From positions 1-50,097 of the IMG/VR virus record IMGVR_UViG_3300032893_000069: DNA of 50,097 bases; one strand, given 5' to 3'. The stretch is from a virus. Positions 1 through 50,097 of the stretch are shown here, piece after piece (positions within the stretch are counted from its first letter, which is position 1; each line of letters starts with the position of its first letter). Below the pieces are notes generated by a model. It had not been told where the DNA came from. It saw only the letters and a program-made list of their open reading frames with translations, and searched no databases. The translations under genes and the position numbers were made by a program.

Positions 1-220
1 TTCGTGGAGCCTTTTCCTTTCAGTACTCTTACGCAAACACTTTACTTCTTTACTCCCTTGCTTCACTCCCTGTCAATAGGACTTTAGTACTGCAAGGAAA
101 ACACTGCACGTTATCTATTTAGCCAACACCTACGATTCACCTTCTATCGAACCGTAACTACTTTACAACTACCATCGCATCCTTGTCGGATGCTCACGTT
201 TTCGGTTGCGCATCACATAT
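1..220. other. Left-edge non-coding region
   Basis: No credible gene was found in either strand. It contains two AGTACT motifs (22-27, 86-91) around a minus-strand TTGACA (76-71), and a small hairpin (GCATCC 177-182, GGATGC 188-193, 5-nt loop) just downstream of the minus operon that ends at 221. The minus strand also has a purine-rich stretch at the very edge that could be a ribosome-binding site for a gene outside the window. Confidence 0.4.
22..91 (-). promoter_or_regulatory. Weak minus promoter with AGTACT motifs
   Basis: TTGACA on the minus strand at 76-71 with AGTACT nine bases upstream (86-91) and a second AGTACT downstream (22-27). The -10 is poor (TAAAGA at 52-47, 18-base spacer). 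The same AGTACT-spacer-TTGACA arrangement occurs at 49675-49696, which is why I treat it as regulatory. It would drive a gene lying left of the window. Confidence 0.4.
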
Positions 221-406
221 TCACATCGTCCAGCACCGCACTGTTTTAAAGTTAACGGGCAATGGTGAGAGTACGCGCCAATAGAGACGTTTACCTGCGT
301 CTCCATCGGCGCGTTTCTCGGTGTTAACGGTATAAAGGAGCCGAGTTTTCGCGAAGATAGACACTCTTCCCACCAGACTTGGTGTAGCGCTTTCGCGCCG
401 GTCCAT
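221..406 (-). CDS. Hypothetical small protein
   Basis: A 61-residue ORF starting at ATG 406, three bases after the preceding minus-strand stop. It is rich in Arg and Ser and has no recognisable domain, cysteine motif or membrane segment. The only support is its close spacing in a minus-strand operon; there is no strong Shine-Dalgarno sequence. It could be a chance ORF. Confidence 0.3.
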   Translation of the reverse strand: MDRRESATPSLVGRVSIFAKTRLLYTVNTEKRADGDAGKRLYWRVLSPLPVNFKTVRCWTM

Positions 407-409
407 GTT

Positions 410-601
410 TTACGACGCCCCTGGTAGACGCGCAGCTCGATTTAACTCGAACTGTCCCCGCACAATTTGGTAGAAACGGCGAATGCACTTTCGACAGACG
501 CAGAACTTCGCCTCTGTAGTGGTTGTCGCCGGGATCGTGTGGGAACGTGTAGCGTGTTTACTGCGTCGGAAAGGATAGCATGATAGTAAATCATGCCGCA
601 C
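410..601 (-). CDS. Hypothetical small Cys-containing protein
   Basis: A 63-residue ORF starting at GTG 601 that overlaps the end of the upstream DnaJ-zinc-finger-like gene by 11 bases, as expected for translational coupling. A short motif CVCRKC lies in its second half, too little to define a zinc finger. The rest is basic and Thr/Ser-rich. No family recognised. Support is positional only, so the reading frame is uncertain. Confidence 0.35.
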   Translation of the reverse strand: MRHDLLSCYPFRRSKHATRSHTIPATTTTEAKFCVCRKCIRRFYQIVRGQFELNRAARLPGAS

Positions 602-947
602 CTCTCGAAACTTTTGTGTGCTCTCGGACTAAGCGCGCTCGGGCCGCTTCTAATACGTCCAGAGAGTAATGCGGTATTTCATTTACAACTAAAATTCCAG
701 TTCCACCACAAATTGCGCACTCTTCTAAAACTTCTCCATCGTCACACTCATCACATCCGGCACCTTCACACGAAGGGCAGTCTTGATAATACTCACCGAG
801 AGAGTCGCAATTTTCACATTCGGGATTTTCTTTTAAGTGTTCGATGCAGTCAGCGAGAGAATCAAGGAATCTTACTGCGAGGATCTGGCGCTCATCGCCA
901 AAAGTCAACCTGCGGCGCAACTCTTTTTTTGCTTGCGCTTCGGTCAT
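591..947 (-). CDS. DnaJ-type zinc-finger-like small protein
   Basis: 118 residues. I start it at ATG 947, not at an upstream GTG, because this ATG overlaps the stop of the upstream zinc-ribbon gene as ATGA. The middle holds four CXXC pairs (CENC, CPSC, CDEC, CAIC). Two are followed by the Gly pattern of DnaJ cysteine-rich repeats (CPSCEGAG, CAICGGTG). An N-terminal helix rich in Lys, Arg and Leu and a C-terminal helix flank the metal site. DnaJ zinc fingers bind non-native polypeptides, but no J-domain is present, so its role is unknown. It is the central gene of a minus-strand early operon with a second zinc protein upstream. The window has another DnaJ-like finger inside the co-chaperonin at 1991-2575. 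Confidence 0.8.
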   Translation of the reverse strand: MTEAQAKKELRRRLTFGDERQILAVRFLDSLADCIEHLKENPECENCDSLGEYYQDCPSCEGAGCDECDDGEVLEECAICGGTGILVVNEIPHYSLDVLEAARARLVREHTKVSRGAA

Positions 948-1096
948 ATTGACCACTCCACTTTTTGAAGTGACCCGACCGTAGAATCTTTTATTTCAAA
1001 ACCGCAGTGAGGGCATGTAAATGGGAAATCTTCTTCGGTAACTGGTCCGTCGCCCATGTCTATGTCGTCACCACAATTAGGACAAACACACTTCAT
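944..1096 (-). CDS. Zinc-ribbon small protein
   Basis: A 50-residue protein from ATG 1096 that ends in TGA overlapping the next gene's ATG. The N-terminus carries CVCPNC and the middle CPHCGF, i.e. two knuckles separated by about 20 acidic residues: a typical rubredoxin-like zinc ribbon. Such proteins bind one zinc and often contact nucleic acid or polymerase, but the partner cannot be told from sequence. Its start itself overlaps the stop of a 55-codon leader ORF (1093-1260). Transcription probably starts near 1258. Confidence 0.8.
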   Translation of the reverse strand: MKCVCPNCGDDIDMGDGPVTEEDFPFTCPHCGFEIKDSTVGSLQKVEWSI

Positions 1097-1260
1097 GTGG
1101 ACACACCTATACTGTTCTTTAAAATCGCGGTGGTTTTTATGGGAGGTCGCCGCAGCTCCCTAGCGAATCTTCCTGTCCTTGGCAATCTCTTAAAAGGAAG
1201 GAGGGTGGAGGCCAATCCACCCCCGGAGATTGCTAGGGAGGTACCTATGACAGGTACCAT
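1093..1260 (-). CDS. Possible leader ORF over a structured RNA
   Basis: A 55-codon ORF starting at ATG 1260, only four bases after a good -10 (TATACT, 1270-1265), so a leaderless start is possible. Its TGA overlaps the ATG of the zinc-ribbon gene. The peptide is basic with a short Gly/Ala/Leu-rich start and matches no family I know. The same DNA forms strong nested inverted repeats (1156-1240), so the ORF may be incidental to an RNA or DNA structure, or it may be a translated leader whose ribosome movement controls that structure. Confidence 0.3.
   Translation of the reverse strand: MVPVIGTSLAISGGGLASTLLPFKRLPRTGRFARELRRPPIKTTAILKNSIGVST
1156..1240 (-). ncRNA. Structured 5' leader element
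   Basis: Nested complementarity: CTCCCTAG (1156-1163) pairs with CTAGGGAG (1233-1240), CAATCTC (1183-1189) with GAGATTG (1226-1232), and GGGTGGA (1203-1209) with TCCACCC (1216-1222). A 5'-side insertion containing CTTCCT can pair with AGGAAG near 1195, giving an alternative or pseudoknotted fold. It lies in the predicted transcript from the minus promoter at 1292-1265, upstream of the zinc-ribbon operon. I do not recognise a known riboswitch or ribozyme class. Confidence 0.5.
1240..1258. promoter_or_regulatory. Palindromic operator at minus-strand start site
   Basis: Perfect inverted repeat GGTACCT (1240-1246), 5-base spacer, AGGTACC (1252-1258). It begins where transcription from the adjacent minus promoter should start, the usual place for a repressor operator. 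Candidate binder: the ribbon-helix-helix protein encoded divergently at 1380-1523 (inference). Confidence 0.55.
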
Positions 1261-1264
1261 GACT

Positions 1265-1292
1265 AGTATAGAATTACACCTTTCCTTGTCAA
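1265..1292 (-). promoter_or_regulatory. Minus-strand promoter
   Basis: TTGACA (1292-1287), 16-base spacer, TATACT (1270-1265): close to the sigma-70 consensus. It faces left into the zinc-finger operon and is back to back with the plus promoter at 1318-1346. Confidence 0.65.
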
Positions 1293-1317
1293 GAGGAATT
1301 TTAAAATAACTTTATGC

Positions 1318-1346
1318 TTGACAGTGTGCATTCAAGTGTATACCTT
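1318..1346 (+). promoter_or_regulatory. Plus-strand promoter
   Basis: TTGACA (1318-1323), 17-base spacer, TACCTT (1341-1346). The expected start site (about 1353) coincides with an in-frame GTG of the ribbon-helix-helix gene. It drives the operon leading into the co-chaperonin and terminase. Confidence 0.6.
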
Positions 1347-1379
1347 TGATGCGTGAAGAGTGGAGAACGTAAACGAGTG

Positions 1380-1523
1380 ATGTTAGCAGCGCGGGTTTCA
1401 GTAAAAGTTAGGGACGCTGCTCGGGAAGTTGCGGCACAGGAAAGGCGCAGCCTCTCGAACATGGTCGAACTGCTGCTGGAATCCGCGCTCGCTGCGAGGA
1501 AGAACGGGAAGGCCGGGAAATGA
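1380..1523 (+). CDS. Ribbon-helix-helix (CopG/Arc-like) DNA-binding protein
   Basis: 47 residues from ATG 1380 (in-frame GTGs at 1377 and 1353 are alternatives; the last would be leaderless and give 56 residues). The pattern is classical: a short beta strand (AARVSVKV), helix 1 (RDAAREVAAQE), the RRSLSNMV turn and helix 2 (ELLLESAL). Such proteins dimerise and insert the strand pair into the DNA major groove, usually as autoregulators. It is the first gene after a divergent promoter pair and next to a perfect palindrome (1240-1258), so a local repressor role is likely. Its stop overlaps the next ATG (ATGA). A solitary antitoxin is the alternative, but no toxin-like partner is adjacent. Confidence 0.8.
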   Translation: MLAARVSVKVRDAAREVAAQERRSLSNMVELLLESALAARKNGKAGK

Positions 1524-1879
1524 GCGACAGGCGCGGATTTTTGAAAACGCTACTCACGCTCCCGCTGATAGCGGGTATCGCTGCTAAATTTTCCTGTGAA
1601 TTTGAACTGCCAGTTGGGTGCGATTTATCAATGACTTCGCTCCACGAAGTTCTGCGGCGAGGTGATGAATTAAAACTTGGCTGTCCACGAAAACTGCTCA
1701 TCGGTCCAGAGAATATATTTCCCGCGAGAGAGATACTCGGCTGGCCTCGGTACACGGCGGACAGTGAAATTAACTGGATTACCAGCCAGAATCTATTTTA
1801 CGAAGTCACGGGCAGATATCCGATGAACACTTGGGCCGTGCAGTTTGATCGCGGCGTCATCAAAAGCGTAGGTCCGTGA
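1520..1879 (+). CDS. Tat/Sec-signal protein with capsid-like C-terminal segment
   Basis: 119 residues. Residues 4-9 read RRGFLK followed by a hydrophobic stretch (LLTLPLIAGIAA), the layout of a twin-arginine signal or a membrane anchor. The rest contains PRKLLIGPENIFPAREILG, then a TADSEINWI motif. The major capsid protein here (10411-11373) has a comparable stretch (KPKYLVHAQ...VRELLG...ANNELNWLQ). The resemblance is by eye and partial. An exported or membrane-anchored protein mimicking a capsid segment is unusual; function unknown (superinfection exclusion or assembly interference are guesses). It overlaps the upstream regulator (ATGA) and the downstream micro-gene (TGATG). Confidence 0.65.
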   Translation: MSDRRGFLKTLLTLPLIAGIAAKFSCEFELPVGCDLSMTSLHEVLRRGDELKLGCPRKLLIGPENIFPAREILGWPRYTADSEINWITSQNLFYEVTGRYPMNTWAVQFDRGVIKSVGP

Positions 1880-2001
1880 TGTACACCAAGCGGCCACCCA
1901 GGACAGCCGCAGCCGCTTATCGTTCGGCTGGACACCAAATCACGAACAGAAGAGATTGTGAAATCCACGTTGGCGATGTGAGGAGAAGAGATGCCAGTTG
2001 A
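1879..2001 (+). CDS. Small basic hypothetical protein
   Basis: A 40-residue ORF whose ATG shares a base with the previous stop (TGATG) and whose end overlaps the next gene by 11 bases. It is rich in Arg and Ala with no domain. The overlaps on both sides argue for coupled translation, but composition gives no further support. Confidence 0.4.
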   Translation: MYTKRPPRTAAAAYRSAGHQITNRRDCEIHVGDVRRRDAS

Positions 2002-2575
2002 ACTGATTCAGCAATCAGAAAACATCCTGTGGGTAGGCGAGACAGGATTCGAAGCCAAAGGCGAACGCATCGCTATCATGCAGGATGAGCACAAGTCCGG
2101 CTACGAATGCTTGCGCTGCATGGACAAAGACAAGCGAACGCTGGACGGGAAAGAAGTATCGGTAATCACCTGCGAAGAGTGCGCCGGCGAAGGCAAGCGG
2201 CAAAAGGCAGGAAACGCAGACCTCACAGTAAAATGCTCCGACTGCGAAGGACGCGGCTACCTGCCCTGCCCGGATTGCGGCGGCAAGGGAACATCCACGG
2301 GGATCGTGCTGCCAGAGTCCAGCAAGGGTGAGCCAACCACGGGGATTGTGGTGAGCAAGGGGCCGGACGCAAAGCTGTACGACCTGGGGCATCGCGTGAT
2401 GTTCCCCAGTTACGCGGGGCATTTGTTCGTGGTGAAGGGCAAGGACAAAAAGAGCGGGAAAGAGAAAACCGTTCGCTTGCGCTTCATCAACGAAGGCGAC
2501 GTGATCGCGCAGTTGTACGGCGAGTTGGAGTACAGGTCGCTGGTTAGCTCGCAGGCGTTGTTTACCAACGAATAG
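1991..2575 (+). CDS. GroES-like co-chaperonin with DnaJ zinc finger inserted in the mobile loop
   Basis: 194 residues; strong ribosome-binding site (GAGGAGAAGAG) before ATG 1991. The GroES fold is split. An N-terminal strand (GERIAIMQDEHKSG, about 24-37) is followed by a cysteine-rich insert (about 38-100). GroES then resumes with TGIVLPESSK (103-112), TTGIVVSKGP, a roof/barrel segment (HRVMFPSYAG) and the closing INEGDVIAQL. The insert has four CXXC pairs (C40/43, C61/64, C82/85, C93/96), three with the DnaJ CXXCXGXG pattern. GroES binds GroEL through the GIVL tip of its mobile loop; here the zinc domain sits immediately before that tip, which is intact. Inference: a phage co-chaperonin that replaces host GroES for folding capsid proteins, with an added substrate-binding or regulatory module. 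It lies just upstream of terminase and the head genes. No GroEL is in the window. Confidence 0.85.
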   Translation: MPVELIQQSENILWVGETGFEAKGERIAIMQDEHKSGYECLRCMDKDKRTLDGKEVSVITCEECAGEGKRQKAGNADLTVKCSDCEGRGYLPCPDCGGKGTSTGIVLPESSKGEPTTGIVVSKGPDAKLYDLGHRVMFPSYAGHLFVVKGKDKKSGKEKTVRLRFINEGDVIAQLYGELEYRSLVSSQALFTNE

Positions 2576-2580
2576 GAAAC

Positions 2581-2664
2581 TTTCATGGATGCCCATTGCT
2601 ATCCTAACGAAATGCCCGCGACACGGATGGGGGCCATCGGACCATCTGGTGGGCATCCATGAAA
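2581..2664. repeat. 15-bp perfect inverted repeat bracketing a micro-ORF and the terminase start
   Basis: TTTCATGGATGCCCA (2581-2595) is exactly complementary to TGGGCATCCATGAAA (2650-2664). Each arm contains a start codon: the micro-ORF ATG (2585) and the terminase ATG (2659). In RNA the stem would bury both starts; in DNA it could be a protein-binding or recombination site. Confidence 0.75.
2585..2662 (+). CDS. Micro-ORF translationally coupled to terminase
   Basis: 25 codons from ATG 2585, preceded by AGGAAA, with its TGA overlapping the terminase ATG at 2659 (ATGA). No domain. Its first and last bases lie in the two arms of a 15-bp inverted repeat, so its translation may open the terminase start. 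Whether the peptide itself matters is unknown. Confidence 0.4.
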   Translation: MDAHCYPNEMPATRMGAIGPSGGHP

Positions 2665-5400
2665 TGGAAAATACTCCCGGTCCCACCAGTAGCGGACGAC
2701 TATGAATTACACTTCCGCAACACGCGGCTAAACAGCCTCGGCTCGCTCTACTGGTTCGCAAAGCACACTCTCGGCTACTCCCGCCTTACCACGCTCCATA
2801 AAGACCTGTGCAAGAGCCTTGAAAACGAGCACCTGTTTTTGGTGATGGAAGTTCCGATGTCGCACTTTAAAGCACTGGACATTCGTACTCCGATACCAAC
2901 ACCCGATGGCTTCAAGCTAATGGGGCACATTAATGTTGGAGACACTGTTTTTGGATCGGACGGTATTCCTGTAAAAGTAACAGGCGTCAGTCCGATTTAT
3001 TTTTCTTCTGATTGCTACGAGTTGGAGTTCACTGGAGGGGACAAAATTGATTGCGATGCCGGACATCTTTGGGAAACGCAATCGCTTGAAGATTACGACA
3101 GAACCAAGCCGAGAATGTATCGCTCAGTGATAAGGACCACAAAAGAAATTTCTTCAAGGATTGATTACGGAAAACAGCGTAATCACAGAGTTAAACTTGC
3201 AAAATCCATTCAATTACCCGATGTGGATTTGCCAATTTCTCCATATGTCCTTGGGTGCTGGCTTGGAGATGGAACGTCTGCGAACGGTTCGATCACTATT
3301 GGGAATTCGGACGAGTGGCTTGCTCACGAAATACGGCGCGAGGGTGAACCGTTAACAAAGGCAAATACCCCATTGAAATGGTGCTTCTATGATGGGAAAT
3401 CAAATTACAGGGATTCTAAAGTCAGGAAATTTGCTTTTGTAACTAGGCTTAGAAAGCTGGGAGTCTTAAATAACAAGCACATACCGCAAGCCTATCTAAG
3501 GTCATCAGCCAGGCAGCGATTGGCCCTCTTACAGGGGCTAATGGATACTGACGGCCACGCTTCCAAATTAGGGCAATGTACTTTTTCAAATACAAACAAG
3601 AATCTAGTGGTGCAAGTAAGGGAATTGGTTTGCTCGCTAGGTCTGAAATGCGGGGAATTGAGAACGTACAAGTCAATGTTGAATCGGAAACACGTTGGAC
3701 TGTTTCACGTCATAACATTTTACTCATTCAAGGATTTTCCTCCATTCCGTATGCCTAGAAAAGTTGCACGGCTGCTAACGCGGTCTCCGCAGTCCATGCA
3801 GTCTTATCGCCATATACGGGCTGCTAGGAGAATCGGGCAACGCTACGTGAAGTGCATCATGGTGGATTCTGCTGACTCTCTTTATTTGGCAGGGGAAGGA
3901 TTTATCCCGACTCACAACACGCGACTTGGAATTTCCCTGTCTATCTGGTGGGCACTTCCATTCGATGAGTACGACGAGAAGCACATGCGCGAATTAGGCT
4001 ACGGGGATGAGTGGATACGCTACATGAAGGCGATCCACGATCAGAATCACCGGACGCTCATCACGCACGAAATTGCTTCCCAGGCAACGAATATCGGGCG
4101 CGACGTGAACGACTGCTACATGAACAACGACACGTTCCGCGCCACGTTTAAGGAAATCATTCCCGATTCAGAGTGTACGTGGAACAACTCCGAAAAGTTC
4201 CAGAAAAGATTGCGCGGCGGAGACGCTTCAACCGGAACATTCGTGTACCGTGGAGTCGGCCAAGCGTTGCAGGGCATCCACGTAAACTCCATCATCCAAG
4301 ACGACAACTTTGGAAAAGAAGCGCAAGACTCCCTGCTCAAAGGCGATGGGCGCATAGTCGAAGATTTGATTAAGTGGCACAAGCAGGTGGGCACGCGCTT
4401 TGACCCGAAGGTGAAGCGAGATCGGCGGCAAGTGGTCATTGGCAATAAGTGGGCGGCGCTGGACCTGAACGGCTACATCAAGAAAAATCAGCCAGAGTTT
4501 AAGTTTGAAAGTCACAGCGCGGAGGGCGGGTGCTGCAAGCGTCACCCAGCAGGAAAGCCTATTCTCCCCGAAGAGTGGACTATTGAACTGCTCCACAAAG
4601 AACGTGACAGGCTTGGGAAGCGAGACTACTCACACTTCTACCTGAACGTGGCGATGCTGCCGGAGGAGCAACTATTCGGTAGTCAGTGGTTGCGTGAATA
4701 CCGCTTTCGGGAAGCAGATCCCCGCTTCTCCAAAGACGACTTGCGCAATGCGCTGATGGTGGAGCACAAGGTCTACGAGGGGACGGCACTCAAGGACTTC
4801 ATGGCCGCGACGCTGGAAATCACAATCATCGTGGACCCGAACCATGCGCGGAAAAACAAGCGCGAGAAACACGTAATCTGGAGCATTGGCTTCGATCCCG
4901 AATCTTCGCGCATCTACTTGCTATCGCTGTGGCAAAAAGACTCCACCTACTCCGTGCTTGTCGAAGAGATGTACAGCCAGTACGCCAACTGGACAATGCG
5001 CAACGGGTTGAAGCAGTTCAAGACTCCCACGGTGTACATGGGGAAAACAGCGCGGGAACTGCTCGCGTTTTATCTGTCGGAGCGCGACAAGCGGGAAAGG
5101 ATTCCGCTGCAAATTGAAGAGTTTGAAGATGACGACTCGCTTGCTGCGATGAAGAACCGGATCGAGTCGCTGGAGCCTACGTTCAAGGCCGCGCAAATCT
5201 GGTGCAATCCAGAGCAGGGCCAGCAGAAAGAATTTGTGGAGGACTACGAGAACTATCCAGCAGGAAAACTGGACGCGCTAGACGTGCTGGGCCACTACCC
5301 GAGAGTAGTAGAGATTGGCGACTCGAAGAATGCGCGTAAGTTCTTACAGGACCAGATGGCAGAGTTTCAGGGCAGACAATCAGGGATTGCAGGGTATTGA
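2659..5400 (+). CDS. terL: Terminase large subunit, intein-containing
   Basis: 913 residues as encoded; about 564 after removal of a 349-residue intein (residues 72-420). The motor ATPase Walker A is a variant, PMSHFK-T, and the intein splits it exactly between Lys and Thr. Walker B-like IIQDDN is near residue 549. The C-terminal nuclease shows VDPNHARK (D726) and LDALDVLGHYP (about 872-879), acidic residues expected for the RNase H-like headful/cos nuclease. The protein translocates DNA into proheads and cuts concatemers. The start ATG overlaps the micro-ORF stop and lies in an inverted repeat. No small terminase was recognised nearby. The P-loop lacks the usual Gly before Lys, as in some other phage terminases. 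Confidence 0.93.
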   Translation: MKWKILPVPPVADDYELHFRNTRLNSLGSLYWFAKHTLGYSRLTTLHKDLCKSLENEHLFLVMEVPMSHFKALDIRTPIPTPDGFKLMGHINVGDTVFGSDGIPVKVTGVSPIYFSSDCYELEFTGGDKIDCDAGHLWETQSLEDYDRTKPRMYRSVIRTTKEISSRIDYGKQRNHRVKLAKSIQLPDVDLPISPYVLGCWLGDGTSANGSITIGNSDEWLAHEIRREGEPLTKANTPLKWCFYDGKSNYRDSKVRKFAFVTRLRKLGVLNNKHIPQAYLRSSARQRLALLQGLMDTDGHASKLGQCTFSNTNKNLVVQVRELVCSLGLKCGELRTYKSMLNRKHVGLFHVITFYSFKDFPPFRMPRKVARLLTRSPQSMQSYRHIRAARRIGQRYVKCIMVDSADSLYLAGEGFIPTHNTRLGISLSIWWALPFDEYDEKHMRELGYGDEWIRYMKAIHDQNHRTLITHEIASQATNIGRDVNDCYMNNDTFRATFKEIIPDSECTWNNSEKFQKRLRGGDASTGTFVYRGVGQALQGIHVNSIIQDDNFGKEAQDSLLKGDGRIVEDLIKWHKQVGTRFDPKVKRDRRQVVIGNKWAALDLNGYIKKNQPEFKFESHSAEGGCCKRHPAGKPILPEEWTIELLHKERDRLGKRDYSHFYLNVAMLPEEQLFGSQWLREYRFREADPRFSKDDLRNALMVEHKVYEGTALKDFMAATLEITIIVDPNHARKNKREKHVIWSIGFDPESSRIYLLSLWQKDSTYSVLVEEMYSQYANWTMRNGLKQFKTPTVYMGKTARELLAFYLSERDKRERIPLQIEEFEDDDSLAAMKNRIESLEPTFKAAQIWCNPEQGQQKEFVEDYENYPAGKLDALDVLGHYPRVVEIGDSKNARKFLQDQMAEFQGRQSGIAGY
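2872..3918 (+). mobile_element. Class-3-like intein with LAGLIDADG endonuclease in terL
   Basis: 349 residues, beginning ALDIRTPIPTPDG (block A with Ala, not Cys or Ser, at position 1) and ending GFIPTHN before Thr+1. Block B has GHLW (H136, W138), block F has YVKCIMV (C399), block G has Thr418. This Trp-Cys-Thr set marks class 3 inteins, which use the block F Cys as first nucleophile. Two LAGLIDADG motifs are visible (LGCWLGDGT about 198-206; LLQGLMDTDG about 290-299), so the homing endonuclease looks intact. The third-codon composition is visibly more AT-rich than in the flanking exteins, in keeping with recent arrival. It interrupts the ATPase P-loop, a favoured insertion point. Confidence 0.85.
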
Positions 5401-5654
5401 ACAAACGGACCAGACGTTGGCTGCATCAATGCGGGAGGAAATCCGGCTACGTCAGTTTGCAGTCAGCCAACGCCGCAGCGGCAAAAATGCAATTCATCAA
5501 TCCCTTAGAGGTCAAAACGTTTGTTGCCTATAAATGCGATTACTGCAAGTATTGGCACGTTGGCCGTACCAAACGCATCCACAGGCCGAACTTTCCCGAT
5601 GGCTGGGAGCGAGCAGATTTGACTTATCACGCATTCTTGACTGTGCTAAAGTGA
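5397..5654 (+). CDS. Small zinc-binding phage protein
   Basis: 85 residues from TTG 5397, which overlaps the terminase TGA (TTGA). The C-terminal half has YKCDYCKYWHVG, the CXXC...WHxG signature of small zinc proteins common beside phage structural genes. An upstream QCGRKSGYVS and Ala-rich helix (SANAAAAKM) fit the same family. Function unknown; a single metal-bound module contacting nucleic acid is plausible. No ATG start is available in frame upstream of the conserved part, which favours TTG. Confidence 0.65.
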   Translation: MNKRTRRWLHQCGRKSGYVSLQSANAAAAKMQFINPLEVKTFVAYKCDYCKYWHVGRTKRIHRPNFPDGWERADLTYHAFLTVLK

Positions 5655-5658
5655 GCGC

Positions 5659-7635
5659 ATGGCAACTGCCATTACCACCAGCATCGAGAAAGCCGACCGG
5701 GACGACTTCTCGCCCTGTACCATAGAGTTTGGTGCCGATGTCGAAAAAGAAATCAACCATTTCCTCGAACGCCACATCAACGCACGCCTCCAGCAACTCC
5801 GCAACATCCATACCTCCACCCTGCCAAAGTGGAAGCGCATCGCTGAGGGCAGGCCGCTGCAAAAATCCCGCTCGTTTCCGTTCGAGGGAGCTTCTAACCT
5901 AGTCCACCAGACAGCCGGCGAAGCGATTGATGACCTGGCTGCGCGTGTCTTACAGCTTACGTGGATGACTTCCCCGATTGTGCTGTATCGCTACTTCACC
6001 GAAGCGGTGGAGCAGAAGATTGCGGAAGCGTACGCTAAACGTGCAAAGACGCTGATTCAGTTCATGGACTACGCGGCCTACGATCCCCGCGAACTGAACC
6101 TGTACCCGCGAGAAAACAAGTGGTGGTATGACGGCGCGGTGTGCGGACGGTCTTGGGTGATTGTGGCACCGGAGAGCAGAATCGAATCGGTCCACATCGG
6201 CTACGCGGAAGGCAGCAAGAAAGCCGAGTTTGAAAAGAAAACGCTCTACGAAGGTCCGAAGGTAATCAACGCGGACTACGAAGATATTTTGTACGACCCC
6301 GATGTGAAAGTGTTTGAGGAGACGGATCCGCTATTCCGCCGCTGCACACTGACGCAAGCGAAGATTCGGGAGCGCGTGTTCAAGGGAACGTACCGCAAAG
6401 CAGATGCAGAAAAAGTTTTAGAGCAACCCGACCAACCCAACGAAGTAAAGCAGCGCGAAAAGCAGAAAAAAGGAATCACCACTGACACATCGAATGACCG
6501 CACGATGTCCACGTGGGAAATCTACGAATGCTATTTTTCTTGGTGGCACAACGATAGGAAGTTCCGGCTCATTGCGTGGTATCACCTAAAAACGCGCAGA
6601 ATCCTGAACTGCGTTTACAACTTCATTCCCGACAATCAAATTCCGATTCTTGAAACGCGGTTGACCGTAGACGGGCGCGGCTTCCCCGATATTTTGGAGC
6701 ACTACCAAGAAGAAATCTCCACGGCTAAAAACCAGCGCAATGACACAATCACAGTGTCCATGTGGGGCATCAACACAGTAGACCCGAACAACAAAAACTT
6801 GGGGCCAAACTTCCGCCTCGCGCCGAACGTGTTCCTGCCCGTGAAGAAAGACCAGTTCATGCACTACGATGTGGGCAACGCTGCGTTCGCTGGCCTGTCG
6901 CTGGAAAACGAGCAGGCCATGATTATGCAGGCGAAGGAACGCGCTGGCGTGGGTCCTGCAATGTCTGGAGCAGGAGCGGGTGGAACAAACAAGAAGGGCC
7001 AATACTCCGCGATGGGCACGCTGTCCGTGATGCAGGATGGCAACTCCCGCAACGATCACCGAACATCAGACTTCCGCCACTCGCACGTTGCGCTGATGTC
7101 GCTACTTACAGACTTCTACGGATTCTTGGGATTGGGCCGCAAGGGAAGCACATTTGGGCTGGACGACAAGATTCTAGAGCAGGCGCTTGAAGATTACCTC
7201 TCGCGCAAGATGCGGATTCCAACCCGCGCCGCGTCCGCAAGCCTGAACCGCGAAATCAGCAAGCAGAGCCAAATCATTCTCAACCAGGCGCACTCTGCCT
7301 ACGTGAAGGAAATCAGTTCGCAGTTACAGGCATTGATGAACGAAACTTTGCCGATAGAGTACCGCGAATGGTTGCTCGGCGTTGTGAAGGCAAAGACGAT
7401 GCTGATGCAGCAAATCTTCAAAGACTTCCAAGTGTCCGACAATCCAGCAGAATACGTGCCCGATATTCAGTACGAAATCAAAAAGCCCGAAGGAGCACCA
7501 AATGGCTCGCCGCAAGCAGGACCCCAACCAACTCCAATCAATGCGATGGCCACTGCTCTTCAAGGACCCGGAGAAGGCGGAATCCCTCTTCTCGGCGGTG
7601 GGATGGGTGGACCTGCTGGCGGACCTCCGCGCTAA
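5659..7635 (+). CDS. Portal protein
   Basis: 658 residues. The N-terminal region has the portal hallmark SFPFEGASNLVHQ (about 74-86) followed by a helical segment, then a long mixed wing/stem region and a C-terminus rich in Gly and Pro (after about 610). Portals form the dodecameric vertex through which DNA is packaged and ejected and to which the neck proteins attach. Position after terminase and before scaffold and capsid is canonical. The last 134 bases are overlapped in another frame by the next gene, and the Gly/Pro-rich tail may reflect that dual coding. Confidence 0.88.
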   Translation: MATAITTSIEKADRDDFSPCTIEFGADVEKEINHFLERHINARLQQLRNIHTSTLPKWKRIAEGRPLQKSRSFPFEGASNLVHQTAGEAIDDLAARVLQLTWMTSPIVLYRYFTEAVEQKIAEAYAKRAKTLIQFMDYAAYDPRELNLYPRENKWWYDGAVCGRSWVIVAPESRIESVHIGYAEGSKKAEFEKKTLYEGPKVINADYEDILYDPDVKVFEETDPLFRRCTLTQAKIRERVFKGTYRKADAEKVLEQPDQPNEVKQREKQKKGITTDTSNDRTMSTWEIYECYFSWWHNDRKFRLIAWYHLKTRRILNCVYNFIPDNQIPILETRLTVDGRGFPDILEHYQEEISTAKNQRNDTITVSMWGINTVDPNNKNLGPNFRLAPNVFLPVKKDQFMHYDVGNAAFAGLSLENEQAMIMQAKERAGVGPAMSGAGAGGTNKKGQYSAMGTLSVMQDGNSRNDHRTSDFRHSHVALMSLLTDFYGFLGLGRKGSTFGLDDKILEQALEDYLSRKMRIPTRAASASLNREISKQSQIILNQAHSAYVKEISSQLQALMNETLPIEYREWLLGVVKAKTMLMQQIFKDFQVSDNPAEYVPDIQYEIKKPEGAPNGSPQAGPQPTPINAMATALQGPGEGGIPLLGGGMGGPAGGPPR

Positions 7636-7786
7636 GAAAGAAACTTTGTCGGGAGAGATCGTGCATGACATTCCGTACAAGCCGGAGCAGATAGCCCTGC
7701 AAAACACGTATCGCGGGTGCATCTCCGTCATTGAGGATTTGCTTGAACTCGAACAAGAGTTTAAGAACTGGAAGGCGACGCTATGA
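7502..7786 (+). CDS. Hypothetical virion-module protein
   Basis: 94 residues from ATG 7502, with AAGGAG seven bases upstream. It begins inside the portal gene and overlaps it by 134 bases in a different frame. The predicted protein is mostly helical, with an acidic Leu/Glu-rich C-terminus (SVIEDLLELEQEFKNW) that could be a coiled coil. No family recognised. The clear ribosome-binding site and ATGA junction with the next gene support it. Confidence 0.7.
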   Translation: MARRKQDPNQLQSMRWPLLFKDPEKAESLFSAVGWVDLLADLRAKKETLSGEIVHDIPYKPEQIALQNTYRGCISVIEDLLELEQEFKNWKATL

Positions 7787-8010
7787 GCAGAATGCTGCAT
7801 CTCCGGCTGTGCAACGATGAACTGTGGTGCAGTGTGACCCAGCAGCAGTGGGACAAGTTTCTTCGCTCCCAACTCCGGGCGCTGGCCCATGCAAAAAATC
7901 CCTTGACAGGTACTAGGACTCTTGGGCTAACATCATCTCTCAGAGGTAATGTGAGTAATGGGACTGTTCAAGAAACCGGGAGAGGAAACGACGCAGCAAT
8001 CACAGGATGA
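7783..8010 (+). CDS. Hypothetical small protein
   Basis: 75 residues from ATG 7783, overlapping the previous stop (ATGA). The first 40 residues (Cys, Trp, Leu-rich) look coding. The last 18 codons overlap the next gene's start, and a promoter lies inside the ORF (7903-7933), so the C-terminal part may not be under protein-level constraint. Function unknown. Confidence 0.5.
   Translation: MSRMLHLRLCNDELWCSVTQQQWDKFLRSQLRALAHAKNPLTGTRTLGLTSSLRGNVSNGTVQETGRGNDAAITG
7903..7933 (+). promoter_or_regulatory. Promoter before scaffold/capsid genes
   Basis: TTGACA (7903-7908), 19-base spacer, TAACAT (7928-7933; CTAACA at 18 is an alternative). The sequence before it, AATCCCTTGACA, is the same as before the promoters at 50042 and nearly the same as at 35444, pointing to a recurrent promoter module. 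It likely boosts expression of the scaffold and capsid genes. Confidence 0.55.
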
Positions 8011-8638
8011 CCTGATTGCAAAGTTCCGTGGCATTGTCGAAGAAGTTGTCGCTCCCATCAAGCAAACCGTAGAAGCGCAAGCCTCCGAAGTAAAAACCCT
8101 CACAACGAAGTGGAACGAAATTGAAAACGCGGGAGCCGCCGAAGCGGAAGAGGCTCGCCGTCGTGCCGCCGCTGCCGCTGATGCTGAACTGACCCCCGAA
8201 GAGAAATTGGAAAAGCAGAACCAGGCGCTTTTCGCGCAGACGGTGCTGACCAATGCTCGCATCACGGAAAACGAGTGCGCGGCAACGCTGGAGCGCGACT
8301 TTCCGAAGTTGGTCCCCGAGTTCCGCCAAATGTGCGCAAACACCGACTGGAAAGTGAAGGCGCTGCCGAACTACCAGCAGCAATGCGAAGCAGCTATCAA
8401 CGGGCTGATTGGCCGCGAAGCCCGCAAGGGCGGGTTGCGCTTCCAGAAGCAGACAGAAAAGTTTGTGATCGAAGATGCTGGGAGCGGTGGTAACCGTGAG
8501 GACAACGTGCTCCTGTCCGGCGACTACGACTGGAACGATGAGCGCAGCGGAAAGACGCTGACGGCGACTCAGCAGTTAGCCAAGCTCGGGCTGACCGGCA
8601 AAGACTTCGCAGAAATGCAGAAGCGGGGGATGGTCTAA
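7958..8638 (+). CDS. Head scaffolding-like protein
   Basis: 226 residues. Acidic and highly helical, with an Ala/Glu/Arg-rich coiled-coil core (residues about 60-95, EAEEARRRAAAAADAEL) and a basic-acidic C-terminal region. Phage scaffolds have this composition and lie between portal and capsid genes; they direct capsid assembly and are then expelled or cleaved. Assignment rests on position and composition, not on a signature motif. Confidence 0.65.
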   Translation: MGLFKKPGEETTQQSQDDLIAKFRGIVEEVVAPIKQTVEAQASEVKTLTTKWNEIENAGAAEAEEARRRAAAAADAELTPEEKLEKQNQALFAQTVLTNARITENECAATLERDFPKLVPEFRQMCANTDWKVKALPNYQQQCEAAINGLIGREARKGGLRFQKQTEKFVIEDAGSGGNREDNVLLSGDYDWNDERSGKTLTATQQLAKLGLTGKDFAEMQKRGMV

Positions 8639-9237
8639 TGGCAATCTCACTCCGAACCTTCCCAGCCAAGTTGCGCGAAAGCATCATCGAGAACAACGGG
8701 AACGACCCGTCAAAGTGGAACCAAGAACTGCGCGACCTCTTTGATACATCCATCGAACCCGAACTGGTTTCCGCCCCGATCTCCGGCAAGGTAGACAAGT
8801 TCCTGAACCCCGACTACCACTACTACTGGGCATTCGACCGCGCAGAGCGGCATGAGCGCGTGGAAGAGTTGCGATTCGCCGGCTGGGAGTTTGCCACCAC
8901 CAACGATGTGAAAATGTGCGCGGAGTCCAGCGTGGTTGGCCGCAAGAAGGACAAGGCATCGAAGGACGGCGGCGAAGGTTTCTCGGATGAGATTCGCAGC
9001 GGCGACCGACGTTTGATGAAGATTCCCATGAGCATTTGGCGCAAGAACAAGAAGGCGCAACTCATGGCGGCTTTCCAGCAGTCGTATCCGCAGGCGTTCG
9101 GGAATACCGGACAGCCGATGGATGCTGCTTCACTGATTCCCGGATTCAAGACGGAGATGATGGATCCTGCCGCCATTGACGAAACACGGCGTCGGGCCAA
9201 TCCAGGCAATTCCGTTCTGGCACAAAAGGAGCGATAA
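8638..9237 (+). CDS. Conserved virion-module protein of unknown function
   Basis: 199 residues; its ATG shares a base with the previous stop (TAATG). It contains a conserved-looking core (PDYHYYWAFD, ERVEELRFAGWEFA, DRRLMKIPMSIW) typical of proteins that sit next to capsid genes in podoviruses, where they are often minor head or assembly proteins. Hydrophilic, no signal or membrane segment. Function not known. Confidence 0.65.
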   Translation: MAISLRTFPAKLRESIIENNGNDPSKWNQELRDLFDTSIEPELVSAPISGKVDKFLNPDYHYYWAFDRAERHERVEELRFAGWEFATTNDVKMCAESSVVGRKKDKASKDGGEGFSDEIRSGDRRLMKIPMSIWRKNKKAQLMAAFQQSYPQAFGNTGQPMDAASLIPGFKTEMMDPAAIDETRRRANPGNSVLAQKER

Positions 9238-9240
9238 CAC

Positions 9241-9876
9241 ATGGCTGCTACCGCATTCGCAGACGCGATTGAAGCATACGGCGACATTGGTGGAGCAATC
9301 TCGTATCCCATCAACTGGCTCCCGGAAGAGTCTGGGCAGACATTCCCCATCGGTGTGCCTGTGCAGGTTAACGGCACGGACGGTGGCGTGCAGCTTTGGG
9401 ATGGATCCACGCTGACCGCTGGGATCGCGGGATTCAGCGTAGTGGCCGCGCAGAACCTCGGAACCACGGGGTCTGGTGCTGCCGCGCCGTTCGGCCCGAT
9501 TACTGGCCCCGGCTCCAATATCGGCAACTACGCGCCGAACGCAACGCAGTCCTCGGCACTGATTAGCCCTCCGGGAGTGCCCATCTCGATTGGTCTTTCC
9601 GGCTTTGCGGTTGCCGCTCCAACGACGATTTTCATCGGCAAGATCGGGACCAGTTTGACCAACCCCGGCCCCGTGGCCACCACGCAGCAGCAGGTTGGCG
9701 TGGCCTACGGGCTGACGAAGGACACGCTCACAGGCTTCTGGTATGTAGACGTGAACAAGACGGGCGGCAGCGCGGCAGTTCGCGTGGTCGGCCTCGGGCA
9801 GTTGGAAGCAGTCGGCACAGTCGGCGGACACGTTCTGTTTATCGTGCTGCCAGCAGTTGCTCAGATTATCGCTTAA
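9241..9876 (+). CDS. Putative head decoration protein
   Basis: 211 residues with a good ribosome-binding site (AAGGAG) before ATG 9241. Gly, Ala, Thr and Val-rich and predicted all-beta, with repeated short strands (GIAGFSVVAAQN, IGLSGFAVAAPT) and no charge clusters. This composition and the position directly before the capsid gene suit a decoration or cement protein. Its tail overlaps the 3' end of an inverted HNH gene by four bases. Confidence 0.55.
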   Translation: MAATAFADAIEAYGDIGGAISYPINWLPEESGQTFPIGVPVQVNGTDGGVQLWDGSTLTAGIAGFSVVAAQNLGTTGSGAAAPFGPITGPGSNIGNYAPNATQSSALISPPGVPISIGLSGFAVAAPTTIFIGKIGTSLTNPGPVATTQQQVGVAYGLTKDTLTGFWYVDVNKTGGSAAVRVVGLGQLEAVGTVGGHVLFIVLPAVAQIIA

Positions 9877-10331
9877 CTATTTTCAAGGAGAGCACGCTTT
9901 TTATCGGCTACTTTATGGCAAGGGGAACACAACCAGATCACTTCCAGCGGCTTACTGTAGTCGTCATGGTGGGCCTGTGGCCTGCACTTTTGACCGCAAA
10001 GCACGCAGTGGTCCGGGCGTATCAATTTGCCATGTCGAACCGCGTAATAAACGGCACTCTTTGCTATGCGGCGCTCAGGAAACTTGTCGTGATATTTCTC
10101 GACTATTTCCGCAAAACGTTTGCGATTCTTCGCTCGCCAAGCGCGGTTAGCTTTAGCCACATTCATGCGATGCTGTTCTCTGTTTTCTTGGACCCATCGC
10201 TTCATGGCTTCGCGCTTCTGCTCGGCGTGCTCTCTACTGTATTGGCGGTCCTTTTCCTTGAGCCGCTCCAAGTTTTTAAGTCTGTACTGACGTTGGTACT
10301 CTTTTCTGGCTTCTGGGTCTTTAAGAGGCAT
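9873..10331 (-). CDS. HNH endonuclease, inverted between decoration and capsid genes
   Basis: 152 residues. I start at ATG 10331 (MPLKDPEARKEY), which has GGAG upstream and its own promoter; a longer in-frame extension has no support. A highly charged helical N-terminus (Lys/Arg/Glu-rich, about 1-100) precedes a zinc-bound HNH core: CVLCG, AHHDDYSKPLEV, WLCSPCH. The family nicks or cuts DNA and often moves by homing. It is the only minus-strand gene within the 1.4-24 kb structural block, hence a mobile insertion. Confidence 0.8.
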   Translation of the reverse strand: MPLKDPEARKEYQRQYRLKNLERLKEKDRQYSREHAEQKREAMKRWVQENREQHRMNVAKANRAWRAKNRKRFAEIVEKYHDKFPERRIAKSAVYYAVRHGKLIRPDHCVLCGQKCRPQAHHDDYSKPLEVIWLCSPCHKVADKKRALLENS

Positions 10332-10355
10332 GTTGTTAAGGACTCCGATTCTAGG

Positions 10356-10384
10356 AATATACCGCAATCCGTAAGGATGTGCAA
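10356..10384 (-). promoter_or_regulatory. Promoter of the inverted HNH gene
   Basis: TTGCAC (10384-10379), 17-base spacer, TATATT (10361-10356), with the expected start at about 10349 and the HNH ATG at 10331. It allows expression against the direction of the structural operon. Confidence 0.55.
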
Positions 10385-10410
10385 GTGAAAAACGAGAGAG
10401 GTGAATAGCC

Positions 10411-11373
10411 GTGGCCGGAAACATTCTTGTGCGCAACACCTTCCCACCGCTCCTTGCGGCTGGTCTTCGTTACGTATTTTGGCAAGCCACTGATCTCAAA
10501 GAGCATGCGCCGCAGTACACGCACTACATCAATGAGATGACATCGGAAGATGCCTACGAGATTGACTACGAACTCTCGGGCACTGGACCGATGCCGATGA
10601 TGCAGGAAGGCTCCGCGCCGGCTGCGGACGGCATCATCCAGGGCGGCACCCGGAAGTACGTACACATCCAGTACGGACTCCTGACGGAAGCCACGCGCCA
10701 GCTTGTCGCGGACGACAAGTACGGCATCATTATGAACGTGCCGAAGTCTCACGCACGCTCCGCGCTGTACGCGAAGGAAGCGGTTGCGGCCTCGCTGTTC
10801 AACCTCGGCGGGACCTCCATCACCACCACCAACGGTGCGACGCTGTTCAACACCGCGCAGCCCTTGATGGGCGGGTCGCAGGCAACCACGCTGGCCCCGA
10901 ACATTTCCACGATCATCAATTCGGCTGGCACCTATCCGAACCGGCCCACCCCCGACTCGGACCTGACCAATACTGCCTTGCAGCAAGCCATCACGATGAT
11001 CGCGCTGCAACCGGATGACCGCGGCATCCCCATCCACGTGAAACCGAAGTATCTGGTCCACGCGCAGCAGAACCGCCGCAACGTGCGCGAACTGCTTGGC
11101 TCGGGCGGCGTGCCGGGATCTGCGAACAACGAATTGAACTGGCTCCAGGGCGAGTCGCTGACGGGCCTTGAGTTGAACTACCTGACCACCCCGTTCGGGT
11201 GGGGGTTGCTCACCGACAAGGAAGGGCACATGCTCAAACTTTACGATAGAGAGCCGTTGATGGCGGCAACCGACGACGACTTCAAGACAGAAGTTTTGCT
11301 CTTCAAATCGACGCAACGTTTCAGCGTGGGCGCGACGAGCTGGCGTGGGACCTGGTGGTCTTTCGGAAGTTGA
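10411..11373 (+). CDS. Major capsid protein, HK97 fold
   Basis: 320 residues from GTG 10411 with GAGAGG upstream. The protein shows the usual order: N-terminal arm, an E-loop-like region (LSGTGPMPMM), a P-domain with the long spine helix (KSHARSALYAKEAVAASLF, about 111-129), and an A-domain near HVKPKYLVHAQQN...VRELLG...ELNWLQG. The C-terminus ends in aromatic Gly-rich strands. Position, length and a separate scaffold gene fit. Flanked on both sides by HNH genes. A short part of its A-domain resembles the Tat-signal protein at 1520-1879. Confidence 0.85.
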   Translation: MAGNILVRNTFPPLLAAGLRYVFWQATDLKEHAPQYTHYINEMTSEDAYEIDYELSGTGPMPMMQEGSAPAADGIIQGGTRKYVHIQYGLLTEATRQLVADDKYGIIMNVPKSHARSALYAKEAVAASLFNLGGTSITTTNGATLFNTAQPLMGGSQATTLAPNISTIINSAGTYPNRPTPDSDLTNTALQQAITMIALQPDDRGIPIHVKPKYLVHAQQNRRNVRELLGSGGVPGSANNELNWLQGESLTGLELNYLTTPFGWGLLTDKEGHMLKLYDREPLMAATDDDFKTEVLLFKSTQRFSVGATSWRGTWWSFGS

Positions 11374-11397
11374 TTATTTTCAGTAACTTACGGAAAT

Positions 11398-12129
11398 ATG
11401 AGCGAAGAGAGCAAACTTTATTTCTGCAAGAAATGCGAGAGGATGTTGCCTCTGGGGAAGATACGTACTCGCGTAAGCAAGCGTGGCGTTCTTCACATAG
11501 ACAATATCTGTAAATCTTGCCACGCGAAGCGCGATTGCGCCAATCTGCGACTCCAGATGTTTGAGCATCTTGGCGACCGCTGCGCGTGCTGCGGAGAATC
11601 TCATCCATATTTCTTGACGCTTGAACACATCAACGGGGATTCGAGTAAGCATTTTTACGGTCGCAAGGATATGAAGCCTGCGCATCGGGAACAGTCGAAC
11701 ACCTACGTTGAGTTGCGCAAGGCCCGCAGAAGCGGGTGGGATAGGACGCAGTACGAGGTGCTCTGCATCAACTGCAATTTTGCGAAGGGGCACTACGGAC
11801 AGTGCCCACACAGAACCGGGGTAACCAAGGAGCAGGTGCTTACTTCACTAGAAGCGGCGCGTGTCGGAATCGGTTATGAGCGTTCTGTTAAAGCGATGGT
11901 CGAGGGCGGAAAGGTGACGCGGTTTACTGGCGGCCCCGACCCACGCCGCCCAGAGATGAAGGGAAACAAGTTCGCTGCGCACTTGACTGCCGACCAGGTT
12001 CGAGAGATAAAGATGCTGCGCGGAACTGGGAAGTTCCAACGAGAAGTTGCCGAGCAATATGGCGTGAGTAGGGCACTCGTTGGTCTGTTGTGGTCTGATA
12101 AGCGCTGGAAGGAATTGCGGGTGAACTGA
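11398..12129 (+). CDS. HNH homing endonuclease with HTH tail
   Basis: 243 residues. An N-terminal zinc ribbon (CKKCERML, CKSCHAKR) is followed by an HNH core (CACCGESHPYFLTLEHINGD, then EVLCINCNFAKGHYG). The C-terminal helix-turn-helix (REVAEQYGVSRALVGLLW) probably recognises the target. Domain order and location right after the capsid gene fit a free-standing homing endonuclease. Its stop overlaps the next start (TGATG). Confidence 0.85.
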   Translation: MSEESKLYFCKKCERMLPLGKIRTRVSKRGVLHIDNICKSCHAKRDCANLRLQMFEHLGDRCACCGESHPYFLTLEHINGDSSKHFYGRKDMKPAHREQSNTYVELRKARRSGWDRTQYEVLCINCNFAKGHYGQCPHRTGVTKEQVLTSLEAARVGIGYERSVKAMVEGGKVTRFTGGPDPRRPEMKGNKFAAHLTADQVREIKMLRGTGKFQREVAEQYGVSRALVGLLWSDKRWKELRVN

Positions 12130-12659
12130 TGACTCAGATTGCAAACAGCACATTCAGTCAGTGGCTTGACCAGTTTCGTCCCACAGGCTTTCCCAACGGG
12201 ATTGAGACGCAGGGCATCACGAAGCTAGCTGTCTCGTATCAGTTGACGAGTGCACAGTTGCTTGCCTTGCAGACCACGGCAGTTACGCTGGTGCCTGCTC
12301 CGGTGACGAGCAATATCCCCGCGCCGCCCAACGGGTATCTGTTCTACCCAACGGCGCTGGAAGCGGAGTACGTCTACAACACCACGGCGTACACCATCGG
12401 GAACGCGGACAACGCTTTCCAGATCGAGTACGTGGGCAAGAGCACGGCGCTACTTTCCATGCTGGTGACCGGGCTTGTGGACCAGACGGCGGTGACGGTT
12501 GCGCGAAACTCCGTAACCTCTCCCGGATCCAAGATCGCAAAAGCCAATTGCGCCAACCTGGGCTTGGAAGTAAAATTGATTGGAACCACCCCGGCGCTTA
12601 CGCTTGGCGACGGCAAGGTGAATCTGTACCTCGAATACAATGTGTACTGCCTGTTCTAA
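12129..12659 (+). CDS. Conserved virion structural protein (post-capsid)
   Basis: 176 residues, beta-rich. The segment LTSAQLLALQTTAVTLVPAP is typical of a family found after capsid genes in many phages, probably a minor capsid or virion surface protein. No signal peptide. Function inferred from position only. Confidence 0.65.
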   Translation: MTQIANSTFSQWLDQFRPTGFPNGIETQGITKLAVSYQLTSAQLLALQTTAVTLVPAPVTSNIPAPPNGYLFYPTALEAEYVYNTTAYTIGNADNAFQIEYVGKSTALLSMLVTGLVDQTAVTVARNSVTSPGSKIAKANCANLGLEVKLIGTTPALTLGDGKVNLYLEYNVYCLF

Positions 12660-12670
12660 AGTGAGGGACC

Positions 12671-12958
12671 TTGAAGCATCTGGCGACAATCTCCGAAGGG
12701 CGCTTCGAGCGCAAGCCGTCCCACGTTGAGTGTTCGTGTGGAGTGGCCGGGGATTTTGCTTCCGAGACGGAAGCACGCGACTGGATGGAGTCCCAGCACT
12801 TTGCCAAGCTGACCGGAATTGCCTACGGCGAATTTCTCTCTGCCACCCCCAACCAACCCTCTGAGCCGACTCCCGAAAAGGAGTCGGTGCCGGAGGGAGA
12901 TAAAAAAAAAGAAGCAGAAGCCGTTCCTCACACTGAAACTGTAGGCGGTGACGCATGA
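12671..12958 (+). CDS. Small hydrophilic virion-module protein
   Basis: 95 residues from TTG 12671 with GAGGGA upstream; no alternative ATG exists before the conserved part. The first half has a single CSC pair and a helix (EARDWMESQHFAKLTG); the second half is Pro/Glu/Lys-rich and disordered. The stop overlaps the next ATG (ATGA). Function unknown. Confidence 0.6.
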   Translation: MKHLATISEGRFERKPSHVECSCGVAGDFASETEARDWMESQHFAKLTGIAYGEFLSATPNQPSEPTPEKESVPEGDKKKEAEAVPHTETVGGDA

Positions 12959-13221
12959 TTTGGAGGGGCTGCGGGGACTTTGTTTACTACACGTGCATGC
13001 GGACCAACAGAAAATGGCCGCTTGAAGATATGTCGTGGGATGACGGGCTTTTGGTCTGCAACTGGGCAAAAGACGGCGCAATAAATGGCTCGTTTGAATT
13101 TCGAACAGCGATCGAGGCTTCACGGGACCGGCGCGAGCTAACACCAGATCCAAAAATCATCAACCCGGTTGACCCAAGCCAGCAACTTTTCTCTCTGCCG
13201 GCGAGTAGCGGAGGACTGTAG
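12955..13221 (+). CDS. Conserved small phage protein, head-tail region
   Basis: 88 residues. The layout (GDFVYYTC, then DGLLVC, then ELTPDPKIINPVDPSQQ) matches a small family that usually has a CXXC ribbon followed by a PDP...NPVDP tail and sits between capsid and tail genes. Here the cysteines are partly lost. Function unknown; likely a connector-proximal structural protein. Confidence 0.6.
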   Translation: MIWRGCGDFVYYTCMRTNRKWPLEDMSWDDGLLVCNWAKDGAINGSFEFRTAIEASRDRRELTPDPKIINPVDPSQQLFSLPASSGGL

Positions 13222-13223
13222 CC

Positions 13224-13724
13224 GTGGCCGAAATTTCAGGCAATCCTTGGAGCTTCACGAGTAGCGACCAGGCTACGTCCGCGTCAATCTCTTCGATTGT
13301 GCGAAATGGGCAAGGCTCCGCGCTGATTACGACTTCCGGTGCACACGGCATCGCCGTGGATGCGTACATCTCCGTGCAGGGCACTACCACAGAAAAGGGC
13401 TGGCGCGGTGGATACCGCGTGCTCATGGTGCCCAGCACTACAACGCTGCTTGTGGGAATCACGCCGCAGCAATCGCTGCTTGCCAACAACGGCGCGAATG
13501 GAACCGTGCTCACTGCGGCCTACACGCAACTTATCGAAGTGACGCAGATGCTTTGGGACGGGCCTACGGCGGCGGATGTGCTTTCGCTGACCGACTTGAC
13601 TGGACGGCTGGTGTGGAACCCGACAGCGGTAACGGGCGGATCGTACACTTACATGAAGTCGTTTCCAATTTTTGGGCTGGTCTTGAACGCGATTCCTTCG
13701 GGGAAACTGCAAATCAGCGTGTAG
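13224..13724 (+). CDS. Beta-rich virion protein
   Basis: 166 residues from GTG 13224 with GGAGG upstream. Ser, Thr, Gly-rich and predicted all-beta; contains a hydrophobic strand series ending in FGLVLNAIPSGKLQISV. It lies between head and neck genes and could be a head-tail or surface protein. No family recognised. Confidence 0.55.
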   Translation: MAEISGNPWSFTSSDQATSASISSIVRNGQGSALITTSGAHGIAVDAYISVQGTTTEKGWRGGYRVLMVPSTTTLLVGITPQQSLLANNGANGTVLTAAYTQLIEVTQMLWDGPTAADVLSLTDLTGRLVWNPTAVTGGSYTYMKSFPIFGLVLNAIPSGKLQISV

Positions 13725-13735
13725 AGGAAATCAAT

Positions 13736-15013
13736 GTGGCAATCTCCATTAAGGCAAATGGCGCGGTTTCCATCGAGTACGAGGGCAAATACGCCGGCCT
13801 GGATGTAGAGAATCCAGAAACCCTAATCTCCGACAAGGCTTCCCCTTCCTTCAATAACTTCATGCTGCGCAACGCGGAACTCCGCTCGCGGCCTGCTGTT
13901 ACGCAAATCTACCCCGGACCTTCCACGCAAGGGTGGGCGCTGGGCGTTACTTCCTTTGGTGACATCAACGGCACCACGCACATCGTTATGTGGGAAGGCA
14001 GCACACTCTACCAGTTCAACCCTGCTCTGCTGCCGGGGAACCCGTGGGCGACAGTGGGCACAGCGTCTCCCGGCGACATGGGACAGAACACTGTCACGTA
14101 CCGCGCATTCGCAAATCAGATTTTCTATGGCAATACAGGCTTTCAATACGTGCGCAGCGGGCGCAGCATACTCACTCCGTTTCTTGCCTATTGGGACGGA
14201 CTATCATCGGCTCCGGTGTATCAGCAGACTTACGGCGATGCCTCGACATCAAATTCCGTAGCAGGAATTTCCAAAACTGATTCACCGACAGTGGGCGGAT
14301 CGCTGCCTGGTGCTCCAACCATGACAGGGCCGCTGGACATCGGCGGCGCATACCTCGGGGAACTGAACAACTATCTAATCCTTGCCAACGTAAACGTGAA
14401 GGACGAAGGCACGGGCATCATCCGCAACTACCCAAACCTGATGTGGTGGAGCGCGAACGGCCTGCCGCTACAGTGGGACCCGACACAAAACACATCCGCT
14501 GGATTCAACGCTTTTCTGGACGTTCCGGACGTGATTACCGGACTGGCTACAATGGGCGTGGCCGGCTACTTGTTCCGCACAAACGGCATCACACAGTTTG
14601 CTCCAACCGGGAGCAGTATCTTGCCGTGGCAATTCAATCATATGTGGGCCAGCGAGCACGGCATTGGCAACGTGCTCCCGTGGTCCATCGCGCAGTACGG
14701 GCCAAACTGTGCGTTCATCTCCACAGATAACATCTACACGCTGAGCATCACTACATCGCAGCCGATTGGCGGGACAGCAAGAGACGCCATCTTCGCGGAC
14801 ATTGCAAACTCGCAATTCACGCCGTTCGCAACCATCGTGCCTTTTTTCGCAGCAGGCTACACCTACTTGACGTATCAGATTTACGTCACCGTGAACAATT
14901 TCGTGCGCCTGTACGTGTACTCTTTCGAGGATCAGAACTGGTCAACGTGGGACCTGGGACTCATCAACAGCCCCAACTATCCAGTTCTGACCTGTGCTCC
15001 AAACGTGGTGTGA
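13736..15013 (+). CDS. Beta-propeller-like neck/tail protein
   Basis: 425 residues. I start at GTG 13736 (after GAGGAAA), because a longer frame would overlap the previous gene with unrelated sequence. The protein consists of repeated beta sheets with aromatic/Gly motifs (WGVTSFGDING-like, TVTYRAFANQIFYGN, GLATMGVAGYLFRTNG), typical of the beta-propeller stopper/stabilisation proteins of short-tailed phages (P22 gp10-like role). Its place between capsid and internal virion genes fits. Assignment is by architecture only. Confidence 0.6.
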   Translation: MAISIKANGAVSIEYEGKYAGLDVENPETLISDKASPSFNNFMLRNAELRSRPAVTQIYPGPSTQGWALGVTSFGDINGTTHIVMWEGSTLYQFNPALLPGNPWATVGTASPGDMGQNTVTYRAFANQIFYGNTGFQYVRSGRSILTPFLAYWDGLSSAPVYQQTYGDASTSNSVAGISKTDSPTVGGSLPGAPTMTGPLDIGGAYLGELNNYLILANVNVKDEGTGIIRNYPNLMWWSANGLPLQWDPTQNTSAGFNAFLDVPDVITGLATMGVAGYLFRTNGITQFAPTGSSILPWQFNHMWASEHGIGNVLPWSIAQYGPNCAFISTDNIYTLSITTSQPIGGTARDAIFADIANSQFTPFATIVPFFAAGYTYLTYQIYVTVNNFVRLYVYSFEDQNWSTWDLGLINSPNYPVLTCAPNVV

Positions 15014-15014
15014 T

Positions 15015-15983
15015 ATGCCGATACCTAAGAATCCAACCATCGGCTCCATCAGTCCCACATCAGGGATTGCGGGAACGCACGTAACCATCAACGGAAATAA
15101 CTTCACCGCCTACGGCCAAGCCTACGTCACATTCAATGGGGTAGGGGCAGCATTCCTCTCGCAGAACAACACAAGCATGGTGGTAACTGCTCCGGTGGGC
15201 GGAACCACGGGTCCTGTGGTCGTGCACAACGCCTACGGGAGTAGCGGCGGCATCACCTTCACGTATTTGACGCTTTCCCCGCCTACCATCTCAGGGCTAA
15301 GCCCAAGCTCGGGAAATCCTGGGCAGTTGGTAGGCATCACGGGGACAAACTTTGGGGCCACACAGGGAACAAGCACAGTCACGTTTAACGGTGTTGTGGC
15401 TGCTATCGTGTCTTGGTCCTCGACAAGCATTTCCGCCGTAGTGCCATCTACTGCCACTACAGGGCCGGTGGTTGTGACCGTTGGCGGAGTAGCCAGCAAC
15501 TCTTCTACGTTCACAATCTCCACGCCTTCTAATGGCGGAGTGAGTGGGCCGCTGGGCTTGCTGCTGATTCCCGCGCAAAACGGCGGAACGCCAAACGTGT
15601 TCACGCTGGACCCGACAAACTTCAATGATCCTGCAAACGGCAGCTACTACTACTGGAAAGTAGAGGACGGGATTGCAGGCCGCGTGATGACGATCAACCG
15701 CGTAATTCTGTCTTACCGGGATCTGGGCGTAGCGACAATCACGGTGGGGCTGAACGGGGTATCAGGCGAGAAGGACTCGAACAACGCAGATACGCCAGTG
15801 TCCAACTCGCAGCAGATCGTCATTGGTACCGTGGCAGCATCGCAAAAGATTTGCACGATAGTTCTTGGCCTTGCGCTGACAGGGTGTAACCTGCAAGCGA
15901 GTGTGACGCGAGCGCCGAACGCTGGGCCAGTGTCTATCACGAAACTTCGGATGGAAGGGAAGATAGAGGACACAACGTACTGA
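15015..15983 (+). CDS. IPT/TIG-domain virion protein
   Basis: 322 residues; start ATG 15015 after TGAT. Two IPT/TIG Ig-like domains: residues about 6-90 (PTIGSISPTSGIAGTHVTI) and about 93-173 (PTISGLSPSSGNPGQLVGI). The C-terminal part has a different beta fold. IPT domains mediate surface binding and are abundant in Acidobacteriota-type secreted proteins. In phages they usually decorate tails or capsids and may bind host glycans. No signal peptide here, unlike the later tail genes. Confidence 0.75.
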   Translation: MPIPKNPTIGSISPTSGIAGTHVTINGNNFTAYGQAYVTFNGVGAAFLSQNNTSMVVTAPVGGTTGPVVVHNAYGSSGGITFTYLTLSPPTISGLSPSSGNPGQLVGITGTNFGATQGTSTVTFNGVVAAIVSWSSTSISAVVPSTATTGPVVVTVGGVASNSSTFTISTPSNGGVSGPLGLLLIPAQNGGTPNVFTLDPTNFNDPANGSYYYWKVEDGIAGRVMTINRVILSYRDLGVATITVGLNGVSGEKDSNNADTPVSNSQQIVIGTVAASQKICTIVLGLALTGCNLQASVTRAPNAGPVSITKLRMEGKIEDTTY

Positions 15984-15984
15984 T

Positions 15985-16335
15985 ATGCGCGCACAACCGA
16001 CGATTCTCGGAAGCCCACGGAATCCACTGGACATTACGCGGTGGATTGAGCGCCTTGCGCTGGTGCTGAATACCAACGTGTCGTTTGGCTCCACGATGAG
16101 CAACCAAGACGGCGACATAAACATCAGTTGCGCAAAATTTCAAGGAACCTCACCGGGGTCCGCAAACACAGATTTTACGCTGGCGCACAGTTTAGGAAGA
16201 ATTCCCAATACGATAGTTGGGCAGGATACGAACAATGGCGGCTTGGTCTACCGGGGTTCTGTGGCGTGGTCGAAAACCCATGTGACATTCCGCTGTACTA
16301 CGGCGTCCGCCACGTATAACATCATCGTGAGCTAG
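15985..16335 (+). CDS. Small structural protein
   Basis: 116 residues; ATG 15985 just after the previous stop. A Trp/Arg helix near the N-terminus, then a beta-rich C-terminal half (FTLAHSLGRIPNTIVG, VTFRCTTASATYNIIVS). This looks like the small receptor/adapter-tip proteins of phage tails, but no signature confirms it. Confidence 0.55.
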   Translation: MRAQPTILGSPRNPLDITRWIERLALVLNTNVSFGSTMSNQDGDINISCAKFQGTSPGSANTDFTLAHSLGRIPNTIVGQDTNNGGLVYRGSVAWSKTHVTFRCTTASATYNIIVS

Positions 16336-16345
16336 GAGAAAAAGC

Positions 16346-16756
16346 GTGTCTACTCCAAACCTAAACGTCCTGCTGAGCGCAAGCCTAGCGACCTACGACA
16401 ACACGCAGGCAAACACGCCGCTGCTTGCCAAGCTGTCCGCTGGCAACCCTACCTTTGGCGCAACGACAGACTTCTACAACGAGTTTTTGCAGGCTACCGT
16501 GGGCGGAGTAACGCCTAGCCTTCCGGCTGCGACGTGCTACGTCTGCTGGATTCGCAACCGATCCACGGTAACATCGCCAATATACGTGCAGGTTGGAATC
16601 ACTTTCGTCTCGCCGGGGAATGCGAGCATCTTCACGCTCGGGCCGGGAGACTTGTTTGTGTACGATGCAGCGTCGAAACTCACGGGCGGATACACTGCCC
16701 TGACGCTAACCGGACTTTCGAGCACGTGTCCCGTGGAAGTTTACTTGGCAGGGTGA
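16346..16756 (+). CDS. Small beta-rich structural protein
   Basis: 136 residues from GTG 16346 with AGGAG upstream. All-beta composition (Thr, Val, Gly, Ser-rich), ending in a strand pair (CPVEVYLAG). Possibly a decoration or tail-associated protein. No family recognised. Confidence 0.55.
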   Translation: MSTPNLNVLLSASLATYDNTQANTPLLAKLSAGNPTFGATTDFYNEFLQATVGGVTPSLPAATCYVCWIRNRSTVTSPIYVQVGITFVSPGNASIFTLGPGDLFVYDAASKLTGGYTALTLTGLSSTCPVEVYLAG

Positions 16757-16760
16757 AAAC

Positions 16761-17546
16761 GTGGCCAGCGCACCCCCAGCATCAACGAACATCACCATTC
16801 AGGACCTCATCACTGAGGTTCAAGGGTGGTTGCAGAATCGGCAGGATGCGAGCGAGTCGCAGACCAATGCAACCATGCGGCCTTCGTTCTGGCTCAAGCG
16901 TGCCTTGCAAGAACTGACCGCGAACTACGAGTTTGAAGAACTGAAAGTTAGCGGACCAGTTGTAAACATTGGACCCAATCTCGGTTTTGAAGGGTCCAAC
17001 TACGCCTACCAAGTTTCTTACTTTCTGAACCCCGGCGACGATGTGACGCTGACGTTCGACCCAGTAATCTTCCTGTCTCCTGCACAAGCACAGCAAGCAG
17101 GCATCGCTACAAGCACGGCAAATGTCGTGGGCTATTCGATGGATTTTGTTGATATGAAGGCAATCCAACCGCTCCTCTTTATTCCGGGAGGGGTACCCTT
17201 CAAGTACTGTAGGCACGGGAATCAACTGCTATTCGGCACTCAACCGGGGAGTATTTATCAAGTCTACTTGCCCTATCAGGTACGGCATCCGTTTGACGAC
17301 GACAATCTGACTTCTTCTCCGGTTTTACTTCCTTCCGACTGGCATGAAATTGCAGTTATTGCAGCCGCGGAGCGCGGAGCAGTAAAATTGAGGTGGAATG
17401 ACCAAAGCTCGTATTTGCACAACATTTTGTATGGCGATCCCGAGGACCCGGAAAAGCCGGGGTTGATTGCAAAACACCTGCTGCAACCGGAGCGTGACCG
17501 CCGATTGAGTCCGATGATGTTGCAAGTCGGGTATTCGAGGTACTGA
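16761..17546 (+). CDS. Head-tail adaptor-like protein
   Basis: 261 residues from GTG 16761. N-terminal helices (IQDLITEVQGWLQNRQDA, FWLKRALQEL), then a beta domain, then a helix and acidic C-terminus (DWHEIAVIAAAERGAVKLRW). The pattern of early helices, a central sheet and a 'LP.DWHE' entry to a C-terminal helix is seen in adaptor/neck proteins of podoviruses. It ends directly at an HNH gene (stop followed by ATG). Confidence 0.55.
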   Translation: MASAPPASTNITIQDLITEVQGWLQNRQDASESQTNATMRPSFWLKRALQELTANYEFEELKVSGPVVNIGPNLGFEGSNYAYQVSYFLNPGDDVTLTFDPVIFLSPAQAQQAGIATSTANVVGYSMDFVDMKAIQPLLFIPGGVPFKYCRHGNQLLFGTQPGSIYQVYLPYQVRHPFDDDNLTSSPVLLPSDWHEIAVIAAAERGAVKLRWNDQSSYLHNILYGDPEDPEKPGLIAKHLLQPERDRRLSPMMLQVGYSRY

Positions 17547-18020
17547 ATGAGGCCAACTACACAAGAAGAAAAATTCTGGCGTCACGTCGATAAGAAGGGG
17601 ACTGACGAGTGTTGGGAATGGCAAGGCTCACTCAGGAAGGGATACGGGTTTTTCAAGCATCACGAAGATGGGAGGCCGCGAAAAATTTCAGTCCACAGAT
17701 TTTCGTTTGAATTGCATAAAGGGAAAATGGATGCTGGAAAACAGTGCTGCCATACCTGTGACAACCCGAAGTGCGTTAATCCCCGCCATCTTTTTGAGGG
17801 GACAGGGATGGACAACGTTCGAGATGCGATGGAGAAGGGACGTAGGACGCAGAATGGCGAATTGAACAAAAGCAGGAAACTTGACCCTGCTAAGATTAGG
17901 GGAATTAGGCTCTACAGGCGGCAAAAATACACGCAACAAAACATCGCCCAGAGGTATAATGTGTCCGTTGCGTTGATTGGCCAGATACTTCGTGGGAAAA
18001 TCTGGACGCATGTGAGGTAA
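17547..18020 (+). CDS. HNH_3-type endonuclease
   Basis: 157 residues. The HNH core reads CWEWQGSLRKGYG, VHRFSFELHKG, CCHTCDNPKCVNPRHLFEGT, the classical AP2/HNH_3 layout; a C-terminal helix-turn-helix (TQQNIAQRYNVSVALIGQIL) follows. Inserted between adaptor and internal-virion genes without disturbing either. Likely homing. Confidence 0.88.
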   Translation: MRPTTQEEKFWRHVDKKGTDECWEWQGSLRKGYGFFKHHEDGRPRKISVHRFSFELHKGKMDAGKQCCHTCDNPKCVNPRHLFEGTGMDNVRDAMEKGRRTQNGELNKSRKLDPAKIRGIRLYRRQKYTQQNIAQRYNVSVALIGQILRGKIWTHVR

Positions 18021-18022
18021 TT

Positions 18023-18829
18023 ATGGCGGGAATAGCAAATCCAGTCTTGGCCATGCAAAATCCGAACTACGCTGCCCTTCTGCCGAACCGCAACCCCACT
18101 GGCGGCGCGGGAGCACCTACGGCGTCTACAGTGCCTTCCATCGGTTCCAGCAGCGGAGCGAACCCCGTGCTGCCTGCTACTAATATTCCCAGCGGAGCGC
18201 CGGCAACAAACGCCTACGACCCTACCAGCGTAATCCCTTCGTTCGGTGCGAACTCTGGACCGTACACGTCAACGAATTTGGCAAGCAGCGGATCGGGCGG
18301 AGCATCCCCTGTTGGCAGTTTTGCGAATCTCTCACCCAGCCAGATTGCGAGCGCACAGCGCGACCTCAACCGGACCTACGGTGAAGGGCTTGGGAACATG
18401 ATTATGTCGTTCTTGCAGGGCGGCGCGGGATTCAACCAGCAGGCTATCAATAACCTGTTCGCGGCCTTGCAGCCGGGAATCAACCGGGGCGAGGAAGATT
18501 TAATGCAGCAGTTCTCCACCAGCGGGAACCGCTTTAGCAGTGGAGCACAAATCGGGTTGGCCGATTATCTGTCTCAGGTGAACCTTAACGAAGGGCAGAT
18601 TGAAGCACAGATGTATGAAACATCGGTGCAAGACTACATCAATACGCTGATGGATGTAGCGAACAAGAACATGAACCGGAAGGCCGCTGAACCAAGCCTT
18701 TTTGAAAAAATAGTTAGCCCCCTTGTTGATATTACGGGTGGCGGCGGAGGCGGCGGGTCAAGCAGTGGCGGAGGCGGTGGGATAGGGCAATCGCTGATGG
18801 AAATTGTAAGCAGCTTGGCTCTGGCATAG
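18023..18829 (+). CDS. Internal virion / ejection-like protein
   Basis: 268 residues, ribosome-binding site GAGG before ATG 18023. The first 100 residues are Pro/Gly/Ser/Asn-rich and disordered, then a helical part (SQIASAQRDLNRTYGEG, LGLADYLSQVNLNEGQIEAQ), then a Gly8/Gly5-rich C-terminus. The combination of a disordered N-terminus and amphipathic helices is usual for proteins ejected with the DNA. By position it is the first of three candidates. Confidence 0.5.
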   Translation: MAGIANPVLAMQNPNYAALLPNRNPTGGAGAPTASTVPSIGSSSGANPVLPATNIPSGAPATNAYDPTSVIPSFGANSGPYTSTNLASSGSGGASPVGSFANLSPSQIASAQRDLNRTYGEGLGNMIMSFLQGGAGFNQQAINNLFAALQPGINRGEEDLMQQFSTSGNRFSSGAQIGLADYLSQVNLNEGQIEAQMYETSVQDYINTLMDVANKNMNRKAAEPSLFEKIVSPLVDITGGGGGGGSSSGGGGGIGQSLMEIVSSLALA

Positions 18830-18833
18830 GATT

Positions 18834-20618
18834 ATGGAAACACAGGCACAGGTACCACAAGTCGGCGGAATGACCACACCTTCTTTTTCGGGTGCTCCAG
18901 TTCCGGGTGTGCCTGCTGCACAGCAGGACCCGAACGCGAAAGCACAGCAGATTCTTGAGATGTTGAAGCAGGTTGCGCAGCGCAAGCAGGTGGCAAATAC
19001 CGCTGTCCCATCCGCAATCCCGGCAGGTGGCGATATGCAGGCCGCACGCAGTCTTGGCATGAATACCGCATGGCCTAGCGCGTGGAGCCACACGCGGGCG
19101 CTAGCGATGATTGGTGCTGGAATCAAGAATGCGGTGAAACAGCAAAAAGAAAATCAACTGCTCAAGGCGGAAGGCGACTGGACTTATTTGCAATCTTCGC
19201 TGAACGAACTTTATTCCGCACAACAGAGCGGCGACCCGGAAGCAATCAAGGCGGCACAGGCAAAAGTGGATGTTACACTGACCGACCCGAAGAAGCTAAA
19301 GAACATGGCGAAGGCGCTGAACCAAGACTGGCTCAACCCGGAAAAGACCACGGTGTACGGCGAGGCGCTGAAAAAGGTTACGGCGAAGCAGCAGCAGGCC
19401 GATGCGCAGAACCAGCAGAAGCAGGTGGCGGCACAGAAGCTCAAGCAGATGTTTATGAAGGTGCTTGGCGAGAAACAGAAGTTGCAACTCTCGCTGGACG
19501 AACAGAAGCGCATGGCTGCGGAGATCCAGGCGAAGGCTCCGACGACGCAGGGCGCACTTGACCCGAAGGTTGCTGCGGAGACGATGCGGGCAGAAGCGGA
19601 GTTGATTAAGGCGGTAAAGTCCAGTCCTGAAAAGTATAAATTCCAAGCTGTTAAGGACAAGGATGGTAGCGAAAAAATTGTTGCGCTCGATCAGACGGAC
19701 CCGACAAAGCCTTACATTGAAGTTAAGTCATCTTCCGGTGAAAAGGTTACGCCGGGGGGCAAGCATTACCAAAACGAAGGGAAATTGGAAATTGTAAATG
19801 GCATCCCCACTGGCCGTGTGATGCACGGCGGGCAATATATCAGGCCGGGGCAATCGGGCTACACCCCAGACGATAAGGCGGCTGTTGACCTTGCCATGAA
19901 TGCGCAGGGCTTGGGAGACAAAGAAAAGGAAAAACTGGCTTCTATTCGCGGCGCTTCGTATGCGGCCTCGCGTGCGGCCAACACTCCCATCGCTGTCACG
20001 GACAATGAAACCGGGGAGTCCACTTATGCAACCATGCTGGACGTGGCGCGAAATCCCAGCAAGTACGTAGCTCCTGGAGAATCTGAGAAGATCGCAGCGC
20101 GTGATTCCGTGCATCGCAGTTTGACCGCAAACTTTGGCGCACTTGGCAAGGACTTGGACAAACTGCCAAACGGCCTCGACACAGAGACGCAGGCGACAGT
20201 TGCTCTCGCCTTGCGCAGCGACAACCCCGGAGTGTTGGAAACGCTTTTGGTGAACAAAGTGAAGCAGGGAGCACCTGATGAAGTGCTTCGCTACATCACC
20301 GACATGAAGGCGATGCAGGAAGATATTCTTGTGCTTCGCAACGTTGGCGGCATGGGACAGGGTTCCGACATGATGCGCGCAGCCATGATGAGATTGATTC
20401 CCGGCCCCGGCTCCAGTTCTGTCAAGGAAGCAAAGATGCAGATGGAAGCGGCGCAGCGCACGTCTGAGAGTTTGTTCAAGGGACGGCCCGAAGCGAAGTT
20501 TTCCAACAAGGATGGCGACGCTGCTGGCGGCATGGAAACAAAGACTTACAATGGCGCGGTGTATCAGCGGAAGAAGGGTTCCAACGATCCGTGGACTTTG
20601 CAGCCTAAGCCTAAATAA
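18834..20618 (+). CDS. Large internal virion protein candidate
   Basis: 594 residues, highly helical and rich in Gln, Lys, Ala. Residues about 130-260 are coiled coil (KKVTAKQQQADAQNQQKQV). A hydrophobic patch (TRALAMIGAGIKNAV, about 87-101) could insert into membranes. No enzymatic motif. Fits ejection proteins of podoviruses, which assemble inside the capsid and form a conduit through the envelope. A tape-measure role is less likely because no tail-tube genes are near. Confidence 0.5.
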   Translation: METQAQVPQVGGMTTPSFSGAPVPGVPAAQQDPNAKAQQILEMLKQVAQRKQVANTAVPSAIPAGGDMQAARSLGMNTAWPSAWSHTRALAMIGAGIKNAVKQQKENQLLKAEGDWTYLQSSLNELYSAQQSGDPEAIKAAQAKVDVTLTDPKKLKNMAKALNQDWLNPEKTTVYGEALKKVTAKQQQADAQNQQKQVAAQKLKQMFMKVLGEKQKLQLSLDEQKRMAAEIQAKAPTTQGALDPKVAAETMRAEAELIKAVKSSPEKYKFQAVKDKDGSEKIVALDQTDPTKPYIEVKSSSGEKVTPGGKHYQNEGKLEIVNGIPTGRVMHGGQYIRPGQSGYTPDDKAAVDLAMNAQGLGDKEKEKLASIRGASYAASRAANTPIAVTDNETGESTYATMLDVARNPSKYVAPGESEKIAARDSVHRSLTANFGALGKDLDKLPNGLDTETQATVALALRSDNPGVLETLLVNKVKQGAPDEVLRYITDMKAMQEDILVLRNVGGMGQGSDMMRAAMMRLIPGPGSSSVKEAKMQMEAAQRTSESLFKGRPEAKFSNKDGDAAGGMETKTYNGAVYQRKKGSNDPWTLQPKPK

Positions 20619-22517
20619 ATGCCGAACGATACTCCCAAGACGCTGCCGCCTGACTTCTTTCAGAAGCAGGCTACGGAAACGCCGCAAACGCTTCCACCGG
20701 ACTTTTTTTCTTCAAAAGCAGCAGCAGTTGAAACACCTGACCCGACAAAACCCGACCCCACGGCAACTGGGTTAATGAAAGAGTACGATTCAAAAGTAGC
20801 GACGCCTTACAGAATGGAGCAATGGCTACCCATACCTGGGTTAATGGGTGGGCCGCATCCTAATCCGACGCAAGCACAAGAAGATTACGTCAATAAGCGA
20901 TTGCCGATGGTGGACCCATACATTCATGGCGTTCGCAGGAACGTGGCTGAACTTGCTGGTGGGATGGCGGGCGGAGAATTTTTCGCAGGAGCATCCAAAG
21001 GATTGCCGTGGCTCATGCGGTTGCTCGCTTCTTCGTCGGGAGCTGGTGCCGGTATGGGAGTAGGTGGTCTGGTTACTGGAGAAAAACCTAAAGAAGCACT
21101 GCATGATGCTGCCGTTGGAACGCTATTCACTGGCGCTGCGGAAGGCGCAACTGCTGGAGTTTTGAAAGCAACAGAAAAAGTGGCTGGGTCTAAACTCGTT
21201 AAGGAAGTTTTGAAAAGCAAGGTAACCCAGTTAGAGGAAAAACACGCAGCGGAAGCCGCGCAAATCAAGGCCGACTACGATAAAGAACTGGCCGCCCATC
21301 AAGAAGAAGTGTCTAAAATTCAGAAAGTAAACGAACAGAAGATGGCGGAGCACCAAGAGAGATTAAACCGAATTGAGCAACGCTATCAAAAGAAAGTTGC
21401 GGAGCATCAGGCAAAGGTGCAAGAAGCAGACTTGGAATACAAAAAGCGCGTCGAAGAACACAAGCAAAAGGTTGCCGACGTAAAACGAGACTATGCGCAA
21501 AAATTGGCACAGCATGAGAAGGCAACTAAGGATGTGTCTGTAAAACAATCGCAAGCGCAAGCAAAGCAGGGGTTGGCCTTAGAGCATCAAAATGAAATGG
21601 CTGGACTGGTCAAAGAAAATCTGGAACTTACCAAAGAGAAAATCAACAAAGAACTTGGTGCGGAATTTGATGCAGTGAACGACGCAGTACAAAAAAGAAA
21701 TCCAACGGTCAAGGTTGCCAATGCGGAGCGCGAAGCGCGTGGCCATCTTTACAATCCCGACAGCGTGGCAGCGTTCAACAATATAATGGAGAATGTGTCA
21801 GGGAAGTTGAAAATGACCGACTTCGGTATTCTACGTAAAGCATATTCTAATTTGAATGAAATCCTCTATGGAAACAGGGAATTGCCTCCCGATCTTTATC
21901 AAGCGGTGAAAGTCGTTAGAGACTCACTCGGCAAGGACTTGCAGGCGGCGGCGAATAAAGTTGGGCTTGGCGGGAAATATAGCAAGGTGATGGCCGATTA
22001 CGGAGATTTTAAGGATGTGTGGGATGATACTTCCGCAATCGCTAAAGGTGGTTCGCCCATCCGAAAAGTTCTTGACGCAAAAGATCCCGCTTATGTGATT
22101 GACCAATTCAAGGGAAAAGCGGGGGACCGTTTAGTAGATGACATCGGGAAGTATGCAAAATATGGAGGGGACAAGGCCCTCGCTGGTCAGCTAAAAGGCT
22201 TTATTGAAAAAGTGGAATCGTTTCCATCCACTGCGCCGGAATTGCCGAAAGCGCCATCCCGTCCGTCGTTTCCTAAAGAGCCGGAACGGGGCGCAGCACC
22301 GAAAGCACCAGAGGCTCCGTATAAGCCAAAAGCGCCAACACTTAGGGATATACCAAAGGCTCCAGAACCTCCGCAACTCACGCCATTTGACCGTGAAGCG
22401 GTGGCACGGGCGATTCTTGCAGACCGTATCAAGAAAGCGATTATGTACGGCGGCGCGGCGGCGGGCGGCGGATATTTGTACGAACTTCTGGGGAAAAAAA
22501 CTCCCCCTGTACCCTAA
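20619..22517 (+). CDS. Large internal virion protein with coiled coil
   Basis: 632 residues, starting directly after the previous stop. N-terminus with two copies of a TLPPDFF motif (about 9-15 and 24-30). A Gly/Ala-rich hydrophobic region (about 110-165) suggests membrane interaction. A long heptad coiled coil follows (about 190-320, rich in Lys, Glu, Gln). The C-terminus is Pro/Lys-rich (KAPEPPQ) and ends in a Gly-rich hydrophobic segment. Consistent with an ejection protein; sequence evidence is compositional. Confidence 0.5.
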   Translation: MPNDTPKTLPPDFFQKQATETPQTLPPDFFSSKAAAVETPDPTKPDPTATGLMKEYDSKVATPYRMEQWLPIPGLMGGPHPNPTQAQEDYVNKRLPMVDPYIHGVRRNVAELAGGMAGGEFFAGASKGLPWLMRLLASSSGAGAGMGVGGLVTGEKPKEALHDAAVGTLFTGAAEGATAGVLKATEKVAGSKLVKEVLKSKVTQLEEKHAAEAAQIKADYDKELAAHQEEVSKIQKVNEQKMAEHQERLNRIEQRYQKKVAEHQAKVQEADLEYKKRVEEHKQKVADVKRDYAQKLAQHEKATKDVSVKQSQAQAKQGLALEHQNEMAGLVKENLELTKEKINKELGAEFDAVNDAVQKRNPTVKVANAEREARGHLYNPDSVAAFNNIMENVSGKLKMTDFGILRKAYSNLNEILYGNRELPPDLYQAVKVVRDSLGKDLQAAANKVGLGGKYSKVMADYGDFKDVWDDTSAIAKGGSPIRKVLDAKDPAYVIDQFKGKAGDRLVDDIGKYAKYGGDKALAGQLKGFIEKVESFPSTAPELPKAPSRPSFPKEPERGAAPKAPEAPYKPKAPTLRDIPKAPEPPQLTPFDREAVARAILADRIKKAIMYGGAAAGGGYLYELLGKKTPPVP

Positions 22518-22567
22518 CTTTGTGGTACGTTAAGGTCTGCATGCGGTAAGGTTGAGTGAACTGGGCA

Positions 22568-22595
22568 GCGGGGTACGATGGCGACCGTGCCCCGC
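22568..22595 (+). terminator. GC-rich hairpin, possible terminator or processing site
   Basis: GCGGGGTACG (22568-22577), 8-base loop, CGTGCCCCGC (22586-22595): a 10-bp stem with one wobble, followed by GAAATTTT. The T-run is short, so termination is probably partial. It lies 20 bases before the next gene's start, so it may also shape translation or protect mRNA. Confidence 0.4.
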
Positions 22596-22614
22596 GAAAT
22601 TTTAGGAGGAAACG

Positions 22615-22851
22615 ATGGGCTACTACGGACGTATGGCAGAAGCGAAAGCTGACTGCATGGCAGCGGATATTCAGATTGACGGAAACGATCCCAGCAACAC
22701 CAGTCCGGTGCTGAAAGGCTCCTCGACGGCGGGTATGGCGCCGATGCAGGGTGAGAACAAGTTCTCCCACTCGCGGACGCGGCCCAACTGGAAGGCACGC
22801 GGCGAGGTGCGGCGCACGTTCCCAACCGAAGGGGTTGGTCCGGTAAAGTAA
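22615..22851 (+). CDS. Small hydrophilic protein
   Basis: 78 residues with a strong ribosome-binding site (AGGAGGAAACG) before ATG 22615. Gly/Arg/Asp-rich, no helical core, no family recognised. The strong initiation signal suggests high expression, perhaps a minor virion protein. Confidence 0.6.
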   Translation: MGYYGRMAEAKADCMAADIQIDGNDPSNTSPVLKGSSTAGMAPMQGENKFSHSRTRPNWKARGEVRRTFPTEGVGPVK

Positions 22852-22858
22852 ATCTCTT

Positions 22859-24142
22859 GTGCGCATCTGCTTCATTTCTCGCTGGAATGAGGGCGGATGG
22901 TTCGCTTGGCTCTGTAAGCAAGCGGGCCATGACGTTATGCTTGTCGTTGAGGACGACCATTACGCCAAAGCCCTCTCCGGCCTAATTGATGCAAAGCCGT
23001 CTCCCGGAAACGCAGCCGACTACGATCTCATTGTTTACGACACCAGCGGTCTTGGTGAAGATGCAGACGAATCCCGCCTGATTACCCCCACCATCGGTGG
23101 CAGCAAACTAGCAGACACTCTTGAACATGATCGCGTAGCGGGCCTTGAATTTATGGAACGCTGCGGCATTCGTGTGCCTCCGTGGGAGCACTTCACGGAC
23201 GTTGCTGACGGCATCAGATATATCAAGCAAAGAAAACGGCCTGTAGTTTTTAAGCCTTGCGGGGATGGAGCCGATACATCATGCACCTACGTATCAACGT
23301 CGGCGGAAGACATGCTCCAGTACATCGACGTGCTCTACCGGAAGAATCCGCAGAAGGAATTTGTACTGCAAGAAGTTGTGAAGGGGACCGAAGTTTCCGT
23401 AGAGATGTGGATGAACGAGAGCGGCTTCTACGCTGTCAACATGACACTGGAAGCGAAGAAGCTCATGGCAGGCAATATTGGCCCTGCTACCGGATGCGCC
23501 GGGAATGTGTTGTGGATGGCGGGGCTTGGTGAGCCAACCGTATTCCAGCGTGGATTAAAAAAGGCGTTTGAGCCGCTGAGGGAACTTGGCTACGTCGGGA
23601 TGATTGACTTGAATTCAATCGTCACCGACGAAGATGTGTTTGGGCTTGAATGGACGCCGCGTTTTGGCTACGAAGGAACATGCAATCTGACGCGCCTTCT
23701 ACCGATAGACTTTGGGGAATTCATGGGGCGCATCGCTGAAAACGCACCCATGCCAACGCTCACGCCGAAAGAAGCGTTCTGCTCCTCCATCCGAATCGGC
23801 ATCCCTCCTTACCCGCTATCCGAACTGCCTAAAAAACTTTACCGAGAGGGCGTTCCAATCGAAGGATTATCTCCTGATAAGTTAGAGCATTTCTTCGCCA
23901 GAGACGTTCGCTTGGAAGAAAATAATGAGGACCGACTTGAAACGGCGGGCGTGGACGGTTGGATCGGGTCCGTGCTCGCTGTGGGACCAACGCTACACAA
24001 TTCATTCTCGGCTGCAACCGACATGGTGAAGGCGCTAAAAATTCCAGACATGATGTACCGAAACGATCTTGAACCCAATTTCGTGAAAAGGTATCTTGAA
24101 CTCAGAGACGGTGGTTGGCTCAGGACAAGCTACGGAACATGA
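22859..24142 (+). CDS. ATP-grasp ligase, PurD-like
   Basis: 427 residues from GTG 22859. An N-terminal Rossmann-like half (MRICFISRWNEGGWFAWLC...GHDVMLVVED) precedes an ATP-grasp domain. Visible elements: RKRPVVFKPCGDGADTSCTY (ATP loop), EFVLQEVVKGTEVSVEMWM (hinge), GLEWTPRFGYEG (metal-binding end, compare the E-N-R-F-G of PurD). PurD joins phosphoribosylamine and glycine using ATP. Whether this homologue keeps that substrate is not clear. A purine enzyme between internal virion and tail genes is unusual; base or protein modification is an alternative. The stop overlaps the next gene (ATGATG/TGA). Confidence 0.75.
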   Translation: MRICFISRWNEGGWFAWLCKQAGHDVMLVVEDDHYAKALSGLIDAKPSPGNAADYDLIVYDTSGLGEDADESRLITPTIGGSKLADTLEHDRVAGLEFMERCGIRVPPWEHFTDVADGIRYIKQRKRPVVFKPCGDGADTSCTYVSTSAEDMLQYIDVLYRKNPQKEFVLQEVVKGTEVSVEMWMNESGFYAVNMTLEAKKLMAGNIGPATGCAGNVLWMAGLGEPTVFQRGLKKAFEPLRELGYVGMIDLNSIVTDEDVFGLEWTPRFGYEGTCNLTRLLPIDFGEFMGRIAENAPMPTLTPKEAFCSSIRIGIPPYPLSELPKKLYREGVPIEGLSPDKLEHFFARDVRLEENNEDRLETAGVDGWIGSVLAVGPTLHNSFSAATDMVKALKIPDMMYRNDLEPNFVKRYLELRDGGWLRTSYGT

Positions 24143-24237
24143 TGCCGGACGCGATTGACGACTCCGAACTTATCCTCCAGCAAGACGAAGGCGCGGAGAG
24201 CGATAGCATTCCCGAGATGGAAGAAGAGGACGACTGA
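24139..24237 (+). CDS. Very acidic mini-protein
   Basis: 32 residues from ATG 24139 (or ATG 24142), overlapping the ATP-grasp stop. More than a third Asp/Glu (EMEEEDD at the end). No domain. DNA-mimic or chaperone-like roles are conceivable but only composition supports them. Confidence 0.4.
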   Translation: MMPDAIDDSELILQQDEGAESDSIPEMEEEDD

Positions 24238-24246
24238 CTTTTCCCA

Positions 24247-24275
24247 TTGAAAGACGGTCCCATTACTACTAGTAT
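24247..24275 (+). promoter_or_regulatory. Promoter before tail module
   Basis: TTGAAA (24247-24252), 17-base spacer, TAGTAT (24270-24275), ending six bases before the ATG of the first tail gene (24282), which would make that mRNA leaderless or nearly so. Confidence 0.45.
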
Positions 24276-24281
24276 TGGAGC

Positions 24282-27200
24282 ATGTGGCGTCCACTTTATC
24301 TCGCCCTAGCCCTCCTACTGTTGTGCCCCTTAGCCTTTTGTCAGACCACAGCCGTTTCCGGGACGATCACTGACGCCAGTGGGCAGGCGTGGTTTGGTGG
24401 AACCTACTCAGTTTCTTTCAAGCCTTCACCTTCAAACCCTTTTGGGCCGTACTATTACCAAGGTGCGCCGTTCAACACGTTCCAGAGCTATCATGGCTCG
24501 CTCAACGGCTCAGCGGCCTACAGCCAATCGCTGCCCAGCAACACAGCGATTAAGCCGGCTGGTTCGACTTGGGTGTTCACTTTTTGTCCGCTTGCCAGTT
24601 CGACGTGCTACACGATGCCGCAAGGCATCACCGTAACCGGGGCTACGCAAACGTACTCGCCAACGCCTCCCGGCATCAGCATCAGTCTGATCCTCCCGTT
24701 TGAGGGACCTGTCCGCGCATACTCTGATTCGGAAATTTCAGCGGCAGCGATTGGGTCCATCTACTACAACCTCGTTTCGTCCATCTCCCGGCAATGCACA
24801 GCGGTCAACACTGCTAATCAGGCGTGCACGGCATGGCAGAACATCGGGGGAAGCTCTAGCACGGGACAGGTTACGGCTTCCGCCACGGCGGAGCAATTTG
24901 GTGCGAGTCCGTCCGCTTCCGCATCCACCAACACGGCAGCAATTCAGAGTGCGCTAAATGTGGGCGGCACGGACACTTTATCCACCTGCGGGACCTACCA
25001 GGTCAACGCCCCGCTGGTGATTAGCAGCAATACGCGCTTTATTGTCGCGCCGTGCGTGGAACTCTTCCAGGCGAACGGCACCAACAACAATATGATCGTG
25101 AGCCATGCGTTCACGCAGCGCGGCTACCTGTCTGGAACCTTCACGTATGTTTCTGGAGCAAGCGGTTGTCCAGCGAACACCACGCAATATGTGGCTTTCA
25201 TCAACGGCAACGGTGTGGGTGGCCACGGGACAATCTCAATTAACAACAGCGGCGTCCCCACGGGGAACGTCACGCTCGACAATCCGGGTGCGTACTACAG
25301 CAGCACCACACCGACCACAGCGGCGATCTACAACTCCAGCGGCACCTACGCCTGCGGCAGCACGGCAACGCAGACAAACCCTGCGACGTTCTCTGGCGGG
25401 ACCGTGGTTAACCCGACTACGCCCGTTACTCTCACGTGGAGTGCGTCCACTCCCGAGCAGGTCACAGTCAACTGCGGCGCTGCAATCGCCCCATGCTCCA
25501 CGTTCTACAATGGCGGAAACACGCTGGCGCAGCAAGCGTACTCCACAATTTCTAACGCTTACCCTTCCGCGCTGAATTGCACCTGTTTGGTCGAGACAGT
25601 TCCATCCAGCAGCAGCTACACCTACCGGCTACGCCGCAACCCGATTTTCACCACGCAGACGACTGCTGCTTCCGTGACAAGCAATGTGGCGACACTGACA
25701 GCAGGAAGTAACCCGCAACTGCTTGGCTTCGCGGCAGGGCAATCTATCTCAGTGACCGGATTCAGCGGGAGCGATACCTACTTCAATGGGACGTACACGA
25801 TCTCCACGGTCACTTCGACGCAGATCACTTACGCGCTGACGCACGCCAACGGCAGCGCGACCACCAACGGCGTCGTTGCCCTAAACGGTGTCACTACGGA
25901 CCACGGCGGCTCTGTTGTCGCCATGCAAGCGGACCAAAATATCATCATCGAAGGCGGACAGTGGGACTACAACGGGCCAAACAATAGCTCGGCAAACGGC
26001 TACACCATCGGGTCCACCATCGTAATGTTTGCGGCGCAGAACGTGGAAATCCGCGACATCAATTTCATCCAGCCCAAGTACAACACTGTCCTATTCGGCG
26101 CGGTTTCCGACTTCCACCTGCACGATCTTACGGATGAGGGTAGCGGTGCCGTGCAGTTTTTCGAGTGCCAGGGACCTTGCTACAACGGCGAAGTTGACCA
26201 CATCACTTCAACCGGATGGGATGATGGGATGTCTATGTTGACGCGCATCTCTTCCGGCTATTACTCAAACGTCATTCTGTCCTATGGTGACGTGCAAAAC
26301 TCTGGCTTCCGCCACATCAATCGGCTCAATCCAAACAACGTCAATTCGGGTGCCACCGGCGAAGTGATGTTCTACGGCAGCCAGTTTGAATACATGGGCG
26401 GCGTCTATGCGCGGGACATCGGCGGATCTCCAAGTTTGCAGGGTGGAGCGGGGGGAACAAATGACGTGGCGTGCGTCGGAGTGGCATCACTTTTTCCCAA
26501 CACCACGATTGATACCGTAGACATTGAAAACGTGAACGGTTCCTGCACTTGGCAGGTGCGCATTGCTGCGACTTCGCCCGACACCACGAAGGTCAATCAC
26601 CTTACGGTAAAAAACGTCACCTGCAATCCGCAGCAAAGTTCTGGCGGCGAAGGCGAAGAGTGCATTCAGTTCACGGGCTATGTGACTATCGGCAAAGTCG
26701 AAATTGAAAAGCTCACGTACACCAGCACCTCGCACGCGGTTGGCAGCGTCCCCGTAATCGAGTCTGGAGCGAACATTCAAGAAATGGATGTGACTGATGC
26801 GAACGTGCAGCCTTCTGGCATAGGCGCTCCCATTACGTTCATTCAAATCAACGGAATCCCCGGCGTCAGTTCCCAGATCGTCAAACTAAACATCTCGCGC
26901 CTTATGATGGGGCCAACCTTCATAACGCCTGCCGTGGTGGTTGACGGGTCGCTAGAAAACACGGCAATGATCACGATTATCAAGGACAGCACGTTCAACG
27001 CTTACGAGGCGGTTCTGTTGAACACAACCGCCACTGCGGTAAACCGCACCTACATACTGCGTGACAACACCATGACCGGAATGGTCAATGGTGCAGTGGA
27101 CATTGGTCCGGCTGGCGGCACAATAAACGTATACAGCAGCGGCAACTCCATGAGTGGAACGGCATACGTGGCCCCGGCGCTCAACACCTGCGGAACACTT

Positions 27201-28097
27201 TGCACGGTAAATCTCTATGATGGTGGCGAACGTGGATCGTGGACCTACAGCAATGCGGGGGTGGCGGTATTCACATCCGTAGCTAACGCATCTGGTGGGC
27301 ATACCACGTACACGGGAACCGTGAGCGTATGTCCTGCCGTGGGCATCTTGGTCAACATTTCTGGATTTTCTACTTCCGCCAATAACGGCTACTTCCCGTT
27401 TGTTTCCTGCGTTCCTGGGGTTGGCAGTGGAACGATGACGGTTTCCAACTCAAGCGGTGTAAGCGAAACAGCTTCCGCTTCTGCCGCTTTTGCGCTGGTC
27501 AACATGATTCCACCGGGACCGTGCCAGGGTGCTCCCGCAATTTTTGGAACGGGATTCAACACTGGGACCGTCACTGGCCCAAGTCCCTGCGCGTTCAAGA
27601 TCACTGTGGGGAGTGTTAGCCCTGGCAATAGCGCAGACCTTGCGATGCCGTGGTACGCGCAGAATGGATGGAATTGTGCGGTATCGAATTTAACAAACTT
27701 TTCACGCGCTATCTTTCAAACTTTTTCCAGCGTCAACACGGCCAGCTTTAGCAGTCAGCAGCAAACACTCAATTCTACATATGCCGGAGGCAGCCAAGCC
27801 ATCTCCAGCATCGCTGCCTCAAGCGGTGGGGTAGCGGTTTACACGTTCACTTCGACTCCCGCGAATATCGCAGTCAATTCGATAGTGGTGGTCAACGGCG
27901 CGGTGAACAATGCGAACAACGGCGCGTACATCGTAACGGCGGTGAATCTCGGGGCAAAAACGGTGACGCTGGCTAACAACGCCGCTGTAATTGAAGGCAG
28001 TTCCACGGCCACTGCGTTTGCGCTTTTCGGTACGACTTGGGCCAATCAAAACTTTACGAACGGGGACCAGTTGCTTTTCCAATGCTCGTTTTACTGA
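24282..28097 (+). CDS. Tail spike with signal peptide and beta-helix
   Basis: 1271 residues. Residues 1-21 form a Sec signal peptide (MWRPLYLALALLLLCPLAFC). A 'VSGT' N-terminal domain with two Cys pairs follows (about 25-190), paralogous to that of the next gene. Residues about 205-980 have the repeat pattern of a right-handed beta-helix (pectate-lyase type: short Asn/Gly/Val rungs such as NVEIRDINFI, GEVDHITSTG), as in phage depolymerase spikes. Three copies of a roughly 70-residue beta module occur (near 463, 988 and 1175). Likely receptor-binding and polysaccharide-degrading. A signal peptide on a spike is unusual, because spikes normally fold in the cytoplasm. Confidence 0.75.
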   Translation: MWRPLYLALALLLLCPLAFCQTTAVSGTITDASGQAWFGGTYSVSFKPSPSNPFGPYYYQGAPFNTFQSYHGSLNGSAAYSQSLPSNTAIKPAGSTWVFTFCPLASSTCYTMPQGITVTGATQTYSPTPPGISISLILPFEGPVRAYSDSEISAAAIGSIYYNLVSSISRQCTAVNTANQACTAWQNIGGSSSTGQVTASATAEQFGASPSASASTNTAAIQSALNVGGTDTLSTCGTYQVNAPLVISSNTRFIVAPCVELFQANGTNNNMIVSHAFTQRGYLSGTFTYVSGASGCPANTTQYVAFINGNGVGGHGTISINNSGVPTGNVTLDNPGAYYSSTTPTTAAIYNSSGTYACGSTATQTNPATFSGGTVVNPTTPVTLTWSASTPEQVTVNCGAAIAPCSTFYNGGNTLAQQAYSTISNAYPSALNCTCLVETVPSSSSYTYRLRRNPIFTTQTTAASVTSNVATLTAGSNPQLLGFAAGQSISVTGFSGSDTYFNGTYTISTVTSTQITYALTHANGSATTNGVVALNGVTTDHGGSVVAMQADQNIIIEGGQWDYNGPNNSSANGYTIGSTIVMFAAQNVEIRDINFIQPKYNTVLFGAVSDFHLHDLTDEGSGAVQFFECQGPCYNGEVDHITSTGWDDGMSMLTRISSGYYSNVILSYGDVQNSGFRHINRLNPNNVNSGATGEVMFYGSQFEYMGGVYARDIGGSPSLQGGAGGTNDVACVGVASLFPNTTIDTVDIENVNGSCTWQVRIAATSPDTTKVNHLTVKNVTCNPQQSSGGEGEECIQFTGYVTIGKVEIEKLTYTSTSHAVGSVPVIESGANIQEMDVTDANVQPSGIGAPITFIQINGIPGVSSQIVKLNISRLMMGPTFITPAVVVDGSLENTAMITIIKDSTFNAYEAVLLNTTATAVNRTYILRDNTMTGMVNGAVDIGPAGGTINVYSSGNSMSGTAYVAPALNTCGTLCTVNLYDGGERGSWTYSNAGVAVFTSVANASGGHTTYTGTVSVCPAVGILVNISGFSTSANNGYFPFVSCVPGVGSGTMTVSNSSGVSETASASAAFALVNMIPPGPCQGAPAIFGTGFNTGTVTGPSPCAFKITVGSVSPGNSADLAMPWYAQNGWNCAVSNLTNFSRAIFQTFSSVNTASFSSQQQTLNSTYAGGSQAISSIAASSGGVAVYTFTSTPANIAVNSIVVVNGAVNNANNGAYIVTAVNLGAKTVTLANNAAVIEGSSTATAFALFGTTWANQNFTNGDQLLFQCSFY

Positions 28098-28104
28098 GGT
28101 AATT

Positions 28105-31026
28105 ATGAAGAAAATAACCCTGCTCGGTCTGCTCTTGTTCGTGGCGGCACTCCCCGCTTTCGGGCAGAGCACCACGGTCAGCGGAACAGTCCAAGACCTG
28201 GGAAGCCAAACATGGAATAACGGCAGTATCGAATTTGACTTCGTGCCAAACCCGCAGTACCCGAGTCTCCCGCAGTACACGTGGACCGGAGGGACGCTAA
28301 GCTATTCGGTCAAGGGAACGTTAGGAGGCTCTGGGACGTACAGCGTAAGCGTGCCAACAAACAGCGCCATCACGCCTGGTGGTTCGCAGTGGACGATTAA
28401 GGTGTGCTCGCTTGCCACATTCCCCTGCTATACCACTACGCCGGCGACGATCACGGGAGCCACGCAGACAATCAATGTGACTCCTCCGGCCATCAGCATT
28501 AATTTGGTGGCAAATCCCACGGCGAGTGCTTATGTGGACGGTGAGATTAGCGGCGCTATTCTTGGATCAACTTATTTCAATTTGACTAGTTCGTTGCAAC
28601 GGCTTTGCACGGCGCTGACTAGCGGTGCGTGCTCGACGTGGGCGAACAACGGAACAGGCGGCAGTACGGTGTATCCGTCTGGAACTGGCATTACGACTGT
28701 CACGGGCGGCTCTGCTTGGGGTACTACCCTAACAGGCGCGGCGGCTGGCGACCTGATCTACTATAACGGCTCTGCGTGGGCAAAGTTTGCGGGGAATAGC
28801 GGAGCAACGAACTGCTTGACTGAAAACACAAGCGGTGTGCCCTCATGGGCAACGTGCGGGAGTGGCGGGGGTGGCACTGTCACAAGTTTTGCGGCTCCAT
28901 CGGGGAGTTGGCCATCTTGGTTGGTCCCAACGGTCACAAACTCTACAACCACGCCATCACTGGCGGTGGCGGCGAGTTCGATTCCAAATAACGCACTGGC
29001 CTTCTCTTCCATCACTATTGCGGGAACGCCGATTTCACTTGGAGGTTCCACTTCATCTTTCCCAAGCCCCGGCGCTATCGGTGGAACAACGCCAGCGGCG
29101 GGCACGTTTACTACGCTGACGGCCAATACTAGTTTTACCCTTAACGGCGGGACTGCCCAGACAGGGACGCAAGGAACGGACACCAAACTTCTGACAGCCG
29201 GGACGGTGAGCGGGACGGCAGCAAACCTTTGCACTGATGCGAACGGCGGCGCGACGACATCAGGATGCACAAGTGGTGGCAACACAACGTCAACGTCATT
29301 GACCTCTGGCTACTATGCAAAGGCGAACGGCGCAAACTCCATCGTCAATGGAACGTGCGACAGCGGCATCTCCACGGCGAACACTTTCACGTGCTCGGAT
29401 ACAGCGGGCGCATCGTTCGCTGAGGTGACGGTGACAGGCGGCTCCAACGCTGGCGCGGACGTGTTTACGGCGGGCACGGCACAAGGGCACGCGACAGCAA
29501 GCACCGTGACGCTGGAAGCTCCTACTTCGGTGACAGCTTACGAAGTCCAACTGCCTACGGCGGCGGGAACGGGCCTCAACCTGTGGACAAACAGCGCGGG
29601 AGTGGTGGCGCAAAGCCTTCTGGCTTCCGCTGCGGCTGGCGACCTTGTGGTAGGCAACGGGACTACGTGGACAAAATTTGCAGGCAACGCATCAGGGACT
29701 AACTGCTTGCAGGAAAACTCATCCGGCGTGGCATCATGGGCTTCGTGCGGCAGCGGGTCTTTTGCTTTCCCTATCACCGTCTCAGGTACAACAACCTCAG
29801 GCGGCATTCCATATTTCAGCAACACGACAACGCTTACCTCGTCTGCTTTGCTGGCGACAAACCACGTCCTGCTTGGCGGCGGTGCGGGCGGAGCACCAAC
29901 CTCCGACTCCAACCTTGACGACGGCGCAACCACGGCTAACACGCTGACCTATGCAGGAAGCGCGGGAATTTCAGCCAAATCACTGACCACGACTGGTTCT
30001 TCGGCTGGAGCACTAGTCCTCACGCAAGGGACTGCAAACTCTGCTGGCACAACCAACATCACGATTCAGGCACCTACGTCTGTCACTTCGTATACGCTTG
30101 CCCTGCCTTCGGCGGCAGCGAGCGGCGTTCCTGTATGGTCAAACTCTTCGGGAACGGTGACGGAGAGCATCAGCACGGCACCTAGCTTCTCTGCGCTGAA
30201 CTGCGGCGTAGCATCCACAACGGCCTGCGTGATTACCGGGCAAGGCTCAACCAGTGGAACCGCAACCCTCACCTGGCCAGCAGTTGCGGGGACAGCCACT
30301 AACCCAATCGTCTCCAGCAATGTTATTCAAGTGCCGCAGAACGATGGAGTGCATTCCACGGCGGGATACAGTTTCTCCTCCTGTGGCGCAACCGTTTTCT
30401 GCGGAATGTGGGTTATCAACGGGTCAAGCCACTTGGTCCTGAGTGCTGGCGGTTCGGGAAATATCTACATGGAACCGAACGATGCAGCGACATTCACATT
30501 CACCACCGGAGGGGAGTTGCAGCCAGTAGCGGTGGGCACGCAGACGATTGGCGATGCGACAAACTACCTTTCAAAGGTCTACTCCAACAATTACTATGCC
30601 GGGACGGGAGCAACGGCAGGCATCACTGCCGCAGTGGTATGCAACAGCACGTTCGGCTCAACCAACGGACTCGTCACCACCTGCACAAACACTTCTGATC
30701 CTCGACTTAAAAACATCGAAGGAACTTTGAAATACGGCCTAAAAGAAGTCAATGCCGTCACGCCAATCACTTTCAAGTGGAACGACTTGGCCCACAACCT
30801 AATCTATGGCTTGCAAGATGATTCCCAAATTGGTTTCAACGCGGAAGAGTTGCAAAGCGTGATGCCGGAAATTGTGGGAACAGAAAATCACGATGGAGTG
30901 GATTACCGAACCATCAAATCTGACCGCGCTCTTATTGCTACGCTCTGGAACGCTGTGAAGCAGCAGCAGGCTCAGGTAGAAGAACTCAAGCGGCAAGTCG
31001 AAGAACTCAAAGCAAAGGTGCAATAG
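28105..31026 (+). CDS. Tail fibre/spike with signal peptide and S74 chaperone domain
   Basis: 973 residues. Start ATG 28105 (after GAGGTAATT); a longer in-frame extension overlaps the previous gene and is rejected. Sec signal peptide MKKITLLGLLLFVAALPAFG. The N-terminal domain is paralogous to that of the preceding spike. Two copies of a GDLIYYNGSAWAKFAGN-like module follow (about 215 and 515), then a beta-rich shaft. The C-terminal 110 residues are a Peptidase S74 intramolecular chaperone (SDPRLKNIEGTLKYGL, catalytic Ser near 865) that trimerises and then cuts itself off, ending in a coiled coil (EELKRQVEELK). Confidence 0.85.
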   Translation: MKKITLLGLLLFVAALPAFGQSTTVSGTVQDLGSQTWNNGSIEFDFVPNPQYPSLPQYTWTGGTLSYSVKGTLGGSGTYSVSVPTNSAITPGGSQWTIKVCSLATFPCYTTTPATITGATQTINVTPPAISINLVANPTASAYVDGEISGAILGSTYFNLTSSLQRLCTALTSGACSTWANNGTGGSTVYPSGTGITTVTGGSAWGTTLTGAAAGDLIYYNGSAWAKFAGNSGATNCLTENTSGVPSWATCGSGGGGTVTSFAAPSGSWPSWLVPTVTNSTTTPSLAVAASSIPNNALAFSSITIAGTPISLGGSTSSFPSPGAIGGTTPAAGTFTTLTANTSFTLNGGTAQTGTQGTDTKLLTAGTVSGTAANLCTDANGGATTSGCTSGGNTTSTSLTSGYYAKANGANSIVNGTCDSGISTANTFTCSDTAGASFAEVTVTGGSNAGADVFTAGTAQGHATASTVTLEAPTSVTAYEVQLPTAAGTGLNLWTNSAGVVAQSLLASAAAGDLVVGNGTTWTKFAGNASGTNCLQENSSGVASWASCGSGSFAFPITVSGTTTSGGIPYFSNTTTLTSSALLATNHVLLGGGAGGAPTSDSNLDDGATTANTLTYAGSAGISAKSLTTTGSSAGALVLTQGTANSAGTTNITIQAPTSVTSYTLALPSAAASGVPVWSNSSGTVTESISTAPSFSALNCGVASTTACVITGQGSTSGTATLTWPAVAGTATNPIVSSNVIQVPQNDGVHSTAGYSFSSCGATVFCGMWVINGSSHLVLSAGGSGNIYMEPNDAATFTFTTGGELQPVAVGTQTIGDATNYLSKVYSNNYYAGTGATAGITAAVVCNSTFGSTNGLVTTCTNTSDPRLKNIEGTLKYGLKEVNAVTPITFKWNDLAHNLIYGLQDDSQIGFNAEELQSVMPEIVGTENHDGVDYRTIKSDRALIATLWNAVKQQQAQVEELKRQVEELKAKVQ

Positions 31027-31027
31027 C

Positions 31028-31663
31028 ATGAAACTTGTGAACTGGAACCGTACAATTTCCGTATGGCTGGCGAGTGCGATCCTTGTTCTCGCGCCGCTTT
31101 CTGGATATGCGCAAAACCCCGTAGTAGTTGGGGGAAAGGCAATACTAGGCGGAAAGGCTTCTGTTGGTGGTGGGAGCGGAGTAACCACCGTTACCTGTGG
31201 CTTGACTACGGCAGGATCAAATACTGACGGTGGGAACGCGGACATTCCTTTTGCTACTCCTTGCGTGACTGGCTCCGATCCTTCCGGTTACACCGTGCAG
31301 TCCTGTTCCTACTATGCGGTCGCAACTTCAAACGCGGGAAGATGCGGCGTATATACCGATAGCAGCGGGAATCCCAATACACTACTCTGCCAATCAGCTA
31401 CTATCAGCTCGCCTTCGGTTGGCTTTAATGTGCTTTCGTTAAGCGGATGTGGCACGTTGACTAATGGGATAACTTACTGGATAGGGTTCATCACTAGCGA
31501 TAGCGCGAACGCGGAAAAGTACAACACAGGAAGCTGCCCCGGATACGGTGGCGGCTCAAAGTACGGTACAACTCAAGGAAGCGCCACGCTGCCTGCATCA
31601 TTTGGATCAAATACGAACATTGGGAATTGCTATTCAGCCTACATGACGCTGGTGCCAAATTGA
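31028..31663 (+). CDS. Secreted Cys-rich tail-module protein
   Basis: 211 residues with Sec signal peptide (ISVWLASAILVLAPLSGYAQ). The mature part is Ser/Thr/Gly-rich and beta, with several cysteines in pairs that could form disulfides in an oxidising compartment. No family recognised. Lies between two spike genes, so a tail-tip or host-surface protein is likely. The next gene starts inside its stop (TTGA). Confidence 0.55.
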   Translation: MKLVNWNRTISVWLASAILVLAPLSGYAQNPVVVGGKAILGGKASVGGGSGVTTVTCGLTTAGSNTDGGNADIPFATPCVTGSDPSGYTVQSCSYYAVATSNAGRCGVYTDSSGNPNTLLCQSATISSPSVGFNVLSLSGCGTLTNGITYWIGFITSDSANAEKYNTGSCPGYGGGSKYGTTQGSATLPASFGSNTNIGNCYSAYMTLVPN

Positions 31664-34620
31664 GAAAATTGCTTCTGCTTCTGCTGCTCGTAGCTCCCAC
31701 CTGCTACGGCCAGAGTTGCACGCTCGGACTGACGAGCACGCTTCAGACCAATCAGCTTTGTCCCTCACGTGACCCTGTGGATTATTCGCAGTACGGACTT
31801 CCCGCGTCGTATCCGAATGGGGAAACGCCAGTGGACCGCTACACGCCTCCGGTCCGCACGCAATGCGGGTCTACGCTCCCGGCATCAAGCTCGGTGGCAA
31901 CGGTGCAAACTGCCATCAATAATTGTAGTAGCGGCGGTGGCAAAGGCTACGTGCTCATCGGGCCGGGGACATTCACCGTAAACTCCAACCTATCGTTCAA
32001 TCCCTTTGGGACGGGCAATAACTATGTGGAATTGCGCGGCAGCGGCCCGATGCAGGCCACGATGCAGATGATAGGCGACGGTCAGATTACGTTTGGCGCT
32101 ATCAACAACATCGTCAGCCAGGCAATTACTTCGACTCCGGCGCAGGGTTCTACCACAGTCACAATCGCCACCAATGGAAGTCCAGGAATCAGCGTAGGGA
32201 TGATTGCAGAAATCAGCCAGTGCGCGAATGGCGTAAGTGGGAGCGGTTGCACGACTGGCGTCCCTTACGACAACGGCGGGGACTTCAACTGCGGTGAGAA
32301 TGTGATCTGCCAGATTTATCCCGGTGAGGGCTTGAGCAGTGGGGCTGGAGGTATTCTTCAAGTTGTGCGTGTCACAAATGTCAGCCCATCGAACTGCACG
32401 ACAAACTGCGTTATTACCTTCACGCCTCCATTGGTGGATTCTGCCTGGTCAACCGCGAATAGCCCTCAAATCACATGGTACGCCCCTTCGACACTCGGCC
32501 ACGCGATGTATGGCGACGGTATCACCGGCTTCACGCTGGATTTCAGCCAGTCCACGCTCTCTCCCGCTGGACATCAACTGGAATTTCAGAACTGCTACGG
32601 CTGTTATATCTATGGCAATCGCATCATTGGCAACAACGTGGTCAGCGGAAGCTCCACAGTCACGCAGAACATCTACGCCAACGTGCTGATGAACTCCATC
32701 ATTGGCAACAACTATATTGTTCCCGACTGGCCCCCGGCAAACGTCAACCACGAATCGGTTATTTCCGAGATTCAGCAGCACGCTGGCCTGAGCATGGACT
32801 TCAACAACATCATGGAAGGTCACATCCAGTGGGAAGGCTTTGGCCACATGACCGGGCACGTCATCGCCTACAACTATTTCAGCCACACGCACACGGCCTA
32901 CTACGAAGGCTCATTCAATCACGTAGTCGGCGGGCGCTATTTGCTCTATGAGGGCAATCAGGGGATTCGCTTTGATGAGGATGGGGCGCACGCCATCCAT
33001 ACCATGAACCTGTGGTTTCGCAACTATCAGGTTGGTTACGACCCGCCGTATGTCTCGACTGGGCCGGGATGTTTCGACCTCGCTTCTGGACGTGTCGAGA
33101 ACCTCATCGGCAACGTCTGCGGGAATCCGACAACGAGTTCCAGCACGAAAATCAGCACCTACCGCACGGATACTTCTACGGGCTGCTCACCCAACACTAA
33201 CTACGTCTACTTGCTTGGCTGCGTCAATCAGACAGGCGGCGAAATCGCTCCAGTGGACACGCTGGCCACTCCTACCAGCATGTTCTGGGGCAACGTAACG
33301 AACATCACGCAGGGAAGCGATACGCCAGCAAACTCCGGTATCCGCTTCGTGAGTTCGGAGGTTCCCTCGACACTGCCAGCCTATGCTGGGACGCAGACGC
33401 AAATCGGCACGGGTAATGGAAGCACCACATCATTCAGTGGCACGGTTGCCAGTGGTGGACTCCCCTGCATCTACGGCAATGAAACAGTAGTAGCTGAACC
33501 AACACAGGCCGTAAATGACCCTGGACTAAATGGCAGCCTGAGCGGAACAGGAAGCAGTAGCGGGTCCATTAATTGCACAACAGGAGCAGTGAGCGTTACG
33601 TTCCAGAGCGCCCCAGCGAACGGCACGGCCATTATGGTCAACACCGTCAAAAACGTTGGCGGCAGCAGCTTCTTTCAGAATCCCGTGCCCAGCAGCCAAA
33701 CATTGCCGAAGTCATACTTCCACAATTCAGGCACACCGCCGCCATTCTGGAAAGTATGTACGTCCTTTAGCACGTTCCCGACTTGCACAGGAACAACCAC
33801 GCAACCGTGGCCCTACGCTGGCCCCGATGTTACTGGTGGACCTTACGTGAATGGCCACGCTTACGACAACCCTGCTCGCGTCGCTTATGCCAATCTTCCC
33901 GTGGATACAAACTATCAGTTCACCTATTCCATCTCTGGCTCAAGCTGGGCTGGTGGGGTTGAAACCATCACCATTAGCGGCCTCCCGACAAACAACTACT
34001 TCGAGGGCGGTTTCCGGTTTAGCGGCGCAAACTCCGCGTGCATCCCCACTAGTGGCGTGTCATACACGGGCAGGTCCGACAACGAAATCCTGATGACGAC
34101 CTCCAACGCCTCATCTGGACAGTTCACTTATTCACTGCCCATCAATCCCGGCGTAAGTTGCACAGGTTCGGTGCTGTATCCTGATGTTCGGCAGTTTGAT
34201 GCATCCATCTATAGTGCCAGCACTGGCGGCTCTGTCACGCTAATTCCCTATTCGTACAATTTCGGCTCCGTGAACGTAGGCGGCAACTCCGGCCCCACAA
34301 CTTTCACGCTGACGAACAACTCCTCCGCGTCGGCGACGAGCCTTTCGGCGACGATCACGGGGACCAACTCGGGAGACTTCTCGATCAGTTCCAATACCTG
34401 CACGGGCACACTGGCGAATGGTGGGGCGACTTGTACGCTGAATGTGACGTTTACGCCAGGCGCGGCGGGATCACGATCGGCGAGTCTCAGCATTTCCTAT
34501 TCGGGTGGCGACGGAGCATCGCCGCAGACCTCGACGCTTTCCGGTACGGGAGTAGGTGTTAGCATTTCTCACAAAGTTCTTGGTACAGTTCAAGTGGAAG
34601 GGACGGTGGTTGTCGAATGA
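31660..34620 (+). CDS. Tail spike/lyase with signal peptide and ASH-type domain
   Basis: 986 residues. I start at TTG 31660, which overlaps the previous stop and gives a clean signal peptide (RKLLLLLLLVAPTCYG). The core (about 80-500) has pectate-lyase-like beta-helix rungs (GHAMYGDGITGFTLDFS, NCYGCYIYGNRIIGNNVV) with an active-site-like Asp/His-rich region. The C-terminus (about 870-975) is a choice-of-anchor-D/ASH Ig-like domain (YNFGSVNVGG, TCTGTLANGGATCTLNVTF), very common in Acidobacteriota secreted proteins. Likely a glycan lyase and receptor binder. Confidence 0.75.
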   Translation: MRKLLLLLLLVAPTCYGQSCTLGLTSTLQTNQLCPSRDPVDYSQYGLPASYPNGETPVDRYTPPVRTQCGSTLPASSSVATVQTAINNCSSGGGKGYVLIGPGTFTVNSNLSFNPFGTGNNYVELRGSGPMQATMQMIGDGQITFGAINNIVSQAITSTPAQGSTTVTIATNGSPGISVGMIAEISQCANGVSGSGCTTGVPYDNGGDFNCGENVICQIYPGEGLSSGAGGILQVVRVTNVSPSNCTTNCVITFTPPLVDSAWSTANSPQITWYAPSTLGHAMYGDGITGFTLDFSQSTLSPAGHQLEFQNCYGCYIYGNRIIGNNVVSGSSTVTQNIYANVLMNSIIGNNYIVPDWPPANVNHESVISEIQQHAGLSMDFNNIMEGHIQWEGFGHMTGHVIAYNYFSHTHTAYYEGSFNHVVGGRYLLYEGNQGIRFDEDGAHAIHTMNLWFRNYQVGYDPPYVSTGPGCFDLASGRVENLIGNVCGNPTTSSSTKISTYRTDTSTGCSPNTNYVYLLGCVNQTGGEIAPVDTLATPTSMFWGNVTNITQGSDTPANSGIRFVSSEVPSTLPAYAGTQTQIGTGNGSTTSFSGTVASGGLPCIYGNETVVAEPTQAVNDPGLNGSLSGTGSSSGSINCTTGAVSVTFQSAPANGTAIMVNTVKNVGGSSFFQNPVPSSQTLPKSYFHNSGTPPPFWKVCTSFSTFPTCTGTTTQPWPYAGPDVTGGPYVNGHAYDNPARVAYANLPVDTNYQFTYSISGSSWAGGVETITISGLPTNNYFEGGFRFSGANSACIPTSGVSYTGRSDNEILMTTSNASSGQFTYSLPINPGVSCTGSVLYPDVRQFDASIYSASTGGSVTLIPYSYNFGSVNVGGNSGPTTFTLTNNSSASATSLSATITGTNSGDFSISSNTCTGTLANGGATCTLNVTFTPGAAGSRSASLSISYSGGDGASPQTSTLSGTGVGVSISHKVLGTVQVEGTVVVE

Positions 34621-34967
34621 AGAAAGCGATATTTTTGATTGCAGCAATTCTCGCCGGGGTGTTCATCGGCAGGGCGCAGACTACGACTTCTAGCCCTTCG
34701 CAGATTTCAGGGGCCGTAAATCCTGGGCCGCACACATCCTGCACGGTCACAGCAAATACCACGCAAATCTGCTTTGCCTCGGATGGCCTATGGTTTTCAG
34801 CGAACGGATCGGCCTACGTGCAGGTAGCAAGTGTTGGGGGAACTACCGGCATCCAGTCCATCAGCGTGAACGGTGGGACGCCTTGCACGGGACCGGCCTG
34901 CTCCATCACGGTTCCAACGAAAGCGATTTCGAGCACGACAGCAACAACGACTACGACAATCCAATGA
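34617..34967 (+). CDS. Secreted tail-module protein
   Basis: 116 residues; ATG overlaps the previous stop (ATGA). Sec signal peptide MKKAIFLIAAILAGVFIGRA, then a Thr/Ser-rich beta segment and a low-complexity Thr tail. It is the fifth consecutive gene with a signal peptide. Function unknown. Confidence 0.6.
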   Translation: MKKAIFLIAAILAGVFIGRAQTTTSSPSQISGAVNPGPHTSCTVTANTTQICFASDGLWFSANGSAYVQVASVGGTTGIQSISVNGGTPCTGPACSITVPTKAISSTTATTTTTIQ

Positions 34968-34980
34968 GGGAGGAAAAGGC

Positions 34981-35163
34981 ATGAAGTTCAACTGGCATGT
35001 TGTAGGGCAAGTGCTTTTGACGTTGGGGCAGGTACTCAACTGGGCGTCCGGCACAGTCCCACCCAAGTATCAGCCGTGGGTGATGTGCGGGCTGAGCGTC
35101 GTGCAGGCTCTCTTGGGACTCTATAACCACTTCTTCACCCCGGCAGGTCAACGTATCCCATGA
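34981..35163 (+). CDS. Small membrane protein, holin-like
   Basis: 60 residues from ATG 34981 after GGAGGAAAAGG. Two hydrophobic segments (VVGQVLLTLGQVLNWA and VMCGLSVVQALLGLY) separated by a short polar loop with Pro and Lys. Fits a class II holin or another small membrane protein. Lysis role inferred from size, topology and position after tail genes. Confidence 0.55.
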   Translation: MKFNWHVVGQVLLTLGQVLNWASGTVPPKYQPWVMCGLSVVQALLGLYNHFFTPAGQRIP

Positions 35164-35402
35164 TGCAGATTCCTTCACTGGATACGGTAATTGTCTCAGC
35201 GGCCACGATAGCAGCGGTCCTTGTGGCCAACTGGCTCCAAGCGGCTGCGCACAAGAAGGAAGCTAAAGCACTATGGGAGCGCCTGATTTACACGCTGGAG
35301 GAGCATCCGCTTCACAGCCATGACGAGGAAAAGGGTTCAGGTGAGCCGCTGACTGAATCCAAACTGCGCTATCCCAAAACGATGTTCACCAATTTCAAGT
35401 AG
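35160..35402 (+). CDS. Single-pass membrane protein, spanin/holin-like
   Basis: 80 residues; ATG 35160 overlaps the previous stop (ATGA). One membrane segment (VIVSAATIAAVLVANWLQAAA, about 11-31) followed by a charged helix and a basic-acidic tail, a type II i-spanin or antiholin layout. No enzymatic motif. Confidence 0.5.
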   Translation: MMQIPSLDTVIVSAATIAAVLVANWLQAAAHKKEAKALWERLIYTLEEHPLHSHDEEKGSGEPLTESKLRYPKTMFTNFK

Positions 35403-35443
35403 GTCTACAGGTCGCCCGTATCAAGGTCCGAGGTAATTATCCC

Positions 35444-35473
35444 TTGACAACAAGTAAGCTCCTTTGGTACTCT
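35444..35473 (+). promoter_or_regulatory. Promoter before transposase
   Basis: TTGACA (35444-35449), 18-base spacer, TACTCT (35468-35473), preceded by TATCCC. Very similar to the promoters at 7903 and 50042, so the transposase gene carries, or sits behind, a phage-type promoter. Confidence 0.5.
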
Positions 35474-35490
35474 CTGGATGTGAGGCTGAT

Positions 35491-36399
35491 ATGCGAGTTC
35501 CGCAACACATCCCAAAGCACCTGCGTTACACAATGGCCGACTTCAATGAAGAGTTTCCGAACGATGAAGCCTGCCTTGAATACATCAAAGAGCAGCGCTG
35601 GCCCGATGGCGTCACCAAGTGCGAGAAGTGCCGCAAAGAACGCAAGCACTACCGCGTGAGTGGCCGCACCGCTTATGCCTGTGACCATTGCGGTAATCAT
35701 ATCTACCCGTTGGCCGGGACCATCTTTGAAAAGACCACAACTCCGCTCAAGACTTGGTTCTATGCAATGTACTTGATGGGTTCCACTCGTTGTGGCATCT
35801 CCGCAAAACAAATTCAGCGGGAAACTGGCGTCACCTACAAAACCGCTTGGCGCATTTTCCGGCAGGTCCGTACTCTTCTTTCCGATGGAGACCTGCAACT
35901 GGAGGGGCCGACGGTTGAGGTAGACGAAACTTACTACGGTGGCGTTCGCAAGTATGGAACTGGCCGACCGATGCGCGGCGACCGCAAAAAGACTCCGATC
36001 GTCGCCGTCGTACAGCGCCGGGGAATGGCGGTTGCGAAAGTGATTGCAGCCGTCACCGCCGAGAACCTTGTTGGGACTATTGACAAGCATGTTGTTCCCG
36101 GCAGCACTGTCTACACTGACGAATTGAACTCTTACAACACAGTGGGCCATGACAAGCGGTATCGGCATCGGACAATTAATCACCGCTCCCGCGTTTACGT
36201 TCGCGGCGACATTCACACCAATAGCGTCGAGGGATTTTTCAGCTTGCTCAAGCGGGGAATCGGCGGAGTCTACCACTCCGTAGGCCAGAAATACTTGCAG
36301 AGCTACGTGGATGAGTTCTGCTTCCGCTATAACCGGAGATACAAAGGCAATCAGCAGTTCAAGGCTATTTTGGAGAGGGCTTCGAAGAGGGCGTCTTGA
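35491..36399 (+). CDS. IS1595-family transposase
   Basis: 302 residues from ATG 35491 with GAGG upstream. N-terminal zinc ribbon (C44/C47 and C64/C67), helix-turn-helix, then the ISXO2-like catalytic domain: VEVDETYYGG (D145), VYTDELNSY (D210), HTNSVEGFFSLLKRG (N244, E247, K254), matching the DDE/DDNK pattern. It should cut and paste DNA. The gene looks intact, but I could not find convincing terminal inverted repeats or a target duplication around it, so it may be immobile or its ends may be divergent. Confidence 0.88.
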   Translation: MRVPQHIPKHLRYTMADFNEEFPNDEACLEYIKEQRWPDGVTKCEKCRKERKHYRVSGRTAYACDHCGNHIYPLAGTIFEKTTTPLKTWFYAMYLMGSTRCGISAKQIQRETGVTYKTAWRIFRQVRTLLSDGDLQLEGPTVEVDETYYGGVRKYGTGRPMRGDRKKTPIVAVVQRRGMAVAKVIAAVTAENLVGTIDKHVVPGSTVYTDELNSYNTVGHDKRYRHRTINHRSRVYVRGDIHTNSVEGFFSLLKRGIGGVYHSVGQKYLQSYVDEFCFRYNRRYKGNQQFKAILERASKRAS

Positions 36400-36461
36400 T
36401 AGCCTTGTTGAGCAGGGCGTGGAATGCGCTCTGCGTGTAGGGCCGCATTTTCTTGCGGCTC

Positions 36462-37295
36462 TCATTGCGTGGTTTTGCCTTCCTGGTTTGAGACGTCATT
36501 GCTTGATTCTACCCCCTCTGGCTCAATCTTTGAGAACAGAATATGTGGTTCTATCTGCTTGTAAAAATGTTCCGAATCATCCCATTTCTGTAAATGCCGA
36601 GAAATGAAGTAAGCGCATAGGTCAGCTAATTGTAAGCCGATGGAATCCCTGGAACTTCCGAAGTACATATCATCATGTAGATGCCATGCGACATTGGAAA
36701 AGTCAGGATTCTGCAAATCCACCTTATGTGGGCGAAGTTGGACGCGAAATTCACGAAATGATTTTCTGGACTGATTTCTTTTTCCCTTATCCTCGCAATC
36801 ATCCATGACAACCAGCGTAGATCGTTCGGTGTAAGAATTAACCTCAAAGCCGCTTAATAATTTAGGCGTATTTACCCATGCCTTGACCCCCTGCAAACAA
36901 TTTCTAAAACAAATGTCTTCCTTGCTCGCCGAACCGTGCGAAAAATATTTGGCGTCCCACTCTTTCTTACTCACGGCACCATAGAAAACCGGAATCTTCA
37001 AAGCGCTAAGCTGGTTCAATAATATTTTGATAACTCCATGCCTCCTAAATTCCTCGACTCCTTCAAATGCTCCATGACAGCCGAACAAATCTGACGCTTT
37101 AAATTCAACAAAATCCTCCCATTTTTCAGGTGGCAATAAGTATTGAATAGATGCGCCAATCACAGTTTCCAATTTAGAAAGAATCAAGTCAGAAATAAGA
37201 ACGCCAGCCAGAACCACGAAGTTACTACCCCTTCGCTGGGTCTCGGAATCGTCAATATAGGCCAGATACACAAAGAGGTCCTCCCTAGAAGGCAT
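36462..37295 (-). CDS. DUF3800-family protein
   Basis: 277 residues. The N-terminal YLAYIDDSE and the C-terminal DSIGLQLADLCAYFISRHL are the two signatures of the DUF3800 family, which has an RNase H-like fold with conserved Asp residues. Members are frequent in phages and mobile DNA; a nuclease role is suspected. Composition is visibly more AT-rich than its neighbours, suggesting a recent arrival. It is the last gene of a long minus operon and starts at the previous stop (TAATG). Confidence 0.75.
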   Translation of the reverse strand: MPSREDLFVYLAYIDDSETQRRGSNFVVLAGVLISDLILSKLETVIGASIQYLLPPEKWEDFVEFKASDLFGCHGAFEGVEEFRRHGVIKILLNQLSALKIPVFYGAVSKKEWDAKYFSHGSASKEDICFRNCLQGVKAWVNTPKLLSGFEVNSYTERSTLVVMDDCEDKGKRNQSRKSFREFRVQLRPHKVDLQNPDFSNVAWHLHDDMYFGSSRDSIGLQLADLCAYFISRHLQKWDDSEHFYKQIEPHILFSKIEPEGVESSNDVSNQEGKTTQ

Positions 37296-37732
37296 TATTC
37301 ACCCCCTCGCTGTACTTGTCCAGAGGGGATACTTACCAGGTCCGAAGTCGTCGTAGGCACATCCACGCCGCTCAACACTTGCAGTTCTCGATCGCCACTT
37401 TGCCACACTGCTTCCCGCACAGCACGCGGCATGATGATGCAACCCTCTGAGGCCGCTCCGGGGTGCTCCCGCGAGTCTCCGTGCATCATAAAGCCCGACC
37501 TGCCAAACATCTCGTTTGATGCGTAGGGCGACAGCGGTATTGCGTAGGGGCCATGCGTAGGCGAGTTCTCAGGCTGGAGGATGAGGTATTTGCCGCACGG
37601 GATGGGTCCTTGATTGGGGAGCATTTGCGCGGCAGGGTCGTTCTTAGCGATACCCAGACCTGAATAGCCTTGCGCCAGTAGCTTACCCGTGGGGTCCAGA
37701 AGTTCTCCGGTGAGTTGGATGTAGGTGAACAT
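37295..37732 (-). CDS. L,D-transpeptidase-like peptidoglycan enzyme
   Basis: 145 residues; start ATG 37732, which shares a base with the methyltransferase stop. Signature: SGFMMHGDS (H84) and SEGCIIM (S95, C98), the H...SxGCI active site of YkuD/DUF2778-type enzymes, in which Cys attacks the peptide cross-link. Likely acts on peptidoglycan as an endolysin or wall-modifying enzyme. No signal peptide, so a holin would be needed. Confidence 0.7.
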   Translation of the reverse strand: MFTYIQLTGELLDPTGKLLAQGYSGLGIAKNDPAAQMLPNQGPIPCGKYLILQPENSPTHGPYAIPLSPYASNEMFGRSGFMMHGDSREHPGAASEGCIIMPRAVREAVWQSGDRELQVLSGVDVPTTTSDLVSIPSGQVQRGGE

Positions 37733-38400
37733 CACTTGAACTCCAAAACCTCTTGGCTGAGCCGCTTGGCTGCGATCTCGCAATACTTCTCTTCGATTTC
37801 TATGCCGATGGCCTGGCGCCCTAAATCTTTAGCCGCTCGCAGCGTTGTGCCGCTGCCCATGAAGGGGTCGAGGACCTCGAGGCAAATGTCATCGCCCCGC
37901 ATCTGCTGAATACACCATTTCATCAGCGCGACAGGCTTCTGTGTGGGGTGCCAGCGTTCTTGCTCCTCTGCCATAAGGCCAGAGCCGTTATAGCGAAACA
38001 TCTTTACCGACGTCCCGCCCAGATTGGTCCATGCCAGTTCTGCATCACTAAATGACGGCATCGTTTGGCACTTATCCCATACCAGCCACTTGTTTTTCTG
38101 CGGCAGCGCATCGGAGAAATAATTTCCGCCCCAAACAATCACGCTCACGCCGCGATTCCTGCAAAGATCCAGCGTCGACGCATCGGGCCGTACTTTGTCC
38201 CATTCGCCTTCGTATACTCGAGGCTGACGCTTGATGCCATTTCCAAAACCGTCATACCCCTGACTGCCCATTCCATTGGCGCGGTCAATCCCATAGGGCG
38301 GGTCGGTAAGCAGCAAATCGGCAACCTCGAGGCTGGGCAGCACTTCCCTGCAATCCCCGTGGTAGATCGTGATGCCAGCGTGTTGGTAGTAAGGCTTCAT
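37732..38400 (-). CDS. DNA adenine/cytosine-N4 methyltransferase, beta class
   Basis: 222 residues. Catalytic motif DPPYGI (33-38) precedes the SAM-binding DPFMGSGTT (178-186), the order of beta-type N6-adenine or N4-cytosine methyltransferases. HPTQKP (151-156) is also present. A solitary enzyme without an adjacent restriction gene; probably protects phage DNA from host restriction. Confidence 0.92.
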   Translation of the reverse strand: MKPYYQHAGITIYHGDCREVLPSLEVADLLLTDPPYGIDRANGMGSQGYDGFGNGIKRQPRVYEGEWDKVRPDASTLDLCRNRGVSVIVWGGNYFSDALPQKNKWLVWDKCQTMPSFSDAELAWTNLGGTSVKMFRYNGSGLMAEEQERWHPTQKPVALMKWCIQQMRGDDICLEVLDPFMGSGTTLRAAKDLGRQAIGIEIEEKYCEIAAKRLSQEVLEFK

Positions 38401-38414
38401 GGAAAATTTAAGTA

Positions 38415-38447
38415 GGGGCCGCTATCACCGCAAGGAGAAACGGCCCC
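38415..38447 (-). promoter_or_regulatory. Hairpin in methyltransferase leader
   Basis: GGGGCCG (38415-38421) pairs with CGGCCCC (38441-38447) across 19 bases. It lies between the papain-like protease gene and the methyltransferase start (38400), which has no clear Shine-Dalgarno. Could be a processing site or attenuator. Confidence 0.35.
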
Positions 38448-38493
38448 TCCCCCCGTTACAAACCTCCTTTCTTGAGAATTTACGAAAGCATCG

Positions 38494-39252
38494 TCACACC
38501 TGCTGCAAGTCCGCCAAGAGAGTCGTTACGTCGAGGCCGCTAGGCGCTGTGCCACTCTGTTTTATCCAGTCCGTTGATACCGCAACCTGAGCCGCTACAG
38601 CATACTTCTGCCAGAACGCCCAGTTTGCGTGGTAGATTGCGCCCCACGATACCACTGTGAAGCCCAAAGCCCCGTAGCCGATCACAAGCACCTGATGGCC
38701 ACCAAGGATGGAAGTATCTGCTTCCGGAGGCTCGCTCCATGATTCGCCAGCGGGAACTTGCATGATGTAGGCGGGAACATCGAACGAAAGCCCGATGCCG
38801 CCGAATGTGGCGATAGCCCACTTGATTTGCTCAATGTCCGTGATGTCAAGGTTTACGTAGCCAGCGATTTTGTCGCCGTACAATCCTGTGGACTTCCAGT
38901 AGGCGAGTGCCGCGTCTGGGTCTGTGCCTTGGTCAGTATTCGGATCACTCGGGTTGTAGCCGGTGATGGCCGAGTAGACCGCGATGATTTGGTCGTCGGT
39001 GAAAGTAGGCGTTGGGTCGCCAGCATGGGCTACGGACTTCCACGCCATAATGTAGTGGAACATCCACGCAATCACGCAGCAACCAAGTCGGTCATTCACC
39101 AGCATTAGCCAAGCGATTGACCGCTCCCACGCCACTTTTGTTGGCGCAATCACGGCTCCCGTCATGTAATGGCCAATGGAAAATGCGAACTTGAATCCGC
39201 GCTTTCTACCTAGCTTTACAGGGCCATGCGTTACGTGAGTGAACTGGTTCAT
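38494..39252 (-). CDS. Papain-like cysteine protease
   Basis: 252 residues; ATG overlaps the lipoprotein stop (ATGA). Catalytic Cys in NDRLGCCVIAW (C59), His in GGHQVLVIGYG (H186) and an SWG motif (202-204) correspond to the papain Cys-His-Asn/SWG layout. The N-terminus is basic and not signal-like. In phages such enzymes may cut host or phage proteins or act on cell-wall peptides; no direct evidence here. Confidence 0.7.
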   Translation of the reverse strand: MNQFTHVTHGPVKLGRKRGFKFAFSIGHYMTGAVIAPTKVAWERSIAWLMLVNDRLGCCVIAWMFHYIMAWKSVAHAGDPTPTFTDDQIIAVYSAITGYNPSDPNTDQGTDPDAALAYWKSTGLYGDKIAGYVNLDITDIEQIKWAIATFGGIGLSFDVPAYIMQVPAGESWSEPPEADTSILGGHQVLVIGYGALGFTVVSWGAIYHANWAFWQKYAVAAQVAVSTDWIKQSGTAPSGLDVTTLLADLQQV

Positions 39253-39872
39253 GGAAGTTGCTGGGGTAGCGCCGCCAGCGCCTCGTTCACAACTGCGTTG
39301 CTCGTCGGCGTGGTTACGGTGACGTGGTAGGCTTCGCGGATCGCCTTGTGCGTAGCCTTGATGTTTGTGGTGGCTGCCTTATCTGCATGCAACTTCTCTT
39401 CGTCGCTCAGCAGGTCCGCTTTCGCGGCCAGCGGGAGTAGCGCCAGGACTGCTTCGATAGCTGCAATCGCCAGCCCGACTAGGTTCGTAATCTTGGCGAT
39501 GGTTGCGGAATCACTGATACTCAAACCTTGCAGGATGCTGTTGAGGTTCGTGGTGATGAACTGAAATGCCGTCTGGATCTGCTGCAACACCGTGGCACTT
39601 GCGTTCTGGCTAAGGGCAGAGATTAGGCTGGAAAGCGTGCTAAGGGATGCGCTGACGTCAGCCTCGATCTTCTGGATGGCCATTTGCACGCTTGGCGGAA
39701 TCGTCTTGCCGGAAAGCGCAGCAATGAACGCGAACACCGCAGAGATAGCCGCTTGAATGGCCGGCATGAGAGCCTGAACCGCGCCGATCCAAGTAGCCGT
39801 GCACCCACTCAGCAAAAACAGGGCGTTGCACAGCAGGAATACAACCGCAAACTTCTTCCAATTTACCTTCAT
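39249..39872 (-). CDS. Lipoprotein
   Basis: 207 residues. Lipoprotein signal with lipobox LSGC (C24) after a hydrophobic stretch (VVFLLCNALFLLSGC). The mature part is almost all helix with two hydrophobic regions (about 30-52, 128-150) and Ser/Ala repeats. Located in the envelope-protein part of the operon next to a small membrane protein. Could take part in lysis (o-spanin-like) or host-surface protection; too large for a classical o-spanin. Confidence 0.75.
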   Translation of the reverse strand: MKVNWKKFAVVFLLCNALFLLSGCTATWIGAVQALMPAIQAAISAVFAFIAALSGKTIPPSVQMAIQKIEADVSASLSTLSSLISALSQNASATVLQQIQTAFQFITTNLNSILQGLSISDSATIAKITNLVGLAIAAIEAVLALLPLAAKADLLSDEEKLHADKAATTNIKATHKAIREAYHVTVTTPTSNAVVNEALAALPQQLP

Positions 39873-39937
39873 GTTCGTGATTCTCCTTTGTGTGAGATTT
39901 TACTACTCGGGAATTGAAAAGCTAGGGCCAAATTCGT

Positions 39938-40159
39938 TCACCGTGGCGGCTCCTTCCGCTGCCAGTCTCGCTCAACGAAAGTAAGCACCGTGGCAGCGAG
40001 GAGGCAGGAAAGTAGTAGACATCCGACGAAGCCAAGCCAGCTTTCGTGAGGGCTTGCTCCGCACCCGTGAGCCACTTCCAGTGACTTGCACTCATCTGCT
40101 GGCTCCGCGTCGTTCGCAATGCTCAACCAGCTTTTAATCGTCTCGCCCAGCGTTCGCAT
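39938..40159 (-). CDS. Small single-pass membrane protein
   Basis: 73 residues. I choose ATG 40159 because GAGAGGAGCACTG lies just upstream; a longer frame is unsupported. One membrane segment (SWLGFVGCLLLSCLLAATVL) near the C-terminus followed by a basic tail. Spanin- or holin-like. Adjacent to the lipoprotein. Confidence 0.55.
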   Translation of the reverse strand: MRTLGETIKSWLSIANDAEPADECKSLEVAHGCGASPHESWLGFVGCLLLSCLLAATVLTFVERDWQRKEPPR

Positions 40160-40179
40160 CAGTGCTCCTCTCCGCGCAG

Positions 40180-40446
40180 CTAGTCCATCTCCAGCATGTG
40201 CTCGCAAATTCCGTTGCCATCCGGCGAGCAGCCCTTTGACTGCAAGAGTTTTCTGGTGGCTTCCGTCTCGCTCCAAATGCGTCCCAAGCATTCCGGCGTA
40301 ACTGAGTTGCGCATGGTGCTCGTCTCAATCTCAACTTGCAGGCCGACAATGCTTAGGCAAATCGCACGCTTCCTTGCATCACTTAAGTGCTTCGCGTGAA
40401 ACTTGCACCACTGCTCAGTCGGAGCGATTCTCACTTTCGTTTTCAC
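40180..40446 (-). CDS. Hypothetical protein with Cys pairs
   Basis: 88 residues from GTG 40446 with GGAAGGGGCG upstream and an overlap with the preceding gene (GTGA). Mostly helical with scattered Cys (EQWCKFH, GNGICEHM). No family recognised. Confidence 0.55.
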   Translation of the reverse strand: MKTKVRIAPTEQWCKFHAKHLSDARKRAICLSIVGLQVEIETSTMRNSVTPECLGRIWSETEATRKLLQSKGCSPDGNGICEHMLEMD

Positions 40447-40745
40447 TTGCTCGCCCCTTCCTGCCCCTGCGCGCCTACGCTCACACCTGATGCCGGATTT
40501 CCAAACGTTCCCCACTTCGCCTTCATCGCCGCAACATACTCACGAACTTTTTTCTGCGTCTTTCCTGAATACCTCGCCGCTTCTTTGGTGTTGCAGGATG
40601 GGCAGGGTATTTCTCCGCCAACTGTGTAAAGCCAGCCATCGCCACTCGGGTCTGCATCACCAGAATCCGCATCCCACAAATAGCCATCAATACAAACAGA
40701 ATCAGGATACTGCGCTCCAAAATCCTGGCCCATGAAGTTACACAT
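40443..40745 (-). CDS. Hypothetical zinc-knuckle protein
   Basis: 100 residues; start ATG 40745 chosen for AGGAGGGAGCAAGCG just upstream. A single CPSC pair and acidic middle (DADSGDADPSGDG). C-terminus rich in Gly/Gln. Unknown function. Confidence 0.55.
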   Translation of the reverse strand: MCNFMGQDFGAQYPDSVCIDGYLWDADSGDADPSGDGWLYTVGGEIPCPSCNTKEAARYSGKTQKKVREYVAAMKAKWGTFGNPASGVSVGAQGQEGASK

Positions 40746-41160
40746 CGCTTGCTCCCTCCTGCGCTCCCCCGCTGACATGCTCCGTATTCACTGTTATCAA
40801 CGCCGAACGCTGGCACCTTGGCTTGCCATTTTTCCCGGAAGGCGAGTAATTCGCATTTGCGTGAGTTCGCTGCTGTAGCTGAAAGTCAATCGGAAGACCT
40901 GTCAGGTGTCGCCCGTAATCCGAAAACACGATGCACAACGCTCTCCACTTCGCATTGCTGTGAGGATTCGCGGGGTTGCCTAATTGCATCGCTTCCCACA
41001 CCTCATCGTCCAGCATGAGTCGCACGTCCACATCGCGCCAGTGAGTTGTTTTCTCCGTGGTAAGTGAAGAGCCTACGTGATAGGCGCACTCGCCAAAGGC
41101 GTCCCATAGGCGCATACCGAACTCGTTTAGTAACATTCCCTGTGGTTGACCGATGCTCAT
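40738..41160 (-). CDS. Nucleotidyltransferase-like protein
   Basis: 140 residues from ATG 41160 (GGAGGGAAA upstream). GSSLTTEKTTHWRDVDVRLM has the G-S...DxD pattern of the minimal nucleotidyltransferase fold; later LPIDFQLQQR provides a third acidic residue. Such proteins transfer NMP groups to proteins or RNA or act as MNT-type antitoxins. No HEPN partner was seen. Confidence 0.65.
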   Translation of the reverse strand: MSIGQPQGMLLNEFGMRLWDAFGECAYHVGSSLTTEKTTHWRDVDVRLMLDDEVWEAMQLGNPANPHSNAKWRALCIVFSDYGRHLTGLPIDFQLQQRTHANANYSPSGKNGKPRCQRSALITVNTEHVSGGAQEGASDV

Positions 41161-41432
41161 TTTCCCTCCTGCGCTCCCCCGCTCGTGGCGGCAGCCTCGC
41201 GTACTTCGTTCAGCCCTGCTAGCCACTCACCAGAAGGTGGATGCGCGACAATGTATTCGAGTGTGGCAACCATTTGCGCTTTCAAGTTTTCATAGCTTTG
41301 CCGCTCGAATTGCAAATCGGCAGCTAAGCTCTTGTTGCTCTCCCGCAGCCGGTCACGCTCGGCCTCCAAAGCCAAAACATATTCCTGCGTAAGTGCTCTC
41401 ACTGGTCCCGCTGTGTGTCCCATTTCGCTCAC
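41157..41432 (-). CDS. Coiled-coil protein
   Basis: 91 residues; overlaps the next gene (ATGA). A long coiled coil in the middle (VLALEAERDRLRESNKSLAA). Ends in GGAQEG, also found at the end of the next gene downstream, because the coding tail and the Shine-Dalgarno of the following gene share one repeated sequence. Function unknown. Confidence 0.6.
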   Translation of the reverse strand: MSEMGHTAGPVRALTQEYVLALEAERDRLRESNKSLAADLQFERQSYENLKAQMVATLEYIVAHPPSGEWLAGLNEVREAAATSGGAQEGK

Positions 41433-41436
41433 CCCC

Positions 41437-41667
41437 TCACCACTTCGGCAGTGGCTCGCTCAAAGATTCCTTCCTTCGCTTGCCACGCGGAGGCACCCAA
41501 GTAAAGATCGGTGACTCCATGTGCCCATCGGTAACGATACTCAATTCGCCAAGCCCCTCTAGGCCCTTTTCCCACCTGCCGACCAACGCCCACGCCTTGC
41601 GTTCGCGGAATGCACGACTCCGCAGCATCAAGTTTTCCCGCGCCTTCGCTGGGTCCTTGTAGGGCAT
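41437..41667 (-). CDS. Small basic protein, HNH-N-terminus-like
   Basis: 76 residues from ATG 41667, whose A is shared with the previous stop. The start MPYKDPAKARENL resembles the charged N-terminus of the HNH enzyme at 9873-10331 (MPLKDPEARKEY), but no catalytic domain follows. Possibly a truncated remnant or a stand-alone DNA-binding piece. Confidence 0.55.
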   Translation of the reverse strand: MPYKDPAKARENLMLRSRAFRERKAWALVGRWEKGLEGLGELSIVTDGHMESPIFTWVPPRGKRRKESLSEPLPKW

Positions 41668-42005
41668 CAGCGTCCGACTCCCCACCTACGCAGAAACTCT
41701 TTGGCCTCTCCCCGCTCGATCTGCCCGTTAGAGAAGCGTAGCAGCCTAAAACCTTGCATCTGTGCGGTATTCTGCTTAACGTAGTCATCTTCCAAGGCTG
41801 CGCCTCGCTTGTGCCCTTTGCCTCCCGGCCTGACGCCACCATCTGCCTCAATAAGAATGCGTAGGTCGGGCAGGTAGACATCGGCTCTCCACTTTCGGTC
41901 AGGATTAAACTCGACCTCGTACTCAATGCGCAAAGACTTGGACAGTTCCCGTAGATGAATACCCAGCAACACTTGTGCCTCGCTTCTTTTATCTCTTTTT
42001 GGCAC
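41667..42005 (-). CDS. PD-(D/E)XK-type (DUF559/Vsr-like) nuclease
   Basis: 112 residues from GTG 42005. Core: EAQVLLGIHLREL, then EYEVEFNPDRKWRADVYLP, then LRILIEADGG, GFRLLRFSNGQIE. This is the typical Vsr/DUF559 arrangement with D and E at the metal site. It may nick mismatched or methylated DNA, fitting the neighbouring methyltransferase in the same operon. Confidence 0.7.
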   Translation of the reverse strand: MPKRDKRSEAQVLLGIHLRELSKSLRIEYEVEFNPDRKWRADVYLPDLRILIEADGGVRPGGKGHKRGAALEDDYVKQNTAQMQGFRLLRFSNGQIERGEAKEFLRRWGVGR

Positions 42006-42408
42006 GTTTCTTTGCCCATTTCCGATTTCTGATGCGCACACAGAGCTTACAGCACCTATCTCCTCGACGATTCCAATATTCAGTCTTTGCAAAATAATGC
42101 CCCCGGATACAGCGAGTCTTGATGTTGACCATAGATTGAACTTTAGGGGTTGCCCAGCGACAGTTCTTGGGCGTGTAGTTTCCTTTGCTGTTTATCCGAT
42201 CTAGCGTGTGTCCCGCAGGTCGCACGCCCATGTCCGCAAGGAAGTTAACGAAGTCATTCCAACGCTTACAAACCTTTATTCCCTTGCCGCCATACCACTC
42301 CTTGTAACCAGGTGCGCTTGGGTTTTGGCACCGCGACCGCATTGATACCCAACTGCGATACGTCGGAGACATCCAACCGACCCGAGTGTGATTGTGCCTT
42401 ACCCACAT
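41989..42408 (-). CDS. HNH-like phage DNA-binding/nuclease protein
   Basis: 139 residues from ATG 42408 inside the end of the zinc-finger gene. Motifs SPTYRSWVSMRSRCQNP, YGGKGIKVCKRW, LDRINSKGNYTPKNCRWAT are the hallmark of a widespread phage family close to HNH/AP2 nucleases. The C-terminus adds a small zinc knuckle (CCKLC) and a basic tail (KKRAKKR). Longer upstream reading frames are out of frame with the real upstream gene. Confidence 0.8.
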   Translation of the reverse strand: MWVRHNHTRVGWMSPTYRSWVSMRSRCQNPSAPGYKEWYGGKGIKVCKRWNDFVNFLADMGVRPAGHTLDRINSKGNYTPKNCRWATPKVQSMVNIKTRCIRGHYFAKTEYWNRRGDRCCKLCVRIRNRKWAKKRAKKR

Positions 42409-42569
42409 TGGTCGGCCTTCTTTTCGTAGTACCGCGCCAGTGCTGCATTGGACACTTTTACCGCGCACGCTTCGCAGTGGCGGCGACCCGGACGGCGCTT
42501 GACTTTTCCGCATTTCGCGCATAAACCAGCTTTCAGCCGCTTGATCTCCATACGCGCTTGACGTTTCAT
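42399..42569 (-). CDS. Small zinc-finger protein
   Basis: 56 residues from ATG 42569 (or ATG 42551). CAKCGK and CEACAV knuckles separated by a basic stretch. The predicted transcription start of the promoter at 42603-42576 falls on this ATG, so it may be translated leaderless. First gene of the long minus operon and so probably early. Confidence 0.7.
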   Translation of the reverse strand: MKRQARMEIKRLKAGLCAKCGKVKRRPGRRHCEACAVKVSNAALARYYEKKADQCG

Positions 42570-42575
42570 GGGCAC

Positions 42576-42603
42576 ACATTACCACACGGCATGGCGTTGT
42601 CAA
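42576..42603 (-). promoter_or_regulatory. Minus-strand promoter
   Basis: TTGACA (42603-42598), 16-base spacer, TAATGT (42581-42576). Drives the minus operon down to 36.5 kb; back to back with the plus promoter at 42616. Confidence 0.55.
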
Positions 42604-42615
42604 GTGAAATTTTGC

Positions 42616-42644
42616 TTGACACGCTTTCTACTTTGTGCCACTAT
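42616..42644 (+). promoter_or_regulatory. Plus-strand promoter
   Basis: TTGACA (42616-42621), 17-base spacer, CACTAT (42639-42644). The ribosome-binding site GGAGGTGG and ATG (42663) follow. Drives the recombination operon. Confidence 0.6.
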
Positions 42645-42662
42645 CCCGCGTGGAGGTGGCAC

Positions 42663-42968
42663 ATGGAACGGTTCGATGAGGAAGTGGAAAAGGCGCTAAT
42701 CAAGGGATTCGACGTTAACGAATACCTGCTGGGCCTCACCAAAGAGCACCCATCCGTAGCAGGTGAGCCGATGGAAAGGGTGCTAGAAAACTGGGATGCT
42801 CGGATCGCTGCCGCACGCGAGTCCCGCGCCATTGAACACGTTGGCGCGGTAGCGCAAGAGCGCAAAGCCTACGAGCTAGTCCAGCAGGCCGAAGCGCACC
42901 TGAAACGCTGCATGGACCACTGGGAAGCGGCCTGCACGCGAGTCCATGAGACTTCCCCGGAGAACTGA
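42663..42968 (+). CDS. Helical hypothetical protein
   Basis: 101 residues from ATG 42663 (GGAGGTGGCAC upstream). Entirely helical and acidic, with a possible coiled coil (QERKAYELVQQAEAHLKRC). First gene of the plus operon. No domain recognised. Confidence 0.65.
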   Translation: MERFDEEVEKALIKGFDVNEYLLGLTKEHPSVAGEPMERVLENWDARIAAARESRAIEHVGAVAQERKAYELVQQAEAHLKRCMDHWEAACTRVHETSPEN

Positions 42969-42970
42969 CC

Positions 42971-43321
42971 GTGAGCGAAGCCACAATCAGAAACGCGGTT
43001 ATCGAATCGGTGAAACTTACCAATGAGGACCACGGGCTACTTTCAGCGTGGCTATTCCTTGATTACGGTGGCTCTGGACAGGGCTTTGGCGGCTACTGCC
43101 TCTATTTGCCGAAGTCCTTCACGCATCACAAACTGGAATCCGTTGCTGGCCATTTCATTTGGCGCGTGATGGAGATTGCTGGCGTGAGCGAGTGGAATCA
43201 GTTGCCCGGAAAAACCATCCGAGTGAAGGCATCACATTCAGGGGTCGAGGGCATAGGCCATATCGTTAAAGACGACTGGTTCTTTCCCAAGCAGGATTTT
43301 GCAAAGGTGGTGGAACCGTGA
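42971..43321 (+). CDS. Conserved phage protein (GSGQGFGG family)
   Basis: 116 residues from GTG 42971. FLDYGGSGQGFGGYCLYLP, then GHFIWRVMEIAGVSEWNQLPG: a signature frequent in early operons of diverse phages, of unknown function. Overlaps the next gene (GTGA). Confidence 0.75.
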   Translation: MSEATIRNAVIESVKLTNEDHGLLSAWLFLDYGGSGQGFGGYCLYLPKSFTHHKLESVAGHFIWRVMEIAGVSEWNQLPGKTIRVKASHSGVEGIGHIVKDDWFFPKQDFAKVVEP

Positions 43322-43719
43322 GCACGGGAACGCAACTTAAATTGCAGGGCATCGAATCCGCAGCCTCACACCACAAGGTAGACTTGCTGCGTGCGCAGCA
43401 GATCGCGGAGTTCATCGCTGGCTTTCAAGGCACAATCACCGCCGACGATGTACGCGAGGCGTTCAAGGTCCACCAGGGACGCGAGTTGAACATCGGCAAC
43501 GCGATGGGAAGTCTGTTCCCGCGCAAGAAGTGGGTATGCGTTGGCCGCGTGAAGTCCAAGCGGCCTAGTTCCCGCTGCCGTTGGCTCCCGCAGTGGCAGC
43601 TACGCACAGCCTACAAGCCAGCGCCGGAGCCGTTCACGGTAGGCGTGGAGAACGGCGTGAGGTTCTGCCTTACGTGCAATCAAGAAACGGAGAAATGTAC
43701 ATGCCAAAGCTCGTCGTAA
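43318..43719 (+). CDS. Conserved phage protein, DNA-binding-like
   Basis: 133 residues from GTG 43318. TITADDVREAFKVHQ, then GNAMGSLFPRKKWVCVGR, then RCRWLPQW: a recurring phage family with a winged-helix-like core. A C-terminal zinc knuckle (CLTCNQETEKCTC) is added. Confidence 0.7.
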   Translation: MSTGTQLKLQGIESAASHHKVDLLRAQQIAEFIAGFQGTITADDVREAFKVHQGRELNIGNAMGSLFPRKKWVCVGRVKSKRPSSRCRWLPQWQLRTAYKPAPEPFTVGVENGVRFCLTCNQETEKCTCQSSS

Positions 43720-44006
43720 TCCCTAAACCCAAGTGGCTCTGCTTGAGCGTAGTCGGTGAGCCTAGCGGACATCTTGGGACAATGTATCTACAGAGTGGCC
43801 GCAACGAATTTCTCAGACCGGATTTGCGGTGCTGGGTTATTAAAGACCTGCCGCCCGTGCCTATCAAGGAAATCGCCATCATCGAATGTTCTGGCAGCGA
43901 AGTTCCGCAAGATCACAAGTACCACGGTCGCCTGCTCACGCGAACGGAAATGGAAGAGTTTCAGGAAACGATGAGCATAGGAGAGGCAGAGGACCGCCAG
44001 AAATGA
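43701..44006 (+). CDS. Hypothetical early protein
   Basis: 101 residues from ATG 43701 (ATG 43695 is possible), overlapping the previous gene by 19 bases. Beta-rich with a C-terminal acidic helix (TRTEMEEFQETM). Directly upstream of the annealing protein and coupled to it (ATGA). Confidence 0.6.
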   Translation: MPKLVVIPKPKWLCLSVVGEPSGHLGTMYLQSGRNEFLRPDLRCWVIKDLPPVPIKEIAIIECSGSEVPQDHKYHGRLLTRTEMEEFQETMSIGEAEDRQK

Positions 44007-44482
44007 AACTCACGCTTAGCCAGAAGATATTCGCCATCACGCAAAAGTGCTCCACGATTGAGCGCAAGGGCGTAGGCGAGTCCAGCGACCCAAACAAGCC
44101 GCTATATTCCTACGTCAAGATCGAGGACGTGTTGGACGTGGTGAACCCACTGCTAAAGCGGTACAAGCTCATTTTGCAGGGCAGCGTACCCAAAGAGCCG
44201 ATTACGCATGTGAGCAAGTTTGGCGCTGTGACAGAAACGCTGGTCGAGTGGACGTTGACCGACGTGGATAGCGGAGAGACGAAAGTATACCGCGTGCCTG
44301 GCGCTGGCTCGGATGAAGCGGGAAAAGGTATCTACCGCTCACTGACTGGCTCGCGCAAGTACGCGATGGTGCTGATCTTCAATCTAAAGTTTGGCGATGA
44401 GCCGGAAGAGGTGCAACGTGCCACTGATGTTCCCGAAGCCAGAGCGAAAAAAGAAGAAAGAAACGCGAACGGTGAATCGTAG
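44003..44482 (+). CDS. ERF-family single-strand annealing protein
   Basis: 159 residues. Core signature: YSYVKIEDVLDVVNPLLKRY near the start and GSDEAGKGIYRSLTGSRKYA, FNLKFGDEPE later, matching ERF superfamily annealing proteins (P22 Erf type). These promote recombination of phage ends and may circularise the genome. No exonuclease partner was recognised in the operon. Confidence 0.85.
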   Translation: MKLTLSQKIFAITQKCSTIERKGVGESSDPNKPLYSYVKIEDVLDVVNPLLKRYKLILQGSVPKEPITHVSKFGAVTETLVEWTLTDVDSGETKVYRVPGAGSDEAGKGIYRSLTGSRKYAMVLIFNLKFGDEPEEVQRATDVPEARAKKEERNANGES

Positions 44483-44816
44483 GGATGGGCACGAGTACAT
44501 TTTCGTGGAAGGCATTCTGGACAAGACGCGGATGCGCTTGCAGGTGTACCGTAACGCAGGCGGAGAGGCTGACTGGCTAGATGAGTCGGACCCGAGTAGC
44601 GTTGTTGATCTCAAGCCGGCGACGTGTCAAGGCTGCGTCGAACCGCACGCTATCTCATGGAACGGCGAAGGCGCACCAAAGGGCGAGTGGCACCACAATT
44701 CAAAGTCCAAAGGCGGACGACGCTGCGATTGCCCAGCTTGTTCGCTGTATCTCTGCCGGGAAATTCACGAAGCTAATCGGAACAAAATTATCCCCGTCAG
44801 AAACGTGCAAGCCTAG
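44418..44816 (+). CDS. Zinc-binding phage protein
   Basis: 132 residues from GTG 44418 (AGAGGTG upstream), overlapping the end of the annealing gene by 65 bases. Begins with a Lys/Arg-rich stretch, then CQGC, EWHHNSKSKGGRRCDCPACS and a His/Asn-containing helix (CREIHEANRNK). This resembles a compact His-Cys/HNH-like zinc site, often found beside recombination genes. Nuclease activity is possible but unproven. Confidence 0.65.
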   Translation: MPLMFPKPERKKKKETRTVNRRDGHEYIFVEGILDKTRMRLQVYRNAGGEADWLDESDPSSVVDLKPATCQGCVEPHAISWNGEGAPKGEWHHNSKSKGGRRCDCPACSLYLCREIHEANRNKIIPVRNVQA

Positions 44817-44956
44817 ATGCTGCCGCCAGCATCCCGCGCCTGTGTACTTTGATGGGCCACGCTGCCCTGCTTGCGCGTTTATCAGAGAGATACCGTGCAG
44901 GACTCGGGCAAAGGTTTTCAAGCTAGGCAGAAGATCCGAGAGGGAGAAGCGCACAC

Positions 44957-45130
44957 ATGAGCGACGCGGAAAAGCGGTTAAAAAATCTCACGCTAGAACT
45001 GCAAACCATTGACGTGCTCGCCCAGCACCTAAAGCGCACGCTTGCGCCAGCGCATCCGACAGCCGCGCAGGTTAACGCTGCTCGCTGGCTTGCTCAGACC
45101 ATTGAGCAGATCGTGGAGACGTACCGATGA
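44957..45130 (+). CDS. Small helical protein
   Basis: 57 residues from ATG 44957, overlapping the next start (ATGA). Two helices with a hydrophobic-polar pattern (LKNLTLELQTIDVLAQHL and AARWLAQTIEQIVETY). Unknown function. Confidence 0.6.
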   Translation: MSDAEKRLKNLTLELQTIDVLAQHLKRTLAPAHPTAAQVNAARWLAQTIEQIVETYR

Positions 45131-45474
45131 ACGCAGAACAGATGCAGGACGTTGTCGCTCTGTGCAAGTTTGGCGAATACAAGTTCGAGGTATTCGTGGA
45201 CGGGCGCGGCGAGATTTACTTGCAGGCTCACTACTTGGAAAAAGACACGGTGACAGGCAAGCCAGAGTTGCAATCCACGCGTCGATGGTTTCTATCTCCA
45301 CAAATGACGCACAGCGAGATCGTGCAGACGGTTTTCAAATGCGCGATGACAAGCATGGAGCATCGGACGCGGGAATGGTTCCGCTATAAAGACCGCGCAG
45401 TGTTCGGCCCACACTTTAACGTGGAAGCGTTGTGGAGCATCTGCGGGGATGAGCGGAGTTTCGACGCAAGGTGA
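45127..45474 (+). CDS. Conserved phage protein of unknown function
   Basis: 115 residues. Core RRWFLSPQMTHSEIVQTVFK, CAMTSMEHRTREWFRY, AVFGPHFNVEALW: a family widespread in actinobacterial and other phages in early gene clusters. Alpha/beta, no catalytic signature. Confidence 0.75.
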   Translation: MNAEQMQDVVALCKFGEYKFEVFVDGRGEIYLQAHYLEKDTVTGKPELQSTRRWFLSPQMTHSEIVQTVFKCAMTSMEHRTREWFRYKDRAVFGPHFNVEALWSICGDERSFDAR

Positions 45475-45477
45475 GCC

Positions 45478-45693
45478 ATGCCCGAGCACTACACTCGGAA
45501 CACGCTAGAGTGTACCGTCTACTGCAAACGCTGCGGCAAGGACACGCAGCACCGCGTAGACGGCGGAAGGCGCGGCCCATGCTTGGAGTGTATCAAGCGG
45601 CTAGAACTGCAAAACGAATTCGAACGGATCAAGAAGGGCATCGAAGAAGAAGAACGGCAAACACGCGAGAAACAAAACCCTAAGCTATTTTGA
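45478..45693 (+). CDS. Zinc-ribbon phage protein
   Basis: 71 residues. TRNTLECTVYCKRCGKDTQH, then GPCLEC: a compact zinc ribbon of a family common in phages, followed by a charged helix (RIKKGIEEEERQ). Last plus-strand gene; overlaps convergently with the next minus gene. Confidence 0.75.
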   Translation: MPEHYTRNTLECTVYCKRCGKDTQHRVDGGRRGPCLECIKRLELQNEFERIKKGIEEEERQTREKQNPKLF

Positions 45694-45804
45694 GCGTAGC
45701 AAGCAGGCATCCCACACAGCATCATCGCTAGGCCGCTTGGCTTCCAGCCACAGCACGCGGAAGGCGTTCGCAAGACCTACCAGAGCCAAAAGTAAACTGA
45801 GCAT
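45685..45804 (-). CDS. Small single-pass membrane protein
   Basis: 39 residues from ATG 45804 (GGGAGG upstream). N-terminal hydrophobic segment (LSLLLALVGLANAFRVLWL) followed by an acidic-basic tail. Convergent overlap of nine bases with the zinc-ribbon gene. Confidence 0.6.
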   Translation of the reverse strand: MLSLLLALVGLANAFRVLWLEAKRPSDDAVWDACLLRSK

Positions 45805-45832
45805 GTCCTAGAGCCTCCCAAACGCGAAAAGT

Positions 45833-45854
45833 GCGCCAGCTTGCCTACTGGCGC
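45833..45854. repeat. Palindrome upstream of the small membrane gene
   Basis: GCGCCAG (45833-45839), 8-base spacer, CTGGCGC (45848-45854). A TTGATTA lies 16 bases to the right, partly paired with its flanks. Similar in form to the promoter palindromes at 47918, 48194 and 49284; probably an operator or transcription-end structure of the convergent region. Confidence 0.4.
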
Positions 45855-45930
45855 GTGACGGTTGATTAGGCCGAAGGCTTGCAGCCCGGAGAGCCACCCA
45901 GGACGGGTAGCAGAGAGGCCGCGAAGATCG

Positions 45931-46095
45931 TTAGAGTCCGTATTTTTCTTTTGTTTTGTCTGAGAATTTCTTCGTATCCCGCTGCTGAGCTTGCCAGCGA
46001 GCAGCTTTCACGGGATTAGTGTGGCGGTTCGTTTTTTTGCATGCGTAACGATTGCCGCCAGTCCTACGTGCTTTCTTGCCTGTCATGGTCGCCAT
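45931..46095 (-). CDS. Small basic protein
   Basis: 54 residues from ATG 46095 (GGAGAAAC upstream; inner ATG 46086 is possible). Very Lys/Arg-rich with a short amphipathic helix (NPVKAARWQAQQRDTKK). May bind nucleic acid. No family recognised. Confidence 0.6.
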   Translation of the reverse strand: MATMTGKKARRTGGNRYACKKTNRHTNPVKAARWQAQQRDTKKFSDKTKEKYGL

Positions 46096-46118
46096 TTCCG
46101 TTTCTCCTTTTTTTGTGC

Positions 46119-46373
46119 TTACTGTCCCAAACTTTTGAGTGCTGCGTCAATACCCCACAGAATCAGGGCAACGAAGATGCCGGCGAAAACAAACCCGCCG
46201 ATAGCAGAGAATAGCAAACGCTTCCACAGTGGGAACTCCTGCCACAGTTCCCGCGCTGTGCGGTGGCGCAAGTAGAACTGGCGAACCGCTTCGGCGCGTG
46301 CTTCCTCTTCGCGTTCAAGTGCGCGGAGAGCTTCGTCAACGTCAATTCGTGATGGATGGTTTAGGCTTGGCAC
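46119..46373 (-). CDS. Membrane protein with charged N-terminus
   Basis: 84 residues from GTG 46373, which overlaps the end of the upstream gene and has GAGGAAA before it. N-terminal amphipathic acidic helix (about 11-35), then one long membrane segment (LLFSAIGGFVFAGIFVALIL). Unknown function. Confidence 0.6.
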   Translation of the reverse strand: MPSLNHPSRIDVDEALRALEREEEARAEAVRQFYLRHRTARELWQEFPLWKRLLFSAIGGFVFAGIFVALILWGIDAALKSLGQ

Positions 46374-46549
46374 GGCGCAATTTCCTCCTTGAGCAGGTTT
46401 TCAGCCATCGTTACAACATAGGCTTTTGCGTGGTTCACCTTGCGCCACGCTGGGGAAGAAACAAGCGGCCCATCTTCATCGGACAGTATCCGCTCGATTC
46501 GTGCGAGATCCTTTGCAGCGGTCATCAGTGCATCATACTCTTGCTTCAT
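46361..46549 (-). CDS. Small helical protein, paralogue of 47956-48144
   Basis: 62 residues. I start at ATG 46549 because GGAGGG lies seven bases upstream; an ATG five codons earlier has none. Shares EY.AL..AA and DG...SPAW.K with the protein at 47956-48144, which has exactly the same length. Function unknown. The duplication of both this gene and the alanine-rich gene suggests local amplification. Confidence 0.65.
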   Translation of the reverse strand: MKQEYDALMTAAKDLARIERILSDEDGPLVSSPAWRKVNHAKAYVVTMAENLLKEEIAPCQA

Positions 46550-46551
46550 GT

Positions 46552-46664
46552 TCAATCCCTCCATGCTTTCAAAGATTCAGCGATCACCGCGCCAGCTGCC
46601 GCCCCTGCTAACGTAGCAAGGACGACAGCCAGCAGAACGACTCCCACACGCCAAGCAACTTGCC

Positions 46665-46668
<4 letters not shown>
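46552..46668 (-). CDS. Small membrane protein
   Basis: 38 residues from ATG 46668, overlapping the stop of the alanine-rich gene (ATGA). A single hydrophobic segment (VGVVLLAVVLATLAGAAAGAV). The 5' part of this gene is included in the 622-bp duplication, so a truncated second copy exists at about 47280-47295. Confidence 0.6.
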
Positions 46669-47234
<566 letters not shown>

Positions 47235-47291
47235 AACTGTTCTCCTTTTTACCAGCCAGCAGAACGACTCCCACACGCCAAGCAACTTGCC

Positions 47292-47861
<570 letters not shown>

Positions 47862-47876
47862 AACTGTTCTCCTTCT

Positions 47877-47897
47877 CGCCAGTTAATCACGCTGGCG
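47877..47897 (-). promoter_or_regulatory. Leader hairpin with GTGATTAA loop
   Basis: CGCCAG (47877-47882) pairs with CTGGCG (47892-47897). On the transcript the loop contains GTGATTA. It lies directly before the Shine-Dalgarno of the alanine-rich gene. One of four similar leaders. Confidence 0.6.
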
Positions 47898-47917
47898 CGT
47901 GGTGTCTGTACTGCGCT

Positions 47918-47940
47918 CGCCTTGCCTCTCACTCAAGGCG
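47918..47940. promoter_or_regulatory. Promoter-region palindrome
   Basis: CGCCTTG (47918-47924), 9-base spacer, CAAGGCG (47934-47940), in the region where the promoter of the alanine-rich gene should lie. A -35-like TTGAGT overlaps it; no convincing -10 is visible. Confidence 0.4.
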
Positions 47941-47955
47941 AACCGGGCAGGACAG

Positions 47956-48144
47956 TCACTTCGGTTCTGCCGGATTCAGCAGAAGGGCTGCCTGCTCGGT
48001 AATGTGCTTTTGGACGCGATGCAGTTTAGACCACGCCGGCGAAATGTAACCTGCTCCATCTTCGCGGGAGATCGCTATTTTAATCTGCTCGATCACGCGA
48101 GCTGCATCCACTAACGCTTTGTATTCTGTGAGAGTGTTTGTCAT
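47956..48144 (-). CDS. Small helical protein, paralogue of 46361-46549
   Basis: 62 residues from ATG 48144 (AAAGGAGAAAAACG upstream; a longer frame includes non-coding leader). Shares EYKALVDAA and SPAWSKL with the paralogue. All-helical. It has its own promoter, palindrome and leader hairpin. Confidence 0.65.
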   Translation of the reverse strand: MTNTLTEYKALVDAARVIEQIKIAISREDGAGYISPAWSKLHRVQKHITEQAALLLNPAEPK

Positions 48145-48165
48145 TCGTTTTTCTCCTTTGTCGGA

Positions 48166-48182
48166 GCGACTAATCAGGTCGC
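48166..48182 (-). promoter_or_regulatory. Leader hairpin with CTGATTA loop
   Basis: GCGAC (48166-48170) pairs with GTCGC (48178-48182); on the transcript the 7-base loop is CTGATTA. It sits near the predicted 5' end of the mRNA, before GGAGA and ATG 48144. Confidence 0.65.
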
Positions 48183-48193
48183 CCGCTGTGTTT

Positions 48194-48225
48194 GCCACTA
48201 TTCGCCAGTGGCCAGCGTGTGTCAA
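48194..48225 (-). promoter_or_regulatory. Promoter with embedded palindrome
   Basis: TTGACA (48225-48220), 17-base spacer, AATAGT (48202-48197). A palindrome, GCCACT (48194-48199) and AGTGGC (48207-48212), covers the -10 and part of the spacer, an operator-like position. Confidence 0.55.
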
Positions 48226-48248
48226 GACCCAGTACCGTAAAAACTTGC

Positions 48249-48914
48249 TCAATTCGCTAACAGTTCTAGTTCTAGTGCGGAGAGTGCTGCTCGCACGTTA
48301 GTACCAGAATCTTTTGCAATTCGCTCCCAGTTCAATTCGCCAGGTTTGCCGGTTTCCTTTTGCCATACATCGGCCAGTAGGCCAGCTATTTCGCTACGCA
48401 TACCGTAGCTGGAAAACTCGAGCATCCAACACCTAGAGAGGAAACGCTTTTCTAACTTGGCTTGCAGTTCCTCATTGGTCCAATTTGATGTGAAGATCCA
48501 AATTGTGTTAGGCACGCGATCCGTGGAGTCTAGTTTGCTCAATAGCGCAAGCTGGAAAGCGTTCGAGCATTGGTCTAGTTCATCGCAGAGAACTACGTGG
48601 AACGTGCCATTTTTGGGAACGTACCAGCACATTCTAATCGTATCCTCTAGCGTTTGAATGTTCGCTTTTTGTGAGGGAATTAGGTGCAATTCTCCACCGA
48701 TAGCATCGCAGAGTGCCATTGCCATTGTAGACTTGCCTACGCCAGAGGGACCATAGAATATCCATGCGCCATTTTTAGGAGCACGGGCGAATCCTGAGAG
48801 TATTTTTTTTTGCTTTTCCAAGCCGATAAAATCGGCAATGGCGCGTGGCCGGTATTTTTCGCTCAAAGGTTGCGGAAAGTCTAGCGTGCTTTGTGGAGTA
48901 GGAAAGAGAGACAT
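48249..48914 (-). CDS. Clamp-loader-like AAA+ ATPase
   Basis: 221 residues. Box SEKYRPRAIADFIG (18-31), Walker A GPSGVGKST (55-63), Walker B VVLCDELDQ (D111, E112), sensor 1 TSN (142-144), and SRC motif (S160-C162), all signatures of replication factor C/clamp-loader small subunits. It is short: the C-terminal collar domain seems missing. It may load a phage sliding clamp or recruit the host one. No other clamp-loader gene is in the window. Confidence 0.88.
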   Translation of the reverse strand: MSLFPTPQSTLDFPQPLSEKYRPRAIADFIGLEKQKKILSGFARAPKNGAWIFYGPSGVGKSTMAMALCDAIGGELHLIPSQKANIQTLEDTIRMCWYVPKNGTFHVVLCDELDQCSNAFQLALLSKLDSTDRVPNTIWIFTSNWTNEELQAKLEKRFLSRCWMLEFSSYGMRSEIAGLLADVWQKETGKPGELNWERIAKDSGTNVRAALSALELELLAN

Positions 48915-49229
48915 TTATATCCCCCTCTCATAGTCAAGCACGCAAATGCGCGTGTTAACTATCCCACAATCGAATGGTTGCAATGGGAGATCAGCAAATT
49001 GCCCTTGATTGTGTTCCTTGACGTATGCTTCATACTTTGCACACTCAAACGCGAGAATGGCTTGCAAATCTTCGTTTGTCGCATTCGCGGACACTTCGCC
49101 GTTGTCATTTACTGAAACCCTCTTCCCGCCTACGCAGTAATCATTTACCAAACGATAGCGAGAAATGAAGCGTACGCTTCCGGGCATACAGTAATGCCCT
49201 TTATAACCGCATGTTTCTCTTTGTTCCAT
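48915..49229 (-). CDS. Hypothetical early protein
   Basis: 104 residues from ATG 49229 (CGGAGAAAAGGC upstream). Contains Cys in the first and last parts and an acidic helix (NEDLQAILAFECAKYEAYV). No family recognised. Immediately upstream of the AAA+ gene and probably co-transcribed. Confidence 0.6.
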   Translation of the reverse strand: MEQRETCGYKGHYCMPGSVRFISRYRLVNDYCVGGKRVSVNDNGEVSANATNEDLQAILAFECAKYEAYVKEHNQGQFADLPLQPFDCGIVNTRICVLDYERGI

Positions 49230-49246
49230 TGCCTTTTCTCCGTTTC

Positions 49247-49265
49247 TCAGGTTAATCAGACCCGA
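49247..49265 (-). promoter_or_regulatory. Leader hairpin with CTGATTA loop
   Basis: TCAGGT (49247-49252) pairs with ACCCGA (49260-49265), one G-U pair in the transcript; the loop on the transcript is CTGATTA. Before GGAGA and ATG 49229. Confidence 0.6.
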
Positions 49266-49283
49266 GTTTAGTTTGTACCGCGC

Positions 49284-49305
49284 TTGCCGTACCGTAGCAC
49301 GGCAA
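49284..49305. promoter_or_regulatory. Promoter-region palindrome
   Basis: TTGCCGT (49284-49290), 8-base spacer, ACGGCAA (49299-49305). A TACAAA lies to the left at 49277-49272, but -35/-10 spacing is not ideal. Likely operator of the gene at 48915-49229. Confidence 0.4.
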
Positions 49306-49319
49306 ACTAGCAGGACAAT

Positions 49320-49601
49320 CTATTCCCAGTAGACTCCGCCCAACGCGCCACGAACACGTTTCAACCCCATATCGCGCATAACCTGATCTCGTTCGCGGCG
49401 AATCTTGTTAGCGCGTTCCCGTGTTGCCTTTTGGCGCGCATTCTTCAATTCCTCTTTAGATGCCCAGCGGAAAAGATGGCCGCGACCCGGTTCAGCAACT
49501 TGCAACTTGACTAGATGCCCTTCTACTTCGATAGGATCAGCGAACAAAAGCACGGTATCCCCGTTGTATCCATCGGCAAGGCGAATCGTTTGACGTTTCA
49601 T
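49320..49601 (-). CDS. Hypothetical early protein
   Basis: 93 residues from ATG 49601 (AGGAGAAAACAAAC upstream). Beta-rich N-terminal half and a strongly basic helix (NARQKATRERANKIRRERD) that could bind nucleic acid. No family recognised. Preceded by promoter, hairpin and AGTACT motifs. Confidence 0.6.
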   Translation of the reverse strand: MKRQTIRLADGYNGDTVLLFADPIEVEGHLVKLQVAEPGRGHLFRWASKEELKNARQKATRERANKIRRERDQVMRDMGLKRVRGALGGVYWE

Positions 49602-49625
49602 GGTTTGTTTTCTCCTGAGAGTCTA

Positions 49626-49644
49626 GTCAGATAATCAGTCTGAC
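49626..49644 (-). promoter_or_regulatory. Leader hairpin with CTGATTA loop
   Basis: GTCAGA (49626-49631) pairs perfectly with TCTGAC (49639-49644); loop on the transcript CTGATTA. The predicted start site of the promoter at 49680-49651 is the first base of this hairpin. Confidence 0.65.
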
Positions 49645-49645
49645 A

Positions 49646-49680
49646 AGGCGACAATGCGCCTAGTGGAGTACTGTTGTCAA
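49646..49680 (-). promoter_or_regulatory. Promoter with embedded palindrome
   Basis: TTGACA (49680-49675), 18-base spacer, CATTGT (49656-49651). AGGCG (49646-49650) and CGCCT (49657-49661) form a palindrome over the -10. AGTACT at 49667-49672 lies within the spacer and another ten bases beyond the -35. Confidence 0.5.
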
Positions 49681-49716
49681 GTTAAAAACGAGTACTAAGG
49701 CAAAATTGAGAGTACT
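49667..49716. repeat. Three AGTACT motifs
   Basis: AGTACT at 49667-49672, 49691-49696 and 49711-49716, each preceded by G. Spacing 24 and 20 bases, about two helical turns. Likely operator sites; the left window edge has two more with the same relation to a -35. Confidence 0.5.
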
Positions 49717-49737
49717 AGTGCTCAATCTATAAACACT

Positions 49738-49779
49738 CGCGCCGATGCCTTGCCAAATACGCGCCGATGTGCCTACAAT
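49738..49779 (+). promoter_or_regulatory. Promoter with direct repeats
   Basis: TTGCCA (49750-49755), 18-base spacer, TACAAT (49774-49779). The decamer CGCGCCGATG occurs at about 49738 and again at about 49761, 23 bases apart, flanking and inside the promoter. Start of transcription falls at or next to ATG 49789. Confidence 0.5.
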
Positions 49780-49788
49780 CGCGCTGCA

Positions 49789-49947
49789 ATGCCATATAAG
49801 AGGATAGCAGACAGGCGAGAAGCTACCAGGCGATGCCGCGAGCGAAAGAGAACTGGCCGGAAATCGGCAACACATCGGCAAGAGAATAGATGCGAACTGG
49901 AAAGGCGATTAGAAAGAGGATCGCACTCCGTTAGAATATCGCAATAG
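49789..49947 (+). CDS. Small Arg-rich protein
   Basis: 52 residues from ATG 49789, ten bases after a good -10, so probably leaderless. MPYKRIADRREATRRCRERK resembles the charged N-terminus of HNH-type phage proteins. Strongly basic throughout, no domain. Coding status is uncertain. Confidence 0.4.
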   Translation: MPYKRIADRREATRRCRERKRTGRKSATHRQENRCELERRLERGSHSVRISQ

Positions 49948-50041
49948 CAGGCGATTAGAGAAGAGAACTAGCGCGAGAATGAAGTAAATGGTTAACGCGA
50001 TTGAGTTTAAGTCTGTAGCTGGCCTCCGGGTGGGTAATCCC

Positions 50042-50097
50042 TTGACAACGAGACTCGCGCCGTGGTAACATACATGCAATCTTAAAACGCATGTATG
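50042..50097 (+). promoter_or_regulatory. Promoter and palindromic operator at right edge
   Basis: TTGACA (50042-50047), 18-base spacer, TAACAT (50066-50071), preceded by AATCCC. Palindrome CATACATGC (50069-50077), 11-base spacer, GCATGTATG (50089-50097), overlaps the -10 and start site. The downstream gene is outside the window. Confidence 0.6.

Follow-up and report, generated by a model that had tools for sequence, protein, structure and literature searches.

The mobile loop of GroES, the part of this co-chaperonin that grips GroEL, is usually short and flexible. In the virus record investigated here (50,097 bases, referred to as the window), an open reading frame of 194 codons at 1991-2575 encodes a GroES-type protein in which this very loop houses a cysteine-rich, DnaJ-type insert. 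This raises the question of whether such a protein could still act as a lid on GroEL and, if so, what a putative zinc domain would contribute at the contact site.

An interrupted GroES gene beside packaging genes

The initial annotation had described a GroES fold broken ahead of its GIVL tip by a CXXC-rich insert, encoded next to packaging and head genes. Both points held on closer inspection: 72 residues separate the first strand from the tip, corresponding to a net insert of about 63, and the terminase gene, followed by portal and capsid genes, lies directly downstream of 1991-2575. The features of the locus are:

1980..1985, + strand: ribosome-binding site GAGGAG, 5 nt ahead of the ATG (sequence)
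1991..2575, + strand: GroES/DnaJ-type zinc-domain gene (P0001, 194 aa; open reading frame, Pfam Cpn10 match, 31 further viral contigs)
2066..2083, + strand: first GroES strand, residues 26-31, ERIAIM (alignment A10, AF2 strand, joined-flank tests)
2099..2290, + strand: inserted DnaJ-type cysteine-rich domain, residues 37-100 (1exk profile match, invariant cysteines)
2108..2119, + strand: CXXC motif 1, C40/C43, CLRCMDKD, glycines degenerate (sequence)
2171..2182, + strand: CXXC motif 2, C61/C64, CEECAGEG (sequence)
2234..2245, + strand: CXXC motif 3, C82/C85, CSDCEGRG (sequence)
2267..2278, + strand: CXXC motif 4, C93/C96, CPDCGGKG (sequence)
2300..2314, + strand: mobile-loop tip GIVLP, residues 104-108, predicted GroEL contact (alignment with ordinary GroES; triad in most relatives)
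2321..2572, + strand: remaining GroES barrel and group-specific C-terminal hairpin and helix (Pfam Cpn10 at 99-153; AF2 model)
2360..2389, + strand: shortened roof region, G124-G133 (8 residues versus 17 in most viral GroES)
2659..5400, + strand: large terminase subunit (TerL) with intein (PHROG terminase, LAGLIDADG_3; homologue in related phages)
5659-7635: portal gene
10411-11373: capsid gene

The intein within 2659-5400 breaks the Walker A motif of TerL (HFK/A...IPTHN/T, slashes marking its ends). It starts with Ala, carries a W in AGHLW and a C in YVKCIMVDS, and is followed by a T after the splice site, all in line with a class 3 intein; a LAGLIDADG domain is present in addition. An intein occupies the same site in the TerL of contig L031 (3670-6531), while the terminases of L004 and L006 are free of it. 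Elsewhere in the window, a phosphoribosylglycinamide synthetase ATP-grasp domain match (PF01071, E=1e-10) was recorded at 22859-24142 (+) among tail-region genes, and a long frame with extended poly-serine runs at 46725-48002 (+) is probably low-complexity or spurious.

Residues 99-153 of the window protein match the Pfam family Cpn10 (PF00166) with E=7e-6 and 26.4 bits, above the cut-off of 21.1, and all 19 proteins of the relative set A5 match it as well (best 3.4e-12). The flanks of the insert were then considered jointly. A profile of five window-like (group A) proteins with the insert taken out matched PDB GroES chains at E=3.2e-15, 2.7e-10, and 1.9e-8, with the best alignment, to 7ekq_R (Cpn20), beginning at the first strand; hhalign against a small GroES profile gave Prob 97.4 and E=9.8e-12. 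The insert-containing profile reached only 1.2e-8 against the PDB and aligned from the tip onward only. The reading of both flanks as parts of one GroES fold thus stands. On the level of single sequences, joining the N-terminal flank raised the scores of L004 (28.2 to 40.0 bits), L102 (30.9 to 45.1), and L109 (23.8 to 39.2) well above every shuffle. The gain of the window protein itself, from 16.9 to 22.4 bits, is marginal compared with shuffled N-terminal flanks (mean 18.9, best of 20 at 21.8), and L015, L006, and some further proteins show gains inside the shuffle range.

Unguided MAFFT alignment (A10) placed ERIAIM of the window protein against DRVIVK of ordinary GroES and the insert between this first strand and the GIVLP tip. 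An AF2 model calculated from a 46-row alignment (mean pLDDT 82, pTM 0.62; insert approximately 78-94, tip approximately 55) contains a strand at 26-31, strands at 117-175, and a helix at 178-191; since the input held ordinary GroES rows, this model is consistent with the alignment and not independent of it. An earlier run from six close relatives had yielded no usable model (pLDDT 30.5). Leading PDB matches in Foldseek are GroES chains, several of which (8wuw, 1wnr, 1aon) bridge the insert in alignments of 165-172 columns against targets of 86-99 residues. Of the 18 viral matches at E<=0.001, those with a name are GroES, Cpn10, or co-chaperonin entries and, from Aeromonas phage 65.2, a head assembly chaperone. 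Joined flanks and model agree in showing first strand and barrel on either side of the mobile loop, and the proposed location of the insert within the mobile-loop segment is borne out by the alignment and the alignment-based model.

Conservation was counted over 24 distinct aligned proteins. The tip, GIVLP at residues 104-108 of the window protein, aligns with that of ordinary GroES and is intact, as had been claimed; among most relatives it is of the IVL, III, VII, or IVI type, and the hydrophobic triad plus proline is found in 20/24. Tips are weak in L015 (LVATP) and L100 (GIALA), and some members may therefore not bind GroEL. The strand-to-tip segment comprises 61-89 residues in the 24 proteins versus 9-11 in 22 ordinary viral GroES. 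A point absent from the initial annotation is the loss of the GroES roof hairpin in all 24: the roof region is reduced to 8-10 residues (8 in the window protein) versus 16-18 for all but one of the 22 ordinary proteins, and longer loop and roof loss co-occur without exception (24/24). The roof is not a necessary co-chaperonin feature, because functional gp31 is also without one (PMC6318259).

The DnaJ-type cysteine-rich insert

The insert carries four CXXC pairs, three of them (motifs 2-4) with the reported CXXCXGXG spacing and motif 1 without the glycines. Its match to the Pfam family DnaJ_CXXCXGXG (residues 54-100, E=7e-4, 20.3 bits) stays below the cut-off of 32.7, which rules out assignment to this family, and we therefore speak of a DnaJ-type domain only. 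The DnaJ central domain was matched at E<=0.05 by 13/19 proteins of A5. Support for the DnaJ-type nature claimed before comes from a profile of 15 inserts, which aligned over its full length with DnaJ of E. coli (1exk; E=7e-4, 62/62 positions, all eight cysteines in register) and also matched human DNAJA3 (E=6e-4). Pfam scans of the window protein and the A5 set contained no J domain; consequently, no Hsp70 partner is expected.

All eight cysteines are invariant in the 24 proteins. This constancy, together with the better GroES match of the joined flanks, argues that the insert is more than a chance occurrence, and two zinc ions may be bound per insert. The motif spacings are 21/21/11 in the window protein and 13-14/8-33/21 in the longer group B proteins; those of E. 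coli DnaJ are about 17/22/14. Zinc pairing in DnaJ is nested, motif 1 with 4 and motif 2 with 3. The outer two spacings of the insert sum to 31-36 in nearly all proteins, which would fit a nested 1-4/2-3 pairing here without proving it. The degenerate motif is motif 1 in group A and motif 3 in group B. Within group A, the insert is better conserved than the GroES part (67% versus 52%), including non-cysteine stretches such as KAGNxxLTVKCSDC.

Two further cysteine-rich frames lie upstream on the opposite strand. A second small four-CXXC protein (591-956, -), 1 kb from the GroES gene, shows a weak DnaJ_CXXCXGXG match (E=0.004) and has its only other carrier among the fetched loci in the near-identical contig L001; it is possibly a partner or source of such domains. 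The short frame at 944-1096 (-) encodes two CXXC pairs (CPNCGDD, CPHCGFE) and is zinc-ribbon-like.

Relatives and link to the terminase

Searching viral databases for the same fusion revealed the architecture in 31 IMG/VR contigs besides the window and in one metagenome-bin contig, at identities down to about 22%. Nine IMG/VR contigs form the window-like group A. A degenerate DNA pattern (CXXCXGXG joined to the tip) retrieved 22 contigs, 21 of them with the architecture and mostly belonging to group B, a second group of longer proteins (about 270-320 aa); L065 and four distant members, L100, L102, L103, and L109, came from profile searches. Contig L118 ends before the insert. Group B proteins possess a conserved N-terminal region of approximately 100-130 residues, apparently fused to the GroES part (e.g., L037:879-1715, -) and without a Pfam match, and their best-conserved part is the tip-adjacent GroES sequence (66%).

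None of the GroES frames listed for ordinary viral GroES in the 80 fetched loci has a CXXC insert. Named phage and plasmid records gave no match at useful E-values, with tblastn of the window protein against phages and plasmids returning none, and a first GTDB scan with group A only found nothing. Three candidates were discarded: a Rhodobacteraceae phage portal protein (H5), a weak tblastn match of L006 in phages judged to be chance; L010, in which a small unrelated frame matched only two CXXC motifs; and L057 from a Methanoregulaceae bin as a cellular gene, since its 3.3-kb contig carries a homologous phage terminase. The latter is probably a misbinned phage.

Every contig long enough to show TerL carries a homologous one near the GroES gene, usually within 3 kb downstream and, in L073, L022, and L028, on the opposite strand. 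In a quick terminase tree with arbitrary root, the 28 gene-bearing rows cluster strongly (5 changes versus 23 with shuffled labels). The gene is found in none of a sister set of 46 terminase rows, 19 of which have at least 4 kb of upstream sequence. This clustering and the gene-free sister set indicate that the gene is a stable trait of one phage lineage, with L074 as a possible loss. No Cpn60 was detected in 16 viral records, some of them fragments, while the control search was positive in 14/14 genomes. A lid would hence have to act on the GroEL of the host.

Proposed function and comparison with known systems

We consider a gp31-like, phage-encoded lid for host GroEL, equipped with zinc arms at its rim and serving virion proteins, to be the best reading (probability about 0.62). 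The GroES barrel would assemble into a heptameric lid whose hydrophobic GIVLP tips dock onto the apical domains of host GroEL. The first limb of the mobile loop is predicted to accommodate an entire DnaJ-type hairpin domain with two zinc ions, the neck of which would be clasped by zinc through nested CXXC pairing (1-4, 2-3). Such a clasp may hold the tip out on a stiff, long stalk and place seven zinc arms at the rim through which clients enter. The missing roof hairpin and the longer loop are expected to increase the height of the cage and to leave its top open, in analogy to T4 gp31. Most likely, the arms would retain or orient virion proteins in a non-native state ahead of their encapsulation, with capsid, portal, and terminase, all encoded by neighboring genes, as candidate clients. 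Two observations favor this role: no part of the group A proteins is better conserved than the insert, and ZnJ2, a DnaJ-like zinc protein that stands alone and has no J domain, binds zinc and prevents client aggregation (PMC5818400). Within this picture, architecture, position, conservation, and linkage to packaging genes are established, and ring formation as well as the binding of zinc, GroEL, and clients are inferred. Seven inserts of approximately 7 kDa, if directed inward, would take up approximately 60,000 cubic angstrom by our own estimate, which would run counter to a larger cage. The capsid protein of the window (35 kDa) would fit an ordinary cage. The more specific proposal that a client-holding Hsp40-type zinc domain and an Hsp10 lid are united in one chain, seven arms capturing non-native virion proteins at the GroEL mouth before the same chain closes the chamber, is plausible yet tentative, at somewhat below even odds. 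If true, substrate choice would become a property of the lid.

The main rival holds that the zinc domain binds no client, but stiffens and lengthens the mobile loop, raises the dome off GroEL, and sets the affinity, a folded domain thereby doing what the longer flexible loop does in gp31. Loop extension and roof loss, which occur together in 24/24 proteins, are the very two changes setting gp31 apart (PMC6318259), and arms of varying length (8-33 residues between motifs 2 and 3) around unvarying cysteines suggest that the zinc scaffold counts for more than a surface. The conservation of the group A insert above the GroES part, KAGNxxLTVKCSDC included, exceeds the need of a bare spacer, and we regard this explanation as rather unlikely.

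The remaining readings are less probable still. The GroES fold might have ceased to serve as a GroEL lid, its barrel and the zinc domain instead acting on packaging proteins as an adaptor or assembly factor. The adjoining terminase gene, the eroded tips of L015 and L100, and the extra N-terminal region of approximately 100 residues in group B, without a named Pfam family, point this way; retention of the hydrophobic triad and proline in 20/24 proteins and of the tip-adjacent sequence as best-conserved part of group B speaks against it and makes it improbable. For a redox- or zinc-responsive lid, in which oxidation or zinc loss would alter the loop neck and switch GroEL binding, one may cite the eight invariant cysteines and the thiol activity reported for the DnaJ cysteine-rich domain (discussed in PMC5818400). 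However, we found nothing pointing to redox-gated folding of phage heads, and the related ZnJ2 is a holdase independent of its own thiols (PMC5818400), leaving this switch highly improbable. An assembly artefact or chance fusion of two frames, for which no favorable point was found, is refuted by independent contigs: contigs from numerous separate data sets share a single open frame with all eight cysteines kept, at identities as low as about 22%, so that the likelihood of such an artefact is practically negligible. The preferred reading remains the gp31-like lid with zinc arms.

While its parts are already known, the combination is undescribed in the literature searched (mostly outside subscription journals), which yielded no precedent for a zinc finger or DnaJ domain in a GroES protein; the statement that no characterized GroES is known to have this architecture agrees with this. 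A folded zinc domain kept in the mobile loop by a whole phage lineage offers a natural test of how far a lid can be re-engineered, of substrate choice by the lid, and of the means by which phages divert host GroEL to virion proteins. The finding further marks a conserved and probably important gene of uncultured phages; annotation would otherwise label it plain GroES, or overlook it because the insert hides the match.

With GroES/Cpn10 (PF00166; viral PHROG 3188), the phage proteins share the DRVIV first strand, the GIVLP-type tip, the GEVVAVG and GDRVLFxKYAG segments, and, according to the model, the barrel fold. They differ by the four-CXXC loop domain, the missing roof hairpin, and additional parts at the N-terminus (group B) or C-terminus (group A). 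Plastid Cpn20 consists of two GroES barrels in tandem without a zinc insert. In common with the DnaJ/Hsp40 cysteine-rich domain (PF00684; 1exk), BSD2, and ZnJ2 are the four CXXC motifs and two long inter-site arms, the window protein having three CXXCXGXG motifs; the differences are the lack of a J domain, one degenerate motif, and the placement of the domain inside another fold. In T4 gp31, the mobile loop is longer, the roof loops are absent, and the cage is 8% larger; the major capsid protein depends on this lid, and the loop and roof changes are believed to allow folding of the large capsid protein, gp23, by GroEL-gp31 (PMC6318259). The gp31 loop is a flexible chain of 22 residues without a zinc domain (PMC6318259), and capsid folding has been demonstrated for gp31, whereas here it is suggested by the gene neighborhood with terminase, portal, and capsid. 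Both would nevertheless be phage lids with a longer mobile loop and no roof, encoded by tailed phages without a GroEL of their own.
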